DNA of 64,000 bases, from NCBI GenBank assembly GCA_007693595.1, contig REDI01000002.1, positions 62,001-126,000 on the forward strand, in the 5' to 3' direction. A model generated the notes under the pieces. The model was not told the origin of the DNA, did no database searches, and saw nothing but the letters and a program-made list of their open reading frames with translations. This document shows positions 1-64,000 of this stretch, in pieces. The position numbers and the translations under genes are program-made. Each line of letters opens with the position of its first letter. The first letter of the stretch is position 1. Source of the DNA: Deltaproteobacteria bacterium (GTDB lineage Bacteria; Myxococcota_A; UBA796; GCA-2862545).

Positions 1-1
1 G

Positions 2-235
2 GGCTGGGACCTGATCGTCAGCAATCCCCCTCTCCACCGCGGCTTCGACGAAGATGTCGGGATCCTGCACGCCTGGATCGAGGCCCTGCCGGCGCTGCTC
101 AGTGCGCAGGGGCGCGCGCTGCTGGTCGTGCAGCGGCAACGTCCGGTGAGCGGGCCCGTCACCCGGGCGCTCGGGGCGGTCGAGGTCCTCGCCGACGAGG
201 GCGGCTTTCGGGTCTACCTGTGCCATCGCGGCTGA
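2..235 (+). CDS. RsmC-like 16S rRNA guanine-N2 methyltransferase, C-terminal fragment
   Basis: Only the last 77 residues are in the window. The visible part begins WDLIVSNPPLHRG, matching the SNPPFHxG catalytic motif IV of the RsmC/RlmG class of SAM-dependent small-domain methyltransferases, which methylate the exocyclic amine of guanine in rRNA. The tail (residues LLVVQRQ to FRVYLCHRG) has the usual last strands of that fold. The stop lies 16 bases inside the following pseudouridine synthase gene, so the two are likely co-translated, and both would act on 16S rRNA. RsmC versus RlmG or another member cannot be decided without the N-terminus. Confidence 0.7.
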   Translation, partial: GWDLIVSNPPLHRGFDEDVGILHAWIEALPALLSAQGRALLVVQRQRPVSGPVTRALGAVEVLADEGGFRVYLCHRG

Positions 236-927
236 TCCGCCTCGATCGCCTGCTCGCCAACCGGGGCCTCGGCTCGCGGAGCCAGGTCCGTGCCTTGATC
301 CGCCGGGGCGCCGTCGAGATCGAGGGGCAGGTCGAGCGAGACGCGCGGCGCAAGGTCTCCGAGGACCTGACCGTGGTGGTGCACGGGGAGCCCTGCTTAG
401 CTCCGGCCCGCCTTGCTCTGCTACACAAGCCGCTCGGCGTCCACAGCACCGTGGGCGATCCTCAGGGCCGTCCCAACCTTGCCGAGGCTGCGGCCCCTCT
501 GCTTCGCCAGGGCCTCCACCCCGTCGGGCGCCTCGACCACGACAGCGAGGGTCTGCTGCCCTTCTCGGCCGACGGCGCCCTGACCCAACGCCTCCTCCAC
601 CCCCGCCACGGCGTGCGAAAGATCTACGACGCCACGGTCCAGGGCCAGGCGCCGTCCGATCTCGGGGAGCAGCTCGCCCGCGGGATCCCCGCTGCGGACG
701 GCCTCTGCTTCGCAGAGCTGATCGAGGTGGACGACCAGCGAGTCCGGGTCGCCGTCACCGAGGGGCGTCACCGCATGGTCCGACGTATGCTCGCTAACGC
801 CGGACTGCCGGTGGTCCGGCTCGTGCGGATCGCCTTCGGGACGCTCGAGCTCGGGGAGCTGGCGCCGGGTGCCCACCGCGTCGCCACCGAGGACGAGCTG
901 GACTGGGCGCGATCGCTGATCGGGTGA
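220..927 (+). CDS. RsuA/RluB-family pseudouridine synthase
   Basis: A 235-residue protein with an N-terminal S4 RNA-binding domain (LDRLLANRGLGSRSQVRALI, residues about 8-27) and a catalytic domain holding GRLDHDSEGLL near residue 103, where the Asp of GRLD is the family nucleophile. It isomerises uridine to pseudouridine in rRNA. The length matches RsuA (E. coli 231 residues), which modifies U516 of 16S rRNA, but RluB/RluE-type members cannot be excluded. The GTG start at 220 lies within the end of the upstream methyltransferase gene. The motif has PFSADG where many homologues have LLTNDG. Confidence 0.85.
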   Translation: MPSRLIRLDRLLANRGLGSRSQVRALIRRGAVEIEGQVERDARRKVSEDLTVVVHGEPCLAPARLALLHKPLGVHSTVGDPQGRPNLAEAAAPLLRQGLHPVGRLDHDSEGLLPFSADGALTQRLLHPRHGVRKIYDATVQGQAPSDLGEQLARGIPAADGLCFAELIEVDDQRVRVAVTEGRHRMVRRMLANAGLPVVRLVRIAFGTLELGELAPGAHRVATEDELDWARSLIG

Positions 928-1020
928 GCCCCCTGCGGCAAGCCCCCCGACCGACAGGGCATTACAGGCGAGAGTCATGGATGTCCTCCCCGCCGTCGGC
1001 GGCCTACCTTGGAGCCTCAT

Positions 1021-1575
1021 ATGATCCGCACCTTCCTCTCTTTTTCCGCCCCGACGACCCTGGTGGTCGCGAGCCTTGTGATCGCACAAACCCCCGCTCT
1101 CGCGGAGCCCTCCGGAGACGATCCTGCTGCGCTCGACGCCGTGATGCAGAGCCACGTCGAGCTCACCATGATCGAAAAGAAACTCAACGAGAACGCCGAG
1201 AAGGCCCTCGCCAGACCCAAGGTCGCGACCGAGCAGGCCCGGATCCAGGAGTGGATGCTGTCTGAGATGCGTAAGATCGAGCCGCGGACGCAGGAGCTGA
1301 TCGACACGCTCCAGGGGCTTGAGCCCAAGATCCTCGCCGCGAACGAGGGCACCGACGAGCATCGGGACCTCATGACTCAGGCGGTCTTCACCATGAACCA
1401 GCTCCAGATGGTCGAGGAGCGGATCAAGCAGACCCCTGAGTTCAAGGCCGAAGAGGCGAAGATGATGGAGCTGATCTATGCGGAGCTCGGCGAGATGGAT
1501 CCCGAGCTCAAGGCGCTGGTCGACCGTCGCGCCGAGCTCAAGGCCATCCAGACCGAGGGATCCCAAGAGGGCTGA
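1021..1575 (+). CDS. Secreted helical protein of unknown function
   Basis: A 184-residue protein with an N-terminal signal peptide (MIRTFLSFSAPTTLVVASLV, then AQTPALAEP with an Ala-x-Ala cleavage site). The mature part is rich in Glu, Lys, Met and Leu and is predicted almost entirely helical, probably coiled coil (for example EKKLNENAEKALARPK). It should be periplasmic or surface-exposed. The ATG at 1021 follows GGAG by six bases, which favours it over the in-frame TTG at 1009. I do not recognise a family. It is convergent with the nfu gene, 15 bases between stops. Confidence 0.7.
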   Translation: MIRTFLSFSAPTTLVVASLVIAQTPALAEPSGDDPAALDAVMQSHVELTMIEKKLNENAEKALARPKVATEQARIQEWMLSEMRKIEPRTQELIDTLQGLEPKILAANEGTDEHRDLMTQAVFTMNQLQMVEERIKQTPEFKAEEAKMMELIYAELGEMDPELKALVDRRAELKAIQTEGSQEG

Positions 1576-1590
1576 AGCCCCAAGACTGCC

Positions 1591-2391
1591 CTACCGAAAG
1601 TAGGGATCCGTACCCGCCGCGTGGTCCGTCTGGTCGTAGATGGCGCGGATCTCGGGGATCTGATCCTTGAGCTGACGCTCGACGCCCTGACGGAGGGTGG
1701 CCTGGGACTGCGCGCAGCCCTGACACCCCCCCCCCATGTGGATGTAGAGATCGCCCTCGCGGTAGTCCACCACCTCGATGAAGCCGCCGTGTGACGAGAG
1801 GGCTGGGTTGATGTCGCGGTCGAGGATGACCTGGACCCGCTCACGCACTCCGTCGACGTCGGCGGGGGTGGAGGGGCCCAGAGCACCTCGGACTCCGGGC
1901 TCGATCTGAGGAAGGATCGAGGACCAGCCGACGGACTCGTCGCGAGCGAGGATGATCAGGGTGTCGCGGGCCACCACCGAGACCACGCCTTCGATCCCGA
2001 GCAGGGCCTGCACGACGGGCCAGTCGGCCGCCTCGGAGGGGCGGTCGAAGGTGGCGGTCGCCTCAGGGCCGACCGGCGCGCTCGTGCGCACGACCACAGT
2101 GTCGGCACGCTCGTCGGGGGTGTTGATGCGGACCTCGATCGCGCCGGGACTCGGATCCGCGGCGAGCGCATCGCCGAGGTAACGGACCTCGTGGATCTCG
2201 GGGACGACCTCTTTGAGCTCCCGGGTAACGAAGTCTCGCAGGCGGCCCATGTCGGGGCGGCTCTGCGGATCGGTGCGGCGGACCTCGAGGGTGACCACCT
2301 GGTTGATCACGTCATCGACCCGCAGGTCCAGGCCGATGGAGCCCACCAAGGGCTTGAGGTCTTCGACCGCTCTCTCTACACGCTGCCACAT
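1591..2391 (-). CDS. Nfu-type Fe-S cluster scaffold/carrier with duplicated NifU domain
   Basis: A 266-residue protein that should bind or transfer [4Fe-4S] clusters to client proteins. Residues about 183-255 form a NifU C-terminal domain with the cluster-binding CxxC as CQGC (223-226) in the context HMGGGCQGC. Residues about 85-172 resemble the Nfu N-terminal domain (the stretch TATFDRPSEAADWPVVQALL). Residues 1-75 look like a second NifU-type domain (VERAVEDLKPLV, PEIHEVRYL) that has lost its CxxC. The ATG is preceded by GGAGGAG. It is the last gene of the minus-strand operon with the YgfZ-TPR and IscA-like genes, 42 bases after the ygfZ stop. A C-run at 1730-1737 encodes part of the Gly stretch of the cluster loop. 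Confidence 0.85.
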   Translation of the reverse strand: MWQRVERAVEDLKPLVGSIGLDLRVDDVINQVVTLEVRRTDPQSRPDMGRLRDFVTRELKEVVPEIHEVRYLGDALAADPSPGAIEVRINTPDERADTVVVRTSAPVGPEATATFDRPSEAADWPVVQALLGIEGVVSVVARDTLIILARDESVGWSSILPQIEPGVRGALGPSTPADVDGVRERVQVILDRDINPALSSHGGFIEVVDYREGDLYIHMGGGCQGCAQSQATLRQGVERQLKDQIPEIRAIYDQTDHAAGTDPYFR

Positions 2392-2433
2392 CTCTCCTCC
2401 AGACCATGAACCGGGGCTCGCAAGCCCCGAGGG

Positions 2434-4170
2434 CTATCCGCCCAGCAACAACAAGCGCGACTGCATCTCGCGCAGCGGCATGAGATCCCCGCGCCGCGAG
2501 GCGATCTCGATGCCTTGACGATAGGCCTCGCGGGCCTGCTCGATCTGGTCGAGGTGCTCGTGGGCTTTGCCGAGTAGGGGGAAGATCGCACTGTTCTTGC
2601 GATCGACCTCGGCAGCCTGCGCGAGCACCCGGACCGCCTCATCCCACCGCTCCAGCACCACCAGGGCGCTGCCCAGACCGAAGAGCGCGATGGGGTCTAC
2701 GGGATCGAAGTCGAGCACCTGCTTGAACATGCGCTCTTTTCGGGCGGCGTCCGCGCGGCGGGCCTGATCGGCCTCGGTGGCGATCTGGGCGGCGGAGCGG
2801 CTCTCGCCAGCCCCCTTAGCCATCGACTTACGCGCGGCGAGCGCGCTGTGCTCTTCGGCGGTGCTCTTGTCGCCGATCTTCATGTAGTACAGCGAGAGGT
2901 TGGTGTGCACGAGCGGCTCTTCGGGAGCGACCTCGGCGAGGCGCTGAAAGAAGTCGATGGCTTCGTGGTAGCGACCCGAGCGCCCCAAGATCACCCCGAT
3001 GGCCTCGTAGGCATCGCCAAAGCCAGGATCGATCCGCAGCGCGTCCTCGAGGAGGGCGAGGGCGCCGTCGGGATCACCGTCAGCGAAGGTACGAATGGCC
3101 CGATCATAGCGAGAAGAGAGCTTCGAGGCGTGATCGGCGGCCCGATACAGGGGAAGGAGCGCGACCCGCGCTTCACGCAGGCCCTTGGCGGTGCGCAGGG
3201 TGACCCGGCTCTGAGGCGTGCGATGGTCGCGGCCCAGGTAGGCGAGCAAGACCGGGCCGTTCGCCACCGGCGAGGTGCAACGCGACACAGCCTGGCCGAG
3301 CTTCGTGCCATCCTCGCGCAGGATGGGCTCGCCGATGGCGGGCAAGCCGTCGAGGCCCTCACCGTCGACGAGAAGGGCGCGCAGGGCGAAGGGCACGGAT
3401 CCGTAAGTGCGCACCCGCGCGATGACCTCTTGGCCCAGGTAGCAGCCCTTCGTGTAGCTCACGGCGTGCTGCTCGAGGCCCGTCTCGGGCAGGAGTCGGC
3501 GCTTGGGCAGATCGACCGCCGGGCGGACCAATCCCGCCTCGATGCGCAAGATCTCGACGACCTCGGCCGCTTGATTGGGGGGGAGGCAGAGCATGCCGCG
3601 CTCCTTCGCGACGCTCAGGGCGCGCTCGGCGCACGCGCCCAGCCCGATCAGACCCGGATCGCCGGTGAGACTCCGCACGACGAGGGTCCCTTCGTCGAGC
3701 TCCGCGACGCTGCCCTCGGACGGCGCACCGGGGAAGCCCAAGGCGGTGGCGACCTGGTGCGCGCCTTCGCCTTGGATCATCGCGATCGGGCCCTCGACGG
3801 GTTCGATCTGAACCCGATCCGCGAAGAGGAAGGCCTGAAACACCTCGAGGAGCCGATCGCGATCCTCGCGGGGGAGCAGGAGCAGAAAGCGCTGGGCCGA
3901 GCCCTGGTCCGCCAGGCGATGCAGCGAGAAGACGGCGACGAGGTGCCCGGTTCGCTCGACCCGCGCGCTGAGGTTGCCCTGCCCGGGCGACAGGCCCTCG
4001 ACCTCGTTGGTGACCTGGGAGTTCAAGAAAGCCGCCGCATCGGCGCCCGTGACCCCAAGCGCGACCAGATCGGCCAGCCCGAAGCCGCCCGACCGAAAGG
4101 CGAGGCCCTCGGCTCGAGCCCGCGCCGCGCGACCCACCGGCTCAGAGGGTGCGACGACGGGGGCGGTCAC
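2434..4170 (-). CDS. YgfZ/IBA57 (COG0354) folate-binding protein fused to a TPR domain
   Basis: A 578-residue protein. Residues 1-335 form the YgfZ/GcvT-like fold, with the signature KGCYLGQE at 241-248 containing the conserved Cys of COG0354. Such proteins help make or repair a subset of [4Fe-4S] enzymes with tetrahydrofolate. The mitochondrial member IBA57 works with ISCA1/ISCA2. Residues about 340-578 add several tetratricopeptide repeats (GDPDGALALLEDALRIDP, GRYHEAIDFFQRLAEVAP, ERWDEAVRVLAQAAEVD), giving a protein-protein interaction surface not found in E. coli YgfZ (326 residues). It starts with GTG overlapping the iscA-like stop by four bases (4167-4170), so translation is probably coupled. 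Confidence 0.85.
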   Translation of the reverse strand: MTAPVVAPSEPVGRAARARAEGLAFRSGGFGLADLVALGVTGADAAAFLNSQVTNEVEGLSPGQGNLSARVERTGHLVAVFSLHRLADQGSAQRFLLLLPREDRDRLLEVFQAFLFADRVQIEPVEGPIAMIQGEGAHQVATALGFPGAPSEGSVAELDEGTLVVRSLTGDPGLIGLGACAERALSVAKERGMLCLPPNQAAEVVEILRIEAGLVRPAVDLPKRRLLPETGLEQHAVSYTKGCYLGQEVIARVRTYGSVPFALRALLVDGEGLDGLPAIGEPILREDGTKLGQAVSRCTSPVANGPVLLAYLGRDHRTPQSRVTLRTAKGLREARVALLPLYRAADHASKLSSRYDRAIRTFADGDPDGALALLEDALRIDPGFGDAYEAIGVILGRSGRYHEAIDFFQRLAEVAPEEPLVHTNLSLYYMKIGDKSTAEEHSALAARKSMAKGAGESRSAAQIATEADQARRADAARKERMFKQVLDFDPVDPIALFGLGSALVVLERWDEAVRVLAQAAEVDRKNSAIFPLLGKAHEHLDQIEQAREAYRQGIEIASRRGDLMPLREMQSRLLLLGG

Positions 4171-4529
4171 AGGCTGAAGCTCTCGCCGCAGCCGCAGGTG
4201 TTCGACGCCATCGGGTTTCGGAAGACGAAGCCCTTGCCCTGAAGGCCCCCTTGGTAGTCCAGGGTGGTGCCCGCGAGGTAGATCGTGCTCTTACGGTCGA
4301 GAAAGACCTGGAAGCCGTCGAAGGAGACCACCGTGTCGCCTTCTTGCTCGGGGGTGAACTCGAGCAGGTAGCTCAGGCCGGAGCAGCCCCCCCCCTTGAT
4401 GCCGAGCCGAAGGCCGATGCCGGGCTCGTCGTGCTCGGCGATGAGCCGCGCGACCTCGACCCGGGCCGTGTCGGTCAGCTCGATGACCTTCGGGGACGTG
4501 GGAGACTCGGAGGAGGTTTCGACGTGCAT
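4167..4529 (-). CDS. A-type Fe-S carrier protein (IscA/ErpA/SufA family)
   Basis: A 120-residue A-type carrier with the three invariant cysteines: Cys49 in GGGCSGL and Cys112/Cys114 in TCGCGESF. It delivers Fe-S clusters to apoproteins and in many systems is needed for [4Fe-4S] maturation. The ATG at 4529 has AGGAG five bases upstream and is preferred to the longer frame at 4544. It is the first gene of a three-gene operon (A-type carrier, YgfZ-TPR, Nfu). Whether it is functionally ErpA or IscA cannot be settled from sequence alone. Confidence 0.92.
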   Translation of the reverse strand: MHVETSSESPTSPKVIELTDTARVEVARLIAEHDEPGIGLRLGIKGGGCSGLSYLLEFTPEQEGDTVVSFDGFQVFLDRKSTIYLAGTTLDYQGGLQGKGFVFRNPMASNTCGCGESFSL

Positions 4530-4578
4530 GGGGACTCCTGACAACCGGGAAAGAGCGCGCGCTGCCCTCTAGCCGCTA

Positions 4579-4607
4579 AACGTATTCGCAAGGCGGTGCA
4601 ACGGCAA
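4579..4607 (-). promoter_or_regulatory. Candidate sigma-70-type promoter for the Fe-S assembly operon
   Basis: Reading the minus strand, TTGCCG (4607-4602) and TACGTT (4584-4579) are 17 bases apart, in one of the few less GC-rich spots of the intergenic region, about 50 bases before the iscA-like ATG. The -35 matches 4/6 and the -10 matches 3/6. No IscR or other operator was recognised. Confidence 0.4.
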
Positions 4608-4688
4608 CGGTCCACCGCCCCCCCATGGCGCTAGAAATGCGCTACGGTTCGACGAGGCACCGACGTCCCAAACCCCTCCGGAGCCCCC

Positions 4689-5966
4689 ATGCCCTCCTAC
4701 CGCGCCCGCCTCCTAACCCCCGATCCCGACGCCGGATCCGGCGCCGTGCGCTACCTCGACGACGCCCTCATCCGCACCGCCGATGGGCGCTTCGAGACGG
4801 TCGCGCCCTACCGGGGCGAGATCGTCGATCACGACCTTCGACCCAGCATCCTACTCCCTGGCTTCATCGATAGCCACGTCCACCTACCCCAGACCCGGAT
4901 CGTCGGCTCGGCCAGCGGCCCCCTGCTCGAGTGGCTCGATCAGAGCACCTTCCCCGAAGAGCAGCGCTTCGCCGATACCGCCCACGCCGCGGTCGTCTCC
5001 CGCGCCTTCGCCGCCGCCTTGGCCGCCGCCGGCACGACCCTGTCCTTCGTGTATACGAGCGTACACCCGAGCGCCGCCGAGCAGGCGGCCCAAGCCCTGA
5101 GCGAGCGCGGCCTGCGCGCCATCGTCGGCCCGGTGCTCATGGACGAACACAGCCCCGCCCCGCTCTGCCTGCCCGCCGATCGGGCCTTGCCCGCGCTCGA
5201 AGCGCTGGCGGAGCGCTGGCACGGCCACGACGATCGTATCGAGATCGCGGTCATCCCCCGCTTCGCCCTATCTTGCAGCGCCGAGCTCATGCGTCGCGCC
5301 GGGGAGCTGGCTCGGCGTCGGGGGCTGTGGGTGAGCACGCACCTCGCCGAGAACCCCGCGGAGTGTGCCGCCGCCGAGGCCCGCTTCGAGGCCCGCGACT
5401 ACCTCTCCATCTACGAAGATCTAGGCCTTGTGCACGAGAAGAGCCTGTACGCGCACTGCATCCACCTCTCGGATGCAGCCTGGGATCGGTTCGCCGAGGC
5501 CGGAGCGATCGTCGCGCACTGCCCCGATAGCAACGACTTCCTCGGCAGCGGTGGCATGCCGATCCGTGCCGTCCTCGACCGAGGGATCGGCCTGACCCTG
5601 GGCACCGACATCGCCGCCGGCCGCTCCTTCCGGGTTCCCACCATCGCCTCTCGCGCCTTCGACAACGCCCTGCGCCAGGGCCACAGCGTCTCTCCCGGCA
5701 CCCTGCTGTGGTGGGCCACCCGCACCGCCGCTCTCGCCCTGCACCGCCCCGACCTCGGCGCGGTCCATCCTGGCCTTCAGGCCGACTTCGTGTTGCTCGA
5801 CGTGCCGGAGTGGGTCGAGAGCGCCGACGAGGCCCTGGCCTGGACCTTCTTCTACGCCGATGCCCCGCCACCCAGGGGGACCTGGGTTCGAGGTGAGCGT
5901 GTCTGGGATCGCGACGCCCACCGCGCGGCGGGGGGCCTCTTTCCCTGGGACGAGGTGGGCCGATGA
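4689..5966 (+). CDS. guaD: Guanine deaminase (amidohydrolase family)
   Basis: A 425-residue cytoplasmic metal-dependent amidohydrolase converting guanine to xanthine and ammonia. PGFIDSHVHLPQ (residues 57-68) gives the first two metal-binding His (63 and 65) with the guanine-deaminase-type PQ ending. WVSTHLAEN, YAHCIHLS and CPDSNDFLGSGG follow in the family order, then the Asp in GTDIAAGRSF. Length matches GuaD (about 430-440). The stop overlaps the next ATG by four bases (ATGA). Encoded with a lipoprotein and an NtrB/NtrC-like pair, it may belong to purine-nitrogen scavenging; that link is inference. Confidence 0.92.
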   Translation: MPSYRARLLTPDPDAGSGAVRYLDDALIRTADGRFETVAPYRGEIVDHDLRPSILLPGFIDSHVHLPQTRIVGSASGPLLEWLDQSTFPEEQRFADTAHAAVVSRAFAAALAAAGTTLSFVYTSVHPSAAEQAAQALSERGLRAIVGPVLMDEHSPAPLCLPADRALPALEALAERWHGHDDRIEIAVIPRFALSCSAELMRRAGELARRRGLWVSTHLAENPAECAAAEARFEARDYLSIYEDLGLVHEKSLYAHCIHLSDAAWDRFAEAGAIVAHCPDSNDFLGSGGMPIRAVLDRGIGLTLGTDIAAGRSFRVPTIASRAFDNALRQGHSVSPGTLLWWATRTAALALHRPDLGAVHPGLQADFVLLDVPEWVESADEALAWTFFYADAPPPRGTWVRGERVWDRDAHRAAGGLFPWDEVGR

Positions 5967-6313
5967 GGTCCGCGTGGATCGCCTTGTTGATCGCCTGCTC
6001 GAACCCCGCGCCGGAGCCCCCCGAGGTCCGCGCCGCGGGCCTGCGGCTCGACGTGGCCCTCGATCGGCTGATCGAGGCCCACTCCGAGGGAAAAGCTGGC
6101 GCCGCCCTCGAGGCCTGGCGCGACGCCCACGAGGTGTGGGACGCCCGGATCGGCCCGGGGCTGACCGGGCGCATCGACGAGCGCGAACTGGTGGCCCTCG
6201 AGCTCCACTTCGCCAGAATGCGGGCCGCCATCGAGGGGGGCGCTGGCGATCCCTCCCGCGAGGTCGAGGCCCTACGCCAAGGCCTCGCATCACCCCTCTC
6301 CTCGCTGCCCTGA
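5963..6313 (+). CDS. Small predicted lipoprotein
   Basis: A 116-residue protein with a short type II signal peptide (MRSAWIALLIAC), lipobox LIAC at residues 9-12, then a Pro/Glu-rich tether and a predicted helical domain (ALEAWRDAHEVWDARIGPGL). It should be anchored in the envelope. The ATG overlaps the guaD stop by four bases and its stop is seven bases before the histidine kinase start, so it sits inside an operon. No family recognised. A role as a periplasmic partner of the kinase is possible but unsupported beyond position. Confidence 0.65.
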   Translation: MRSAWIALLIACSNPAPEPPEVRAAGLRLDVALDRLIEAHSEGKAGAALEAWRDAHEVWDARIGPGLTGRIDERELVALELHFARMRAAIEGGAGDPSREVEALRQGLASPLSSLP

Positions 6314-6320
6314 GCCCTCC

Positions 6321-7792
6321 GTGCGCCTGATCTCCAAGCTGTCCATCGGCTTCGCTGCCCTCGGCGCGGTCCTCGTCGCGAGCTTCGGCATCTGGGTGAC
6401 CTGGCGGGAGTCCTATCACCTGATGGATCAGGCCCAGCGCGACGTCGAGCTGCTCGCCGACGCCTTGGCGGTCTCGGCCGAGAACGCCATGCGCGACGCC
6501 CAGGATCAGGACATCGATGAGACCCTCGCCCGGATCGAGAGGTCCCGCCCAGACTCTGACATCGCCGTCATGACCCTCTCGGGCAAGGTCACGGCCGAGT
6601 CCTTCCCCGGCGAAGGCGTGCCCGAGCCGCAGGCCACCTTGCTGCGCGACATCATCGCGGGTGGTCCGCCGATGACCCTGATGCTGCGCGATCAAGAACC
6701 CGAGCGCATCGTGCGGGTGGTCCCCCTTCGGAGCGACGCCGGGGAGCTCATGGGTGCCCTGCTCGTCTCGCGCCCGCTCCTCGAGGTGCAGCAAAACATC
6801 GAGGCCGCGCGGGTCGAGGTCCTCATCGGCGTGCTCGCCTTCAGCGTCGCCGCGCTGCTCTTGGGGCCCTTACTGTCCCGGCGGCTTGTCGGGCGCGCCA
6901 TGGATGCTCTGCTGCGAGGGCTCGACCGCGCTCGTGTGGCCCCCGTCGAGGCGGATCTACCGATCCAACGACGCGACGAGTTCGGCGATCTGGCCCGCGC
7001 GATTCACGCCCTCTCCGTCGACCTCGAAGTGGCCCGCGCCCGCGCCCGCGAAGAGCAAGCCCTCAAAGAAGCCACGCAACGCGCCTTGGTCTCGGCCGAC
7101 AAGCTGGCGGCCGTCGGCCAACTCGCCGCCACCTTCGCCCACGAGGTCGGCTCCCCGATGCAAGTCCTGATCGGTCACGTCGAGACCCTTCGCGCCGAGC
7201 CCAACCTCCCCGACCAGGCCCGAACTCGACTCGAAAAGATCGCCCGGCAGCTTCAGCGCATGACCGGAATGGTCGATGGTCTTCTCGGCCTCGTTCGCCG
7301 GGAGATTCGCGCCCGACGCCCGCTCGACGTGGGCGAGGTCGTGGGCGAGGTCGTCGATCTCTTCGACCTCGAGGCGGAGCGCCGAGGGATCGCGCTCCAT
7401 CTCGAGCCCGTCGACGGCCTACCGAACGTAAAGGCCTCTCAAGCTGGGCTTCAGCAGATCATGTTCAACCTTCTCAACAACGCCTTCCAGGCAGAGGCCC
7501 GCACGGTGACCGTGCGCGTCGAGCGGGGGGAGCTCGACGCGTTCATGGGGGCCCCGGCGCGCCCCTCCGTCCGGATCCTCGTCCGAGATGACGGCTGCGG
7601 GATCCCAGAGGCTGTGGTCCCCAAGGTGACCGAGCCCTTCTTCAGCACCCGGCGATCCGAACAGGGCACCGGGCTCGGGCTGGCCGTGGTACGCACCATC
7701 GTCGCCGAGCACGGAGGCGCGCTCACCCTGAGCTCCACCGAAGGCCAGGGAACCCTCGTGCGCGTCGACCTCCCCCTGCCCTTGGAAGAACC

Positions 7793-7796
<4 letters not shown>
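6321..7796 (+). CDS. Membrane sensor histidine kinase, NtrB-like
   Basis: A 491-residue inner-membrane kinase. TM1 is at about residues 7-29, followed by a periplasmic sensor domain of about 135 residues, TM2 at about 165-187 and a HAMP linker (about 188-240). The HisKA domain has the phosphoacceptor His274 in TFAHEVGSPMQ. The ATPase domain has an N box (NLLNNAFQAE), G1 (DDGCGIP), F box (EPFFSTRR) and G2 (GTGLGLAVV). It should phosphorylate the response regulator whose ATG overlaps its stop (ATGA, 7793-7796). Start codon is GTG. The ligand is unknown. Confidence 0.9.
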
Positions 7797-9139
<1,343 letters not shown>

Positions 9140-9155
9140 GCGACACCTGGTAATG

Positions 9156-9171
9156 CGGCACGCTTCCTGCA
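9156..9171 (+). promoter_or_regulatory. Candidate sigma-54 (-24/-12) promoter
   Basis: The sequence CGGCACGCTTCCTGCA has GG at 9157-9158 and GC at 9169-9170 separated by exactly ten bases, and differs from the consensus TGGCACG-N4-TTGCA at two positions. It lies between the sigma-54 activator gene and the DUF3553/NYN gene pair. By position it could drive the downstream pair under control of the adjacent activator. No binding sites for the activator were identified. Confidence 0.4.
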
Positions 9172-9179
9172 GGGACATC

Positions 9180-9208
9180 TTGACAGGTCAATGCTGATGC
9201 GCTATCAT
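9180..9208 (+). promoter_or_regulatory. Strong sigma-70-type promoter for the DUF3553-like/NYN pair
   Basis: TTGACA (9180-9185, 6/6) and TATCAT (9203-9208, 5/6) are separated by 17 bases, the best housekeeping promoter in the window. Transcription would begin near 9215, giving a leader of about 170 bases before the ATG at 9384. This also argues against the alternative start at 9210, which would precede the transcript. It sits directly behind the sigma-54-like site. Confidence 0.7.
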
Positions 9209-9383
9209 CATGACGTCGGGTGAGGTTCGCTCGCCCGATGGTGTGTCGCGACGCTCTCATGTCGCTCGTCGCTCGATGCGCCTGTTGATCACCGAGCCGC
9301 CCCAGCCCTGCGTCGATCCGAGCCCTCGGATCCGCCTTGGCCCAGACGACCTACGTCCTCGCGGCCCCCTTCCAGGAGTCCTG

Positions 9384-10373
9384 ATGCAATCCTCCCTGCC
9401 CACCGCCAGCTTGCCAACCCATCGCGTCCAGCCCACGGCGCTCGACCCGGAGGAGCGCCTCTTCCGGCACAAGTCCAAGCCCGAGTGGGGCATCGGCGTG
9501 TGGATGGAGGAAGAGTCGAACAAGCGGCGCCTGCGCTTCGAGGACGGCCAGTTCCGTGCCTTCAAAAAGGGATTCTACCACCTCCTCAAGCCCGTCGACA
9601 CCGAGAAGGTGGACGTGCAAGAAGTCTTCGGACGGATCGTCGGTGAGCACGTCGAGGCCGTCGAGCTCAAGGCTACCGACAAACCCCCGGTCATGCCTTT
9701 CGCGGCGCAGATCGCGGTGTTCCGACACCTCTACCCCGAGGGCTTCGACAGCGAGGCCTTCGATCAGACCTGGCGCCGACCCGAGAGCGGCTCGGTGCGC
9801 AAGGCCCACCTGCACGCCGCCATGGACAAGGCCGCATTCCTCAAGAAGAAGGCGTCCCGCAAGCGCATCGAGGCCGGCGAGGCCGCCCAGCTCGCCGACG
9901 AGGCGATCAAGCTCCTTGGGTCGACCACGCTCATCACTCCCGCCAAGCTCAAGCCGCTCAAGAACCTCGACGAGGAAGGGCGGGCGGTGCTCGGTACAGC
10001 GCTGGTAGAACTCCTGCACGGCGAGGCCCGGTTCGGCAAGCGATTCAAGGCCTGGCTCACCACCCTCAACGAGCTGCACGTACCCCCGAGCTGGCGCACC
10101 GCCACCGGCTGGCTCGGCCTCGCCAAACCAACCAAGCACATGCCGATCCGCCGGAGGGTGCTCCTGCTCCAGGCCCGCGCCATCTCCCCCGTGCAGGTCC
10201 CTGCCACCCCCTCTCTCGCAGGCTACCGCCGCGCTCGGCGCGTCGCCAAGTCCACCCACAACGCCCTCGAGAAGGCAGGACTTCAACCTGAGAACCTGCT
10301 CGACGTCTACGCCTTCATCTGGGAGACCCTTCGTCCCAAGGGACAGAAGCTGGCCAAAGAGATCGGGCAATGA
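9384..10373 (+). CDS. Hypothetical protein with N-terminal DUF3553-like module
   Basis: A 329-residue basic protein. The N-terminal part (FRHKSKPEWGIGVWMEE, about residues 27-43, then LRFEDGQFRAFKKG) resembles DUF3553, a small beta module built around KPEWGxG; this assignment is by eye. The rest is helical and Lys/Arg-rich (AFLKKKASRKRIE, KLKPLKNLDEEG), compatible with nucleic acid binding. The ATG at 9384 has AGGAG five bases upstream. Its stop overlaps the NYN gene start by four bases, so the two are co-translated and probably work together. Confidence 0.75.
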   Translation: MQSSLPTASLPTHRVQPTALDPEERLFRHKSKPEWGIGVWMEEESNKRRLRFEDGQFRAFKKGFYHLLKPVDTEKVDVQEVFGRIVGEHVEAVELKATDKPPVMPFAAQIAVFRHLYPEGFDSEAFDQTWRRPESGSVRKAHLHAAMDKAAFLKKKASRKRIEAGEAAQLADEAIKLLGSTTLITPAKLKPLKNLDEEGRAVLGTALVELLHGEARFGKRFKAWLTTLNELHVPPSWRTATGWLGLAKPTKHMPIRRRVLLLQARAISPVQVPATPSLAGYRRARRVAKSTHNALEKAGLQPENLLDVYAFIWETLRPKGQKLAKEIGQ

Positions 10374-11104
10374 GCGAGCGCGAGCCCAACCTGAGCTGCT
10401 TCATCGACTACGAGAACGTCGCCTTGGGTGCGAAAGACGAGAGCCTGGCCTTCGATATCGAACGGGTGCTCACGCGCCTGCACGAGAAGGGCAAGCTGCT
10501 CGTCAAGCGCGCCTACTGTGACTGGTCTCGATACGAGTCGGCGAAGAAGCCCCTTCATGCCGCCGGTTTCGAGCTCGTCGAAGTACCGCACATCAGCTAT
10601 TCCGGCAAGAACAGCGCGGACATCCGCATGGCGGTCGACGTCATCGATCTGTGCCACACCAAGCCGCACCTCGATGGGTTCGTGATCGTCAGTGGTGACA
10701 GCGACTTCTCTCCGCTGGTCTCGAAGCTGCGCGAGAACGACAAACACGTCGTCGGGGTGGGGGTGAAGTCCTCCACGAGCAAGCTGCTGGTGGCCAACTG
10801 CGACGAGTTCGTGTTCTACGACGATCTGGTGCCTGACCAGCGGCCCGAGGGCGCGTCCGGGGATCCCGCCGAGGCCCTCGAGCTGGTCACCACAACGGCC
10901 GAGGCGCTGCTGCGCGATCGCGGCGATCCAGTCTGGGGCTCCCACATCAAGCAGGTGCTCAAGCGCAAACAGCCCCACTTCAACGAGAGCTGGTTCGGTT
11001 TCCGCAGCTTCAACGACGTGCTCGAGGCCGCCCGCGACCAGGGCCACCTCGAGATGCGCAAGGACGAGCCGTCGGGCGGATACGTCGTGCACCAGGTGCA
11101 CTGA
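10370..11104 (+). CDS. NYN-domain (LabA/DUF88-type) protein with C-terminal OST-HTH/LOTUS domain
   Basis: A 244-residue protein. Residues 8-155 form a NYN (PIN-like) domain with the acidic set Asp13 (FIDYEN), Asp84/Asp90 (NSADIRMAVD) and Asp110/Asp112 (VSGDSDF), expected to bind metal and cleave or bind RNA. Residues about 175-244 match an OST-HTH/LOTUS RNA-binding fold (GSHIKQVLKRKQPHFNE, GFRSFNDVLEAA). This NYN + OST-HTH arrangement is known in many bacteria, with roles mostly unproven. Its ATG overlaps the DUF3553-like gene stop. A candidate sigma-54 and a strong sigma-70 promoter lie ahead of the pair. Confidence 0.88.
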   Translation: MSEREPNLSCFIDYENVALGAKDESLAFDIERVLTRLHEKGKLLVKRAYCDWSRYESAKKPLHAAGFELVEVPHISYSGKNSADIRMAVDVIDLCHTKPHLDGFVIVSGDSDFSPLVSKLRENDKHVVGVGVKSSTSKLLVANCDEFVFYDDLVPDQRPEGASGDPAEALELVTTTAEALLRDRGDPVWGSHIKQVLKRKQPHFNESWFGFRSFNDVLEAARDQGHLEMRKDEPSGGYVVHQVH

Positions 11105-11130
11105 GCGCTCCAGCCCGGTAGGGGGCAGGT

Positions 11131-12108
11131 ATGTTGCTGCTCTCGCTGCTCCTGTGGGCCCACCTCGCCGTTGCCGATCCAGATGGAACACCGGCCAAGG
11201 GAGACTCGGCGGACGCCCGATGGGCGGAGGCCCTTCGCGCCGAGCGGGAGGGCCAACTCAGCGCGCTAGCCCAGGCCTGTGAAGCGCTGATCGACGCCGC
11301 GCCCTCCCACCGCCGCGCCAGCTCGTGCGCCAAGCACCTGGCAGCCCTCGACCGGCGCCGAGACGGCGCAGGCGGACTTGAACGAGCGCAGATCCTCGAA
11401 GATTCACGACGGATGCCTATCAAGCGTGCCAAGCCCCGAGTGCTGGATCTCTGGGAGGCCGCGGACACGCCTCAAGTCGTCCGTGCCGAAGCGGGGATCT
11501 GGCTGGCCTCCCGAGCCCTCGACACCCGCGACGCTCGCGAGGAGGCGCTGACCTACACCACCCCTCTCTTCGAGCAGCTCCCCTTAGACCTCCCCCTCGA
11601 TGATCGCATCCTGGCGCTCCATCGGACCGCTCTGGTCGCCGCCGGGCGCACCAAGGAGGCGGACGGGCTCCGTCCACCGAGTCCCTTCGGGCCGCCCAGC
11701 ACGACCCGCGCCGACCGGCTCCAGATCGCGCTCCGGCGAGAACGGTGGGCCGTTGCGTGTGGAGGGATCGCCGGGATCGGCGCGCTCCTACTCCTGCCCG
11801 GCGTCGCCGGGTGGCGGCGCGCGCCCCGTCCGACCCTGCTGGGCCTGCTGCCCATCGGGATCGCCTTCACCGGCGGCTACCTGGTCGCGGAGGGTTGGGA
11901 GCACGGAGCGGGGGAGGCCCTGATCGGGCTAGGCGTCGGCGTCGCGGCCCTCCACCTGCTCACGTTGGGGCTCGGCAAGCTCCTCGTCAGGACCCGCCAC
12001 GCCCGCTGGCTGCGCCCCGTGGTCGCCGTCGTCAGCGGGCTCACCACCGCCGCCCTGGCCTACCTCGCCCTGTGGTGGGTCGATGCCCTCGACTGGATCG
12101 GGCTCTAG
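11131..12108 (+). CDS. Envelope protein with signal peptide and C-terminal membrane segments
   Basis: A 325-residue protein starting with a signal peptide (MLLLSLLLWAHLAVAD). A helical, probably TPR-like periplasmic region (ALAQACEALIDAAPSHRRASS) runs to about residue 200, then about four hydrophobic segments: around 206-225 (VACGGIAGIGALLLLPGVAG), 232-250, 260-285 and 295-322. The SD-like GGGGGCAGG lies just before the ATG at 11131. No family recognised. Its last 180 bases are overlapped by the 3' end of the convergent membrane protein gene. Confidence 0.7.
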   Translation: MLLLSLLLWAHLAVADPDGTPAKGDSADARWAEALRAEREGQLSALAQACEALIDAAPSHRRASSCAKHLAALDRRRDGAGGLERAQILEDSRRMPIKRAKPRVLDLWEAADTPQVVRAEAGIWLASRALDTRDAREEALTYTTPLFEQLPLDLPLDDRILALHRTALVAAGRTKEADGLRPPSPFGPPSTTRADRLQIALRRERWAVACGGIAGIGALLLLPGVAGWRRAPRPTLLGLLPIGIAFTGGYLVAEGWEHGAGEALIGLGVGVAALHLLTLGLGKLLVRTRHARWLRPVVAVVSGLTTAALAYLALWWVDALDWIGL

Positions 12109-12501
12109 CCCTGTCGCGGGATCCACGACCGACGACTCGCTGAACCAGCGCCCGGACTCCGGGTCACCCCAGAGGCCGTAGAGCACCACCACCCCCACCA
12201 GAAAGAAGGGAGAGCAGAGCAGGGCGATCGAGATGAACGTCGCGCTGACGCGAGCCGCAGGCGCGCCCATCCAGACCCCGAACCCGCTCCCCGCAGACGC
12301 CAGGACCGCGATCATCCAGATCGCGAACATCAAGAGCCCCACCGAGATCCCGAGCGACCAGTCCCCCCCGAGCATGGGATCCAAGAAGGCAGACGTCGCG
12401 ACCACGCTCGCCGAGCCCAGCCCTCCCAGGGCGGTCAACCCCGCGGCGAGCGCGAGAGCGAGGGCGGCGATCTTGGGTCCGAGCGGCGGAGATGAGGACA
12501 A
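11929..12501 (-). CDS. Small integral membrane protein, TTG start
   Basis: A 190-residue protein with three clear transmembrane segments: KIAALALALAAGLTALGGLG, then GISVGLLMFAIWMIAVLASA and ATFISIALLCSPFFLVGVVV. The TTG at 12501 has GAGGGAG five bases upstream; no ATG or GTG fits better. The hydrophobic part ends near 12130. The remaining 60 codons run antisense through the end of the upstream plus-strand gene and have a Gly/Glu/Asp-rich composition, so the C-terminal tail may simply reflect a missing stop codon in GC-rich DNA. No family recognised. Confidence 0.5.
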   Translation of the reverse strand: MSSSPPLGPKIAALALALAAGLTALGGLGSASVVATSAFLDPMLGGDWSLGISVGLLMFAIWMIAVLASAGSGFGVWMGAPAARVSATFISIALLCSPFFLVGVVVLYGLWGDPESGRWFSESSVVDPATGLEPDPVEGIDPPQGEVGQGGGGEPADDGDHGAQPAGVAGPDEELAEPQREQVEGRDADA

Positions 12502-12832
12502 ACGGGCTCCCTCATGGCAGGCTGTTAGGGGACCTCGCCTCGCCCGGTTCGCTCTGCGACTCCTGGCCTTGCCCAGGTCGTGGGTCACGGGCTTCCTCAC
12601 GACCCCTCTTAACGTATCACCCAGAAGCCGCCGGCCTGCGCCGCGCTCGGCCCCTACCCCCATAGCCTGCGAGACCCCAGGCGACCTATCCTGAGCGACA
12701 GGAGCGATCGGCAGTTCGGGCATCGGCTCAACGAGAGCGCAGAAGGTGCGGGGGTGAAGCCTCTGCGAGGTTCCGTCCGGGGGGCCCGCCTGATAGGCTG
12801 TGCCCTGCCGGCCCAACCGCCCTGGGAGTCCT
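12502..12832. other. Intergenic region between divergent genes
   Basis: About 330 bases between the TTG-start membrane protein gene (minus) and the TPR lipoprotein gene (plus). No coding frame with good composition and no RNA gene was seen. AT-richer spots at 12610-12620 (TTAACGTATCA) and 12790-12797 (TGATAGGC) are the likely promoter positions, but neither has a convincing -35 element. Confidence 0.4.
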
Positions 12833-14455
12833 ATGCGTCGCCTCTCTCTCTTCCTCGTTCTGATGGCCTGCCAGCCCTCGATCTACAAGTCCGCTCAGAC
12901 CTTGAGCGCCGCGGGCAACTACCTCGAAGCAACAGATCTGCTACTACCCGCCTCAGCCCAAGGCGACCGACGAGCACGCGAGTTGTTGCCCGAGATCGCA
13001 CAAAGTGCCTACCGCATGGAGCTCGACCGCGCCCACGAAGCCGAAGCAGCCGACGACCTCCCCGCCTCCCTCGATAGCTATGACCGACTGCTCGCCCTCG
13101 AGACCCGCGTCAAACAGGCGAGGGGGCCCTCCCTGCCCCCTCACGTGCACAGCGAGCGCAAGGACGTCGCCAAACGCACCGCCGTCTTCTACTTCAAGCG
13201 CGGCAAGATCGCCTTCGAGGACGGCCGCACCCACGACGCCCTCCAGCACTGGCAGCGGGCCGATCGGATCGACAGCGAAGCCTCCGAAGCCCATCTCAAG
13301 ATCCCCATGGCGCTCACCACCCTCGGTGATGAGGCCCGCGAGGCGCACCGCTACCGCGAGGCGCTCGCCCGCTACGAAGAAGCCGTCCAGCTCGGGGGAG
13401 GCGACCGCGCGGCGGGGTGGGCGGCCTCGATCCACGCGGCCTACGGTCGCTATGCCCTACGCAAAGGAGCGTGCCGACGGGCGGTCGAGGAGCTGACCAT
13501 CGCCAGCGCCATGCCTTTCGATGTACGGCTGGCCCGCGATCTGGATCGCGCCCGTGAGTGCGCCGTCCGCGAGGTCGTGGTGCATCCCTTCACCGACCGA
13601 GTCGAGGGCGGGATCGATGACCCGAACCTCGCCACCCAGCTCGTGGATCAGATCGCGCACTACGTTCGGACCAACGGCAGCACCTACATCCGGCTCATCG
13701 ATCCCGAGTCCCCCAACGCCCAGACCAAAGTCACCCGCGACCGCCAACGGATCGACGTCGAGGGTCACCTCAGCCGGCTCCGGATCGAGCAGCCCGAGCC
13801 TCAGACCTCATCCCGCACGGCACCGGGCCGGATCCTGGTCCCGTGCAGCGCGGGGGGGGAGCCCCGCTGCGAAGAGGAGCTGACCGTCGCCTTCGAGCTC
13901 ACCGAGACCCGACTGCGGGTCGATCTAGCAGGCTCCCTCAAGGTGGTCGATCGTCACAGCGGGGAGCAGCTCACGCTTCGCCCCCTTGACATGCACCTCG
14001 ACAAGGTCCGTCGCCAGGCCAACCCCACCCGGATCACCGATCTGCGCGGCTTCGTGATCGAGGCCGACATCGCCCGGACCACCTCGCCGACCTCGACCCG
14101 CGTCGCGATGGCCGAGGACATCCTGCCCTGGTTCGGCGATCCTGAGCCTCTGCCCGATCCGGTCAGCGTGCTCGACGAGGCCGTCGTGCGACTCGCCGCC
14201 GCCGCGGCCGACGCTGTCCTCGCGACCGTCGATCAAGAGCCCGAGCTTCCCGAGCCCGAGACGCTTCACCTCTTCCCGCCGATCACCACCGCCGACGAGA
14301 TCACCTTCGGCGACGCCCCCCTCCGCCACGAGGCACGCGACGATCCCGCAGCACCCACCGACGTCGAAACCCCCGAAGATCCTTTGGACGAGCCCGCACA
14401 AGAGCTCGACGAAGCAGACGGCGAGGGTCCGCTCTTCTCCGAAGAGGAGCCCTGA
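12833..14455 (+). CDS. TPR-containing predicted lipoprotein
   Basis: A 540-residue protein with lipobox LMAC (signal MRRLSLFLVLMAC). Residues about 15-230 are helical repeats of TPR type (GKIAFEDGRTHDALQHWQRA, EAHRYREALARYEEAVQLG). Residues about 235-470 form a mixed domain (VREVVVHPFTDRVEGGIDD, IRLIDPESP) resembling the CsgG/curli-assembly type of outer-membrane accessory lipoprotein; that similarity is weak. The C-terminus is Glu/Pro/Asp-rich. The ATG at 12833 has GGGAG four bases upstream. Confidence 0.7.
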   Translation: MRRLSLFLVLMACQPSIYKSAQTLSAAGNYLEATDLLLPASAQGDRRARELLPEIAQSAYRMELDRAHEAEAADDLPASLDSYDRLLALETRVKQARGPSLPPHVHSERKDVAKRTAVFYFKRGKIAFEDGRTHDALQHWQRADRIDSEASEAHLKIPMALTTLGDEAREAHRYREALARYEEAVQLGGGDRAAGWAASIHAAYGRYALRKGACRRAVEELTIASAMPFDVRLARDLDRARECAVREVVVHPFTDRVEGGIDDPNLATQLVDQIAHYVRTNGSTYIRLIDPESPNAQTKVTRDRQRIDVEGHLSRLRIEQPEPQTSSRTAPGRILVPCSAGGEPRCEEELTVAFELTETRLRVDLAGSLKVVDRHSGEQLTLRPLDMHLDKVRRQANPTRITDLRGFVIEADIARTTSPTSTRVAMAEDILPWFGDPEPLPDPVSVLDEAVVRLAAAAADAVLATVDQEPELPEPETLHLFPPITTADEITFGDAPLRHEARDDPAAPTDVETPEDPLDEPAQELDEADGEGPLFSEEEP

Positions 14456-14569
14456 GGCTCGTACTCTGGGTTACGGATAGTTGCGGCGAGCGCTCAATAG
14501 GCTATGGACAACCTGAGCCCCTCGGGATCAGCCCGAGCTTGGTTCACGTCCTCTCACGAAAAGAGCCCC

Positions 14570-14761
14570 ATGATACGCAGTCTCAAGGAGTTGCAGCCCG
14601 ACCTGAGCTGGCACGTCCCGCACCTCGACAAGGCGCCACGTCCCCGCCCTCACCTCAGCCGGTCCCTGACCCGACCGCTCTACCGACCGCTCCGGCGCCC
14701 CGAGCTCGTCCATCCCAACCCGAGCAAGCACGCGCCCTTCGAAGAGCCTCTCGCGGCCTGA
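14570..14761 (+). CDS. Possible small Pro/Arg/His-rich protein
   Basis: A 63-codon frame (MIRSLKELQPDLSWHVPHLD at the start) ending ten bases before the ftsH stop on the other strand. An in-frame ATG at 14504 would add 22 residues. The AAGAG before 14570 is a weak ribosome site. Composition is rich in Pro, Arg and His, and no family is recognised. It fills an otherwise empty 314-base gap, so it is listed as possible only. Confidence 0.3.
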   Translation: MIRSLKELQPDLSWHVPHLDKAPRPRPHLSRSLTRPLYRPLRRPELVHPNPSKHAPFEEPLAA

Positions 14762-14770
14762 TCGAGCGAT

Positions 14771-16707
<1,937 letters not shown>

Positions 16708-16711
<4 letters not shown>

Positions 16712-18261
16712 GGGCGAGGCTCCCAGCCAGCCTCTTCATCGAGGACCTGCAAGGTGCGCTTATACAAAAAGCGGGCTTGCTTGAGGTTGTCGCCGATGGC
16801 GACGATCCCGAGCTTGCCAAACTCTGAGAGGGCACCGATGAGATGGAAGACCACGCCGCGCTCCGTGGGGCCGTGAAAGTGCAGCCCGTGATAGACAACG
16901 ATGTCCACGAGGTCCTCGGGCAGCAAGCCCCGGTAGCGATCCGCCTGTAGCGTATCGGTAGCAAAGTAGAACTTTGGACGACCGCTCGGAGCATAGAACA
17001 GGCCGTCGTCGTGGTTCAGCTCACCGGAGGTCAGGAACTTGAGCGTGAGGAAGGGGTGGGTCGTGCCGCCCTTACGAAGGTTGACCTCGATGGCCTTGTG
17101 CACCCAGCCCCGCGAGGTCTGCACGCTCATGAAGTCAATCGCGAAGCGCCCGATCACGCCCCGGCGCGCCAAGGCCGACGCCACCTTCGCCCCGGAACGC
17201 TGCAGAGCCAGCCGGTAGGCATCGGCCGCAGGGAAGGTGCAGCCCTCGAAGATCTGCTGATCGACGCCCCCGAGCACCTGGTCGTGGGTCGAGATCACCT
17301 GGGGCTCGCCGATCGCGTTGATTCGACACTGCACGGAGGGTGAAGCCTTCCGATCGCCCTCGACAAAGGCTTCGACGATGCCACCCATCTCTTGAAACTT
17401 CTCTTCGAAGGTGGACCACCGCTCCGAGGGTGCCACGAACTGAAGCTGATAGGGGAGCCGGTCGAGGATCTGATCGCGCAGCCCGACCTCGCTCTCGCCA
17501 CCGTCGAGGTCTTCGTAGCGGAAGATCGCGTTGCCTTCGCCCGAGAAGCCCTCGTTGAGCTTGACGACCGCCCGCCGGGCTGTGGGATCGCGGCGCTTGA
17601 TGTCGGCGAGGGCGGTGGCGATCTCGTGGGCGGTACGCAGGCGCTCATGACCGTAGGGCAAGTCGATGCCTGCCTCGCGAAAGATCTCGCGACAGCCGGA
17701 CTTGGAGCCTAGATCATTCAGCCGCGGGTCGACCGAGTGTAGCGGCACCCCGAGCCGAACCGCCAGGGTCCGCTCGAGCGCCGTGCTGTTGAAGCAGACC
17801 AAGTGCGCGCGGTCGGGGGTTCGGATCTCTTGGATGACCCTCCGCAGGAGCCTTGGGCGATCGATGATCTTCTGCGAGAGGGGCACGCGGCTCGAGTCGC
17901 CGCAGTGGAGCATGACGAGGCGCTGGCGCGCGTGGGTGTTGGGCACCCCTGGCAGGAGCGAGAGGTAGTAGTCGACCACCTTGGGGTCGATCTGCTGGCT
18001 CGTGACGTAGATCATACGGGTTCGCGGCTGGCGGAGCAGCATGAGGTTGACCAGCATGCGCTCTTCGTAGTGCCAAACCCCGGTGATCTTGGAGAGCTCG
18101 CGCGGGTCGAGGGACAAGGAGGGCACGACGACCACGTCTTGGGGCTGGTTCGGATCACGCGACAACGCACGATACAGCGCCACCGAGCTCGCCTGCAGGC
18201 GATCCCAGATGGCGAGCTCTTGCGGGGAACCGGGGGCAGGCCACGTCATAGGGGCGACCAT
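16708..18261 (-). CDS. ATP-grasp ligase related to pheganomycin peptide ligase PGM1
   Basis: A protein of about 517 residues. An N-terminal pre-ATP-grasp region ([20 protein letters not shown]) is followed by an ATP-grasp core with [14 protein letters not shown] (about 233-245) and the metal-binding [15 protein letters not shown] (about 390-404). This arrangement is that of the PGM1-related peptide ligases, which join a carboxylate (often an N-capping amino acid) to a peptide or amine using ATP. The substrate is unknown. The start is uncertain: ATG at 18261 is chosen, with ATG at 18249 and 18297 as alternatives, none with a strong ribosome site. It is translationally coupled to ftsH (ATGA, 16708-16711). 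Confidence 0.78.
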
Positions 18262-18462
18262 ACCCCGGTCGGCGCCCGAGGCCCATCGCATCAACACGAC
18301 CGACCGTAGGACGGAGGTCGAGGATCGGCACCTACGTAGTTTTCCCTAAGGCCGACCCGTTCCGTATGAGATACGCTAGGATTGGGCCTAGCCTATGCTT
18401 CCCGAGCATCGTCTAACGTCTTTAACTCTTTCTCATTTCTCAACGAACTTCCAGCGCTTTTC

Positions 18463-19779
18463 ATGAACGACCACCGGCTCCCTCACCAAGCCTCAGAACT
18501 CGACCGCCCCTCCCTGCTCTCGGTCCTCGCAAGCGAGGCCGCTTCGCAGATCCCGGCGAATAAGGAACGGCTGGCGAACGTCGACCGCGACAAGCGCATG
18601 AAGCTGCTGCAGTCCGCGGCCAACCAAGTGCTCCAGCGCGTCGCGGCCGAGAACGAGATCGTGCTGGACACCGCGGAGCTCGCTTGGACGGTGGAGCTCG
18701 TGCTCGACGAGCTGATAGGCTTTGGCCCTATCGGCCGCTTTCTGCGAGATGAGCAGGTCGACGAGATCATGGTCAACGGTCCCCGCGAGGTCTGGGTCGA
18801 GGCCAAGGGCAAAATCCACCCCACCACCGTCCGCTTCGAAGACGACAACCACGTGCTCGAGATCATCCACCGGATCACCGATCCCCTCGGCCGCGATATC
18901 AACGAGAAGCGTCCCTTCGTCGACGCCCGCTTGCCCGATGGGAGCCGGGTCAACTGCATCATCCCTCCCTTGGCCATCGACGGGCCCTCGATCACGATCC
19001 GAAAGTTCAAGAAGGATCGCATCACCATCGACGATCTCGTCAAGTTCGGCACGCTCACGCAGCCCATGGCTGACTTCTTGGCCGCATGTGTCCGCGGAAA
19101 GCTGAACATCGTTATTTCGGGCGGCACGGGTTCGGGCAAGACCACCACCCTCAACGTGCTGTCGAACTTCGTACCCGACGGCGAGCGCATCGTCACCATC
19201 GAGGACGCGGCGGAGCTCCAGCTCCAAAAGCGCCACGTCGTGCGCCTCGAGGCCCGACCCGCCGATCTCGATGGCTCAGGGCGGGTCTCGATCCGCGACT
19301 TGGTCAAGAACTCCCTACGCATGCGACCCGACCGAGTCATCGTCGGCGAGATCCGAGGCGCCGAGGCCTTCGACATGCTTCAGGCCATGAACACCGGCCA
19401 CGACGGCTCGCTCACCACCGGCCACGCCAACACGCCCCGCGACATGATCCGCCGCATCGAGTCCATGTGCATGATGGCCGACGCCGGGATCCCCCTCGTC
19501 GCGATCCGCGAGCAGATCGCGAGCGGCGTACACCTGCTGATCCAACAGTCGCGGCTCCCGGACGGCAGCCGACGGCTCACCCATGTCACCGAGATCCAGG
19601 GCATGGAAGGCCAGGTCGTCACGCTGTCCGACCTCTTCATCTTCCGGTACCGAGGCAAGGGATCCGACGGCCGTATCTTCGGGCAGCTCGAGCCCACCGG
19701 CATGCGCCCCAAGTTCGAAGAGCACCTCGGCCACCATGGGGTCCGCCTCGACTCCTCCATGTTCCGCCACAGCAACTAA
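18463..19779 (+). CDS. cpaF: CpaF/TadA-type secretion ATPase
   Basis: A 438-residue hexameric ATPase of the type II/IV secretion superfamily, as used by Tad pilus systems. An N-terminal helical domain leads to RFEDDNHVLEIIHRI and a RecA-like core with Walker A GGTGSGKTT, Asp box TIEDAAELQLQ, Walker B RMRPDRVIVGEIRG and the His box GHDGSLTTGHANTP. No other tad genes (tadB, tadC, cpaB, cpaC, flp) lie in the window, so it is an orphan here. The upstream 18320-18460 stretch is AT-richer with a short inverted repeat (CTAGG/CCTAG, 18375-18389) and may hold the promoter. The ATG at 18463 has no good SD. Confidence 0.9.
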   Translation: MNDHRLPHQASELDRPSLLSVLASEAASQIPANKERLANVDRDKRMKLLQSAANQVLQRVAAENEIVLDTAELAWTVELVLDELIGFGPIGRFLRDEQVDEIMVNGPREVWVEAKGKIHPTTVRFEDDNHVLEIIHRITDPLGRDINEKRPFVDARLPDGSRVNCIIPPLAIDGPSITIRKFKKDRITIDDLVKFGTLTQPMADFLAACVRGKLNIVISGGTGSGKTTTLNVLSNFVPDGERIVTIEDAAELQLQKRHVVRLEARPADLDGSGRVSIRDLVKNSLRMRPDRVIVGEIRGAEAFDMLQAMNTGHDGSLTTGHANTPRDMIRRIESMCMMADAGIPLVAIREQIASGVHLLIQQSRLPDGSRRLTHVTEIQGMEGQVVTLSDLFIFRYRGKGSDGRIFGQLEPTGMRPKFEEHLGHHGVRLDSSMFRHSN

Positions 19780-19833
19780 GCGATCCCACGCCTTCTTCTG
19801 GGGCAAGGGGTCGACAGTGGGAAGTCGGCGACG

Positions 19834-20094
19834 TCAGCCCTCGGTGTCACCTTCAGACTCGGGGTCGAAGAGCCGACGCGCGACCTTGAGGAACTCCGGT
19901 AGCTCGATGGTGCCGGAGTGATCCTCGTCGATGGCCTCGAAGGTCATCTCGATGTCAGAGTCGCGCGCGTCGGGGAAATAGGAGCGGCACAGCTCGCGAA
20001 ACTCTTCGAGGTTCATGTTCCGACGGCTGGGGTTGTGAAAGCGATCGAAGATCGACGTGTAGAGATGGGCGAGCAGCGCTTCATCTGCGGTCAT
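19834..20094 (-). CDS. EF-hand calcium-binding protein
   Basis: An 86-residue acidic cytoplasmic protein. The loop DEDHSGTIELPE (about residues 55-66) is a canonical EF-hand with oxygen ligands at positions 1, 3, 5 and 12 and Gly at position 6. A first, degenerate EF-hand lies at about 20-33 (NPSRRNMNLEEF). It probably binds one Ca2+. It is convergent with cpaF, with 54 bases between stops. The ATG at 20094 is preceded by GGGGA. Confidence 0.8.
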   Translation of the reverse strand: MTADEALLAHLYTSIFDRFHNPSRRNMNLEEFRELCRSYFPDARDSDIEMTFEAIDEDHSGTIELPEFLKVARRLFDPESEGDTEG

Positions 20095-20305
20095 CTGGGG
20101 TCCCCGGGAGCGAGTATTGTGCGTCCATCGCAGCCCGCACGCCGTAACACCGTTCAGCCGCCTCGCTCAAGTGGAGCCCGACAGGCCGCGAAAGAGTGTG
20201 GCGAACACCCTCTACTACAAAATCGATCTCCAGGTGAGAGAGTCGGCCGCCCCGCTCGTTCCTCCAGGCAGAGCAGCCCCGAAAACATCAAACCCTGGAG
20301 CTTCG

Positions 20306-21955
20306 ATGGACCCCCTCGATCTCAACCTCTTCGTGCGCGCCGGACTCACGGCGCTCCTTCTCTTGAGCCTACCAGCCTGCGACGAGCTCACGGGCGGATC
20401 GAACTCCACGGACTCGACCAGCAACGGGGGGATCGCGTCCAACTTCTCCGCCACGCCGATGCGGCTCTTCGGGTCGTCGGGGAACGACACCGTCTCGGGA
20501 GCGGTCTTCGATGGCGACGGCAACACCTTCGTCGTCGGCCAAAGCGAGGGCCTGGGACACGCGATCGGCAGCCTGTATTGGGCACGTTTGAACGCCGATG
20601 GCAGCCTGGGCTGGGCCTGGGACCTGTCCAACCCCGACGATGGGGAAGGCGAGGGCGTGCGGGTCGTCGGAGACGCGCTCAAGGGCAACGGGCCGACCCG
20701 CGCTATCGCCTGGGGCGACGACGGCTACCTCTACATCGCGGCACGCGGCAAGGGCTGGGCCGAGGGCTCTCCGAGCTTCTTCGCCAGCTACGCGATGAAG
20801 ATCGATCCGAGCACCGGCCAGCCCCTCTGGACCCAGGTCTATCGCCTGCGCTACCCCTCCGGCTCGTCAGACATCGCGGCGAACGAGACCTATGGTGTAG
20901 GGATCACCGCCGTTGGAGGCCGGGTCTTCGTAGCAGCCAACGGAGGGGCCCCCGAGGCTGCCGTGCTCTACGAGCTCGACGGATCCGACGGAGCGCTGGT
21001 CGACTCCCTCCGCATCAACATGGCCAACCCCGGCAGCGCCTCGAGGGTGATGACCCTCGTCGCTGACGGCAGCAACGACAGTCTCTACCTGGGAGGTTGG
21101 ACCAGCGCGAACTTCCAGAAGCCCGCGCTGGCCAAGGTCGACATTTCGGGAAGCGACCTGGCGGTGGAGTGGTACGCCCAGCTCATCACCCCCGCGAGCA
21201 CCCACGTCGGCATGAACTTGAGCGACCTCGACGTCGATCAAGACGGCAACGTCTACGCCGCCTTATGGGTCGCTGGGACCTACGGCTGGCACGAGGTGAT
21301 CAAGCTCAGCCCCGACGGGGATCCCCAGTGGGGGCGACGCTGGGGCGTCTCCTCCTCGGGCACGCTGCCCGATCCCATGGGGTCGCAGCGAAACGACGGC
21401 ATGCTGGTGCGCGTGATCGACGGAGTGGTCTACGCCGGCGGCAGGACCGGCGTGCAGCACAATACCTGGGGGGACACCTCGCACGGTGACTCGGTGTTGA
21501 TCGGCTACACGACCGACGGCGACTACCTCTCTCACCGCTACTACTTCTCCGGCACGAGCAGCGATGTCACCAACATCGACCACCTCAAGGGCATCGGCGT
21601 GCTGGACGACGGACGAATCGCCGTCGCAGGCATGATCTGGCCCAACGCCAGCAACTTCGTGGGGGAGTGGCTGAACATCGACGAGGTCAACGCCAGCGGT
21701 GAGGCCCTCACCGAGGTACCCCACACCCAGATGGAGATCGCAGGAAGCGAGTACACCCTCAGCAAGACCGCGGGCAACGACATGAACCTCATCGAGACGC
21801 CTCACGCGGAGTCCCGTCCGCTGCAAGCGACCGGACTCGACGCGGGCCTTCAGGTTCGCGACCGCACCTCAGCGGTCACCGCCGACGACGCCTCGGACCG
21901 CGCCCCCTCCGAGAACGCTTATCGAGCCTTCTTCGAAGGCTTTCTTCCCGAATAA
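20306..21955 (+). CDS. Beta-propeller lipoprotein (SBBP-like repeats)
   Basis: A 549-residue protein with lipobox LPAC, Asp at +2 (CDELTGG) and a Ser/Thr/Asp linker (STDSTSNGG). The body consists of repeats of the form DGDGNTFVVGQS, DGYLYIAARGKG, DQDGNVYAALWVAG and DGRIAVAGM, typical of SBBP/NHL-like propellers in secreted proteins. The ATG at 20306 has GGAG five bases upstream and gives a good type II signal, so the 63-codon upstream extension is rejected. Function unknown; surface-exposed or periplasmic. Confidence 0.75.
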   Translation: MDPLDLNLFVRAGLTALLLLSLPACDELTGGSNSTDSTSNGGIASNFSATPMRLFGSSGNDTVSGAVFDGDGNTFVVGQSEGLGHAIGSLYWARLNADGSLGWAWDLSNPDDGEGEGVRVVGDALKGNGPTRAIAWGDDGYLYIAARGKGWAEGSPSFFASYAMKIDPSTGQPLWTQVYRLRYPSGSSDIAANETYGVGITAVGGRVFVAANGGAPEAAVLYELDGSDGALVDSLRINMANPGSASRVMTLVADGSNDSLYLGGWTSANFQKPALAKVDISGSDLAVEWYAQLITPASTHVGMNLSDLDVDQDGNVYAALWVAGTYGWHEVIKLSPDGDPQWGRRWGVSSSGTLPDPMGSQRNDGMLVRVIDGVVYAGGRTGVQHNTWGDTSHGDSVLIGYTTDGDYLSHRYYFSGTSSDVTNIDHLKGIGVLDDGRIAVAGMIWPNASNFVGEWLNIDEVNASGEALTEVPHTQMEIAGSEYTLSKTAGNDMNLIETPHAESRPLQATGLDAGLQVRDRTSAVTADDASDRAPSENAYRAFFEGFLPE

Positions 21956-21972
21956 GTCACGACAGAGGAGAC

Positions 21973-22737
21973 CTATCGCTCAGCGCCCAGCGCGTCGCAT
22001 GGGGTACCGTGCGGCGCGTCGCCATACACCCCCAGCCGGCCATACAGAAAGGGTCCGTCACGGACGAGGTCGAGGGGGTGAAGCAAGCGCTCGGTGTCGC
22101 CCTCGACGTAGCGCACGATGTCGCCTGTGATCACGAGCCGACGCGTACCGTTGGCCGCCGAATAGACCCGACCCAAGGAGTCGGACGCGAGCAGCTTGAG
22201 CGGCGAGCGAAGGATCTGACCTCGCCACCCCACGTAGACCCGGTGGTCCGCGTCAGGATCGTCGCCGGTCGCTCGGTCGATGTAGTAATAGACGCCGTAC
22301 TCGTCGCGAAAGAGAGCCACGGCGTTCCGTCGCCAACGGTATTCGTGGAAGGTGGCTCTCTGAACAACCTTTTTGGCTTCGGTGGCGGGCAGGGGGCGCA
22401 GCTCGCGCGAGGCCTCATCACAGGACACCGTGTAGCGCCCCTCCCGAAAGGAGAAGATCATACTCTGGTTCTTGGCCCGAAAGTCGCGCGCAGCGACGAT
22501 GCGATCCCGGTCGATCGCGGAGGAGGAGTAGATCTGAAGGGCGTAGAGGCGCTGTCTATCCCCGTAAAAGACTTTCTTTCGCGGATGATCCGCGTGATAG
22601 GCGATGAGGTTGCCCTGGCCATCGTCGAGCACGACCAGCTTGTCGGCCCAGTCCGAGACATCGACGATGGGGATCTGTTCGGGCACGTCGGGGCTAGCCC
22701 AGGCCGTCAGCCCAAACCATAGGAATAACATGTTCAT
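21973..22737 (-). CDS. Secreted protein of unknown function
   Basis: A 254-residue protein with signal peptide MNMLFLWFGLTAWASP. The mature part has regular beta-rich repeats (LVVLDDGQGNLIAYHADH, AVALFRDEYGVYYYIDRATG, RVYSAANGTRRLVITGD) that look like a small propeller or jelly-roll. Its ATG at 22737 overlaps the Ser/Thr kinase stop by four bases, so it is co-expressed with the kinase. An in-frame ATG at 22731 is an alternative. No family recognised. Confidence 0.65.
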   Translation of the reverse strand: MNMLFLWFGLTAWASPDVPEQIPIVDVSDWADKLVVLDDGQGNLIAYHADHPRKKVFYGDRQRLYALQIYSSSAIDRDRIVAARDFRAKNQSMIFSFREGRYTVSCDEASRELRPLPATEAKKVVQRATFHEYRWRRNAVALFRDEYGVYYYIDRATGDDPDADHRVYVGWRGQILRSPLKLLASDSLGRVYSAANGTRRLVITGDIVRYVEGDTERLLHPLDLVRDGPFLYGRLGVYGDAPHGTPCDALGAER

Positions 22738-24401
22738 CGGCTACAGCTCAGAGTCTCGGCGCGACAATCCAGCTTGAGTACGTCTCCCGCCCGCACGACG
22801 ACATTGCCCGCGTGCAAGGGCGGCCCCGCGTCGAACCTCGCTTCGATCAGGTAACTTCCGGGCGGGACCTCACCCTCGTCAGCGTAGCGCCCGTCGGCGC
22901 CGCGAAGGCGGACGGAGCGCGCATCGCCCGAGAAGCGCACCAGGCCGTGACGGGAGCTAGACCCCACGGTCGGCGCGCGAGCAGGGGAGGCGGCGATGGC
23001 CGGTGCGGGGTCCGGCGCGGGCCGATCGGGCCCGCCTACAGACTCGGGGTGGGGAGGCGGGGGTGGGACCTCGGGCTCGGCTTCGGCCGTCGGGGGTTCG
23101 GCTTCGACCGTCGGGGGCTCGGCTTCGACCGTCGGGGGCTCGGCTTCGGCCGTCGGGGGCCCCGCTTCGACCGTAGATGGCTGAAGGGAGGGCGGCGGAG
23201 GGGCGGGGTCCGCGGGGGCCTCGGTGAACGCAGGGGGGGCTGCGACCCGTGGTCCGGGGAGCGCACCCGACCAGAGGAGCCACCCTCCGCACGACAGCAG
23301 GAACACCAGGCCGACCAGCGCTGCGGCGCTCCCAGGCGAGATCCAGGCCCGAGGCGGAGGCTCATCGTCCGCCTCGGCGGCGGGATGAAAGGTGACCGAG
23401 CCCGAAAACGTCATCGTCTGCGCAGCCTGCTCGCCCGCCGACTGGACCGGAGGCTCGACGCTCGGTTCCGCCGGGGCCGCGAGCTCACCTGGGCGATCGG
23501 GCGTAGCTACCGCGTCGACCGGATCGTCAAACCCGAAGAGCGTCGCGTTGTCGCGCGGGAGGATGCTCCAAGACTGCTCCCCCGTGAAGACTTGGTAGAG
23601 GGTGGCGCAGTTGGGGATCCGGGCCTCGAGGTCGATCTGCAAGGCGCCGAGCATGGCTTGCTCGATCCGAGCAGGCAGGCCCTCCACCAGCTCGCGCGGC
23701 GCCCGGAAGCGCCCCTGGGTGACCCGATTGAAGACCTCGAGCGTGTCTTCGCCGGTGAAGGCGCGGCGGTCGCACATGAGTTCATAGAGGATGCAGCCCA
23801 GCGCGAAGACATCGGTACGATGATCGACGTGCTTCGAGCAACGTACCTGCTCGGGCGACATGTAGGCCGGCGTGCCCATGGGTCGGCCGGTGCGGGACTC
23901 CGAGGCAGAGTCTTCTTCGCCCCCCAAGATCTTGGCGAGGCCGAAGTCGGCGATCCGCGGATGCCAGGTCTTCCCGCGTCGCTCCATAAGGACGTTGCCC
24001 GGCTTGAGATCGCGGTGCACGATGCCTTCGCTGTGGGCGAACTCCACGCCCACGAGGATCTCGAGGAAGACCCGCTCTCGCTCCGCTCGATCAGGCCGCC
24101 GGTCCAGGATCCATGCGTCGAGGGAGGGGCCCTCGACGTAGTCCATGAGCAAGCCGAAGCCCTGTCCGACCTCGAGCACATCGCGCACTGGCACGATGTT
24201 GGGGTGATCGAGCCGCGACTGGACCCTGCCCTCGCGCATGAAGCGTTCGGCGAGCTCTTCGCCCGAGACGGTCAGGACCTTGAGCGCGTGCACCGAGTCG
24301 AGGTTCTTGTGCCGCACCCGATAGACCCGAGCCATACCGCCGCGGCCGATCTCGACCTCGACGCGGTAGCGCTCGACGAAGGTTCCAGGGACGAGGTTCA
24401 C
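22734..24401 (-). CDS. Transmembrane Ser/Thr protein kinase with PEGA-like tail
   Basis: A 555-residue Hanks-type kinase. Residues about 10-270 are the kinase domain: GRGGMARVYR (P-loop), Lys in ALKVL, catalytic IVHRDLKPGN, DFGLAK and PAYMSPEQV. A TM helix lies around residues 352-372 (VGLVFLLSCGGWLLW). It is followed by a Pro/Glu repeat region (PPTVEAE units, encoded by 21-base tandem repeats) and a C-terminal PEGA-like domain (VPPGSYLIEARFD). The GTG at 24401 has GGAG five bases upstream and is preferred to the GTG at 24425. It is co-translated with the downstream secreted protein. Confidence 0.88.
   Translation of the reverse strand: MNLVPGTFVERYRVEVEIGRGGMARVYRVRHKNLDSVHALKVLTVSGEELAERFMREGRVQSRLDHPNIVPVRDVLEVGQGFGLLMDYVEGPSLDAWILDRRPDRAERERVFLEILVGVEFAHSEGIVHRDLKPGNVLMERRGKTWHPRIADFGLAKILGGEEDSASESRTGRPMGTPAYMSPEQVRCSKHVDHRTDVFALGCILYELMCDRRAFTGEDTLEVFNRVTQGRFRAPRELVEGLPARIEQAMLGALQIDLEARIPNCATLYQVFTGEQSWSILPRDNATLFGFDDPVDAVATPDRPGELAAPAEPSVEPPVQSAGEQAAQTMTFSGSVTFHPAAEADDEPPPRAWISPGSAAALVGLVFLLSCGGWLLWSGALPGPRVAAPPAFTEAPADPAPPPPSLQPSTVEAGPPTAEAEPPTVEAEPPTVEAEPPTAEAEPEVPPPPPHPESVGGPDRPAPDPAPAIAASPARAPTVGSSSRHGLVRFSGDARSVRLRGADGRYADEGEVPPGSYLIEARFDAGPPLHAGNVVVRAGDVLKLDCRAETLSCSR
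23079..23162 (-). repeat. 21-base tandem repeat, four copies, inside the kinase gene
   Basis: Four copies of a 21-base unit with few changes (23079-23099, 23100-23120, 23121-23141, 23142-23162) and a degenerate fifth after 23163. Each encodes seven residues of the PPTVEAE type in the extracytoplasmic linker of the Ser/Thr kinase. The unit is in frame, so copy-number changes would only alter linker length. Confidence 0.85.
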
Positions 24402-24535
24402 AGGCACTCCGCGGTCTCGCGGCACCGAGACACCCCCATCCTACCTCACCGACGAGCCCCAAGACCACCTCGACCCGCCTTGGTCCGGGGGCCTGAGCCA
24501 CCCAGACCAACCCCATCAGGAACGGGGCCCCTCCA

Positions 24536-24754
24536 TCAGAAACCCTGGTCTTTCGGGCGCTCCGGAGGGGCGAGACGCACGCTCAGATCCCCCTCTTCAG
24601 CCTTGGCGAGCACGTGGGCCACCCGCGTCCAGGCGTCGTCTTCCTCCCACTGGCCTCGCTCCATCATCGCCACCAGAGCCGAGTTCAGCCCGGCCCGCTC
24701 CGCGAGATCCTGCCGGGACCAGCCCAGGGCCTTGCGACGATCTTTGATACCCAT
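24536..24754 (-). CDS. Small Xre-type helix-turn-helix protein
   Basis: A 72-residue DNA-binding protein. MGIKDRRKALGWSRQDLAER and AGLNSALVAMMERGQWEE form a Cro/C1-type HTH (about residues 5-40), followed by an acidic and Pro-rich tail. The ATG at 24754 has GGAGG about five bases upstream; a longer frame from 24877 overlaps the divergent promoter region and is rejected. Three TTAGGG-like hexamers lie 22-39 bases upstream and may be its own control site. Confidence 0.75.
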   Translation of the reverse strand: MGIKDRRKALGWSRQDLAERAGLNSALVAMMERGQWEEDDAWTRVAHVLAKAEEGDLSVRLAPPERPKDQGF

Positions 24755-24775
24755 GCACACCTCCGCGTTCCGGGA

Positions 24776-24793
24776 CCCTAACCCTAACCCTAC
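24776..24793. repeat. Three direct CCCTAM hexamers upstream of the Xre gene
   Basis: CCCTAA, CCCTAA and CCCTAC in tandem (minus strand: GTAGGG, TTAGGG, TTAGGG). They sit between the divergent Xre and zinc-ribbon genes and overlap where the Xre promoter should be. They could be an operator or -10-like TAGGGT elements. This is too short to be a telomere or an array. Confidence 0.5.
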
Positions 24794-24850
24794 CTCGCGC
24801 GAAGGCTCGACCCGCCCGAAGCCATGGGGCGAGGCAACAGGTTGCGGCTG

Positions 24851-24859
24851 TGGTATAGT
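24851..24859 (+). promoter_or_regulatory. Candidate extended -10 promoter
   Basis: TGGTATAGT combines the TGn extension with TATAGT (5/6 to TATAAT, 24854-24859), about 50 bases before the zinc-ribbon ATG. No -35 hexamer is apparent, as expected for an extended -10 promoter. Confidence 0.45.
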
Positions 24860-24907
24860 CCTCCGCAGATCATCCACTCCCTCCCAGCCTGTCTCCAGCG
24901 TTCTGCC

Positions 24908-25504
24908 ATGATTGACTTCCTAAAGAAACTCTTCAGCACCACCCCGTCCGTCGACGAAGACGGGTGCATCGCCTGTGGCTCGACGGACCTCGAAGTCATC
25001 GCGCCAGGAGCCTACCGCTGCCTGATCTGTGGCTACGAGGGAGGCCCCGGCTTCGCCGCGCTCCAGGCGAAGCAGCAGCGCGACCGCCTCGCCCAGCTCG
25101 AGCCGGCCGTGCTCCGACAGCGCCTCACCGCCGCCCTCGATACGGCCCGGCTCTCGAGCCTGGCGATCCTTGAGGATCCCGGACCCTTACCCGAGCTCCC
25201 AAGCGCCGTTGAGCGCCACCACCCCGACCCCGAGCGGCGCCGGTGGGCACAACGCCAGGCCGCCGCGCGCCAGCAAGAGCACGAAGACATCCAAGACATT
25301 CTGGCCCAGCGCGAGTCCGCCATGCTCCGCGCGACCGGCGATCTTCACGCACTCACACCCCTGCTCGAAGCCCTCGAGCTCCAGGGCACCGACGTCATCC
25401 CTCATCTCACGCGGCTGCGCGCGCTCACGAGCGCCCCCTCCCTCGACCAAGAGCAGGTCCGGGTCTTCATCCAAGACGCCTGGATTCAGTTCGGACCCGA
25501 CTAG
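24908..25504 (+). CDS. Zinc-ribbon protein of unknown function
   Basis: A 198-residue cytoplasmic protein. CIACG (residues 20-24) and CLICG (about 39-43) form a four-cysteine zinc ribbon near the N-terminus. The remainder is helical and Gln/Leu/Arg-rich (LQAKQQRDRLAQLEPAVLRQ), probably coiled coil. The start at 24908 is chosen because it places the ribbon at the N-terminus; the SD is weak. It is convergent with the tryptophan dioxygenase gene, eight bases between stops. No family recognised. Confidence 0.7.
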   Translation: MIDFLKKLFSTTPSVDEDGCIACGSTDLEVIAPGAYRCLICGYEGGPGFAALQAKQQRDRLAQLEPAVLRQRLTAALDTARLSSLAILEDPGPLPELPSAVERHHPDPERRRWAQRQAAARQQEHEDIQDILAQRESAMLRATGDLHALTPLLEALELQGTDVIPHLTRLRALTSAPSLDQEQVRVFIQDAWIQFGPD

Positions 25505-25512
25505 ATCTCCAC

Positions 25513-26625
25513 TTACTGGCGCTCCGTCGACACGAAGCCGTAGAGCTCCGGGCTGCGCAGCTCGGGCACGCGGTCGCGGGGCAGGAGCACGGTCCTGATC
25601 GCCCATAGATCCCGAAAGACTCTATAACTCGCCGTCTTATCCAGGTAGTCCACCCCCGAGGACCCGCCGGTCCCCACCCTGCGTCCGATCACCCGCTCGA
25701 CCATGCGGGCGTGACCCGACCGAAAGAGCACCATCTGCTCCTCGAACTCCACGATCATGTCGAGGAGCAGGCGAGGCCAGGAGAGCAGCGGCAGGTCCCG
25801 GTAGGACTCGATGAAGAGGACCGCCGCGCGGATACGCCGGGCCGAATCTTGTTCATGGGGAACGACATCGAGACCGTACAAGAAGCTGCGCGCTTGGTCT
25901 TGGATCGAGGCGAAGCGCTCCTCGACGTGGGGACGGTGGTCCTCGCCCAGGCGCTCGACCATGCGGTGGAGCTGTTGGGTGTGGTTCTGATCGATCCGGT
26001 CGAGGTAGGCGTCGAGAAAGGCGCGCACGTTCTCGTCATCGCCAGGATCACCAGGGCTCGTGCCTTGGACGGGCGTGCGCAAGAGCCAGCGATTGAGGGC
26101 GCCGAGGATCGAGAGCTCACCGCGGGCCTGCTCCAGACTGCGCCAGGCCACCTCGCCGCCAGGCGAGGCGTCGGCGAGCTTGCGGATGTGATCGAGCGGC
26201 TCCACCTTGCCGTAGCGGATGCGGTGCGACTCATCGAGGCCCATCAAGCACTCGATGATCCGAAGCTGAAAGCTCTGGAAACCACTCGCCGGCACCAGCT
26301 TGTCGCGAAAGGCGAGAAAGTCCTGCGGGGTCAGGGTCTCGACGACCCGCCACTGACGAACGAGCAGATCGAGGATCGTGTTGACCCGGCGGAGGTGGTG
26401 AACGACGTAGGGGATCGTCTCTTCGGAGACGCGGGGCTGAGCGAGGTGGTCGCGCGCCAGCCGCATCGACCGGATGATAAGCTTGAACCAGAGCTCGTAG
26501 ACCTGGTGCACCGTGATGAAATGCAGCTCATCGACCGAGACGTCGGCGTCGGACGAATCGAGGCCCCGCTGCATGTCGAGCAAGCTCGGAAGCTGTAGGT
26601 AGTCCCAATAGGTCGGTCCGCTCAT
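25513..26625 (-). CDS. kynA: Tryptophan 2,3-dioxygenase
   Basis: A 370-residue haem enzyme opening the indole ring of L-tryptophan to N-formylkynurenine. MSGPTYWDYLQLPSLL and FITVHQVYELWFKLI (His40 corresponds to the active-site base) are characteristic. The later part holds LRIIECLMGL and the C-terminal GTGGSSGVDYLDKT, the family substrate-binding GTGG motif. The ATG at 26625 has GGAGG six bases upstream. No kynB, kynU or later pathway genes are nearby. The divergent neighbour is a flavin/NAD-type reductase, 94 bases away. Confidence 0.95.
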   Translation of the reverse strand: MSGPTYWDYLQLPSLLDMQRGLDSSDADVSVDELHFITVHQVYELWFKLIIRSMRLARDHLAQPRVSEETIPYVVHHLRRVNTILDLLVRQWRVVETLTPQDFLAFRDKLVPASGFQSFQLRIIECLMGLDESHRIRYGKVEPLDHIRKLADASPGGEVAWRSLEQARGELSILGALNRWLLRTPVQGTSPGDPGDDENVRAFLDAYLDRIDQNHTQQLHRMVERLGEDHRPHVEERFASIQDQARSFLYGLDVVPHEQDSARRIRAAVLFIESYRDLPLLSWPRLLLDMIVEFEEQMVLFRSGHARMVERVIGRRVGTGGSSGVDYLDKTASYRVFRDLWAIRTVLLPRDRVPELRSPELYGFVSTERQ

Positions 26626-26719
26626 GCCTGGCCTCCACGTCCAGTATGTAGCCCATCCGACGCGCGAAGCGGTGGGGTGCAACAGGCGCCTGCGCGTTAG
26701 CCCTGCCGCTGGAGCGCGC

Positions 26720-27382
26720 ATGGCCACCTTCTACCTCACCCACCGCCAGCCCTGCGGAGAGCAGCTCGTCCACCTACGCTTCGACGAAGCCCCCCAGGGC
26801 TTCACCGAGCCGGGCCAGTTCGTAGTCATCGGAACGCCAGGGCACACCCCGAGCTACTTCGCGATCGCCTCCTCCCCCGGCGAGCCCCTGGAGCTGCTCG
26901 TGAAGGACCAGCCGGGCGTGGCCGCGGCGCTTTGCCACCTGGCTCCAGGCGATCCCGTCGAGATCAGCGAGGCCCAAGGCCCCGGGTTCCGCGCCGCCCA
27001 GACCCGTCCCCTCCCCTTGGTCTGCCTGGTCAACGGCAGCGCGATCTCTGCCGTCCGCCCCGTCCTGCGCGCCGAGCTCGACGCCGGGTTGCCGCGCCCG
27101 GTCCACCTGCTCTTCGGGGTACTCAGTCCCGCCCACCTGCCCTTCGCCAACGAGCTGCGCACCTTCCGCGAACAAGGGATCGACGTTCAGATCGTCCTTG
27201 ACAGCCCCGCGCCTGCGCACGACGAGCCCGTCGGGTTCGTGCAAGACCACGCCGAGACCATGGGCCTGATCCACCCCGAGGTCGCGGTGCTGCTCTGCGG
27301 TGTGCCCCCCATGATCGAGGATGCCCGCACCCGCTACGCCGCCGTCGGTCATAACCCCACAAGGATCCTTCTCAACTTCTAG
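26720..27382 (+). CDS. FAD/NAD(P)-binding oxidoreductase, ferredoxin-reductase family
   Basis: A 220-residue protein with an N-terminal FAD-binding barrel (FTEPGQFVVIGTP, YFAIASSPG) and an NAD(P)-binding half (CLVNGSAISAVRPVL, VAVLLCGVPPMIED). It should move electrons between NAD(P)H and a flavin or protein partner. There is no Fe-S domain. The NAD-loop motif reads NGSAISAVRPV rather than the usual GGxGIxP. ATG at 26720 has GGAG five bases upstream. It is divergent from kynA; a functional link is possible but unsupported. Confidence 0.8.
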   Translation: MATFYLTHRQPCGEQLVHLRFDEAPQGFTEPGQFVVIGTPGHTPSYFAIASSPGEPLELLVKDQPGVAAALCHLAPGDPVEISEAQGPGFRAAQTRPLPLVCLVNGSAISAVRPVLRAELDAGLPRPVHLLFGVLSPAHLPFANELRTFREQGIDVQIVLDSPAPAHDEPVGFVQDHAETMGLIHPEVAVLLCGVPPMIEDARTRYAAVGHNPTRILLNF

Positions 27383-27396
27383 CAGCCTGCCTGAGT

Positions 27397-28062
27397 CTAC
27401 TGCTCCACGCACAGCAGCGGCGTGGCGCGGCTGCAAGAGAAGTTTCCGCCTTGGATCCAGCGCTCGCTGGTGCTGGCTCCCCAGCCGACTCGTCCGTCGA
27501 GCTCACCGGAGTCCGAGGTCCAGCCGTCGCAGTTCTCTTCGTGCGAGGTCCACGGCTCACGAAGCCCGCTCCAGAAGTTCACCCCCTCGCCCAAATCGGC
27601 GACCAGGGGGTAGTCCTCGACGATCCCAGCGGCCGTCGTGGTGAAGATGAAGGTGTCGTCCGTGATCACGTAGTCGGTCGAGGGCGCGAGCACCCAGTCC
27701 ATCTGGCCCTCGAAAGGATCGCACCAGTCCTCGGCACAAGCCTGACGCCCCCCGCCCCCGAGGAGGGCCTTGTAGACGCCCGAGCGCCGGGCGTTCGGAT
27801 CGTCGTTGCACAAGGCATCCGCCCCGGCGGGGCCTCCGAGATCGCCGGTGTGCCAATCGTGCGTGATGAAGAGGTGCTTGCCGGCCAGCGGAAGCTCGGT
27901 GGCGGACTCGGTCGAGACGGTGGAGTCAGAGTCCGTCGAGACGGTGGAGTCAGAATCCGAGGAGACGTTCGAGGGCGACGCGGTATCGGAGGCGGGGTCG
28001 TCGGGAGCGCACGCGAAGGCCAAGCCCCCCAATGCAAGTAGGACAAATCGACGGAGATCCAT
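27397..28062 (-). CDS. Lipoprotein with DUF1554-like domain
   Basis: A 221-residue protein with lipobox AFAC, then an Asp/Ser/Thr linker built from repeated DSDSTVST units (24-base DNA repeat near 27905-27960). The C-terminal domain (KHLFITHDWHTGDLGGPAGA, YKALLGGGG, then paired Cys and CSRATPLLCVEQ) matches the DUF1554 domain found in leptospiral and myxobacterial surface lipoproteins, a lectin-like fold. The ATG at 28062 gives the signal peptide. Probably outer surface; ligand unknown. Confidence 0.8.
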   Translation of the reverse strand: MDLRRFVLLALGGLAFACAPDDPASDTASPSNVSSDSDSTVSTDSDSTVSTESATELPLAGKHLFITHDWHTGDLGGPAGADALCNDDPNARRSGVYKALLGGGGRQACAEDWCDPFEGQMDWVLAPSTDYVITDDTFIFTTTAAGIVEDYPLVADLGEGVNFWSGLREPWTSHEENCDGWTSDSGELDGRVGWGASTSERWIQGGNFSCSRATPLLCVEQ

Positions 28063-28229
28063 GGGCGTCACCAAAATGTGAGGAGGGAAGGCAGAGCCGA
28101 GGGGCCCACGTAGTCTAGTTCGGAACGCAGCGCACTCCCGATTCCAAGCCGAAGGGGCTGCCAGATGGGAGCCGAAATCCATCGTTGTTCAGGCTAGCGC
28201 CCCCCCTTGGGCTGCGGTACCCTGGCGCC

Positions 28230-28682
28230 ATGAGAACGCTATCTCTACTCGTGACCTCCTGGGTCATGATCGGCTGCAACCCCTGCGATGGCCACGGTGA
28301 GCTCGACGTCGAGATCGGCACCGGCGATCGCAGCTTCGAGCCCCTCGATCCCGGCCACCCTGAGCTCCGAATGGTGATGGGGCTTCAAGGCGGGGCCCAC
28401 TTCGATCTCGCGTTTCGACTGGTCGGTCAGCGCGCGCGCGAGATGGTTCACTTCGTCGCCGCCGGCTACGTCGTCGACGAAGAGATCGCCTCCATGGACG
28501 CCCAGCGCATGATGACCTGCCACCGTCAGACCGGGGCGGTCGAAGCCAACGCGATGTTGTTCCTTCGCATCGACGACCTCAGTGGGCTGCATGGAGAGAC
28601 CCTCGACCTCCACGTCGAGGTCGAGACCCCAGACGGCCGCACCGTCACGAAGGACCTTCAGGCCGCCATTCGCGCCCACTGA
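28230..28682 (+). CDS. Small predicted lipoprotein
   Basis: A 150-residue protein with signal MRTLSLLVTSWVMIGC and lipobox MIGC, followed by a single beta-rich domain (HGELDVEIGTGDRSFEPL, ETLDLHVEVETPDGRTV). There is no Shine-Dalgarno before the ATG at 28230. GGTACC, a possible -10 element, lies only ten bases ahead, so the transcript may be nearly leaderless. No family recognised. Confidence 0.65.
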   Translation: MRTLSLLVTSWVMIGCNPCDGHGELDVEIGTGDRSFEPLDPGHPELRMVMGLQGGAHFDLAFRLVGQRAREMVHFVAAGYVVDEEIASMDAQRMMTCHRQTGAVEANAMLFLRIDDLSGLHGETLDLHVEVETPDGRTVTKDLQAAIRAH

Positions 28683-28804
28683 GCCCCCCGTTCCTAAGCG
28701 CGAGCGCCACCCGTCCAAGAAGGGGCCCCCAACGCCCTCGGGCCCGTTCAGTGCAAGAGTTCGTGGAGCGCTCCACGGGACCGACGAGGGAAGTGGAGCT
28801 GAGG

Positions 28805-29731
28805 TCAACCTCCGTTTGGTGATGGGGACCGTCGCGAGCGCTCGGGTCCCCCCGCAGGAGCGGTCTGGTTCTCAGGGTCGGGCGCTGCGGGGGGGGAGCC
28901 GCCCCCGAGGGCGCCCTCGGGATCCGCGAAGCAACGCTGGACCACCCTCGCCATGCGCGCCGCATGGACCCCATCGAGGATGCGATGGTCGAAGGTGGCG
29001 CCGATGCGCAGGGTGTGGGCGAGGCGAGGCTGGCCGGCGTCGTCGGGGAGGATCTGCCTGCGGACAGCTCCGAGCGAGATCACCAGCGGTGCTCTGGTGT
29101 ACGGGACGAGCGGCGCGTAGGCCTCATCGAGCCCCAGAGAGCCAATGTTGGTGATAAGGGCCGAGCCGAAGGCATCCCGCGGGAGCCCCAGCCAGGTCAG
29201 GTCCAAGTTGAGCGAGTACAGGCCGAAGGCGACGAGATCGAGCAGGGGACCCACGAGGAAGCCAGGAAGCCGACGGAAGAGCTGCCGGGTGGCCTCCTTC
29301 TCGCGATCCTTACCTCGCCTCACTCGCTCCGCCGCTCCCTGAAAGGTCTGGGCGATCTCGATCAAGGTCTTGGAGGAGGGATCGCGCACCACCACGCCCG
29401 ATAGGTCGATCTCGCCGGTCTGGGGATCTTCCATGGCGACCTGAAAGAACACGGCGACCTCGCGCCGGAGGTAGAGCTTGCCGAACCGAAGGAGCGCGTT
29501 GGCATCGGGCATCTCGGCGTAGACCTCGCCCATGATCTTCGCCATCACATGCGACAGGGTCAGCCGGATGCCGGTTCGGTCCCGAAAGCGCTCGATGAAG
29601 TCGAGCATCGGATCGACCTCGACGGTCATCGCGCCGTATACTGAGGGATCGCCCATGCGGCGCCAGGTGCCAATCGCGATCCGGCGCGCGGGAGAGACCC
29701 GCTCTTTCGCGAAGAGTTCGAGGTGGGGCAA
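28805..29731 (-). CDS. Stand-alone E2-type (2-oxoacid dehydrogenase-like) acyltransferase domain protein
   Basis: A 308-residue CAT-fold acyltransferase lacking any lipoyl or peripheral-subunit-binding domain. The catalytic motif HRILDG is present in TFDHRILDGVHAARM, and ALITNIGSLGL corresponds to the conserved substrate channel strand. It resembles the isolated catalytic domain of dihydrolipoamide acyltransferases, so the acyl donor may be CoA. No E1, E3 or lipoyl protein is nearby. The TTG at 29731 has GGAGG six bases upstream and is preferred over the GTG at 29752. A TAAAGT -10-like element lies just before. Confidence 0.75.
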   Translation of the reverse strand: MPHLELFAKERVSPARRIAIGTWRRMGDPSVYGAMTVEVDPMLDFIERFRDRTGIRLTLSHVMAKIMGEVYAEMPDANALLRFGKLYLRREVAVFFQVAMEDPQTGEIDLSGVVVRDPSSKTLIEIAQTFQGAAERVRRGKDREKEATRQLFRRLPGFLVGPLLDLVAFGLYSLNLDLTWLGLPRDAFGSALITNIGSLGLDEAYAPLVPYTRAPLVISLGAVRRQILPDDAGQPRLAHTLRIGATFDHRILDGVHAARMARVVQRCFADPEGALGGGSPPAAPDPENQTAPAGGPERSRRSPSPNGG

Positions 29732-30005
29732 CGAAGACCTCCGAAAATGCACTCCACTTTACACGAGGTGTCCGTGCGCCTCGAAGCGTCTCGGCGCTCG
29801 CCCTCGCCAAGCCGCTCTGAGCGACCTGAACCACCTCGCCCCTGCGGTCAGCGATCCCGTCATTGCGACTGCCGGTCGCCCGTCCTCCAGAGACCGCGAC
29901 CGCTCACCTGGCGGCAAAAGAAAGAGGAGTGCAAGGGAAGCGTTGATGGACGGCTCGTTCACCCGGTAGCCTCAGATCGCATCCCCCGACAACCCGGACG
30001 GCCTC

Positions 30006-33000
30006 ATGCGCTCGCCTGCCCTGTTCTCTCTCGCCCTCCTCGCCGCTTGCGGCGGCTCTTCCAGCGATTCCGACGACTCATCAGGCCTCCGCGACGGCAG
30101 CCCTCCCGAGGTTCAGATCACCTCGCCGGCTGACGGGGACACCTTTCAAGAGAACCGAACCTTCCTGCTCGAGGGGCTCGTGACGAGCTCCACGGATGCT
30201 TCCTCGGATCTCTCCGCCACCTGGACCGCTGGCGGCGCAGAGCTCTGCGAACCCGCCGCACCCGCCGAGGACGGCTCCACAACCTGCGAGGCGAGGCTGG
30301 AGGCCGGCCAGTACGAGATCCGCCTGTCCGCCACCGACCAGGCCGGGCAGAGCGCGTCGAGCCGGGTCCTGATCGTCGTCCAGACCACCCAAGCCCCGAC
30401 GGTGTCGATCCTCTCGCCCCGCTCCGACGCCGGCCCCTTCTACTCGGACGTCCCCATCGCCTTCCTCGGCCGGGTCGAAGACGACATTGATGGGCCCGAG
30501 GAGATCACCGCCGCCTGGCGATCGAACCTCGACGGAGCGCTGGCCGAGCCGGCCGCACCGAACGCCTCGGGCGAGAGCGCGATCGAGACAACCCTGTCCG
30601 AGGGTGAGCACGTCGTGACCCTCACGGGAACCAACAGCGGCGGTCGCAACGGCGCAAGCCTGGTGGTCTTGCAGGTAGGCGGCGAGAACCGCCTACCCAC
30701 CTGCACCTTTGAGTCTCCCGAGGACGGCGGTGCCGAGCAGGAAGGCACCCCCGTCACCTTCCGGGCCCTCGTCGACGACGAAGACATCCCGAACAGCCAG
30801 CTCGAGGTGGTGCTCGAGAGCGACCTCGACGGCGTCCTCGCCGAGCTGGTCCCCACCGAGGAGGGCGTGGTCGAGCACGAGACGTCGAGCCTGTCCGCAG
30901 GCACCCACCAGATCCTCCTCACCGCGACCGACGAGGTCGGCGGGGCCTGCGAGGCCACCCTGATCTGGACGGTGGGCTCCCCCCCGATCCTCGACGTGAT
31001 CTCGCCCTTGGATGGCAGCGTCATCGCCGTCGGAGAGCCCCTGAGCCTGATCACCGAGTCGAGCGACGCCTTCTTCGGGCCCTCCGAGCTCGAGGTCACC
31101 TGGTACACCCCCTCGATCGGCGAGTTCATCGTCGCGACGCCAAACGCCGAAGGTCGAACCTCCAACCTCTTCGGAGGGCTAGGGGCCGGGGCGCACGTCC
31201 TGACGGCCCGCGTGACGAACCCCGACGGGATCTACACCCTCGTCTCGCGCGACGTGGTCATCAACAATCCCCCTTCCCGACCCGAGGTCCGCATCGAGCC
31301 CGAGCTCCCTGTGACCGCGGATGGCCTCGAGGCCATCATCGACGTGGCGTCGGTCGATCCCGAGGGGCTCGAGGTCAGCTACCGCTACGCCTGGCACCTC
31401 GATGGGGAGCTCTTCGAGTCGAGCACCGGGCCACAGGTCGCTTCCGAGCACACCGCCAAGGGTCAGACCTGGCAGCTCGACGTCTTCCCGAGCGACGGGC
31501 TGAGCGAGGGGCCGGCGGGCACGTCCGAGGTCACGATCGGCAACACACCTCCAACCGCGAGCGCCCCGAGCATCGTGCCCGAGGTCGGCCCCCTGCCCGC
31601 GCAGACCCACCAAGACCTACGCTGCGTCCCAGGCCTGCTCGATGATGACGACCCGGAAGACACCGTCGTTCCCCTCTTCGCCTGGACGGTCAATGGCTCG
31701 CCAGCCTCCTCGACGACCGACCTCCTTCCCTTCTCCGAGCACGCGAGCGGCGATGAGGTCGTCTGCATCGTCACCCCCTACGACGGCGAGGATGAGGGGG
31801 TTCCTGCGTCCTCCCCCGGGATCTTCGTCACCAACACGCCCCCGACCATCAGCAGTGTCACGATCAGCCCCCTCGAGCCTCGGGCCAACCAGGAGCTCAC
31901 CTGCTCGTGGGGGGGCTTCGACGACCCCGATGGCGACGAGGATCAGTCCTACGTCGCCTGGTTCATCGACGGAGAACCCGTGGGCACGGGTCCCGTTCTC
32001 GAAGGCGGCTTCGTCCGGGGCGACACCGTGCGGTGCGAGGTCACCGCCTCCGACGGGTTCGACGACGGCAACACCCTCAGCGCCGAGGTCGAGGTGCAGA
32101 ACAGCCCGCCCACCGTCGACGCCGTCGCCATCAGCCCGCCCTCGGCCGACACCTCCACCCCCCTCGAGTGCAGCTACACCGGCTTCGATGACCCCGACGG
32201 CGACGACGATCACTCCCGGGTTCGCTGGTATGTGAACGAAGAGCCAGTCGGGACGAACCCCACCCTCTCACAGAACCGCACCGAGCGCGGAGACGACGTC
32301 CGCTGCGAGGTCACACCCCACGACAACATCGACGCCGGCACGCCCATCTCGGCCAGCATCACCATTCAGAACGCGATCCCCAGCGTCGCGTCGGTCCAGA
32401 TCCTCCCAGCAGCACCGGGTGTGCTCGATGAGGTCGCCTGTAGCTGGTCGGGATTCTCCGACGCCGACTTCGACGAAGACCAGAGCCGCGTGCAGTGGTT
32501 CGTCGGGGACGAGCCCGCGGGCCAAGAGCCCATCCTCTCGGGCTCCTTCGTCAAAGAGGACGCGCTGACCTGCCAGGTCACCCCCTACGACGGGCGAGAT
32601 GAAGGCGAGCCGGTCCTCGCCACCGTCCTCGCGGTCAATACCGCCCCCTCCATCGATACCGTGCAGATCATTCCCGAGGAACCCGACCTCGACGACGCCT
32701 TGTCGTGCGAGTGGGACGGCTTCGACGACCCCGACGAGGGCGACGAAGACCTCTCGATCGTCGAGTGGTTGGTCGGAGACGAGGTCATCTCGACCTCCGC
32801 GGAGCTCGATGTCGAGGTGGACCGCGAGCAGCCCATCACCTGCCGCGTCACCCCCTTCGACGGGGAGGACTACGGCGAGCCCATCGAGCGCGCCGTCATG
32901 GTCGGCAACCGCCTGCCGTCGATCGACTCCGTCTCGATCACCCCGCTCAACCCTGTGACCTCGAACAACCTGCTCTGCTCCTACGAGGGTTTCCACGACC

Positions 33001-36000
33001 CCGACGGGGACGACGACCACTCCTTCATCGACTGGTTCATCGACGGGGAGCCTGCGGGCGGAGGCGACACCCTCGAAAACGGACTTACGGCCAAGGGGCG
33101 AAACATCCGATGCCGCGTGACCCCGAACGACGGCATCGCCTCGGCCCCCCCCGTCAACGCCACCACCGTGATCCAGAACAGCCTTCCGTCCATCGCGTCC
33201 GCAACGATCACCCCCTCCGAGGCGCGTATCGACGATCCGCTGGCCTGTTCTTGGACCGGCTTTGAGGATGACGACCCCGATGACACCGACCAGAGCTTCG
33301 TCGAGTGGTACCGCGACGGCAGCCTCATTGGAACCGGAGAGTCGCTCACCTCGGGCTACCGCAAGGACGACGACGTCATCTGCCAGGTCACCGCCTTCGA
33401 TGGCGACGACGAGGGCAACACCGTCACCAGCTCCATCCGGATCCTGAACACCGCCCCCTCGATCGGCTCCGTCACCCTCAGCCCACACGACCCTGGGGTA
33501 GGTCAGCTCATGTCCTGCTCCTGGGAGGGCTTCTCCGACGATGATCCCGGCGACACGGATCAGTCGGTCGCGGAGTGGTACGTCAACAGCATCAAGCGAG
33601 GTGAAGGCCCGACCTTCTCGTGGGACTTCGAACGAGGGGACCAGATCGAGTGCCGCGTACGCCCCTTCGATGGCGACGACTACGGTGTGATGCTCGCCGA
33701 CTCCACCACCGTCGTCAACTCCCCACCCCAGATCGACGCGGTCGTGATCGATCCCCCCAACCCCGACGTCAGCCAGGACCTCACCTGCGACTACATCGGC
33801 TACTCCGACCCCGACAACGATCCCAGCCAGTCGCGCATCCAGTGGACTATCGAGGGAGGCGAAACGATCGAGGGACCCGTCTTGCCGAAGGGATCAGCCC
33901 TCCGCGACCAGAGCGTCCTCTGCGAGGTCACGCCGTTCGACGGCATCGACGAGGGCCTCGCCTTGACCGCGTCGGTCGTGATCGGCAACGCGCCTCCCAG
34001 TGTCAGCGGCGTGCACATCACGCCCTCCGAGGCCACCGTGCTCACCGAGAGCCTGACCTGCAACTGGACCTTTCACGACGACGACGACGACGGCGACGAG
34101 AGCACCGTGCTGTGGATGCGCGGCGATGAGGAGCTCGGCGATGAGCCCACCCTCGCGGGCGGCTACGTCAAGGACGACGCCATCACCTGCATCGTGACGC
34201 CCGACGACGGCCGAGACACCGGCGAAGAGGTGGCGACCACCCTCGTCATCGGCAACGTCGCGCCCGAGATCACAGGCCTCTCCTTCGACCCCGCTGAGCC
34301 CTTGACCGACAGCCTGTTGCGGGTGCACGCCGAGGTCGACGACCCCGACATCGCGGACATCCACACCTTCACCTACCGCTGGTCGGTCGGCGGCGCCGAG
34401 CTGGGCCTGAGCCCGACCACCGACCGGCTCAGCGGATCGCACTTCAGCAAGGGCGAGGACGTGGAAGTCGAGGTCGTCGCGAGCGACGGCGACGACGACA
34501 GTGAACCCGTGTCGATCGAGACGGTCGTGGCCAACTCCCCGCCGAGCCTCACCGGGATAAGCTTCAGCGCGCCCGAGGTTCAAACCGAGCAGTCGATCAC
34601 CTGCACGGGCGAAGGCTTCGACGATCCCGACGACGGAGACCCACAGATCATCGAGTACCAATGGCGCCTGAACAGCCCCAGCGGCTCCGTGCTCGCCGAG
34701 ACCGCTACCCTGCCGAGCGCCCCGGACAAGGACAACACCCTCTTCTGTATCGCGACCCCCTTCGACGGGGAAGATCACGGAGTCCCGGTCCAAGCCAGCG
34801 TGCCGGTGGTCAACACCCCACCCGTCGTCGAAGAGGCCTGGATCACGCCGCCCGATCCCCTCACCAACACCACCCTGAACGCCCACGTCGACACCTACGA
34901 CCCCGACGCGGGGGACACCGTCACGGTGCAGTACGACTGGGACGTCGGCAGCGGGTGGATGGGTATCAACAGCGCGACCCTCCCTGGGGAACACTTCAGC
35001 CGCGGGCAGTCGGTCCGAATGCGGGCGAGGGGCTTCGATGGCGACGACTGGGGCCCATGGACAAGCTCGAGCCCGATCGAGATCGGCAACACGCCGCCCT
35101 CCATCACGGGTGCCGCGCTCGATGCGTCGACCGCGCAGTTCGGAGATACCGTCACCTGTAGCGCGGTCGGGTATTCCGATGATGACGGGGATCCCGATCG
35201 CTCACGCTTCCGCTGGACCCACAACGGATCCCAGGTTTCTCTCAACGCCACGATCACGATCAACGCGGACTATCGCGACGGTGGCCTGGTCTGCACCGTG
35301 ACGGCACACGACGACACCGACGCAGGCAACGTCGAGTCCGTCTCGCTGCCCGTGCTGAACACCCCGCCGGTGGTCGAGTTCGTCACCATCATCACCAAAG
35401 ACCCGCGGACCCTCGACGACCTCGAGATCGACTTCGACGCTGCCGACCCCGACCCCGGCGATCTCGATGGACTGACGTTCGAGTTCGCCTGGTATGATAG
35501 CGGCGGTGGCCTCGGCTTCACCGGCAAGACGCTGCCGTCGGGCATGACGAAGAAAGATTACGATTATCACGTTCGCATACGGACCCACGACGGCCGAGAC
35601 TGGAGCCCATGGGAGACCTCGGAGAAGGTCCTGGTGCTCAACACGCCTCCGACCGCCACCTCGGTCACGATCTCGCCTACGACCGCCTCGCCTGGTCTCA
35701 CCTCCTTCAGCTGCTCGGTCGACGACTACCACGACGACGACGGAGATCGCGAAGCGACCGAGTTCACCTGGATCGTCAACAGCCGTACCGTCGGGGAGGG
35801 AGCGGACATCGTCTTGGACGTCTCGGGGGGCGATCAGGTCACCTGCCGGGCCGCGGTCTTCGACGGCGAAGACTACGGACCTACGCTCTTCGCTTCGATG
35901 GAGGTCGACGACCCGCCGAATCTCGGCGACACCGCAGACCTCATCTCGGGTCCGATCTTCGACCAACCCCTGGGAGCCGACCTGGGCTACGCCTGGGCCT

Positions 36001-37043
36001 CGGGGGACGTGTGGGTCTCGGCGTGGATCCTGCCCGATGTGCGCGCAGAATACCCCGACGCGACGCTCCAGTGCCGGTCCGGCAAGATCCAGTCGAGCGG
36101 AGACCTCCCGCCCTGGCTCGGGTGGACAACCTGCGAGGAGTCGGGTTTCAACCCCTCTCTCAACCCGCACTCCACCGGGGACGGCCTGTACGCCACCGAG
36201 GTGCGCGTCACGGCCAGCGGGGGCTTCTCCGAGAACCCGGTCCGCCAGACGTACTACCTGCACCGCTCCCTCGAAGGGGCGACCGCCTGCGACGTGGGAT
36301 TCTCCGCCGAGGAGATCGCGGACGCCGCGCGCCACGCCTTCCGCGGAGAGGCCCGATCCGGCTTCTTCCGACCGAACGGCAGCCCGGGTGAGGACGGCTA
36401 CGTGCAGCTCAGCAACCCCTTTATCGCCATCCGGTTCAACATCCCGCAGCACCAGCACCACGGCTTCATCAACCCCGTCCACCACGGCGACTTCGGTGAC
36501 ACCGACCCGCGGCTCACCGGCGAGGTGCAGGGGCTGAGCCTTCGTCGCCGCTTCGAGCTGGTCAACGGCGGAGAGTACCTGGTGATGACCCGCCGCTACG
36601 CCTCGCGACGCCTAGAGGGGGAGTGCGGAGTGCTCAACGTGCGACGCCGTGTCCCCTACGGCCAGCCCGGCGCGCATCGCTACTTCCACTGCGACGCGAT
36701 CGTCTTCGACGCCGACGGGGTAGGGGTGTGCATGAGGCTCGACGGCGGTGGCCGGCTCGAGGTGTCGAACGGCTGGCGTCTCGGAGACTGGCGCATGGAC
36801 TACCTCGAGAGGCTGACGAAGTGGTGGGAGGGCGACGACAACGTCCGAGAAGGCGTCGACAACACCATGTGGCGCGAGCTCGTGAGTGAGTACAAGACCG
36901 TCAACGGGCACCCGACCTCGCGGGCCTTCAGCCCGAAGTGCTGGACCAGCCCCAACTGTGCCGACAACATGGGGACCCTGTGGGGCACCTTCGGGGTGGG
37001 GCGCGCCTTGTACCTCCCCGACGCGGACTTCTACGACTTCTAG
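30006..37043 (+). CDS. Giant repeat lipoprotein with 16 Ig-like repeats
   Basis: A 2345-residue predicted surface lipoprotein. The lipobox LAAC is followed by a Ser/Asp tether (SSSDSDDSSG). Residues about 33-425 hold four Ig-like domains; about 426-512 is a transition domain. Residues about 513-1970 hold 16 repeats of about 91 residues, each opening with an NTPPTIS-type linker and most carrying LxCxWxGF, an acidic DPDGDEDQS loop (possibly Ca2+-binding) and CxVTPxDG. Repeats 1-10, 12, 14 and 16 have one Cys pair; 11, 13 and 15 have none. Residues about 1970-2345 form a distinct domain with a His-rich patch (HQHHGFINPVHH, about 2149-2160) and several Cys. Function unknown; adhesion or matrix roles are typical of such proteins. 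Confidence 0.85.
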   Translation: MRSPALFSLALLAACGGSSSDSDDSSGLRDGSPPEVQITSPADGDTFQENRTFLLEGLVTSSTDASSDLSATWTAGGAELCEPAAPAEDGSTTCEARLEAGQYEIRLSATDQAGQSASSRVLIVVQTTQAPTVSILSPRSDAGPFYSDVPIAFLGRVEDDIDGPEEITAAWRSNLDGALAEPAAPNASGESAIETTLSEGEHVVTLTGTNSGGRNGASLVVLQVGGENRLPTCTFESPEDGGAEQEGTPVTFRALVDDEDIPNSQLEVVLESDLDGVLAELVPTEEGVVEHETSSLSAGTHQILLTATDEVGGACEATLIWTVGSPPILDVISPLDGSVIAVGEPLSLITESSDAFFGPSELEVTWYTPSIGEFIVATPNAEGRTSNLFGGLGAGAHVLTARVTNPDGIYTLVSRDVVINNPPSRPEVRIEPELPVTADGLEAIIDVASVDPEGLEVSYRYAWHLDGELFESSTGPQVASEHTAKGQTWQLDVFPSDGLSEGPAGTSEVTIGNTPPTASAPSIVPEVGPLPAQTHQDLRCVPGLLDDDDPEDTVVPLFAWTVNGSPASSTTDLLPFSEHASGDEVVCIVTPYDGEDEGVPASSPGIFVTNTPPTISSVTISPLEPRANQELTCSWGGFDDPDGDEDQSYVAWFIDGEPVGTGPVLEGGFVRGDTVRCEVTASDGFDDGNTLSAEVEVQNSPPTVDAVAISPPSADTSTPLECSYTGFDDPDGDDDHSRVRWYVNEEPVGTNPTLSQNRTERGDDVRCEVTPHDNIDAGTPISASITIQNAIPSVASVQILPAAPGVLDEVACSWSGFSDADFDEDQSRVQWFVGDEPAGQEPILSGSFVKEDALTCQVTPYDGRDEGEPVLATVLAVNTAPSIDTVQIIPEEPDLDDALSCEWDGFDDPDEGDEDLSIVEWLVGDEVISTSAELDVEVDREQPITCRVTPFDGEDYGEPIERAVMVGNRLPSIDSVSITPLNPVTSNNLLCSYEGFHDPDGDDDHSFIDWFIDGEPAGGGDTLENGLTAKGRNIRCRVTPNDGIASAPPVNATTVIQNSLPSIASATITPSEARIDDPLACSWTGFEDDDPDDTDQSFVEWYRDGSLIGTGESLTSGYRKDDDVICQVTAFDGDDEGNTVTSSIRILNTAPSIGSVTLSPHDPGVGQLMSCSWEGFSDDDPGDTDQSVAEWYVNSIKRGEGPTFSWDFERGDQIECRVRPFDGDDYGVMLADSTTVVNSPPQIDAVVIDPPNPDVSQDLTCDYIGYSDPDNDPSQSRIQWTIEGGETIEGPVLPKGSALRDQSVLCEVTPFDGIDEGLALTASVVIGNAPPSVSGVHITPSEATVLTESLTCNWTFHDDDDDGDESTVLWMRGDEELGDEPTLAGGYVKDDAITCIVTPDDGRDTGEEVATTLVIGNVAPEITGLSFDPAEPLTDSLLRVHAEVDDPDIADIHTFTYRWSVGGAELGLSPTTDRLSGSHFSKGEDVEVEVVASDGDDDSEPVSIETVVANSPPSLTGISFSAPEVQTEQSITCTGEGFDDPDDGDPQIIEYQWRLNSPSGSVLAETATLPSAPDKDNTLFCIATPFDGEDHGVPVQASVPVVNTPPVVEEAWITPPDPLTNTTLNAHVDTYDPDAGDTVTVQYDWDVGSGWMGINSATLPGEHFSRGQSVRMRARGFDGDDWGPWTSSSPIEIGNTPPSITGAALDASTAQFGDTVTCSAVGYSDDDGDPDRSRFRWTHNGSQVSLNATITINADYRDGGLVCTVTAHDDTDAGNVESVSLPVLNTPPVVEFVTIITKDPRTLDDLEIDFDAADPDPGDLDGLTFEFAWYDSGGGLGFTGKTLPSGMTKKDYDYHVRIRTHDGRDWSPWETSEKVLVLNTPPTATSVTISPTTASPGLTSFSCSVDDYHDDDGDREATEFTWIVNSRTVGEGADIVLDVSGGDQVTCRAAVFDGEDYGPTLFASMEVDDPPNLGDTADLISGPIFDQPLGADLGYAWASGDVWVSAWILPDVRAEYPDATLQCRSGKIQSSGDLPPWLGWTTCEESGFNPSLNPHSTGDGLYATEVRVTASGGFSENPVRQTYYLHRSLEGATACDVGFSAEEIADAARHAFRGEARSGFFRPNGSPGEDGYVQLSNPFIAIRFNIPQHQHHGFINPVHHGDFGDTDPRLTGEVQGLSLRRRFELVNGGEYLVMTRRYASRRLEGECGVLNVRRRVPYGQPGAHRYFHCDAIVFDADGVGVCMRLDGGGRLEVSNGWRLGDWRMDYLERLTKWWEGDDNVREGVDNTMWRELVSEYKTVNGHPTSRAFSPKCWTSPNCADNMGTLWGTFGVGRALYLPDADFYDF
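31542..35910 (+). repeat. Sixteen diverged tandem coding repeats of about 273 bases
   Basis: This part of the giant lipoprotein gene encodes 16 consecutive repeats, recognisable by the linker AACACNCCNCC and the motifs GGCTTCGACGACCCCGA-like and GTCACCCCCTNCGACGG-like. Copies differ strongly at the nucleotide level, so the repeats are old rather than recently amplified. Cys-free copies occupy positions 11, 13 and 15. Confidence 0.8.
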
Positions 37044-37070
37044 CAGCCTGTCGCGCGCACGGACCGAGTG

Positions 37071-37104
37071 ACCTCCCCCACCCGAGCGGTGCGGGGAGGT
37101 TTCT
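37071..37104 (+). terminator. Rho-independent terminator after the giant lipoprotein gene
   Basis: ACCTCCCC (37071-37078) pairs perfectly with GGGGAGGT (37093-37100) across a 14-base loop, followed by TTCTT. It lies 28 bases after the stop and separates the gene from hemH. Confidence 0.75.
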
Positions 37105-37159
37105 TGTCGTGGCGAACCGGATACAGCGCCCCTCCAAGCCGCCACTCAAGGATCGACCC

Positions 37160-38200
37160 ATGACCGTGCCCACGACCGGGGTCCTGCTCGTCAACCTCGG
37201 CACCCCCGACGCCCCCACCACCAGGGCCGTCCGCCGCTACCTGCGTGAGTTCCTCATGGATCCGCGCGTGCTCGACATCAGCGGCGCGAGCCGCTGGGCG
37301 CTGGTCAACCTGATCATCGCCCCGACCCGCAGCCCCAAGAGCGCGGCGGCCTACCGAGAGGTCTGGACCGAGCGTGGATCTCCGCTGCTCGTCGCCAGCC
37401 AGGATCTCACCGCCGCGGTCCAGCAGAAGCTCGGTCCCCGCTTCAAGGTCGCGCTGGGCATGCGCTACCAGAACCCGAGCATCGGCGCCGCCCTCGAAGA
37501 GCTCCGACGCGAGCCCCTCGACCGGCTGGTGGTGGTGCCACTCTTTCCCCAATACAGCTCCGCGGCCAGTGGATCGGCAGTCGAGAAGGTCTTTGAGGAG
37601 CTCGCGGCCGACTGGAACATCCCTAGCGTGCGCGTCCTGGCTGACTTCTATGAACACCCCGGGTTCATCCAGGCCCAGGCCACCGTCGCCCAGCGCAGCC
37701 TCGCCAGCTTCGAGCCCGATCGGGTGCTCATGAGCTTCCACGGCCTGCCGGAGCGCCACGTCAAGAAGAGCTGGGCACAGGGCTTCTCCGGCTGCGACCT
37801 GAAAGGACCTTGCCCCCCGATCGGCGAGGGCAACCGCTACTGCTACCGAGCACAGTGCTACGCCACGGCCCGCGCCCTCGCCAAGGCGATGGGCCTCTCC
37901 GAGGGCGACTACGAGGTAAGCTTCCAGTCCCGGCTCGGCCGTGACCCCTGGATCAAGCCGTACACCGATCTCTTGCTGCCCAAGCTGGCCCAGCGCGGGG
38001 TCAAACGACTCGCCGTCATGTGCCCCGCCTTCGTGGCCGACTGTCTCGAGACCCTCGAAGAGATCGGCATCCGCGCCCGCGAGGACTGGAGAGCAGCCGG
38101 CGGCGAGGCCCTGCACCTGATCCCCTGCGTCAACGCCGAGCCCGAGTGGGCCGAGGCCGTCGCCGAGATGGTGCGGGTCGAGGCGGCGCCTACAAGGTAA
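37160..38200 (+). CDS. hemH: Ferrochelatase with internal [2Fe-2S] cysteine segment
   Basis: A 346-residue enzyme inserting Fe2+ into protoporphyrin IX, the last haem step. LVNLGTPDAP opens the fold, His194 in SFHGLPERH is the catalytic/metal residue, and the conserved acidic motif ADCLETLEEI is near the C-terminus. Cys212, Cys218, Cys228 and Cys233 (C-x5-C-x9-C-x4-C) form the internal about 20-residue cluster segment known from the Myxococcus xanthus class of ferrochelatases. The start at 37160 is set by homology; no strong SD. Monocistronic, behind a terminator, with GATAC about 36 bases before the ATG. Confidence 0.95.
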   Translation: MTVPTTGVLLVNLGTPDAPTTRAVRRYLREFLMDPRVLDISGASRWALVNLIIAPTRSPKSAAAYREVWTERGSPLLVASQDLTAAVQQKLGPRFKVALGMRYQNPSIGAALEELRREPLDRLVVVPLFPQYSSAASGSAVEKVFEELAADWNIPSVRVLADFYEHPGFIQAQATVAQRSLASFEPDRVLMSFHGLPERHVKKSWAQGFSGCDLKGPCPPIGEGNRYCYRAQCYATARALAKAMGLSEGDYEVSFQSRLGRDPWIKPYTDLLLPKLAQRGVKRLAVMCPAFVADCLETLEEIGIRAREDWRAAGGEALHLIPCVNAEPEWAEAVAEMVRVEAAPTR

Positions 38201-38226
38201 AGCCGCCGCGTGGGCGTCGCACCGCC

Positions 38227-39084
38227 TCAGCCCATGGCTCGATAGAAGGCTTGGACTTGCTCCACCTCCTCTTCGCTGAGCACCCCCCGGACCTGGAGCT
38301 CCCGGATCGGGCCCATGAAAGCTTCGAGCTCCTGATCGGCGCGGAAGGAGGAAGGGTCACCCAGGGCGCCCCGACCCCCTCGCTCGATCTCTCGCTCGCT
38401 GAGCATCCCGCCTTCGCGAAGCTCGACGAAGCGATGGAGGATCTGCGCCGCCCGCTCGCCCGTCAGGAGGCGGCGGCTGGACGAAGCGGCACGCGGCGAG
38501 CTCGCGGCGGGCGCGCCGGGGATCGCCGCGGAGGGGTCGGGCGGGGGAGAGCCCGAAGCGCTCGGAGCGGTGCCATGGGACGAGGTCGCGATCGGGGAGG
38601 CCGCCCGCGGTTTCGCAGCGGACGAGGCCAAGGGACGGGACGGAGCCTCGGCCCAGCGCCCCGCCATCGCGCGCTTGTGCCGACCCACAATATTAAGCGC
38701 TCTAAAACATAGAAATACGAAGTAGATCAAGGCCCCGAGATGCACCAGATCGCCCACGAGCTCCAAGTTCGGGATGAGACGGATACCCATCATGACCGTC
38801 GCGACGATCGCCATCCCGATCATCTGCAGCGTCAGGTCTTTAGGGTCGAGCTGATGCTCCTTGAAGTAGCTCTGGAGCGAGAGCGCGGCCCCGATGAGGA
38901 CTACGGGGAGCGCCAGGTGGTCCACGATGGGTATCAGCAAACCGAAGCCAAAGATCACCGGCACTTTCCTGTGCTCCTTTGGGAGCACGGAGAAGCCGTA
39001 CATCACAATGATCATGGTGATGATCAAGATCGGCCAAGATAAGTTTAGCAGTACAGACAGCGTCCCCCCTTCGGGCCGACACAC
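38227..39084 (-). CDS. Membrane protein with C-terminal SHOCT-like motifs
   Basis: About 285 residues. Four hydrophobic segments lie in the first 150 residues (LLNLSWPILIITMIIVMYGF, VIFGFGLLIPIVDHLALPVV, MIGMAIVATVMMGIRLIP, DLVHLGALIYFVFLCF). A long Ala/Ser/Pro linker follows, then two short SHOCT-like helices (QILHRFVELREGGMLSEREI and PIRELQVRGVLSEEEVEQ). The start is uncertain: GTG at 39084 is used; CTG codons nearer the first TM behind a G-rich stretch are possible. Convergent with hemH. No wider family recognised. Confidence 0.65.
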   Translation of the reverse strand: MCRPEGGTLSVLLNLSWPILIITMIIVMYGFSVLPKEHRKVPVIFGFGLLIPIVDHLALPVVLIGAALSLQSYFKEHQLDPKDLTLQMIGMAIVATVMMGIRLIPNLELVGDLVHLGALIYFVFLCFRALNIVGRHKRAMAGRWAEAPSRPLASSAAKPRAASPIATSSHGTAPSASGSPPPDPSAAIPGAPAASSPRAASSSRRLLTGERAAQILHRFVELREGGMLSEREIERGGRGALGDPSSFRADQELEAFMGPIRELQVRGVLSEEEVEQVQAFYRAMG

Positions 39085-39287
39085 CCTGGTACGGGCCCAG
39101 CGTTGTGGAGGCGAGAAGCATCGTTCATGCGAGGAGGGTTCGTCAAGCCCAACGTGGCCCCCCCTGGATCCCTCCAGCGATCGCATGTTAGTCCAAGGAC
39201 GGAAGAAGAGGCCACGGTAGCGATCGCACGGTCGAGCTGAGCGAACGCCGGTTCCCCGCCATCGGCCGGACTGTCTCTGGGGGTCTC

Positions 39288-40553
39288 ATGCGCATCCTGC
39301 ACACTTCGGACTGGCACTTGGGCATCAGCCACGGGGTCGTCCGTCGCGACGAGGACCACGACCACTTCCTGCGATGGCTTCTCGACGAGATCGAGGCGCG
39401 ACAGATCGACGCCTTGATCATCGCGGGGGATGTCTTCGATGTCATGCACCCCTCGGCCGAGGCACAGCGGCGATACTTCGGCTTTCTCGCACAGCTCGCC
39501 GCCACCGACCTCCCCCAGGTCGTCGTGATCGGGGGCAACCACGACAGCGCGACGCGGCTGCAAGCCCCCAGCGAGGCCCTGCGGGCCTTGCGGGCGCATG
39601 TGGTCGGGGGGATCGGGGCCGACGAGGCCACCTGGGAGCGGTGCGTGGTGCCGCTGCGGGACCGCGCGGGCGAGATCCGGGCCGTCGCGCTCGCGGTGCC
39701 CTACGTGCACGAGTTCCGGCTAGGGGTCCGCACCACCGACCTGGATCACCAGGCCATCCGCCGGGCCTTCACCGAGCGCTTCGGGGCGCTGTACCGAGGC
39801 CTCGCAGACCTCGCCGAGGCGCGTTGGCCCGGTCTGCCGCTCGTGGGCACCGGGCACCTTACGCTAGGCGAAGCGGACTCCTCGGACTACCCGCAAGAGA
39901 TCCACCAGGTCGGCACCATCGACGGACTCTCGACGCAGATCCTCGACCCGCGCATGCAGTACGTGGCGCTCGGCCACATCCACCGCTGCTATCCCGTCGA
40001 TAAAGACCGTCGGGCCTGGTACTCCGGCAGCCCGCTCGCCATGAGCCTCCCCGAGCAGGCGTCCCCCCGGCGCGTGCTCGACGTCACCCTCAGCGCCGAT
40101 CCACGCGGTGAGCCCACCATCGAGAAGGTCGAGGTCCCCGCGCCCCGCGCCTTGATCGAGATCCGGGGCACCCCCGACGAGGTCCTGCGCCGGACCTACG
40201 GCCTGAAGTGGAGCGAGCCCCTCCCCCCCTTGCTCTTCTACCGCGTCCTCACCGACACGATGCCGACCGAGCTGCTCGAGAAGCTCAACAAGGTCCTCGA
40301 CAAGTCCCCCAGCGACAAGCGGCCGACCCTCATCGAGCTGCGCCAGGAGCGCCTGACCCCCATCCCCCGCCTCGAAGAAGAGCTCCCCTTGAGCCTGCGC
40401 GAGCTGGAGCCGATCCAGGTCTTCTCCACCTTGTGTCAGAGCCAAGGCCGCGCCGACACCGATGAGCTCGAGCGCGCTTTTCAGACCCTGGTGTCCGCGC
40501 GCGACGAGGACCTCGAAGAACGGATCGCCGAGATCACGGGGGAGCGACCATGA
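39288..40553 (+). CDS. sbcD: Nuclease subunit SbcD (Mre11 family)
   Basis: A 421-residue metallophosphoesterase. MRILHTSDWHLG, IIAGDVFD and GGNHDSATRL supply the metal-binding Asp and His residues of the Mre11/SbcD active site; LVGTGHLTL and LGHIHRCY complete it. With SbcC it forms the complex that cleaves DNA hairpins, palindromes and protein-blocked ends. Its stop overlaps the sbcC ATG by four bases. Confidence 0.96.
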   Translation: MRILHTSDWHLGISHGVVRRDEDHDHFLRWLLDEIEARQIDALIIAGDVFDVMHPSAEAQRRYFGFLAQLAATDLPQVVVIGGNHDSATRLQAPSEALRALRAHVVGGIGADEATWERCVVPLRDRAGEIRAVALAVPYVHEFRLGVRTTDLDHQAIRRAFTERFGALYRGLADLAEARWPGLPLVGTGHLTLGEADSSDYPQEIHQVGTIDGLSTQILDPRMQYVALGHIHRCYPVDKDRRAWYSGSPLAMSLPEQASPRRVLDVTLSADPRGEPTIEKVEVPAPRALIEIRGTPDEVLRRTYGLKWSEPLPPLLFYRVLTDTMPTELLEKLNKVLDKSPSDKRPTLIELRQERLTPIPRLEEELPLSLRELEPIQVFSTLCQSQGRADTDELERAFQTLVSARDEDLEERIAEITGERP

Positions 40554-43500
40554 AGCTTCACCTCATCTCGGCGACCAACCTCAACAGCCTGTACGGAGAG
40601 CACACGGTCGACCTCGACCGCGACCTCGACGGCGCGAGCCTCTTCCTCATCCACGGCCCCACCGGCGCGGGCAAGTCCACCCTGATGGACGCTGTGAGCC
40701 TCGCGCTGTTCGGGGCCACCCCCCGACTCGAGAACAAGCGGGGCGAAGTCCCTCCCGGCGAACAGATCATGTCTCGCGGAACCGGGGAGTGTCAGGCCGC
40801 CGTCGCCTTCAGCAAGCGCGACACCGACACCGGGCTGCGGGTGCGCTACCGCGCCACCTGGAAGGCTCACCGCGCCTACAAGCGCTCCGACGGCACCCTT
40901 CGGCCCGCCGAGCGTTCCCTGGAGCGCCAAGAGCCGGACGGAAGCTGGACCGTCCTGGTCTCCGACCACCGACCCACAAACACGCAGCCCTTCTTCGACG
41001 ACGTACTCGAGGGCTTCACCATCGAGGACTTTCAGCGGTCGATGCTGCTCGCCCAGGGGCGCTTCGACGCCATGCTCCACGCGAACCCGAGCCAGCGGGC
41101 CGAGATCCTCGAGCGCCTCACCCAGACGAGCGAGTACGAGCGCATCGGCCTGCGGGCGGCGCAGATGAGGGCGGCATGGGTGCGGGTGCTCGAACGGCTC
41201 CAGGCGACCCGCGACGCGATCTCCCCGCTACAGGCCGAGGCGCGAGAGGCCCTGGTGGAGCGCGAGGCGGAGCTGAAGGCGAGGCTAAACGAGCTGGAGC
41301 GATCGATCCGTGGGATCGACGAGCAGCGGCGGTGGCTCGTCGATCGGGCGGCGCACCGCCTCGCCAAGAGTCAGGCGCACTCCGAGCTCGCCGCCGTCGG
41401 CGAGGCGGAGCGACAGGTCCAGGAGGACCAGGCAGCCCTGAGTGAGTTTGAGCGCTGTGAGGCGGCCTTTGGGCTCTGGGGTCAGGCGAGGGCGGCCAAG
41501 GGCCGGATCGAGATCACCCAAGACGCCCGAAAGAAGACCCAAGCGGAGCTTCCCGCGCTGACCCTACACCGAGAGCAGACCGAGCAGGCCGTGACGATCT
41601 TGCGGGCGGCGCTCCAGGCGGCCGAGACCGGCGCCAACGACATCGAGTCCCCCGTGGAGCTCGCCCGCGCGGCTCTGGGCGAGGCCCAGACCGCCAAGGG
41701 AAAGGTCGAGGAGGCGCTCGCCGACCAAACGGGCGCGGCCCGAGAGCTGAAGGCGCGACAGGATCGGGCCGAGGCCCTCGAGAGGGAGCTCAAGGCCACC
41801 GCGACGCACGCTGAGTCCGCGCGAGAGCGGGCCGAGGCCATCGCGGGAGACCAAGCCCTGACGGACTCCATCGGGGAGCTACGAGACGCCGCGACCGCGA
41901 TCCGGCAGCAAGCCAAACGGGCGCGGGAAGAGCAGACCGCCCTGACCCAGGACCGAGCGAATCACCAGCGAGAGCAGGACGCTCTGGCCCAGGAGCGGAG
42001 TACCTTCTCGGCCCGACGTAGCCAAGTCCTCGATCCCCTGGTGGCGTCGCACGCGGCAGCCTCCGAGGCGGTAGCTCAGCTCGTAGGGCAAGAGGACCCC
42101 GAGCGCGTCGCGCGCACCCTCACCTCCGAGCTGCAAGCTCAGCGGGAGCGCCTCCGCCTCCTCCGGGAGGCAGCGGTGCGAGTCGAGCGCCGCGACGAGG
42201 CGCTGTCCGAGGCTCGCCGCCGCGCCTCCCAGAGCCACGAGGCGCTCCGCGATCTGCTCGGGCATCGCCAAGAGCTGCCCGCGGCGCGGAGCACGGTGCG
42301 CAGCCGGACCGACGCGCTGGCTCGAACCGTCGAGGTCTTGACGCCCCTCGAGCGGATCGCCGCCCTGAGCGATCAGCGCGCCGAGCTGGTGAAGGGCGAA
42401 GCCTGCCCCCTGTGTGGCAGCGAGACGCACCCTTTCACCCAAGATCCCACCAAGCGGGAGCAGGCCGAGGCCATCGCCGTCGAGGTCGAGCGGGCCCGAA
42501 CGCAGCGAGATCGGGCCCAGGCAGACCTCGAACAGTCCCAGGACCGGCTTCGCGCCCTCGAGCGCGCGATCGACCTCGCCCTGGCGACGCGAGATCGAAG
42601 CACGGCCGAGTCCCGAGACGCGGTCGCGGCGGCGCTGGACCTCCAGTCACGGGCCGACGAGGCGCTCGCCGAGGTCGGGCTCTCGGTCACAGACGAGGTC
42701 ACTCCCGCCCTACGCCGGATCGAGGAGGCCCTCGCGACGCCTCCCGATGAGGTCCAGCCCCCCGAGGCCGAGGACCAGCCCACCCTCTTCCGCCCCGTCT
42801 CCCCTCCCCAGCTCGCGTCGTCCCTCCAGGCCCTCGACACGCCCACCGATGCCGCCCGCATCGACGAGGCGGAGCGCGAGGTCAGCGAGCAGATCACCCG
42901 CCTCGAGGCCCGACAGGCCCAGCTCGCCGAGGCCCAGCGGACCCTCGGCGCCGCGAGCCAAGCCCTCCAAGATCAGCGAGACGACCTCGCCGCCACCCAA
43001 GCCCGCCTCGCGACCCAAGAGGCGCGCCTGAGCCAGCGCGGCGGCGATCTGGACCAGCGCGGGGAGCGGCTGGACCAGGCGCGGACGGAGCTCACCGACG
43101 CGCGGCGGGCGCTCGCACAGCGCTTGCGCCCCCTCGGGATCGACGTCGACCCTCCCGAAGACGGCCTCCTCCAGGCACAGACGCGCGTCGAGGCTTGGCG
43201 AAGGGCTCAGGATGAGCTCAAGACCAGGCTGCACGCCCTCGAGACCGCCACCGAAAAGAAACGCGCCGCGGACGAGGCGGTTCAGACGGCCTCTCGGGCC
43301 TTCGACCAGCAGGTCGAACGACTCGCGCGGTCCCAAGAATCTTACCGAACCCAAGCCGCCGCGGCCTCGAACGCCTGCCGTGATCTGAACGAGGTGTGGC
43401 AGCGGTGCGCACCGATCCCACACGACCTCCCCGAGGACCTCCGCCAAGAACTGCACGACGCGACCGCGCGCCGTCTGCGCGGCGGCCCGGACGAGCTCCC

Positions 43501-44605
43501 CGCGGAGCCCGCCACGCTGCGCGCGATCCTGCGTGACCGCCTCGCGCGCCTTCGTCGAGAGGTCGATCAGGCCGATAAGGCACGGCAAGAAGCCCACACC
43601 GCCATGACCCGTGCCTCCGAGCGGCTCGTCGCCCTGGCACAGCAGCTTGCGCGTGAACAGGGCGATCTGGAGCGGACCGAGCGCGACCTGGCCACGCTCC
43701 TCGCCGACCTCGATCTGTCCTCGACCCAAGACCTCGAAGCCCGGCACCTGGCGCCCGAGCAGCTCACCACCCTGCGGAGCCAGCGCGACCAGCTCCGGCG
43801 TCGACGCGCCCAGGCAGAGGCCCGCGCCGAGGATGCCGATCGCACCCTCTCCGAGCACCTGAAGCGACGCCCCCAGGACCTCCCCGAAGACGCCCAAGCC
43901 GACCGCCTCACCGAGGAGCGCGAAGCCCTGATCCAGTCCCGCGACGCGCTCACCCAGACCCTCACCGAGGTCCAGGCAGGGCTGCTGCAAGCCGCCAAGC
44001 AGCATCAACAGCTACAGGACGCCCAGGAGGCCCTCGACACGGCCAGCTCGCGCGCCCGGATCTGGCTTGAGCTGCACGAGCTGATCGGGGTCGCGAAGGG
44101 TCGACGCTTCAAAGAGTTCGCGCAGGCCCTCAACCTCGCCCAGCTCCTCGAGCGAGCCAACCGCCACCTGCGCACCTTCGGGGATCGCTACCAACTTCGG
44201 CCGATCCTCGACCCCGATACCGGGCTGCCGACCCTCGAGTTCGCCATCGAAGACCTCTGGCAACACGGCACCGAACGATCCATCAAGACCCTGTCGGGGG
44301 GGGAGTCCTTCCTGGTGTCCTTGGCCCTCGCCCTGGGCCTGTCCGACCTGCGCACCAGCTCCATGCCGATCGAGACGCTCCTGCTCGACGAGGGCTTCGG
44401 CACGCTCGATAGCGAGACCCTCGAGACCGCCTTGTCCGCGCTCAGCCAGCTCCAGAGCTCAGGACGTCAGGTCGGAATCATCAGCCACGTCCCCGGCCTG
44501 CCCGAGAAGGTCGAGGCCCGCATCGTGGTCGAGGCCGTCGGCGGGGGCCGCAGCCGGGTGCGTACCGAGGTGGGCCGAGGCCTCGAGCCGGATCGGCCGC
44601 GATAA
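40550..44605 (+). CDS. sbcC: DNA repair ATPase SbcC (Rad50 family)
   Basis: A 1351-residue SMC-like ATPase, longer than E. coli SbcC (1048). The N-terminal Walker A is GPTGAGKST, two very long Ala/Glu/Arg/Gln-rich coiled-coil arms follow, with the zinc hook CPLCG at residues 619-623. The C-terminal half has the ABC signature TLSGGESFLVSLALALGL and Walker B LLLDEGFGTLD. The extra length is all coiled coil. Partner of SbcD in the same operon. Confidence 0.96.
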   Translation: MKLHLISATNLNSLYGEHTVDLDRDLDGASLFLIHGPTGAGKSTLMDAVSLALFGATPRLENKRGEVPPGEQIMSRGTGECQAAVAFSKRDTDTGLRVRYRATWKAHRAYKRSDGTLRPAERSLERQEPDGSWTVLVSDHRPTNTQPFFDDVLEGFTIEDFQRSMLLAQGRFDAMLHANPSQRAEILERLTQTSEYERIGLRAAQMRAAWVRVLERLQATRDAISPLQAEAREALVEREAELKARLNELERSIRGIDEQRRWLVDRAAHRLAKSQAHSELAAVGEAERQVQEDQAALSEFERCEAAFGLWGQARAAKGRIEITQDARKKTQAELPALTLHREQTEQAVTILRAALQAAETGANDIESPVELARAALGEAQTAKGKVEEALADQTGAARELKARQDRAEALERELKATATHAESARERAEAIAGDQALTDSIGELRDAATAIRQQAKRAREEQTALTQDRANHQREQDALAQERSTFSARRSQVLDPLVASHAAASEAVAQLVGQEDPERVARTLTSELQAQRERLRLLREAAVRVERRDEALSEARRRASQSHEALRDLLGHRQELPAARSTVRSRTDALARTVEVLTPLERIAALSDQRAELVKGEACPLCGSETHPFTQDPTKREQAEAIAVEVERARTQRDRAQADLEQSQDRLRALERAIDLALATRDRSTAESRDAVAAALDLQSRADEALAEVGLSVTDEVTPALRRIEEALATPPDEVQPPEAEDQPTLFRPVSPPQLASSLQALDTPTDAARIDEAEREVSEQITRLEARQAQLAEAQRTLGAASQALQDQRDDLAATQARLATQEARLSQRGGDLDQRGERLDQARTELTDARRALAQRLRPLGIDVDPPEDGLLQAQTRVEAWRRAQDELKTRLHALETATEKKRAADEAVQTASRAFDQQVERLARSQESYRTQAAAASNACRDLNEVWQRCAPIPHDLPEDLRQELHDATARRLRGGPDELPAEPATLRAILRDRLARLRREVDQADKARQEAHTAMTRASERLVALAQQLAREQGDLERTERDLATLLADLDLSSTQDLEARHLAPEQLTTLRSQRDQLRRRRAQAEARAEDADRTLSEHLKRRPQDLPEDAQADRLTEEREALIQSRDALTQTLTEVQAGLLQAAKQHQQLQDAQEALDTASSRARIWLELHELIGVAKGRRFKEFAQALNLAQLLERANRHLRTFGDRYQLRPILDPDTGLPTLEFAIEDLWQHGTERSIKTLSGGESFLVSLALALGLSDLRTSSMPIETLLLDEGFGTLDSETLETALSALSQLQSSGRQVGIISHVPGLPEKVEARIVVEAVGGGRSRVRTEVGRGLEPDRPR

Positions 44606-44720
44606 CCTCGCGCCACCCCCTCCCTCGACCGAGGTCTGGATCGGCTCGCTCCTCGGAGGAGTAGGGATGATTCGGCTTCCGTGCAGCCCCCTTGGACGAT
44701 CACGGCCTCCCCTGAACCCT

Positions 44721-45392
44721 TCACCGTACCGCCGGCCGCCAACCCGCCGCCTTGGCTTCCTTCTCGGAGCAGAACCAGCGGTGCCCCTGCTCGGGCCGGA
44801 TGACGGTCCGATCGTACCACTGACCGCCGGGCTTATGGTAGATCCGCTCGCCCCGTGCGTTCACGTTTCCCTTGATCAGGCAGCCCGGAGGCGGAGGCGG
44901 GGGCTGTTTCTCGGGCTCGATCCGCTGGCCTCGACGCCAGTCCCACGGCATAACGAAGGTGCCCGACCACATCCCGCGCTTGGCCCGCCTGGCTCGGCGC
45001 TCCTGACCGACGTAGCGGGTACTGTAGCGCCGGTAGGCTACCGCCCAGCCCTGCTCGACCATCCAAGCCTGGAGGTCCTCGCGCCCCACCATGCAGCGGC
45101 CGAGCGTCCGCCCGTAGACGCCTGTACCCACCTTGTGGCACCGAACCGTGCGCCGGCCGATCTTCTCATCGAGGGCGAGGGAGGCCTTCTGCCCGCAGCG
45201 CCACGCCTCGCCTCGCGCATCGAGGCACCGCTGCCCGCTCTCGGGGGCGTCGATGCCGTGCATGCGGACACGTTCGCCGTGGATCTCGAGGGTGTCGCCG
45301 TCGAGCACCGAGGCCTGACCGACGAGCTGCCCCGAGCGGGCACAGCCCGAACCGAGCCAGAGGATCATCAGCGGGAGCAGGGACACACGCAC
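44721..45392 (-). CDS. Lipoprotein with staphylococcal-nuclease-like domain
   Basis: A 223-residue protein. A type II signal (SLLPLMILWLGSGC) is followed by an SNase domain: ASVLDGDTLEIHGERVRMHG with the catalytic Asp/Arg set, IDAPESGQRC and CHKVGTGVYGRTLGRC. A Pro-rich spacer precedes a C-terminal module (GCLIKGNVNARGERIYH and WFCSEKEAKAAGW) common at the end of secreted nucleases. GTG start preceded by GGAGG. Expected to hydrolyse nucleic acids outside the inner membrane. The C-terminal six Cys/His-rich residues may bind metal. Confidence 0.85.
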   Translation of the reverse strand: MRVSLLPLMILWLGSGCARSGQLVGQASVLDGDTLEIHGERVRMHGIDAPESGQRCLDARGEAWRCGQKASLALDEKIGRRTVRCHKVGTGVYGRTLGRCMVGREDLQAWMVEQGWAVAYRRYSTRYVGQERRARRAKRGMWSGTFVMPWDWRRGQRIEPEKQPPPPPPGCLIKGNVNARGERIYHKPGGQWYDRTVIRPEQGHRWFCSEKEAKAAGWRPAVR

Positions 45393-45519
45393 CCCCCTCC
45401 CCTATCCCGTCCGCCGGTCCATGCGCCCAGGCGCGATCCCCGCCCGCACATTCGAGCGCGCGACCGACGCTACAACATGCTAAGGATGCAGGACTTCGAC
45501 CTTCAGAGACGTGGACCCC

Positions 45520-47655
45520 ATGACCCGCTACCCCCTCCGACTCCCTTCGCTGATCGGCGTCCTCTTCCTCGCATGCAGCATCAGCCCCGAGCCGATCACG
45601 AGCCCCTCCGACGACCCGGGCTTGAACGGATACGGCATCAACCGGGCTCCCCGGCCGGGCCCCGTAGACCTCCAACCCTTCCCGCGCGCGCTCACCGCCT
45701 GGCCCAACGACCGCGGCATCGGCGTGACGTGGTGGGACGTCGAAGGCGCCGAGGCCTACGCGCTCTACATCGCCGATCAGCGTCGGCAGACCCCGGCGGT
45801 CGCCGAGCGTGTCGTCGTCGAGGGCACGTCCTACCAAGACCGGGATGTCGAGCCCGGACAGCGCCGCGTCTACGCGGTTGCCGCCATCATCGACGGCGAA
45901 GAGGGCGTGCTCTCGGGTGAGTTCGTCAGCCGGGGCCTCACCCCCGAGCCTCAGAGACAGGTCCGGATCAGCATGAACCCCACCGATCTCGACCGGCTCT
46001 TCAACCGCAGCGCCTACTCGGACTTCCTGCTCCCCGCCAGCGTCACGGTCCTGCCCGAGGCCGAGCCCCACGACGTGATCGGCGTGCGCTTCCGAGGCGC
46101 CGGCAGCCGGCGATACGACAAGTACGGATTTCATATTCGGCTAGCCAACCGCCCGGACTGGAACTTCGGGGGACCGACACGCCGCGGGGGCGATCGGATC
46201 TTCCTCAGCGCCATGTGGACCGACCCGAGCGCTCTGCGCGAAGCGATCGCCTTCCGCGCCCAGCACGAGGTCGGCCTGCCCGCCCCCTCCACCCAGTTCG
46301 CCGAGCTCTACCTCAACGGAAACTTCGAGGGCTTTTACACGGTCCTGGAGCGGATCGACCGCGAGGCCCTGCGCGGCTGGGGGATGAACCGCCGCCGAGG
46401 AGGCATGTCCCTCGTGCGAGACGAGATGAAGTCCGCGCGCCGGGCCATGGGTCTCGACGATCACCGCTCGACCTTCGGGCTCGACCTCGACACCATGTAC
46501 GGCACCGACGAGGAGCGCATCGGCTTCTTCCGCGATGTCTGGGAATGGCGAGGCGAGTTCGAGGATCACGACTGGGAGGCCCTGCTCGATCTCGCGCGCT
46601 TCGCCTTCGACACACCCGCAGGCCCCGCCTTCGCCTCGGGGCTGCGCGAGCGCTTCGACGTCGACCACCTCATGAGCTTCCTCGCCGTCAACGCCCTCCT
46701 CATGGACACCGACATCCTCGACTCGGACTATTGGCTCTATCGCGACGAAGACGCGGGTGGAAAGTGGATCATGCTCCCCTGGGACAAGAACCTCACCTTT
46801 GGGAGCCAGTGGTATCGCGACATCTTGGGTGAAAACTCATACATTCGCTATGATCGCAACCTGATCAACACGCTCTCCAACCGCATCATGGAGAAGCTGC
46901 TCGACACCCCCGAGCTCTTCGACGCCCTCGAAGGTCGGGTGTACGAGCACATGGCCGACCTAGATCGAGCCTGGGTCGAGAAGCAGATCGACGACCTCTA
47001 CCCCCAGATCGTCCAGGGCATGGCGATCCGGCCCGGTCCCGACGCCTACAAGCGTCAGCCCGAGCAACACCACGCCGAGCCCGAGTTTCTGCCCCATCAC
47101 GTCGAGCAGCTCGCGGTCTTCACCGATCTTAGGCGAGAGTGGCTCTACAAGTATTTCGACCGTCAGGCCGGTCGGCGCGTCGGTGAGGCGCAGCGGTCCA
47201 TGGCCGAGAAGGTTCGGATCCGGCGCGGCCAGCGCCGATGTCTCGCCGACGCGAACGGACACACCTACATGTGTCTGCGCCCCTCCAGGGAGTGGATCGG
47301 CTCCACCTCGGTCGCCCTGATCAGCGACAACGGCATCGACGGGGTGAACCGGCAGTACGTGGTGCAGTTCACCCAGCCCTACCAAGGCGAGATCGCGCTC
47401 TTCTACCACAACCGACCCGGTCACAACTGGGTCCCGCGCGAAGAGTGGGCAGGCGATCAGTGGCGGCTCGACATGGTGATCACCGAGCGAAGTGGAGAGG
47501 CGACGCAGGTGCGCAGCCGCGTCAACCCCATCGCCAACATGGTCCTCAGCGAGGTCGCGCTGGATCGGGGTGTCTTCACCATCACGCTGCCCTTCGGCCC
47601 GGTCCCAGCTCACCGCCTCTCGACGGTTGGCGACGACGCTTCTTCCTCGGACTGA
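45520..47655 (+). CDS. CotH-kinase family lipoprotein
   Basis: A 711-residue protein with lipobox FLAC. Residues about 55-140 are a fibronectin-III-like domain (GIGVTWWDVEGAEAYALYI, DVEPGQRRVYAVAAI). Residues about 150-540 match the CotH family (RGAGSRRYDKYGFHIRL, AELYLNGNFEGFYTVLERID, KWIMLPWDKNLTFG), an atypical protein-kinase-like fold that includes the spore-coat kinase CotH. The C-terminal 100 residues form a beta domain. ATG at 45520 is used; GTG at 45511 is the alternative. Likely extracytoplasmic. Confidence 0.85.
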   Translation: MTRYPLRLPSLIGVLFLACSISPEPITSPSDDPGLNGYGINRAPRPGPVDLQPFPRALTAWPNDRGIGVTWWDVEGAEAYALYIADQRRQTPAVAERVVVEGTSYQDRDVEPGQRRVYAVAAIIDGEEGVLSGEFVSRGLTPEPQRQVRISMNPTDLDRLFNRSAYSDFLLPASVTVLPEAEPHDVIGVRFRGAGSRRYDKYGFHIRLANRPDWNFGGPTRRGGDRIFLSAMWTDPSALREAIAFRAQHEVGLPAPSTQFAELYLNGNFEGFYTVLERIDREALRGWGMNRRRGGMSLVRDEMKSARRAMGLDDHRSTFGLDLDTMYGTDEERIGFFRDVWEWRGEFEDHDWEALLDLARFAFDTPAGPAFASGLRERFDVDHLMSFLAVNALLMDTDILDSDYWLYRDEDAGGKWIMLPWDKNLTFGSQWYRDILGENSYIRYDRNLINTLSNRIMEKLLDTPELFDALEGRVYEHMADLDRAWVEKQIDDLYPQIVQGMAIRPGPDAYKRQPEQHHAEPEFLPHHVEQLAVFTDLRREWLYKYFDRQAGRRVGEAQRSMAEKVRIRRGQRRCLADANGHTYMCLRPSREWIGSTSVALISDNGIDGVNRQYVVQFTQPYQGEIALFYHNRPGHNWVPREEWAGDQWRLDMVITERSGEATQVRSRVNPIANMVLSEVALDRGVFTITLPFGPVPAHRLSTVGDDASSSD

Positions 47656-47662
47656 GGCCGCC

Positions 47663-50047
47663 TCAGGGCTCGAGCGGCGCCGCGTGTTGCTCGGCCCACC
47701 GCAGCATCTCCCACAGGGCGTGGCCGACGCTCTCGCGGGCCCGATAGCCATGGTCCTCGCTCGGAAGGACGACCCAGCGCACCGTGCCGCCGTGACCCTT
47801 GATGGCCTCGTACAGCCGCTCGCTCTGGATGGGGTAGGTCCCTGAGTTGCTGTCGTCGGCGCCGTGCAGGAGCAGGATGGGCTCGTCGATCTTGTGAGCG
47901 TGGGTGAAGGGGGAGAGCTCGAGGTAGGTCTGCGGTGCCTGCCAGAAGGTTCGCTCTTCGCCCTGAAAGCCGAAGGGCGTGAGGGTCCTGTTGTACGCGC
48001 CACTTCGAGCGATCCCGGCTCGGAACAGGCTGGAGTGCGCGAGCAGGTGAGCCGTCATAAAGGCGCCGTAGCTGTGGCCGCCGACAACGGTGCGATCGGG
48101 ATCGGTCACCCCACGGTCCACGAAGGTCTGGACCGCAGCCTCGGCCCCCGCGACGAGCTGCTCGATGAAGGTGTCGTTGGGCTCGTCATCGCCCTCTCCC
48201 ACGATCGGGATCGAGGGATCGTCCACCACGGCGTACCCTTGAAGGAGGAAGAAGAGGTGGGAGGACCCCCCAGGGCGCGAGAAGCCCCGATCGGTCCGAG
48301 TGACCTGGCCCGCGTCATCGCGGCTCTTGAACTCGCTGGGGTAGGCCCAGAAGATGGTCGGGAGGGGGCCGTCTCGCTTGGGGCGATAGCCGGGGGGCAG
48401 GTAGAGGGTGGCCGACAGTGGCAGGCCATCTTCACGGGTGTAGCGGACCACTTCTTTCTTGACATCAGAAAAGGCCGGGGCCCAGTCCGAGAAGGCGGTG
48501 AGGGCCTGGAGGGGTTGGCGACGATTCAGGGACCGAAGCTGGTAGTTCGGAGGCTGGGTGGCGCTCTGGCGCGAGGTGACGAAGCGCGCAGGATCGTCGA
48601 GGATCCGCACCACTTGTTCGACCCAGGGGTCCCGCGCCTGCCAGACCCGATCCGTCTGCTGCGTGGCCAGCGTATAGCGGTCATAGAAAGGGTACATGCC
48701 TTCGGGAGACCAGCCGGGGCCCGTCAGCAAGAGGGATCCTTCTTCCACGCGCAGAACCGACCAGCCATGAGGACCCCGGCGCACCGCCGGTCGACCGGGA
48801 TCGCCGTAGCGGTCTTGCGAGGAGCGGTCCCAGTGCAAGATGGGCTCGGCCTCGGGCTTGCTCGTGTCGAGCTGCCAAGTGCGCACGCGCCGGGTCCGCC
48901 ACCACGACTCGCTCACCAGGGCGAGGCCGTCGGTTCCCCACCGCACGCCCGCGTAGCGCAGCTCGCTCTGCCACAAGCGGGTAGGCTCGCCGTCGAAAGG
49001 AGCAGGCAGCGTGTAGAGCGCGTCGCGGAGCTCCGCCTCGGCCCCTGCGTCGCCCCCGTCGAGGGCCTCGACAAAGTAGAGCTCCGCCCCTTGGTCGGCC
49101 CGCCAGTAGACCGTGCGCCGACCCGTGCGGACCGAGCCGAAGGGCACGGGGACGTCGTCGGCGAGGGGCAGGTCCGAGACGAGCACGGGCTCGCCGCCCT
49201 GGATCGGCATGGCCTCGATGGTCCGGGCGAAGCGCGAGGCCGGGACGGACCGGCTCCATGGACCCCGCAGCCGCGTCACGAGCAGCCAGGAGGCGTCGGG
49301 GGAGGGCGAGACATCGTCGTAGAGATCCGCGTCGAGCAGAGGCGTGACCCGCCCTTGAAGATCGACCTTGACGATCTCGGAGGTGAGCAGATGCTCGAAG
49401 ACCCGCTCGTCGTGGGCGTCGGTCAGGAGGTTCTGGTAGGTGCGGGCCGGCGCCACCCGGCCGAGGCTCTCTTCGATCTTGGGCCCGACGGGGACGGGAT
49501 CGCGCTCAGGCGGCGCCCCATGACCCTCGGGTCGCACCTTGCACACGAGCCCTGAGCCATCGGTGAGCCAGGAGCATGGGCTGCCGTAGACCCCGTTCAA
49601 GCGCGGCCCGATCAGCCGGCGAGGCTCGGGGGCGTCGCGGGAGGTGATCCAGAGCTCGAGGCCTTCCTCGGCGATGTTCGTGAAGGCGACGTGGGCATCG
49701 TCGTAGCTCCACGAGACGTTGGTGACGCGAGCACCGGGCGGGAGCGGCACCTGGGTGCGGGCGACGCGATCGTGCCGCCCGAGGGGACGGAAGGTCATCG
49801 CGGTGTAGCCCAACGCGCCGGCACGGCCGAAAGTCCGCGGGTTCACCTGAAGCCCCGCCACCCGGAGGCGCGGCTCCGAGAGCTCGGCGATGGAGGGGAG
49901 CTCGGGCCGCGCCAGCTCGAGCATAGTGGCGTTGTCGCGCGAGAAGCTGATCGCTGGAGGGCGCGGTGCGTCGAGGGCCTCGACGATGGCGGGCGGGGGA
50001 TCCTGGTAGACCTCAGCGGCCAAGGCCAGGGCGATGAAGAGCAGCAT
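47663..50047 (-). CDS. Secreted S9 serine peptidase, glutamyl-endopeptidase-like
   Basis: A 794-residue prolyl-oligopeptidase-family enzyme. Signal peptide MLLFIALALAAE; a beta-propeller then covers residues about 60-520. The alpha/beta-hydrolase domain has Ser659 in GGHSYGAFM, Asp at 731-732 in GADDSN and His766 in SEDHGY. The N-terminal pattern (YQDPPPAIVEALDAPRPP, ELSEPRLRVAGLQVNPRT) is that of the chloroplast glutamyl endopeptidase (CGEP) group. It should cleave oligopeptides in the periplasm or medium. ATG preceded by GGGAGGT. Convergent with the CotH-like gene, seven bases apart. Confidence 0.9.
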   Translation of the reverse strand: MLLFIALALAAEVYQDPPPAIVEALDAPRPPAISFSRDNATMLELARPELPSIAELSEPRLRVAGLQVNPRTFGRAGALGYTAMTFRPLGRHDRVARTQVPLPPGARVTNVSWSYDDAHVAFTNIAEEGLELWITSRDAPEPRRLIGPRLNGVYGSPCSWLTDGSGLVCKVRPEGHGAPPERDPVPVGPKIEESLGRVAPARTYQNLLTDAHDERVFEHLLTSEIVKVDLQGRVTPLLDADLYDDVSPSPDASWLLVTRLRGPWSRSVPASRFARTIEAMPIQGGEPVLVSDLPLADDVPVPFGSVRTGRRTVYWRADQGAELYFVEALDGGDAGAEAELRDALYTLPAPFDGEPTRLWQSELRYAGVRWGTDGLALVSESWWRTRRVRTWQLDTSKPEAEPILHWDRSSQDRYGDPGRPAVRRGPHGWSVLRVEEGSLLLTGPGWSPEGMYPFYDRYTLATQQTDRVWQARDPWVEQVVRILDDPARFVTSRQSATQPPNYQLRSLNRRQPLQALTAFSDWAPAFSDVKKEVVRYTREDGLPLSATLYLPPGYRPKRDGPLPTIFWAYPSEFKSRDDAGQVTRTDRGFSRPGGSSHLFFLLQGYAVVDDPSIPIVGEGDDEPNDTFIEQLVAGAEAAVQTFVDRGVTDPDRTVVGGHSYGAFMTAHLLAHSSLFRAGIARSGAYNRTLTPFGFQGEERTFWQAPQTYLELSPFTHAHKIDEPILLLHGADDSNSGTYPIQSERLYEAIKGHGGTVRWVVLPSEDHGYRARESVGHALWEMLRWAEQHAAPLEP

Positions 50048-50176
50048 GGAGACCTCCCGTGGGCTGGCAGCGAGCTCGAAAGGCGCGCCCCTCAGCGAGT
50101 GGTCGCTCCACTAACGGCTCCTCAGCCGGCTGGGATCCAAGCAGCGCAGGCCCGCCTGCGGTACGCTCCCCCCCCC

Positions 50177-51706
50177 ATGGCTGACCTCCACCTGCCAAGC
50201 CTCATCGCCCTCGGGCTGCTCTACCTCGCCGTCTTCGGCGTAGGCCTCTGGGCCTCTCGACCCCGCCGAGACAGCGAGGGCGTCGAAGAGCTCCTCCTTG
50301 CCGGCCGATCGCTCCCCCTGTGGGTCGGCCTGCTCACGATGACCGCGACCTGGGTCGGTGGCGGCTACATCAGCGGTACGGCAGAGCAAACCTATCAGTC
50401 CGGACTACTCTGGGGGGCTCAGGCCGGGATCGGCTACGCCCTGGCCTTGGTGATCGGGGGGCTCGTCTTCGCGCGGGTGATGCGCCGTCACGGCTTCTCG
50501 ACCCTGGTCGATCCCCTCGAGGCGCGCTTTGGACGCCACGCCGCCGTCGTGCTGATGATCCCCGCCGTGCTCGCGGAGGTCTTCTGGAGCGGGGCCATCC
50601 TGGTCGCGCTGGGCACGAGCTTCGGGGCCGTGATCGGCATCGATCTCACCACCGCGATCCTCTCGTCCGCTTCGGTCGCCGTCGCCTATACCGTCTTCGG
50701 AGGTCTTCGCGCCGTCGCCTATACCGATGTGCTGCAGCTCGGCTTGATCCTCGGGGGCCTGGGCCTCGCTGTCCCGTTCGTCATCACCACGGCCGGCGGC
50801 TTCACCCAGCTCGAGCTCAGCGCTGGCGAGATCACCGCCTTGGGCGAGGGCCTCACCTACGGCGACTGGATGTTGGTCTTCATTCTGGGTGGGATCCCCT
50901 GGAACGTCTACTTCCAGCGTATCCTCGCCACCCCCGATCCCCCGACGGCCGCCAAGACCTCGATCTGGGCGGGCCTGCTCTGTGGCCTGATGGCGATCCC
51001 CCCTCTGCTCCTGGGCCTCGCCGCCTCCTCGATCGACTGGGCCGCTCTCGACACCGGAGGGGTCGATGTCGTGGCGGGGCTCGAGGACAGCCCGGCGATG
51101 GTGCTGCCGTACCTGCTGCGCTACGCCGTGCCGACCTGGGTCGGCGTCCTGGGGCTCGGTGCCGTGGGGGCCGCGGTCATGTCCTCGGTCGATAGCTCGA
51201 TCCTCTCCGGAGCCTCGCTCCTTGCCTGGAACGGCTACCGCCGCCTGCTTCGCCCCCGCGCGACCGCCCGGCAGATCACCCGCCTGGTCCGGGTCCTGGT
51301 GGTGCTCCTCGGCGGCATCGCCACCTGGCTGGCGCTCTCGGTCGGGAGCGTGGCCGCCCTGTGGTACCTCTGCGGCGATCTGGTCTACACCATCCTCTTT
51401 CCCCAGCTCACCCTCGCGCTCTTCGACAAGCGGGCCAACCGGACCGGCGCGCTGGCCGGGCTGTTCATCTCCGTCCTGCTCCGCCTGGGCGCTGGCGAGC
51501 CGACCCTGGGCCTGCCCGCTTTCCTGCCCTACCCCGAGCTCGACGGCCACTTCCCCTTCCGCACCGTCGCGATGCTCGCGGGCCTCGGCACCGCGCTGGC
51601 GGTCTCACGGCTGACCACGAGCCTCGATCCGCCAAGACCCCTGCGCAACGTCGCGGCGCCGCCCGCCGAAGAGCCCCCGACGGACGCGACCGCTCCGGCG
51701 CGATAA
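50177..51706 (+). CDS. Sodium:solute symporter, high-affinity choline transporter (CHT1/SLC5A7)-like
   Basis: A 509-residue inner-membrane symporter of about 13 TM segments. Beyond the general SSS fold it follows the animal choline transporter SLC5A7 closely: WVGGGYISGTAEQTYQ, VFGGLRAVAYTDVLQL, PWNVYFQRILA, GAVGAAVMSSVDSSILSGAS and LWYLCGDLVYTILFPQL (recalled comparison, not an alignment). Predicted Na+-coupled choline uptake. The next gene, 31 bases on, encodes phosphatidylcholine synthase, which consumes choline. GGTAC at 50160-50164 may be the -10 element; no SD stands out in the C-run before the ATG. Confidence 0.85.
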   Translation: MADLHLPSLIALGLLYLAVFGVGLWASRPRRDSEGVEELLLAGRSLPLWVGLLTMTATWVGGGYISGTAEQTYQSGLLWGAQAGIGYALALVIGGLVFARVMRRHGFSTLVDPLEARFGRHAAVVLMIPAVLAEVFWSGAILVALGTSFGAVIGIDLTTAILSSASVAVAYTVFGGLRAVAYTDVLQLGLILGGLGLAVPFVITTAGGFTQLELSAGEITALGEGLTYGDWMLVFILGGIPWNVYFQRILATPDPPTAAKTSIWAGLLCGLMAIPPLLLGLAASSIDWAALDTGGVDVVAGLEDSPAMVLPYLLRYAVPTWVGVLGLGAVGAAVMSSVDSSILSGASLLAWNGYRRLLRPRATARQITRLVRVLVVLLGGIATWLALSVGSVAALWYLCGDLVYTILFPQLTLALFDKRANRTGALAGLFISVLLRLGAGEPTLGLPAFLPYPELDGHFPFRTVAMLAGLGTALAVSRLTTSLDPPRPLRNVAAPPAEEPPTDATAPAR

Positions 51707-51737
51707 GGCCCCTGCTCGTCGTGACCTCGGAGCCTCT

Positions 51738-52472
51738 GTGACCGCTGCTTCCCCGCTGCATCGCCTCGCCGCCTGGTCGGTCCACGCCTACACCTCCCTG
51801 GGCCTGCCCCTCGCGGTGGTCGCAGCCCTCGCGCTGTTCAACGACGACGCTCAGAGCTTCTTCCTCGCCCTGTGCGCCGCGGTCTTCGTGGACGCGACCG
51901 ACGGCTTCCTCGCGCGAGCCGTCAAGGTGCGAGAGGTCCTTCCCGACTTCGACGGCCGACGTCTCGACGACATCGTCGACTTCATCACCTTCGCGCTGCT
52001 GCCCACCCTCGCCGTGATCCAGTTCGGGCTCTTTCCCGAGGGCTTCGCCTTCGCGGCCGTGATCCCCCTGCTCGCCAGCGGCTACGGCTTCTGCCAGGAC
52101 CAGGCCAAGACCGACGAGTCCTTCGTCGGGTTTCCTAGCTACTGGAACATCGTGATCATGTACCTCTACCTCCTCGAGCTCGGCCCTTGGGTGAACCTCG
52201 GGGTCCTGATCACCCTGTCGGTCCTGGTCTTCGTCCCCATCCACTACGTCTACCCCACCCGAACCCGAATGCTCCGCCCAGTCACCGTCATCGGCGGCTT
52301 CAGCTGGGCGGCCGTCATGGTGCTCCTCATGCTCCAGATCGAGGCGAGCTGGGCCAAGCCCGTGGCGCTGGTTTCCCTGGTCTACCCCGTCTACTACTTC
52401 GCCCTAAGCGCGGTAAATCACGCCCGAATCACCCGGCAGCTCCGCGCCACACAGCGCGACGCGGCCGCCTAG
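51738..52472 (+). CDS. pcs: Phosphatidylcholine synthase
   Basis: A 244-residue membrane CDP-alcohol phosphatidyltransferase joining choline to CDP-diacylglycerol to give phosphatidylcholine and CMP. The active-site motif fits the Pcs-specific form DG-x2-AR-x12-G-x3-D-x3-D exactly: DGFLAR, twelve residues, then GRRLDDIVD. About seven TM helices. Length is typical for Pcs (235-260). GTG start with GGAG upstream. It is directly downstream of the choline transporter gene, an apparent two-gene operon. Confidence 0.9.
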   Translation: MTAASPLHRLAAWSVHAYTSLGLPLAVVAALALFNDDAQSFFLALCAAVFVDATDGFLARAVKVREVLPDFDGRRLDDIVDFITFALLPTLAVIQFGLFPEGFAFAAVIPLLASGYGFCQDQAKTDESFVGFPSYWNIVIMYLYLLELGPWVNLGVLITLSVLVFVPIHYVYPTRTRMLRPVTVIGGFSWAAVMVLLMLQIEASWAKPVALVSLVYPVYYFALSAVNHARITRQLRATQRDAAA

Positions 52473-52493
52473 ACCGCGATCGTGGCCCGCAGC

Positions 52494-53738
52494 TCACACC
52501 ACCTCACCCATGAGCGCTTCGAGGCAGGGAGCCACGACCTCGCGCAGGGCACGGCGGGCGACCTCGGTCTCGAGGGCCGTGGGCAGCACCCCCCACGAAG
52601 CGCAGGAGGCAGAGGGGCCCTCGTCGGGCTGAGCCTCACGCGCCGCGTAGGAGGCATCAGCCTGGGCGAGGAGCTCCGCGCAGCCGTTGAGCAGGCTCGG
52701 ATCGCGGCGCGCGGCCCACGCGACGAAGCGCCAAGCCAGCGCCGCGTGGCCCGCCTCATCGTCCGCGACCCCACGAAGGATCAAGTCTAACCCAGGGTGG
52801 ACCGCACGGTCTCGGGCCTCGCCCGCCAAGGCGGCGGCGAGCGTCTCGTTGATGCAGCCTTCGCTGAAGGCGGCGAGCGCGGCATCGCGCAGCGTCGGAT
52901 GAGCCACCGCGCCGTGGGTGTCGAGGGGGCCGGGGGCCCGCCCCTCGCCGGCGAGGCTGGAGGCGATCGCGAAGGCATCGGCTGCATGTCGGACCTCGTC
53001 GCGAGTCGCCTCGCTCGCGGCCAGGAGCAGCTCGGAGGGGGCGCCGAACTGTAGAAGGTCGAGGGTAAAGGTTGCGAAGCTAGCGATGGAGGCGTGCTCT
53101 GTGAGCGCCGTCCGGACCCAGTGAGCCTCGAGCTCGGCCCGCAGGGGTGCGGGCAGGGCGCGCAGCGCATCGTTCAGCGAGCTGCTGAGCGGGCCCCAGG
53201 GCGCGCTCACCACCACCTCGGCGGTACGGGCTCGACCCTCGGCCACAAAGGGGCGACCCACGGCGATCAGAGGCTCAAAATGGAAGTTGTAGCAACATTC
53301 GTCGATCCGTCCGGGATCGGGGCCGCAGGTGGGGGTGACCCGAGCATAGGCGCCGATGCTCCCCTCCGAAAAGTCGAGGACCCCCTCGATCCAGGCCGGC
53401 GCCGTCTCTTGGGTGAGCACAGGACACCGCACGTCGACCGCATCCTCGCAGAGGAAGACCTCCTCGGGCCAGTCGAAGGACTCGGGGTGCAGCTCCTCAC
53501 GCCCGTCGGGGAGCGAGTAGTCACACATTCGCGCGAGGTCCGTGTCCGTGTCCGTGTCCGTGTCCGTGTCCGTGTCTGTGTCTGTGTCTGTGTCGGTGTC
53601 TGTGTCTGTGTCTGTGTCGGTATCAGACTCCGTCGACAGGACGGAATCGACCCCTTCGTCCTCACCGCAGGCCGAGAGCGCCAGGGTGGTGAGGGTCGCG
53701 AGGAGGAGGTGGCGGCGCAGGGGGGTCAGATCGACCAT
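52494..53738 (-). CDS. Lipoprotein with (TD)n linker and ferritin-like domain
   Basis: A 414-residue protein. Signal and lipobox LSAC are followed by a linker of about 14 consecutive Thr-Asp pairs, encoded by a hexanucleotide repeat. A Cys-containing middle domain follows. Residues about 195-400 form a ferritin-like four-helix bundle: TEHASIASFATF, ATRDEVRHAADA, NETLAAALAGEA and DDEAGHAALAWRF supply Glu and ExxH residues for a di-iron site. Such proteins are common in Myxococcota envelopes. ATG at 53738 has GGAG six bases upstream. Possible peroxide/iron handling or oxidase role. Confidence 0.82.
   Translation of the reverse strand: MVDLTPLRRHLLLATLTTLALSACGEDEGVDSVLSTESDTDTDTDTDTDTDTDTDTDTDTDTDTDTDLARMCDYSLPDGREELHPESFDWPEEVFLCEDAVDVRCPVLTQETAPAWIEGVLDFSEGSIGAYARVTPTCGPDPGRIDECCYNFHFEPLIAVGRPFVAEGRARTAEVVVSAPWGPLSSSLNDALRALPAPLRAELEAHWVRTALTEHASIASFATFTLDLLQFGAPSELLLAASEATRDEVRHAADAFAIASSLAGEGRAPGPLDTHGAVAHPTLRDAALAAFSEGCINETLAAALAGEARDRAVHPGLDLILRGVADDEAGHAALAWRFVAWAARRDPSLLNGCAELLAQADASYAAREAQPDEGPSASCASWGVLPTALETEVARRALREVVAPCLEALMGEVV
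53541..53620 (-). repeat. Hexanucleotide repeat encoding the Thr-Asp linker
   Basis: About 13 copies of CGTGTC/TGTGTC/GGTGTC in a row (minus strand GACACG-like), encoding alternating Asp and Thr. The first five copies are identical (CGTGTC). Six-base units keep the frame when copies are gained or lost, so the linker length can vary by slippage. Confidence 0.9.
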
Positions 53739-53874
53739 GAGCGACTCCAGGGCGGGGATGAGGGGCGCAGTATATCGCGTGCACTCCCCCCTCGTTGTGG
53801 CCCGCTGAATCGGCTGGAGCCCACCCGCTCGGAGCGGGCGGCGGCGTACAGAGCCCCCGGTTGGAGCGCCAAGC

Positions 53875-54525
53875 TCAGGCCGACTTGAGCACCTGGATGG
53901 CCGCCGCGCGGTCGGGCGCACCATAGATCCCCGAGCCGGACACGAGCACGTGAGCGCCTGCGCTGGTGAAGCGATCGGCGTTGTCGACCTTGACTCCGCC
54001 GTCGACCTCGATGAGCGTCCGCAGGCCGCGCTGGTCGATCTTTCGGCGAAGTCGCTCGATCTTGGGAAAGATCGACTCGATGAGGCTCTGGCCCCCGAAG
54101 CCCGGGTTCACGCTCATAATCAACACCAGGTCGAGCTCGTCGAGAACATACTCCAGCACCGACTCATGGGTGTGGGGGTTGAGGGCCACGCCGACCTTCG
54201 CCCCGGTCGCCTGAACCGCTTGGATCGAGCGGTGAAGGTGCACACAGGCCTCGGCGTGCACCGTGATCTGACTCGCGCCCGCGTCGCGGTAAGCCTGCAC
54301 GCTCGCGTCAGGGCGCTCGATCATCAGGTGCACATCCAAGAAGGCGTCCATGGCGTGCCGGCGCACCGCCGCGACCACCGGCGGACCGATGGTCAAGTTG
54401 GGCACGAAGTGGCCGTCCATGACGTCGACGTGGATCCAGTCCGCGCCTTTGTCGAGCACATCCGCGACGTCGCGGGCGAGGTTCCCGAAGTCCGCGGAGA
54501 GGATAGAGGGGGCGACGACAGCCAT
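53875..54525 (-). CDS. rpe: Ribulose-phosphate 3-epimerase
   Basis: A 216-residue TIM-barrel enzyme interconverting ribulose 5-phosphate and xylulose 5-phosphate. APSILSADFGNL, HVDVMDGHFVPNLTIG, DVHLMIERP, VNPGFGGQ and EVDGGVKVDNA carry the metal-binding His/Asp and catalytic Asp residues. ATG at 54525 with AGGAGT upstream; one base after the fmt stop, so co-transcribed. Confidence 0.96.
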   Translation of the reverse strand: MAVVAPSILSADFGNLARDVADVLDKGADWIHVDVMDGHFVPNLTIGPPVVAAVRRHAMDAFLDVHLMIERPDASVQAYRDAGASQITVHAEACVHLHRSIQAVQATGAKVGVALNPHTHESVLEYVLDELDLVLIMSVNPGFGGQSLIESIFPKIERLRRKIDQRGLRTLIEVDGGVKVDNADRFTSAGAHVLVSGSGIYGAPDRAAAIQVLKSA

Positions 54526-54526
54526 G

Positions 54527-55450
54527 TCAGGACTCCTGGTGGGGGAGGGGCTCGCCTGGGACCAGCCGCGCTCCGTTCGCAAAGTCAGCGCCAGCGACCG
54601 CCTTTCGGCCCGGCGGGCAGACCTCTTCGAGGTGGAGCGCGCCCTCGCCACAGGCGATCCGAAGCTCCGGCGAGGTGGAGAGCACCGTGCCCGGCGCCCC
54701 TTGGCCCTGGGTCGGTCTCGCCCGCAAAATCTTGAGCGGCCCCTTGCGCCAGGGGACCCAGCCCCCCGGCCAGGGGGTCATGGCCCGGATGGTTCGGTCG
54801 AGCACGTCGGCGGGGGCGCTCCAGTCGAGGCGCCCGCTCTGGCGATCGATCTTGGTGGCGTAGGTCGAGGGGCCTCGCTGGGGCTCGGGCTCTCGCTCCG
54901 CGACGACGGCCAAGGCCTCGAGCGCGACCTGTGCCGAGAGCTCCGCCAAGGTGTCGTGCAGCTCACCCGCCGTGATCCGAGGAGGCATAGCTACGGTCCG
55001 GCGCACGTAGACCGGCCCCTCATCGAGGGCCTCGACCATGCGCTGTGCACACACCCCGGTCTGGGTGTCGCCCGCCAGGATCGCGGCCTGGATCGGCGCA
55101 GCACCCCGCCAACGGGGCAGGAGCGAGGCGTGCAGGTTGATGCAGCCATGGGCCGGGGCGTCGAGCAGCCGGGCCGGCAGGATCCGGCCGTAGGCGATGA
55201 CGACAGATACGTCGGCCTGGAGCCCGACGTACCGCTCGGGGAAGGGACCGCTGCGGAGCGCCTTGGGCTGGGCGGTGGGCAGACCGAGCTCGCGGGCGAC
55301 CTGGATCACAGGGGGGCTACGGAGCTTCTGGCCACGACCGACAGGGCGATCGGGCTGCGCGACCACCAGCACCACCTCGTGATCCGCCCTGTGGATCGCC
55401 CGCAGGGTCGGCACCGCGAAGTCTGGGGTTCCCATAAAGATGACGCGCAC
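54527..55450 (-). CDS. fmt: Methionyl-tRNA formyltransferase
   Basis: A 307-residue enzyme transferring formyl from 10-formyl-THF to initiator Met-tRNA. MRVIFMGTPDFAVPTL opens the Rossmann half. The catalytic Asn-His-Asp region is represented by GCINLHASLLPRWRGAAPI (SLLPxxRG motif), and the C-terminal OB domain is present. GTG start at 55450 with GGAGG four bases upstream. In a minus-strand run copA, fmt, rpe. No def or rsmB next to it. Confidence 0.95.
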   Translation of the reverse strand: MRVIFMGTPDFAVPTLRAIHRADHEVVLVVAQPDRPVGRGQKLRSPPVIQVARELGLPTAQPKALRSGPFPERYVGLQADVSVVIAYGRILPARLLDAPAHGCINLHASLLPRWRGAAPIQAAILAGDTQTGVCAQRMVEALDEGPVYVRRTVAMPPRITAGELHDTLAELSAQVALEALAVVAEREPEPQRGPSTYATKIDRQSGRLDWSAPADVLDRTIRAMTPWPGGWVPWRKGPLKILRARPTQGQGAPGTVLSTSPELRIACGEGALHLEEVCPPGRKAVAGADFANGARLVPGEPLPHQES

Positions 55451-55482
55451 AGGGCCTCCGAGAGGCACTCGCCTATCGCAGG

Positions 55483-58263
55483 TCAGGGATCCGCGCGACC
55501 GGGGTCGCCGGGCAGACGCACCGCCCTCAGGCGAAGGCTGTTCAACACCACACTGACCGAGGAGAGCCCCATGGCGGCCCCCGCGAACATCGGAGAGAGG
55601 AAGAAGCCCCATGGCGCCAGCACGCCGGCGGCCAGCGGGATCCCGAGGGCGTTGTAGGCAAAGGCGAACACGAGGTTCTGCTTGATGATGCGCAGGGTCG
55701 CATGGCTGAGCACGATGGCCCGTCCCACCGCGAGCAGGCTTCCACCCGGCAGGGTGATGGGGGCCGCCTCCGCCGCCACAGGCGCCCCGCTGGCGATGGC
55801 GAAGCCGACATCGGCGCGCGCGAGGCCCGGCGCGTCATTGACCCCGTCGCCGACGAAGCCTACGACGTGGCCTCGGGCCTGGAGCGCCTCGATGTGGGCC
55901 AGCTTGTCTTCGGGCAGAGCCCCCGCGTAGACCTCGTCGATCCCCACCGCCTTGGCGACCGTCTCGGCCGAGGCCGCGTGGTCTCCCGTGATCATCACCA
56001 CGGCCAGACCCCGCCTGCGGAGCTCGGCGACCGCCCTCGCGCTGTCGACCCGAACGGGATCCGCGAGGGAGATCAGGCCGATCACCTCGCCCTCCCGCGC
56101 GACGTAGGCCAGGGTGTGACCCAGGGCCTCCGCCGAGGAGCCCGCCGCCGCCACGGCCGTCAGGTCAAGCCCGGCTTCCTCCATCATTCGCCGGTTGCCG
56201 ACGCGAACGCAGGCCCCCTCGACCCTTCCTTGCACCCCCCGCCCCGCGATGGCCTCGACTTCGGCGGCCGGCTCGACCTCTCCGGCTGACCGCAACAGCG
56301 CGCGGGCCAAGGGGTGCTCCGATCCTCGCTCCACCCGGGCGGCGAGCTGAAGCATAGCCTGCTCCTTCCCGTCGATCGCCAAGAGATCGACCACCGCAGG
56401 CTGGCCCTCGGTGAGGGTTCCGGTCTTGTCGAGCACCATCACATCGACTTGGTGGGCCCGCTCCAGGGTGGCGGCGTCGCGCACGAGAACCCCGAGCTGG
56501 GCCCCACGGGCGGTGCCGACCATCACCGCGATGGGGGTCGCGAGCCCGAGCGCACAGGGACAGGCGATCACCAAGACCGCGACCGCGTGCACCATCGCCG
56601 TCTCCAGACCCGCCCCCAAGGCCCACCAGACAAGGAGGGTGAGCAGCGCGATCCCGAGCACGGTCGGCACGAAGACGGCCGAGACCTTATCGGCGAGCCG
56701 CTGGATGGGGGCCCGGCTTCCTTGCGCCTCGTCGACCATGCGCACGACCCGACCGATGGCGCTGTCCGTGCCGACCCGTTGTGCCTCGACCACCAGGCTC
56801 CCATGCCCGTTGAGCACCCCGCCCAAGACCTCGTCGCCCGCCTCGACCGGCACGGGCATGGACTCGCCGGTCACCACCGAGGCATCGACCGAGCTGCGCC
56901 CCTCGATCACCGTCGCATCCACCGGCACCCGTCCACCCGGCGGCACGCGGATCCGATCTCCGGGACGCACATCGGCGACCGCGACCTGCGTGCCATCTTC
57001 GAGCTCGGCTCGATCAGGTACGAGGGCGACCAGCTCGCGCAGAGCCTCGCTCGCCTTCCCCCTCGCTCGCTGCTCGAGGTAGCCGCCGAGGAGCACGAAG
57101 CCGATGATCACCGCCGCCGTCTCGAAGTACAGGTCGAGGTGCTCGCCGTGGCCTTGATGGACCTCGCCGAACGTGGCCTGCAAGAGCACCCCCATCGACC
57201 AGAAGAAGGCCGCCCAGGTTCCGATGCCGATGAGGGTGTCCATGTCGGCCTGGCGACGCACCACGGCCCGCCAGACCCCCTGAACGAAGCGCTGCCCTGG
57301 CCAGAGCAGGATGACCGCGGTGAGCCCTGCCTGGATCCACCCGTTGACAACCATGTCGATCCCGAGGTTTATCCCGACCATCGGCGCCATGGCGATCACC
57401 ATCACCACCATCGCCAAGGGACCCGTGACGAGGAGGTGGAGAGCGCTCTGCGCGCGGCGACGCTGCCGCTCCTGCTCGGCTGCGGAGGCCATCGAGACCC
57501 CATCGGACGGGGCGGGCGAGCGGTAGCCCGAACGCGCGATGGCGCGGCGGAGCGCCTCGAGATCGACCGGACCCTCGACCACCACCGTCGCGCGCTCCGC
57601 CGCGAGGTTGACGTAGCTCTCGCGCACGCCTCGAACGCTCGCGAGAGCGCCCTCGACCGCGCCAACACAGGACGCACAGTGCATCCCCAGAACCGGCACC
57701 GCGATCCGCTGGAGGCTTGGCGGTTCGGCCTTGGGTGAAGCCGGAGCGGGCTCGGAGGACGGAGCGGGCTCGGGAGCCAGGGCGGTCTCGTCTTCGACCT
57801 CCTCGGCCGCGCGGTCGGGCCCCCCCGAATCGAACTCCGCGTCTCCTCCGACCGCATACCCGGCGTCATGGATCGCCCGTTCGATCAACACAAAGTCCAG
57901 CGAGCCCCTCGACCGGACGATCGCCCGGTCTGGTCCCCGCTGGACCTCCACCTCACCGGCGAGCGGCTCGAGCGCTTGTCGAACCGAGGCGACACAGCGG
58001 CCACACCGGAGCCCGACGAGGCCGAAGCGGTGCTCGGTCGACAGGGGGGTCGCGCGCAGGTCCTGGCCCTGGAACACATCCATCACCCCTCGCAGCGCCG
58101 AAGACGACTCCTCGCCCCACCGAAGCCGAACCTCGGCCCGATCAGGCAACACGACCTCGACGGCGGAGACGCCTTCGACCTGCTCGAGCGCCTTCGTCGC
58201 AGCAGCGACGCACCCCGCACAGCGGAGGCCGTCGAGACGGAACGTATGAAGGGACGAAGGCAG
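55483..58263 (-). CDS. copA: Copper-exporting P1B-type ATPase with three N-terminal HMA domains
   Basis: About 926 residues if translated from the CTG at 58263. Three heavy-metal-associated domains: GLRCAGC (Cys15/18), GLRCGRC (Cys87/90) and GMHCASC (Cys196/199). Eight TM helices follow with the Cu+ site IACPCALG, actuator TGES, phosphorylation DKTGTLTEG, ATP-binding HP motif in SEHPLARALL and GDGVNDAPGLA. The first HMA lies upstream of every in-frame ATG, GTG or TTG after the previous stop except codons inside it. The CTG has CGAGG five bases upstream. It exports Cu+ from the cytoplasm. The gene begins 40 bases after a lipoprotein gene. Confidence 0.9.
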   Translation of the reverse strand: MPSSLHTFRLDGLRCAGCVAAATKALEQVEGVSAVEVVLPDRAEVRLRWGEESSSALRGVMDVFQGQDLRATPLSTEHRFGLVGLRCGRCVASVRQALEPLAGEVEVQRGPDRAIVRSRGSLDFVLIERAIHDAGYAVGGDAEFDSGGPDRAAEEVEDETALAPEPAPSSEPAPASPKAEPPSLQRIAVPVLGMHCASCVGAVEGALASVRGVRESYVNLAAERATVVVEGPVDLEALRRAIARSGYRSPAPSDGVSMASAAEQERQRRRAQSALHLLVTGPLAMVVMVIAMAPMVGINLGIDMVVNGWIQAGLTAVILLWPGQRFVQGVWRAVVRRQADMDTLIGIGTWAAFFWSMGVLLQATFGEVHQGHGEHLDLYFETAAVIIGFVLLGGYLEQRARGKASEALRELVALVPDRAELEDGTQVAVADVRPGDRIRVPPGGRVPVDATVIEGRSSVDASVVTGESMPVPVEAGDEVLGGVLNGHGSLVVEAQRVGTDSAIGRVVRMVDEAQGSRAPIQRLADKVSAVFVPTVLGIALLTLLVWWALGAGLETAMVHAVAVLVIACPCALGLATPIAVMVGTARGAQLGVLVRDAATLERAHQVDVMVLDKTGTLTEGQPAVVDLLAIDGKEQAMLQLAARVERGSEHPLARALLRSAGEVEPAAEVEAIAGRGVQGRVEGACVRVGNRRMMEEAGLDLTAVAAAGSSAEALGHTLAYVAREGEVIGLISLADPVRVDSARAVAELRRRGLAVVMITGDHAASAETVAKAVGIDEVYAGALPEDKLAHIEALQARGHVVGFVGDGVNDAPGLARADVGFAIASGAPVAAEAAPITLPGGSLLAVGRAIVLSHATLRIIKQNLVFAFAYNALGIPLAAGVLAPWGFFLSPMFAGAAMGLSSVSVVLNSLRLRAVRLPGDPGRADP

Positions 58264-58303
58264 GAGCGCCTCGGGAAACGAGCGGGTGGGGCCGGACGCG
58301 GCC

Positions 58304-59107
58304 CTACTCTGCCGGATCGATACGCACGACCAGGATGGAGGTCAACTCCACCAGATCATCACCGACGATCTCGCCTTCGACGAGTCCGCCTTCGTGCCGA
58401 AGCTCCCAGGCATACTTGCCCGCGTAGACGCGGAAGGTGTCGCCGCTGTCAGGCTCCCAGTCGGGGAGAATACGGAAGGGGATGGCCCGACCTTGAACCG
58501 CGCGCGCCTCGAGGGGCTGAAGGTACCAGGCCGCCACAGGCTCGCCGTCGGGGAACGGGACATCGGGCAGATCGTCGATCTCGACCCGAGCCGCCGTGAC
58601 CTTGTCGTAGCCGAACTCGTGCTCGACGTTGTCTTGCCCCACCTCGAGGAACAAGCCGGGCGCGAGCTCCAGCTCTTCGGCGACCTGGGGCGCGTCGACC
58701 CAACCATGAACCGACGGAAGGACGGCGTCGCGCGCGAGGGTATCGGGATCGTGATCGACCAGGCTCAGCGGCACGGAGGTCGCCGAGAGCTCCGGGTGCT
58801 CCCCGAAGGGTACGACGTAGAACCAGTAGTCGTCTCGGGGCAGCGGGGGGAAGAAATGGAAGGCCCCGTCGGACGAGCTGCTGTTGACCGTGAAGCAGAC
58901 GTCCATGCACATGTTGACGCGCGCCGCGACGGGGTTGCCGTCGGAGTCCGAGATGTAGCCCGTCATCTCGACTCCCTCGAGATCGGAGGGGAGGTCGCTG
59001 GAGTCGGACTCCGAGAGGTGGGAACTCTGCGAGCTGTCGGACTGCGAGGAGGCGTCGACCTCGGCACAACCCATGACCAGCGATACTCCGAGCAGCCAAC
59101 GCAACAT
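58304..59107 (-). CDS. Predicted lipoprotein with Ser-rich linker
   Basis: A 267-residue protein with lipobox VMGC and a Ser/Asp/Gln linker (ASSQSDSSQSSHLSESDSSD). A carboxypeptidase-regulatory-like beta domain (EMTGYISDSDGNPVAARVN, CMDVCFTVNSSSSDGAFHF) and a second beta domain follow. ATG at 59107 has GGAGG six bases upstream. Located 40 bases upstream of copA on the same strand. A metal-related role is not evident from residues. Function unknown. Confidence 0.72.
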   Translation of the reverse strand: MLRWLLGVSLVMGCAEVDASSQSDSSQSSHLSESDSSDLPSDLEGVEMTGYISDSDGNPVAARVNMCMDVCFTVNSSSSDGAFHFFPPLPRDDYWFYVVPFGEHPELSATSVPLSLVDHDPDTLARDAVLPSVHGWVDAPQVAEELELAPGLFLEVGQDNVEHEFGYDKVTAARVEIDDLPDVPFPDGEPVAAWYLQPLEARAVQGRAIPFRILPDWEPDSGDTFRVYAGKYAWELRHEGGLVEGEIVGDDLVELTSILVVRIDPAE

Positions 59108-59236
59108 CTTCAACCTCCGCCGAACCAGATGGCGTGGGCCTTATCACGCCACGTCCCCCTTCGCACCTCTCCCCCCCTGCCAGAAGAGCACCGATGCGGT
59201 ACATCAGCCGGAGCCAACCTCTCCTCCCCCAAGCCG

Positions 59237-59971
59237 ATGCCGATCTACCAGCTCCACGCCCAACCGCTCTTCCCCGATCCGCGCTTCGCCAACCCCTCGG
59301 GCTTGCTCGCGGTCGGCGGGGACCTCTCGATCGAGCGGCTGACCCTAGCCTACAGGCAGGGCATCTTTCCTTGGTTCTCCGAAGATCAACCCCTGCTCTG
59401 GTGGAGCCCCGACCCCCGCATGGTGCTCTTCCTCGACGAGCTCTACGTCGGACGAAGCCTCCGCAAGCGGCTGCGCAAGAGGCCCTACAAGATCACCTTC
59501 GACCGCGCCTTCGACGACGTGATCGGGGCCTGCGCCGCCATCCCCCGGCCCGGCCAGGGGGGCACCTGGATCACCGACCGCATGCAGGAGGCCTATCGGG
59601 CTCTGCATCGCGCTGGGATCGCCCACAGCGTCGAAGCGTGGAGCCCTGATGGGGCGCTGGTCGGTGGCTTGTACGGCGTGAACACCGGGCGCTGCTTCGC
59701 TGGCGAGTCCATGTTCGCCAAGGCAGACGACGCCTCCAAAATCAGCTTCGTCCACCTCTGTCTTCAGCTCCAGCGGTGGGGGGTAGGGCTCGTGGACTGC
59801 CAGATGCACACCGAGCACCTCGCCCGGTTCGGCGCGCGCGAGATCCCTCGGCAGCACTTCCTCCAGCTCCTCGAAGGCCTCGTCGAACACCCCCCCCCGA
59901 GCCTCCCTTGGCGATTCGATCCCGATGTTCTCGAAGACCTGGACCGCTCCAGCCCGGCGCCCCCAGGCTGA
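59237..59971 (+). CDS. aat: Leucyl/phenylalanyl-tRNA--protein transferase
   Basis: A 244-residue N-end-rule enzyme adding Leu or Phe to N-terminal Lys/Arg of substrates for ClpAP. FPDPRFANPSGLLAVGGDLS, AYRQGIFPWFSEDQPLLWWS, PRMVLF, GGLYGVNTGRCFAGESMF and LVDCQMHTEHLARFGA are the family blocks in order. Start at 59237 from homology. GGTAC at 59198-59202 is a possible -10 element. Confidence 0.95.
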   Translation: MPIYQLHAQPLFPDPRFANPSGLLAVGGDLSIERLTLAYRQGIFPWFSEDQPLLWWSPDPRMVLFLDELYVGRSLRKRLRKRPYKITFDRAFDDVIGACAAIPRPGQGGTWITDRMQEAYRALHRAGIAHSVEAWSPDGALVGGLYGVNTGRCFAGESMFAKADDASKISFVHLCLQLQRWGVGLVDCQMHTEHLARFGAREIPRQHFLQLLEGLVEHPPPSLPWRFDPDVLEDLDRSSPAPPG

Positions 59972-60194
59972 CCTTCCGCACCGCTCGCCCCCGTGCCGCA
60001 CGGCCAGGCCCCACGCCAAGGATCGGCGGGACGTCCGCACGCCCCCCGGCGCACAGCACCCTCCGTGACTTCGATCTGACAGCCCGCTCCCCAGGTTTGC
60101 CCAACCCCGGGTAACGGGGTCAGCGTCTTCGGTTACACTGAGGGCCGCGCTGGGCGGGCTGTCCTCGCCCGGCGCCCAACCGGGAGCCTGTTTC

Positions 60195-61904
<1,710 letters not shown>

Positions 61905-61993
61905 CTCTCGCTGCGCCGCACCGGAACGCCCCGGGTCGTCGAGCTGGCACATCACCCTGGATGTTCGTGGTGCTGCCGCGAGGACCGAACCGA

Positions 61994-62863
61994 CTACTCT
62001 TCGTCGCCCTCGCTCGACGAGGTGCGGCGGGACCGCCGCCGATGGGTCCAGTACGTGGGCTCCTCGCACGGCGGGACCGGGAAGTCTTCGTCGCGGGTCG
62101 CCATCCAGTGTTGGCGGAGCTCCGAGAGGGCGCGATCCCAGCGCGCGAGCATGGGTGGGATCGCGAACGGGACCACCAAGGCGCCATGAGACTCGGCCAC
62201 CGACCCGAGCGGGCCCTCGATCGAGAGGGGCTCGCGGCTGTAGATCCCCAGCGCGATGCCATGCTTGTCGCGATGAAAGAGGATGACCGCAGCCCCGAAC
62301 TCCAGGACCTCGCCTAGGGCGGCAGGCTGATAGTGGGCCGGCGGGCTGTCGAGCGTGGAGAAGCCCGTGAGCAGAAAGAGTCGCTCGGCCAGCGCATCGG
62401 GGAGCTCGCCCGCATCGGGGAGCACCAGGAGCCCGCGTGCCGGATCGCCCGCGGCGGCGGGACCGAGCAGCTCCGTGAGCGCGTCGAGGCCACGCAGGCG
62501 GAGCAACCACCGCACCATGGGCTCTTCGACACGGCCACCGGCCCGGTGACCCGAGTAGACCTCGACCTCGGTGGCGGCATGAGGGATGTCGGCAGGGTGG
62601 CCATCTTCCATGAAGGCGAGCAGCTCGGCACCGGGGAAGAGCGCATCGAGCAGCTCGGGGACGGGGACCTTCGACCAGGCCACTCCCCGCAGGGCGTCGC
62701 GCGCCGAGTCGTCGGAGAACTGCGCTCCGGTGATGACCACCCGATGCAGCGGGACGGGACCTTGGATGTCGAAGGGCTCGATCCAGCGCTCACGGCCGCG
62801 GCAGAGGCGGCCGGGGTCGGCGGCATCAAATTCGGACTGGCTATAGCCGAGGGCGTGGATCAT
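61994..62863 (-). CDS. Hypothetical protein
   Basis: A 289-residue soluble protein of normal composition with no signal or TM. It has an alpha/beta N-terminal part (VPLHRVVITGAQFSDDSARD, VPVPELLDALFPGAELLAFM) and a basic C-terminal end (THRRRSRRTSSSEGDEE). The ATG at 62863 has a weak SD (GGGCAGG); the frame continues upstream antisense to metG and that part is rejected. Divergent from metG by 93 bases. No family recognised. Confidence 0.6.
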   Translation of the reverse strand: MIHALGYSQSEFDAADPGRLCRGRERWIEPFDIQGPVPLHRVVITGAQFSDDSARDALRGVAWSKVPVPELLDALFPGAELLAFMEDGHPADIPHAATEVEVYSGHRAGGRVEEPMVRWLLRLRGLDALTELLGPAAAGDPARGLLVLPDAGELPDALAERLFLLTGFSTLDSPPAHYQPAALGEVLEFGAAVILFHRDKHGIALGIYSREPLSIEGPLGSVAESHGALVVPFAIPPMLARWDRALSELRQHWMATRDEDFPVPPCEEPTYWTHRRRSRRTSSSEGDEE

Positions 62864-62956
62864 GGCCTGCCCGACTAACGCACCCCGAGGGCCGGTCAAC
62901 GTCTCTGCGTTGCGCAACAGGCCCCCTCGGATACGGGGGGCGCCCTTGGAGGCTCC

Positions 62957-64000
62957 GTGTCCAACGAACGCTCGACCTACCTCACCACGCCCATCTACTA
63001 CGTCAACGGCCTGCCCCACATCGGGCACGGCTACACCACCATCGCCGCCGACGTCTTCGCGCGCTGGCGCCGTAGCCAGGGCGATCCCGTCTTCTTCCTC
63101 ACCGGCACCGACGAGCACGGCCAGAAGGTCCTGCAGACCGCCCAAGGCCGAGGCATGACCGCCCAAGAGCACGTCGATGACCTGGTCGTCCACTGGCGGG
63201 CCATGTGGGACAAGCTCCACATCGACTTCGATCGATTTATCCGAACGACCGAGTCCGATCACGAGCGGGTGGTCCAAGCGGTACTCCAGCACCTCTATGA
63301 TCGAGGTCTGATCGAGCAGAAGGACTACGAAGGTTGGTATCACGTCAACGACGAGATCTTCGTCACAGACAAGGACGTCGAGGCAGGGCGCTACCAGGCC
63401 GAAGACCTCCAGCGCATCACCGAGAGCAACTACTGGTTCAAGATGAGCGCCTACCAAGACGCGCTCCTCGATCACCTGGAGCGACACCCCGACTACATCC
63501 AGCCAACCTCCCGACGCAACGAGGTCCTCGGCTTCCTACGGCAACCCTTGGGGGATCTGTGCATCAGCCGACCCAAAGCCCGCATGTCGTGGGGCATCGA
63601 GTTGCCCTTCGACCCCGACTACGTCTGCTACGTCTGGTTCGACGCCCTGCTCAACTACCTCTCGGGCATCGGCTACCACCCCGACCCCGAGCAGGCAGGC
63701 GACTGGCAGCGGTGGTGGCCCGCGACCTACCAACTGATCGGCAAGGACATCCTCACGACCCACGCGGTCTACTGGTCCACCATGCTGATCGCCCTCGACG
63801 TGCCTCTCCCCACCACGCTGTACGCCCACGGCTGGTGGACGAGCGCTGACGGCGACAAGATGAGCAAGTCCAGCGGCAACGCGATCGACCTGGGGCTGCT
63901 CGTCCAAGAGTTCGGGGCCGACGTCTGCCGATACTTCTTCCTGCGCGAGAAGTCCTTCGGCGGCGACGGCAGCTTCTCTTACGAAGGTTTCTTGAACCGC
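62957..64000 (+). CDS. metG: Methionyl-tRNA synthetase, N-terminal part
   Basis: The first 348 residues of a class I synthetase, cut by the window end. TPIYYVNGLPHIGHGYTT carries the HIGH motif and GDKMSKSSGN the KMSKS motif. The connective peptide (YEGWYHVNDEIFVTDKDVEA) lacks the Cys knuckles of zinc-binding MetRS, so this is a zinc-free type. GTG start at 62957 with GGAGG upstream. GATAC at 62930-62934 with TTGCGC 16 bases before TACGGG may be the promoter. Confidence 0.95.
   Translation, partial: MSNERSTYLTTPIYYVNGLPHIGHGYTTIAADVFARWRRSQGDPVFFLTGTDEHGQKVLQTAQGRGMTAQEHVDDLVVHWRAMWDKLHIDFDRFIRTTESDHERVVQAVLQHLYDRGLIEQKDYEGWYHVNDEIFVTDKDVEAGRYQAEDLQRITESNYWFKMSAYQDALLDHLERHPDYIQPTSRRNEVLGFLRQPLGDLCISRPKARMSWGIELPFDPDYVCYVWFDALLNYLSGIGYHPDPEQAGDWQRWWPATYQLIGKDILTTHAVYWSTMLIALDVPLPTTLYAHGWWTSADGDKMSKSSGNAIDLGLLVQEFGADVCRYFFLREKSFGGDGSFSYEGFLNR

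Follow-up and report, generated by a model that had tools for sequence, protein, structure and literature searches.

Phosphatidylcholine is rare in bacteria. The locus described here lies in a window of 64,000 nucleotides (the whole stretch of DNA analyzed) from the genome of an uncultured bacterium, and it raises the question of whether uptake of external choline and its conversion to this lipid are encoded together, as a pair of adjacent genes. Based on sequence, conserved residues, a fold model, and recurrence in other genomes, we consider it highly probable that the two genes, a transporter gene of the CHT type and a phosphatidylcholine synthase gene (pcs), form a choline-to-phosphatidylcholine module. 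In the proposed mechanism, the Na+ gradient would drive the import of free choline by the CHT-type symporter through an aromatic cage, and the membrane enzyme Pcs would then convert choline and CDP-diacylglycerol to phosphatidylcholine and CMP. Here, we describe the gene pair and its two products, and then assess how often the pair recurs, what other fates choline may have, and how the pair compares with known systems.

Layout of the gene pair

The pair and its surroundings in the window are as follows:

47663-50047, strand opposite to the pair: prolyl oligopeptidase gene, upstream flank
50177-51706, + strand: predicted CHT-type sodium:choline symporter gene (509 aa, TAA stop)
51707-51737, + strand: intergenic gap of 31 bases, read directly from the sequence
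51738-52472, + strand: predicted phosphatidylcholine synthase (pcs) gene (244 aa, GTG start, TAG stop)
52494-53924, - strand: open reading frame of no assigned family, downstream flank (no Pfam match)

A first-pass annotation of this DNA had reported that the symporter gene ends 31 bases before pcs on the same strand, and both frames were located as it described. The transporter segments that it quoted (GGYISGTAE, PWNVYFQRIL, VMSSVDSSILS, and LWYLCGDLVY) are all present in the translation, and its Pcs motif, DG-x2-AR-x12-G-x3-D-x3-D, occurs in the enzyme as DGFLARAVKVREVLPDFDGRRLDDIVD. Both flanking genes are on the opposite strand, and therefore the CHT gene and pcs constitute a free-standing two-gene unit. 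The 31-base gap is compatible with a single transcript and, together with the shared strand, suggests that the two genes are co-transcribed. A promoter and terminator scan, which has little power here, found no terminator-like site around the pair. The downstream open reading frame encodes a long Thr/Asp dipeptide repeat (TDTDTD...) behind a lipoprotein-like start.

The transporter is a member of the CHT family

A sequence search of solved structures with the window transporter returned sfCHT (9rws) as the top match (E = 7e-140) and human CHT1 as the second (E = 1e-99), with vSGLT at 1e-18. The window transporter shares 52.5% identity with sfCHT over 480 aligned amino acids and 43% with human CHT1 over 475, and it matches the sodium:solute symporter family PF00474 at E = 5.7e-37 (128 bits vs. 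a cut-off of 22.8). sfCHT, from Salimicrobium flavidum (PDB 9RWS, 9RWT), was shown in May 2026 to be a Na+-dependent, hemicholinium-3-sensitive choline transporter, in which replacing cage tryptophans or gate residues with alanine eliminated uptake or lowered it sharply (PMC13220886).

With sfCHT as the reference, the aromatic choline cage is complete in the window transporter: W59, Y87, W137, W242, and W396 correspond to sfCHT W99, Y126, W176, W298, and W445. The first-pass annotation had named the loss of choline-site aromatic residues beforehand as grounds for abandoning its reading; the alignment shows that none is lost. The Na+ site (A57, T58, V60, and Q187; sfCHT A97, T98, V100, and Q226) and the cytosolic gate (R44, Q247, and R248; sfCHT R84, Q303, and R304) are likewise kept. 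The sole mismatch among the tested pocket, Na+, and gate residues is A251, which is S307 in sfCHT, a position that the sfCHT authors report as poorly conserved among bacterial homologs (PMC13220886). The four cage tryptophans and the R, Q, and R of the gate are invariant in all of the CHTs examined, both pcs-associated (30/30) and betaine-associated (34/34), and PutP, PanF, and ActP have no cage residues. The window genome encodes three more SSS proteins, of which two are without any cage residue and one has a single tryptophan.

Phylogenetic analysis places all CHTs, including sfCHT and human CHT1, on one side of a branch with SH-aLRT support of 97, apart from an outgroup of E. coli PutP, PanF, and ActP that has very long branches and includes no sialic-acid transporter. 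Human CHT1 is nested within the bacterial CHT radiation on a long branch, so its exact place is unsure. Thus, the first-pass description of the transporter as "animal CHT1-like" was right as to the CHT family and wrong as to the closest kin, since the nearest relatives are bacterial CHTs, with the animal protein nested among them. Identity as PutP or as a pantothenate transporter, placements that the first-pass annotation had listed as counting against its reading, was ruled out by the profile scores, the tree, and the missing cage in PutP and PanF. Altogether, family and residues suggest that the window transporter imports choline, driven by Na+, through an aromatic cage of the CHT1/sfCHT type.

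The enzyme resembles phosphatidylcholine synthases

Five NCBIfam Pcs models match the enzyme, with E-values from 4e-44 to 7e-33, compared with 5e-8 for pssA. The enzyme misses the Pcs equivalog cut-offs (151 bits vs. 440; 147.9 vs. 300); these models are lineage-specific by name (Legionella, Pseudomonas, Borrelia, Agrobacterium, and Bradyrhizobium), and therefore the missed cut-offs exclude those subgroups rather than Pcs activity. No Pfam model scores above threshold, and the pssA model TIGR00473 reaches 33 bits vs. a cut-off of 107. The motif spacing of the enzyme, AR-x12-G, is that of Pcs, whereas Pss has AR-x8-G. The AlphaFold model (pLDDT 95.7) has the fold of a CDP-alcohol phosphotransferase, and the best PDB folds are the phosphatidylserine synthases 7b1k and 7pow (E about 2e-5, probability 1.00). 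PDB sequence searches with the enzyme turned up no Pcs structure, so a phosphatidylserine synthase is the expected nearest solved fold.

These fold matches, with the lack of a passing Pfam model and the missed Pcs cut-offs, could mean that the enzyme belongs to another kind of CDP-alcohol phosphotransferase, acting for example on serine or dimethylethanolamine, and that the transporter imports a related amine. We regard this as very improbable, as the nearest solved fold is the expected one, the choline cage of the transporter is intact, and the Pcs proteins encoded beside CHT genes in other genomes share the same features. The exact x12 motif is present in 28 of 29 such neighbors (among the best 80 of 239 CHT loci, see below), the exception being a variant in L040, and the spacing is x12 and not x8 in 28/28 neighbors that bear the motif. 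All five Pcs models match 30/30 Pcs proteins, with best E-values far below that of pssA. Identity as a phosphatidylserine synthase was ruled out by the x12 spacing and by Pcs models scoring far above pssA. Motif, family, and fold model thus favor a Pcs, an enzyme that would make phosphatidylcholine from choline.

The gene pair recurs within and beyond the window family

We searched 21 genomes of the window family. Seven encode a CHT, and in five of these (G000, G012, G020, G011, and G013) pcs is directly downstream on the same strand; in the other two (G010 and G019) it is on another contig. Another 11 genomes of the family have pcs and no CHT, and therefore Pcs does not require a CHT transporter. 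G001, the one other genome searched from the window genus, has neither gene. Co-occurrence of the two genes at the family level is not significant (pcs in 7/7 genomes with CHT vs. 11/14 without, P = 0.52), and the association instead rests on adjacency together with phylum and cross-phylum data. Of 377 genomes from the phylum, nine encode a CHT and 113 a Pcs, and every one of the nine is among the 113 (hypergeometric P about 1.6e-5, kinship ignored).

A broad scan of ~85,000 species genomes yielded 239 CHT-encoding stretches, of which we retained the best 80 together with the surrounding genes; these are ranked by similarity to the window transporter, and their proportions are therefore not those of all CHTs. 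Within these best 80 of 239, pcs is nearby in 29 loci, at a gap of about 210 bp or less in 24 and at a distance of 2.7 kb in L058. The 29 loci come from Myxococcota, Planctomycetota, Acidobacteriota, and Bacteroidota (mainly Saprospiraceae), plus unassigned bins, and the carriers of the pair include Phaeodactylibacter xiamenensis and Flavilitoribacter nigricans. Their layouts vary: pcs is co-directional and downstream in nine, convergent in nine, divergent in ten, and upstream on the same strand in one, and orientation changes at least five times on the transporter tree.

Some genomes of the window family carry CHT and pcs on separate contigs, as two genes of unrelated function that had come to lie together by coincidence might. 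That explanation is extremely unlikely: the adjacency is repeated in at least four phyla and in three relative orientations, and pcs is absent from all 23 control loci, which surround other genes for transporters or GMC oxidoreductases in the window family. Conservation of the pair, set against these controls, led us to reject coincidental adjacency. The first-pass annotation had made its reading depend on a conserved neighborhood with pcs, and the survey found one, shared by five members of the window family and seen again in no fewer than three further phyla.

Several loci have taxonomic labels that do not follow their transporter sequences or the taxonomy used here. The CHTs of L035 (a Planctomycetota bin) and L040 (Acidobacteriota UBA2990) fall within the 11-row clade of the window CHT, and in both loci pcs comes next, downstream and co-directional, which suggests either that the pair was transferred horizontally or that the contigs were mis-binned. 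L046 is labelled Nealsonbacteria, yet its CHT groups with Planctomycetota. The public labels of L033, L036, L038, L039, and L109 (Rhodobacterales, Proteobacteria, or Deltaproteobacteria) look unreliable; the taxonomy used here assigns these loci to the window family.

A kinase gene adjoins pcs in some relatives

The flanks of the pair in the window family have no other neighbor common to different genera, except for a kinase gene after pcs in some. In six genomes of the family this gene, for a Ser/Thr protein kinase, immediately follows pcs and shares its strand:

L138:3577-5547 (G012): kinase after pcs
L150:8199-10187 (G010): kinase after pcs
L146:8842-10746 (G004): kinase after pcs
L147:4358-6424 (G014): kinase after pcs
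L028 (G017): kinase after pcs
L018 (G008): kinase after pcs

A C-terminal phosphonate-binding (PhnD-like) domain is fused to the kinase in all four proteins checked with Pfam. The gene order in G012 is CHT-pcs-kinase, with a 36-base gap; the window pair has no such kinase alongside. The kinase may act as a sensor linked to the synthesis of phosphatidylcholine.

Lipid and betaine contexts of CHT genes

Using E. coli BetA and BetB as probes, we found betA/betB near 35 of the best 80 of 239 CHT loci, including L103, the locus of sfCHT. Classified by context, these best 80 comprise 28 loci with pcs only, 34 with bet genes only, one with both, and 17 with neither. The two contexts are therefore nearly mutually exclusive (Fisher P 1e-8, kinship ignored), although this value and the hypergeometric P for the phylum overstate independence because the context label partly follows clades. 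The context switches at least five times on the transporter tree. The only locus with both among the best 80 of 239, L101, has pcs upstream of CHT on the same strand and a BetA-like gene with 42% identity to E. coli BetA.

The window genome itself, which is 98.4% complete, was surveyed for genes that bear on the fate of choline. No BCCT transporter, OpuAC-type ABC binding protein, or choline kinase was detected, and there was no BetA homolog at E<=1e-20. The genome encodes three distant GMC oxidoreductases; a search for this family is too broad alone, and the BetA query was used instead. Because this survey of BCCT, OpuAC, BetA, and choline kinase found no gene for betaine synthesis, choline kinase, or another recognized importer, phosphatidylcholine is most plausibly the main fate of imported choline in this organism. 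BetA homologs are encoded elsewhere in the genomes G011, G012, and G020, so choline could feed both routes there, and exclusivity is not universal.

These data bear on whether the CHT is instead a general osmoprotectant importer that supplies choline for glycine betaine and stands beside pcs by descent only. The many bet-linked CHT loci, that of sfCHT among them, favor such a role, and osmoadaptation was proposed by the sfCHT authors (PMC13220886). We nevertheless consider it improbable for the window pair, given the near-exclusion of pcs and bet contexts among the best 80 of 239 loci, the persistence of pcs beside CHT where other neighbors change, and the betaine-related genes missing from the window genome (BetA, BCCT, and OpuAC). 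In our reading, the two contexts reflect a single family of transporters whose members supply choline for one fate or the other. It is likely, if less so than the module itself, that CHTs have repeatedly been specialised to phosphatidylcholine or to glycine betaine, and that CHT-pcs is a portable module, put together or rearranged on several occasions across four or more phyla, through which scavenged choline is built into a eukaryote-like lipid.

Comparison with known systems

Choline transport by a bacterial CHT (2026), Pcs, and the supply of Pcs by the importer ChoXWV are already known. We found no report of a CHT-pcs module, or of a split of CHTs between lipid and betaine contexts, in the open literature (few subscription journals covered), and no choline member came up when the text of a 2021 review on prokaryotic SSS transporters was searched. 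What appears to be new here is a predicted Na+-driven route feeding Pcs. The physiological role of prokaryotic CHT homologs has been called unclear, with osmoadaptation and nutrition offered as possibilities (PMC13220886). The neighborhoods described above suggest that bacterial CHTs have a second, widespread role in the synthesis of membrane lipid, and so offer a testable answer to the question stated in that work. They also predict phosphatidylcholine in Planctomycetota, Saprospiraceae, and relatives of the window organism whenever choline is present.

The window transporter and sfCHT belong to the same family, and no residue of the choline cage, the Na+ site, or the R/Q/R gate distinguishes them. 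They differ at residue 307 of sfCHT, which is Ser there and Ala in the window transporter, and in gene context: the sfCHT gene is ~0.8 kb from betB, with betA beyond (L103), whereas the window gene adjoins pcs. Human CHT1 (SLC5A7), which serves acetylcholine synthesis in neurons, has the same cage and gate residues as the window transporter. For the enzyme, the nearest solved structures are the phosphatidylserine synthases 7B1K and 7POW, presumably from Methanocaldococcus, which share the CDP-alcohol phosphotransferase fold (TM-score about 0.6-0.7 to the enzyme model) but use serine as the alcohol substrate and have only ~20% identity to the window enzyme.

A functional parallel is offered by ChoXWV and Pcs of Agrobacterium, Sinorhizobium, and Brucella, in which imported external choline is converted to phosphatidylcholine (PMC3972451, PMC8371380). 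The likeness lies in the supply of external choline to Pcs, as proposed for the window pair; the ChoXWV importer is not known to form a two-gene unit with pcs. The first-pass annotation had held that an SSS importer for lipid synthesis would be unusual; this is true insofar as the known importers feeding Pcs are of the ABC type (ChoXWV), while an SSS-type bacterial choline transporter as such has a precedent in sfCHT. The two systems differ in energy source, with an ATP-driven ABC importer in ChoXWV and a predicted Na+ symporter in the window pair.
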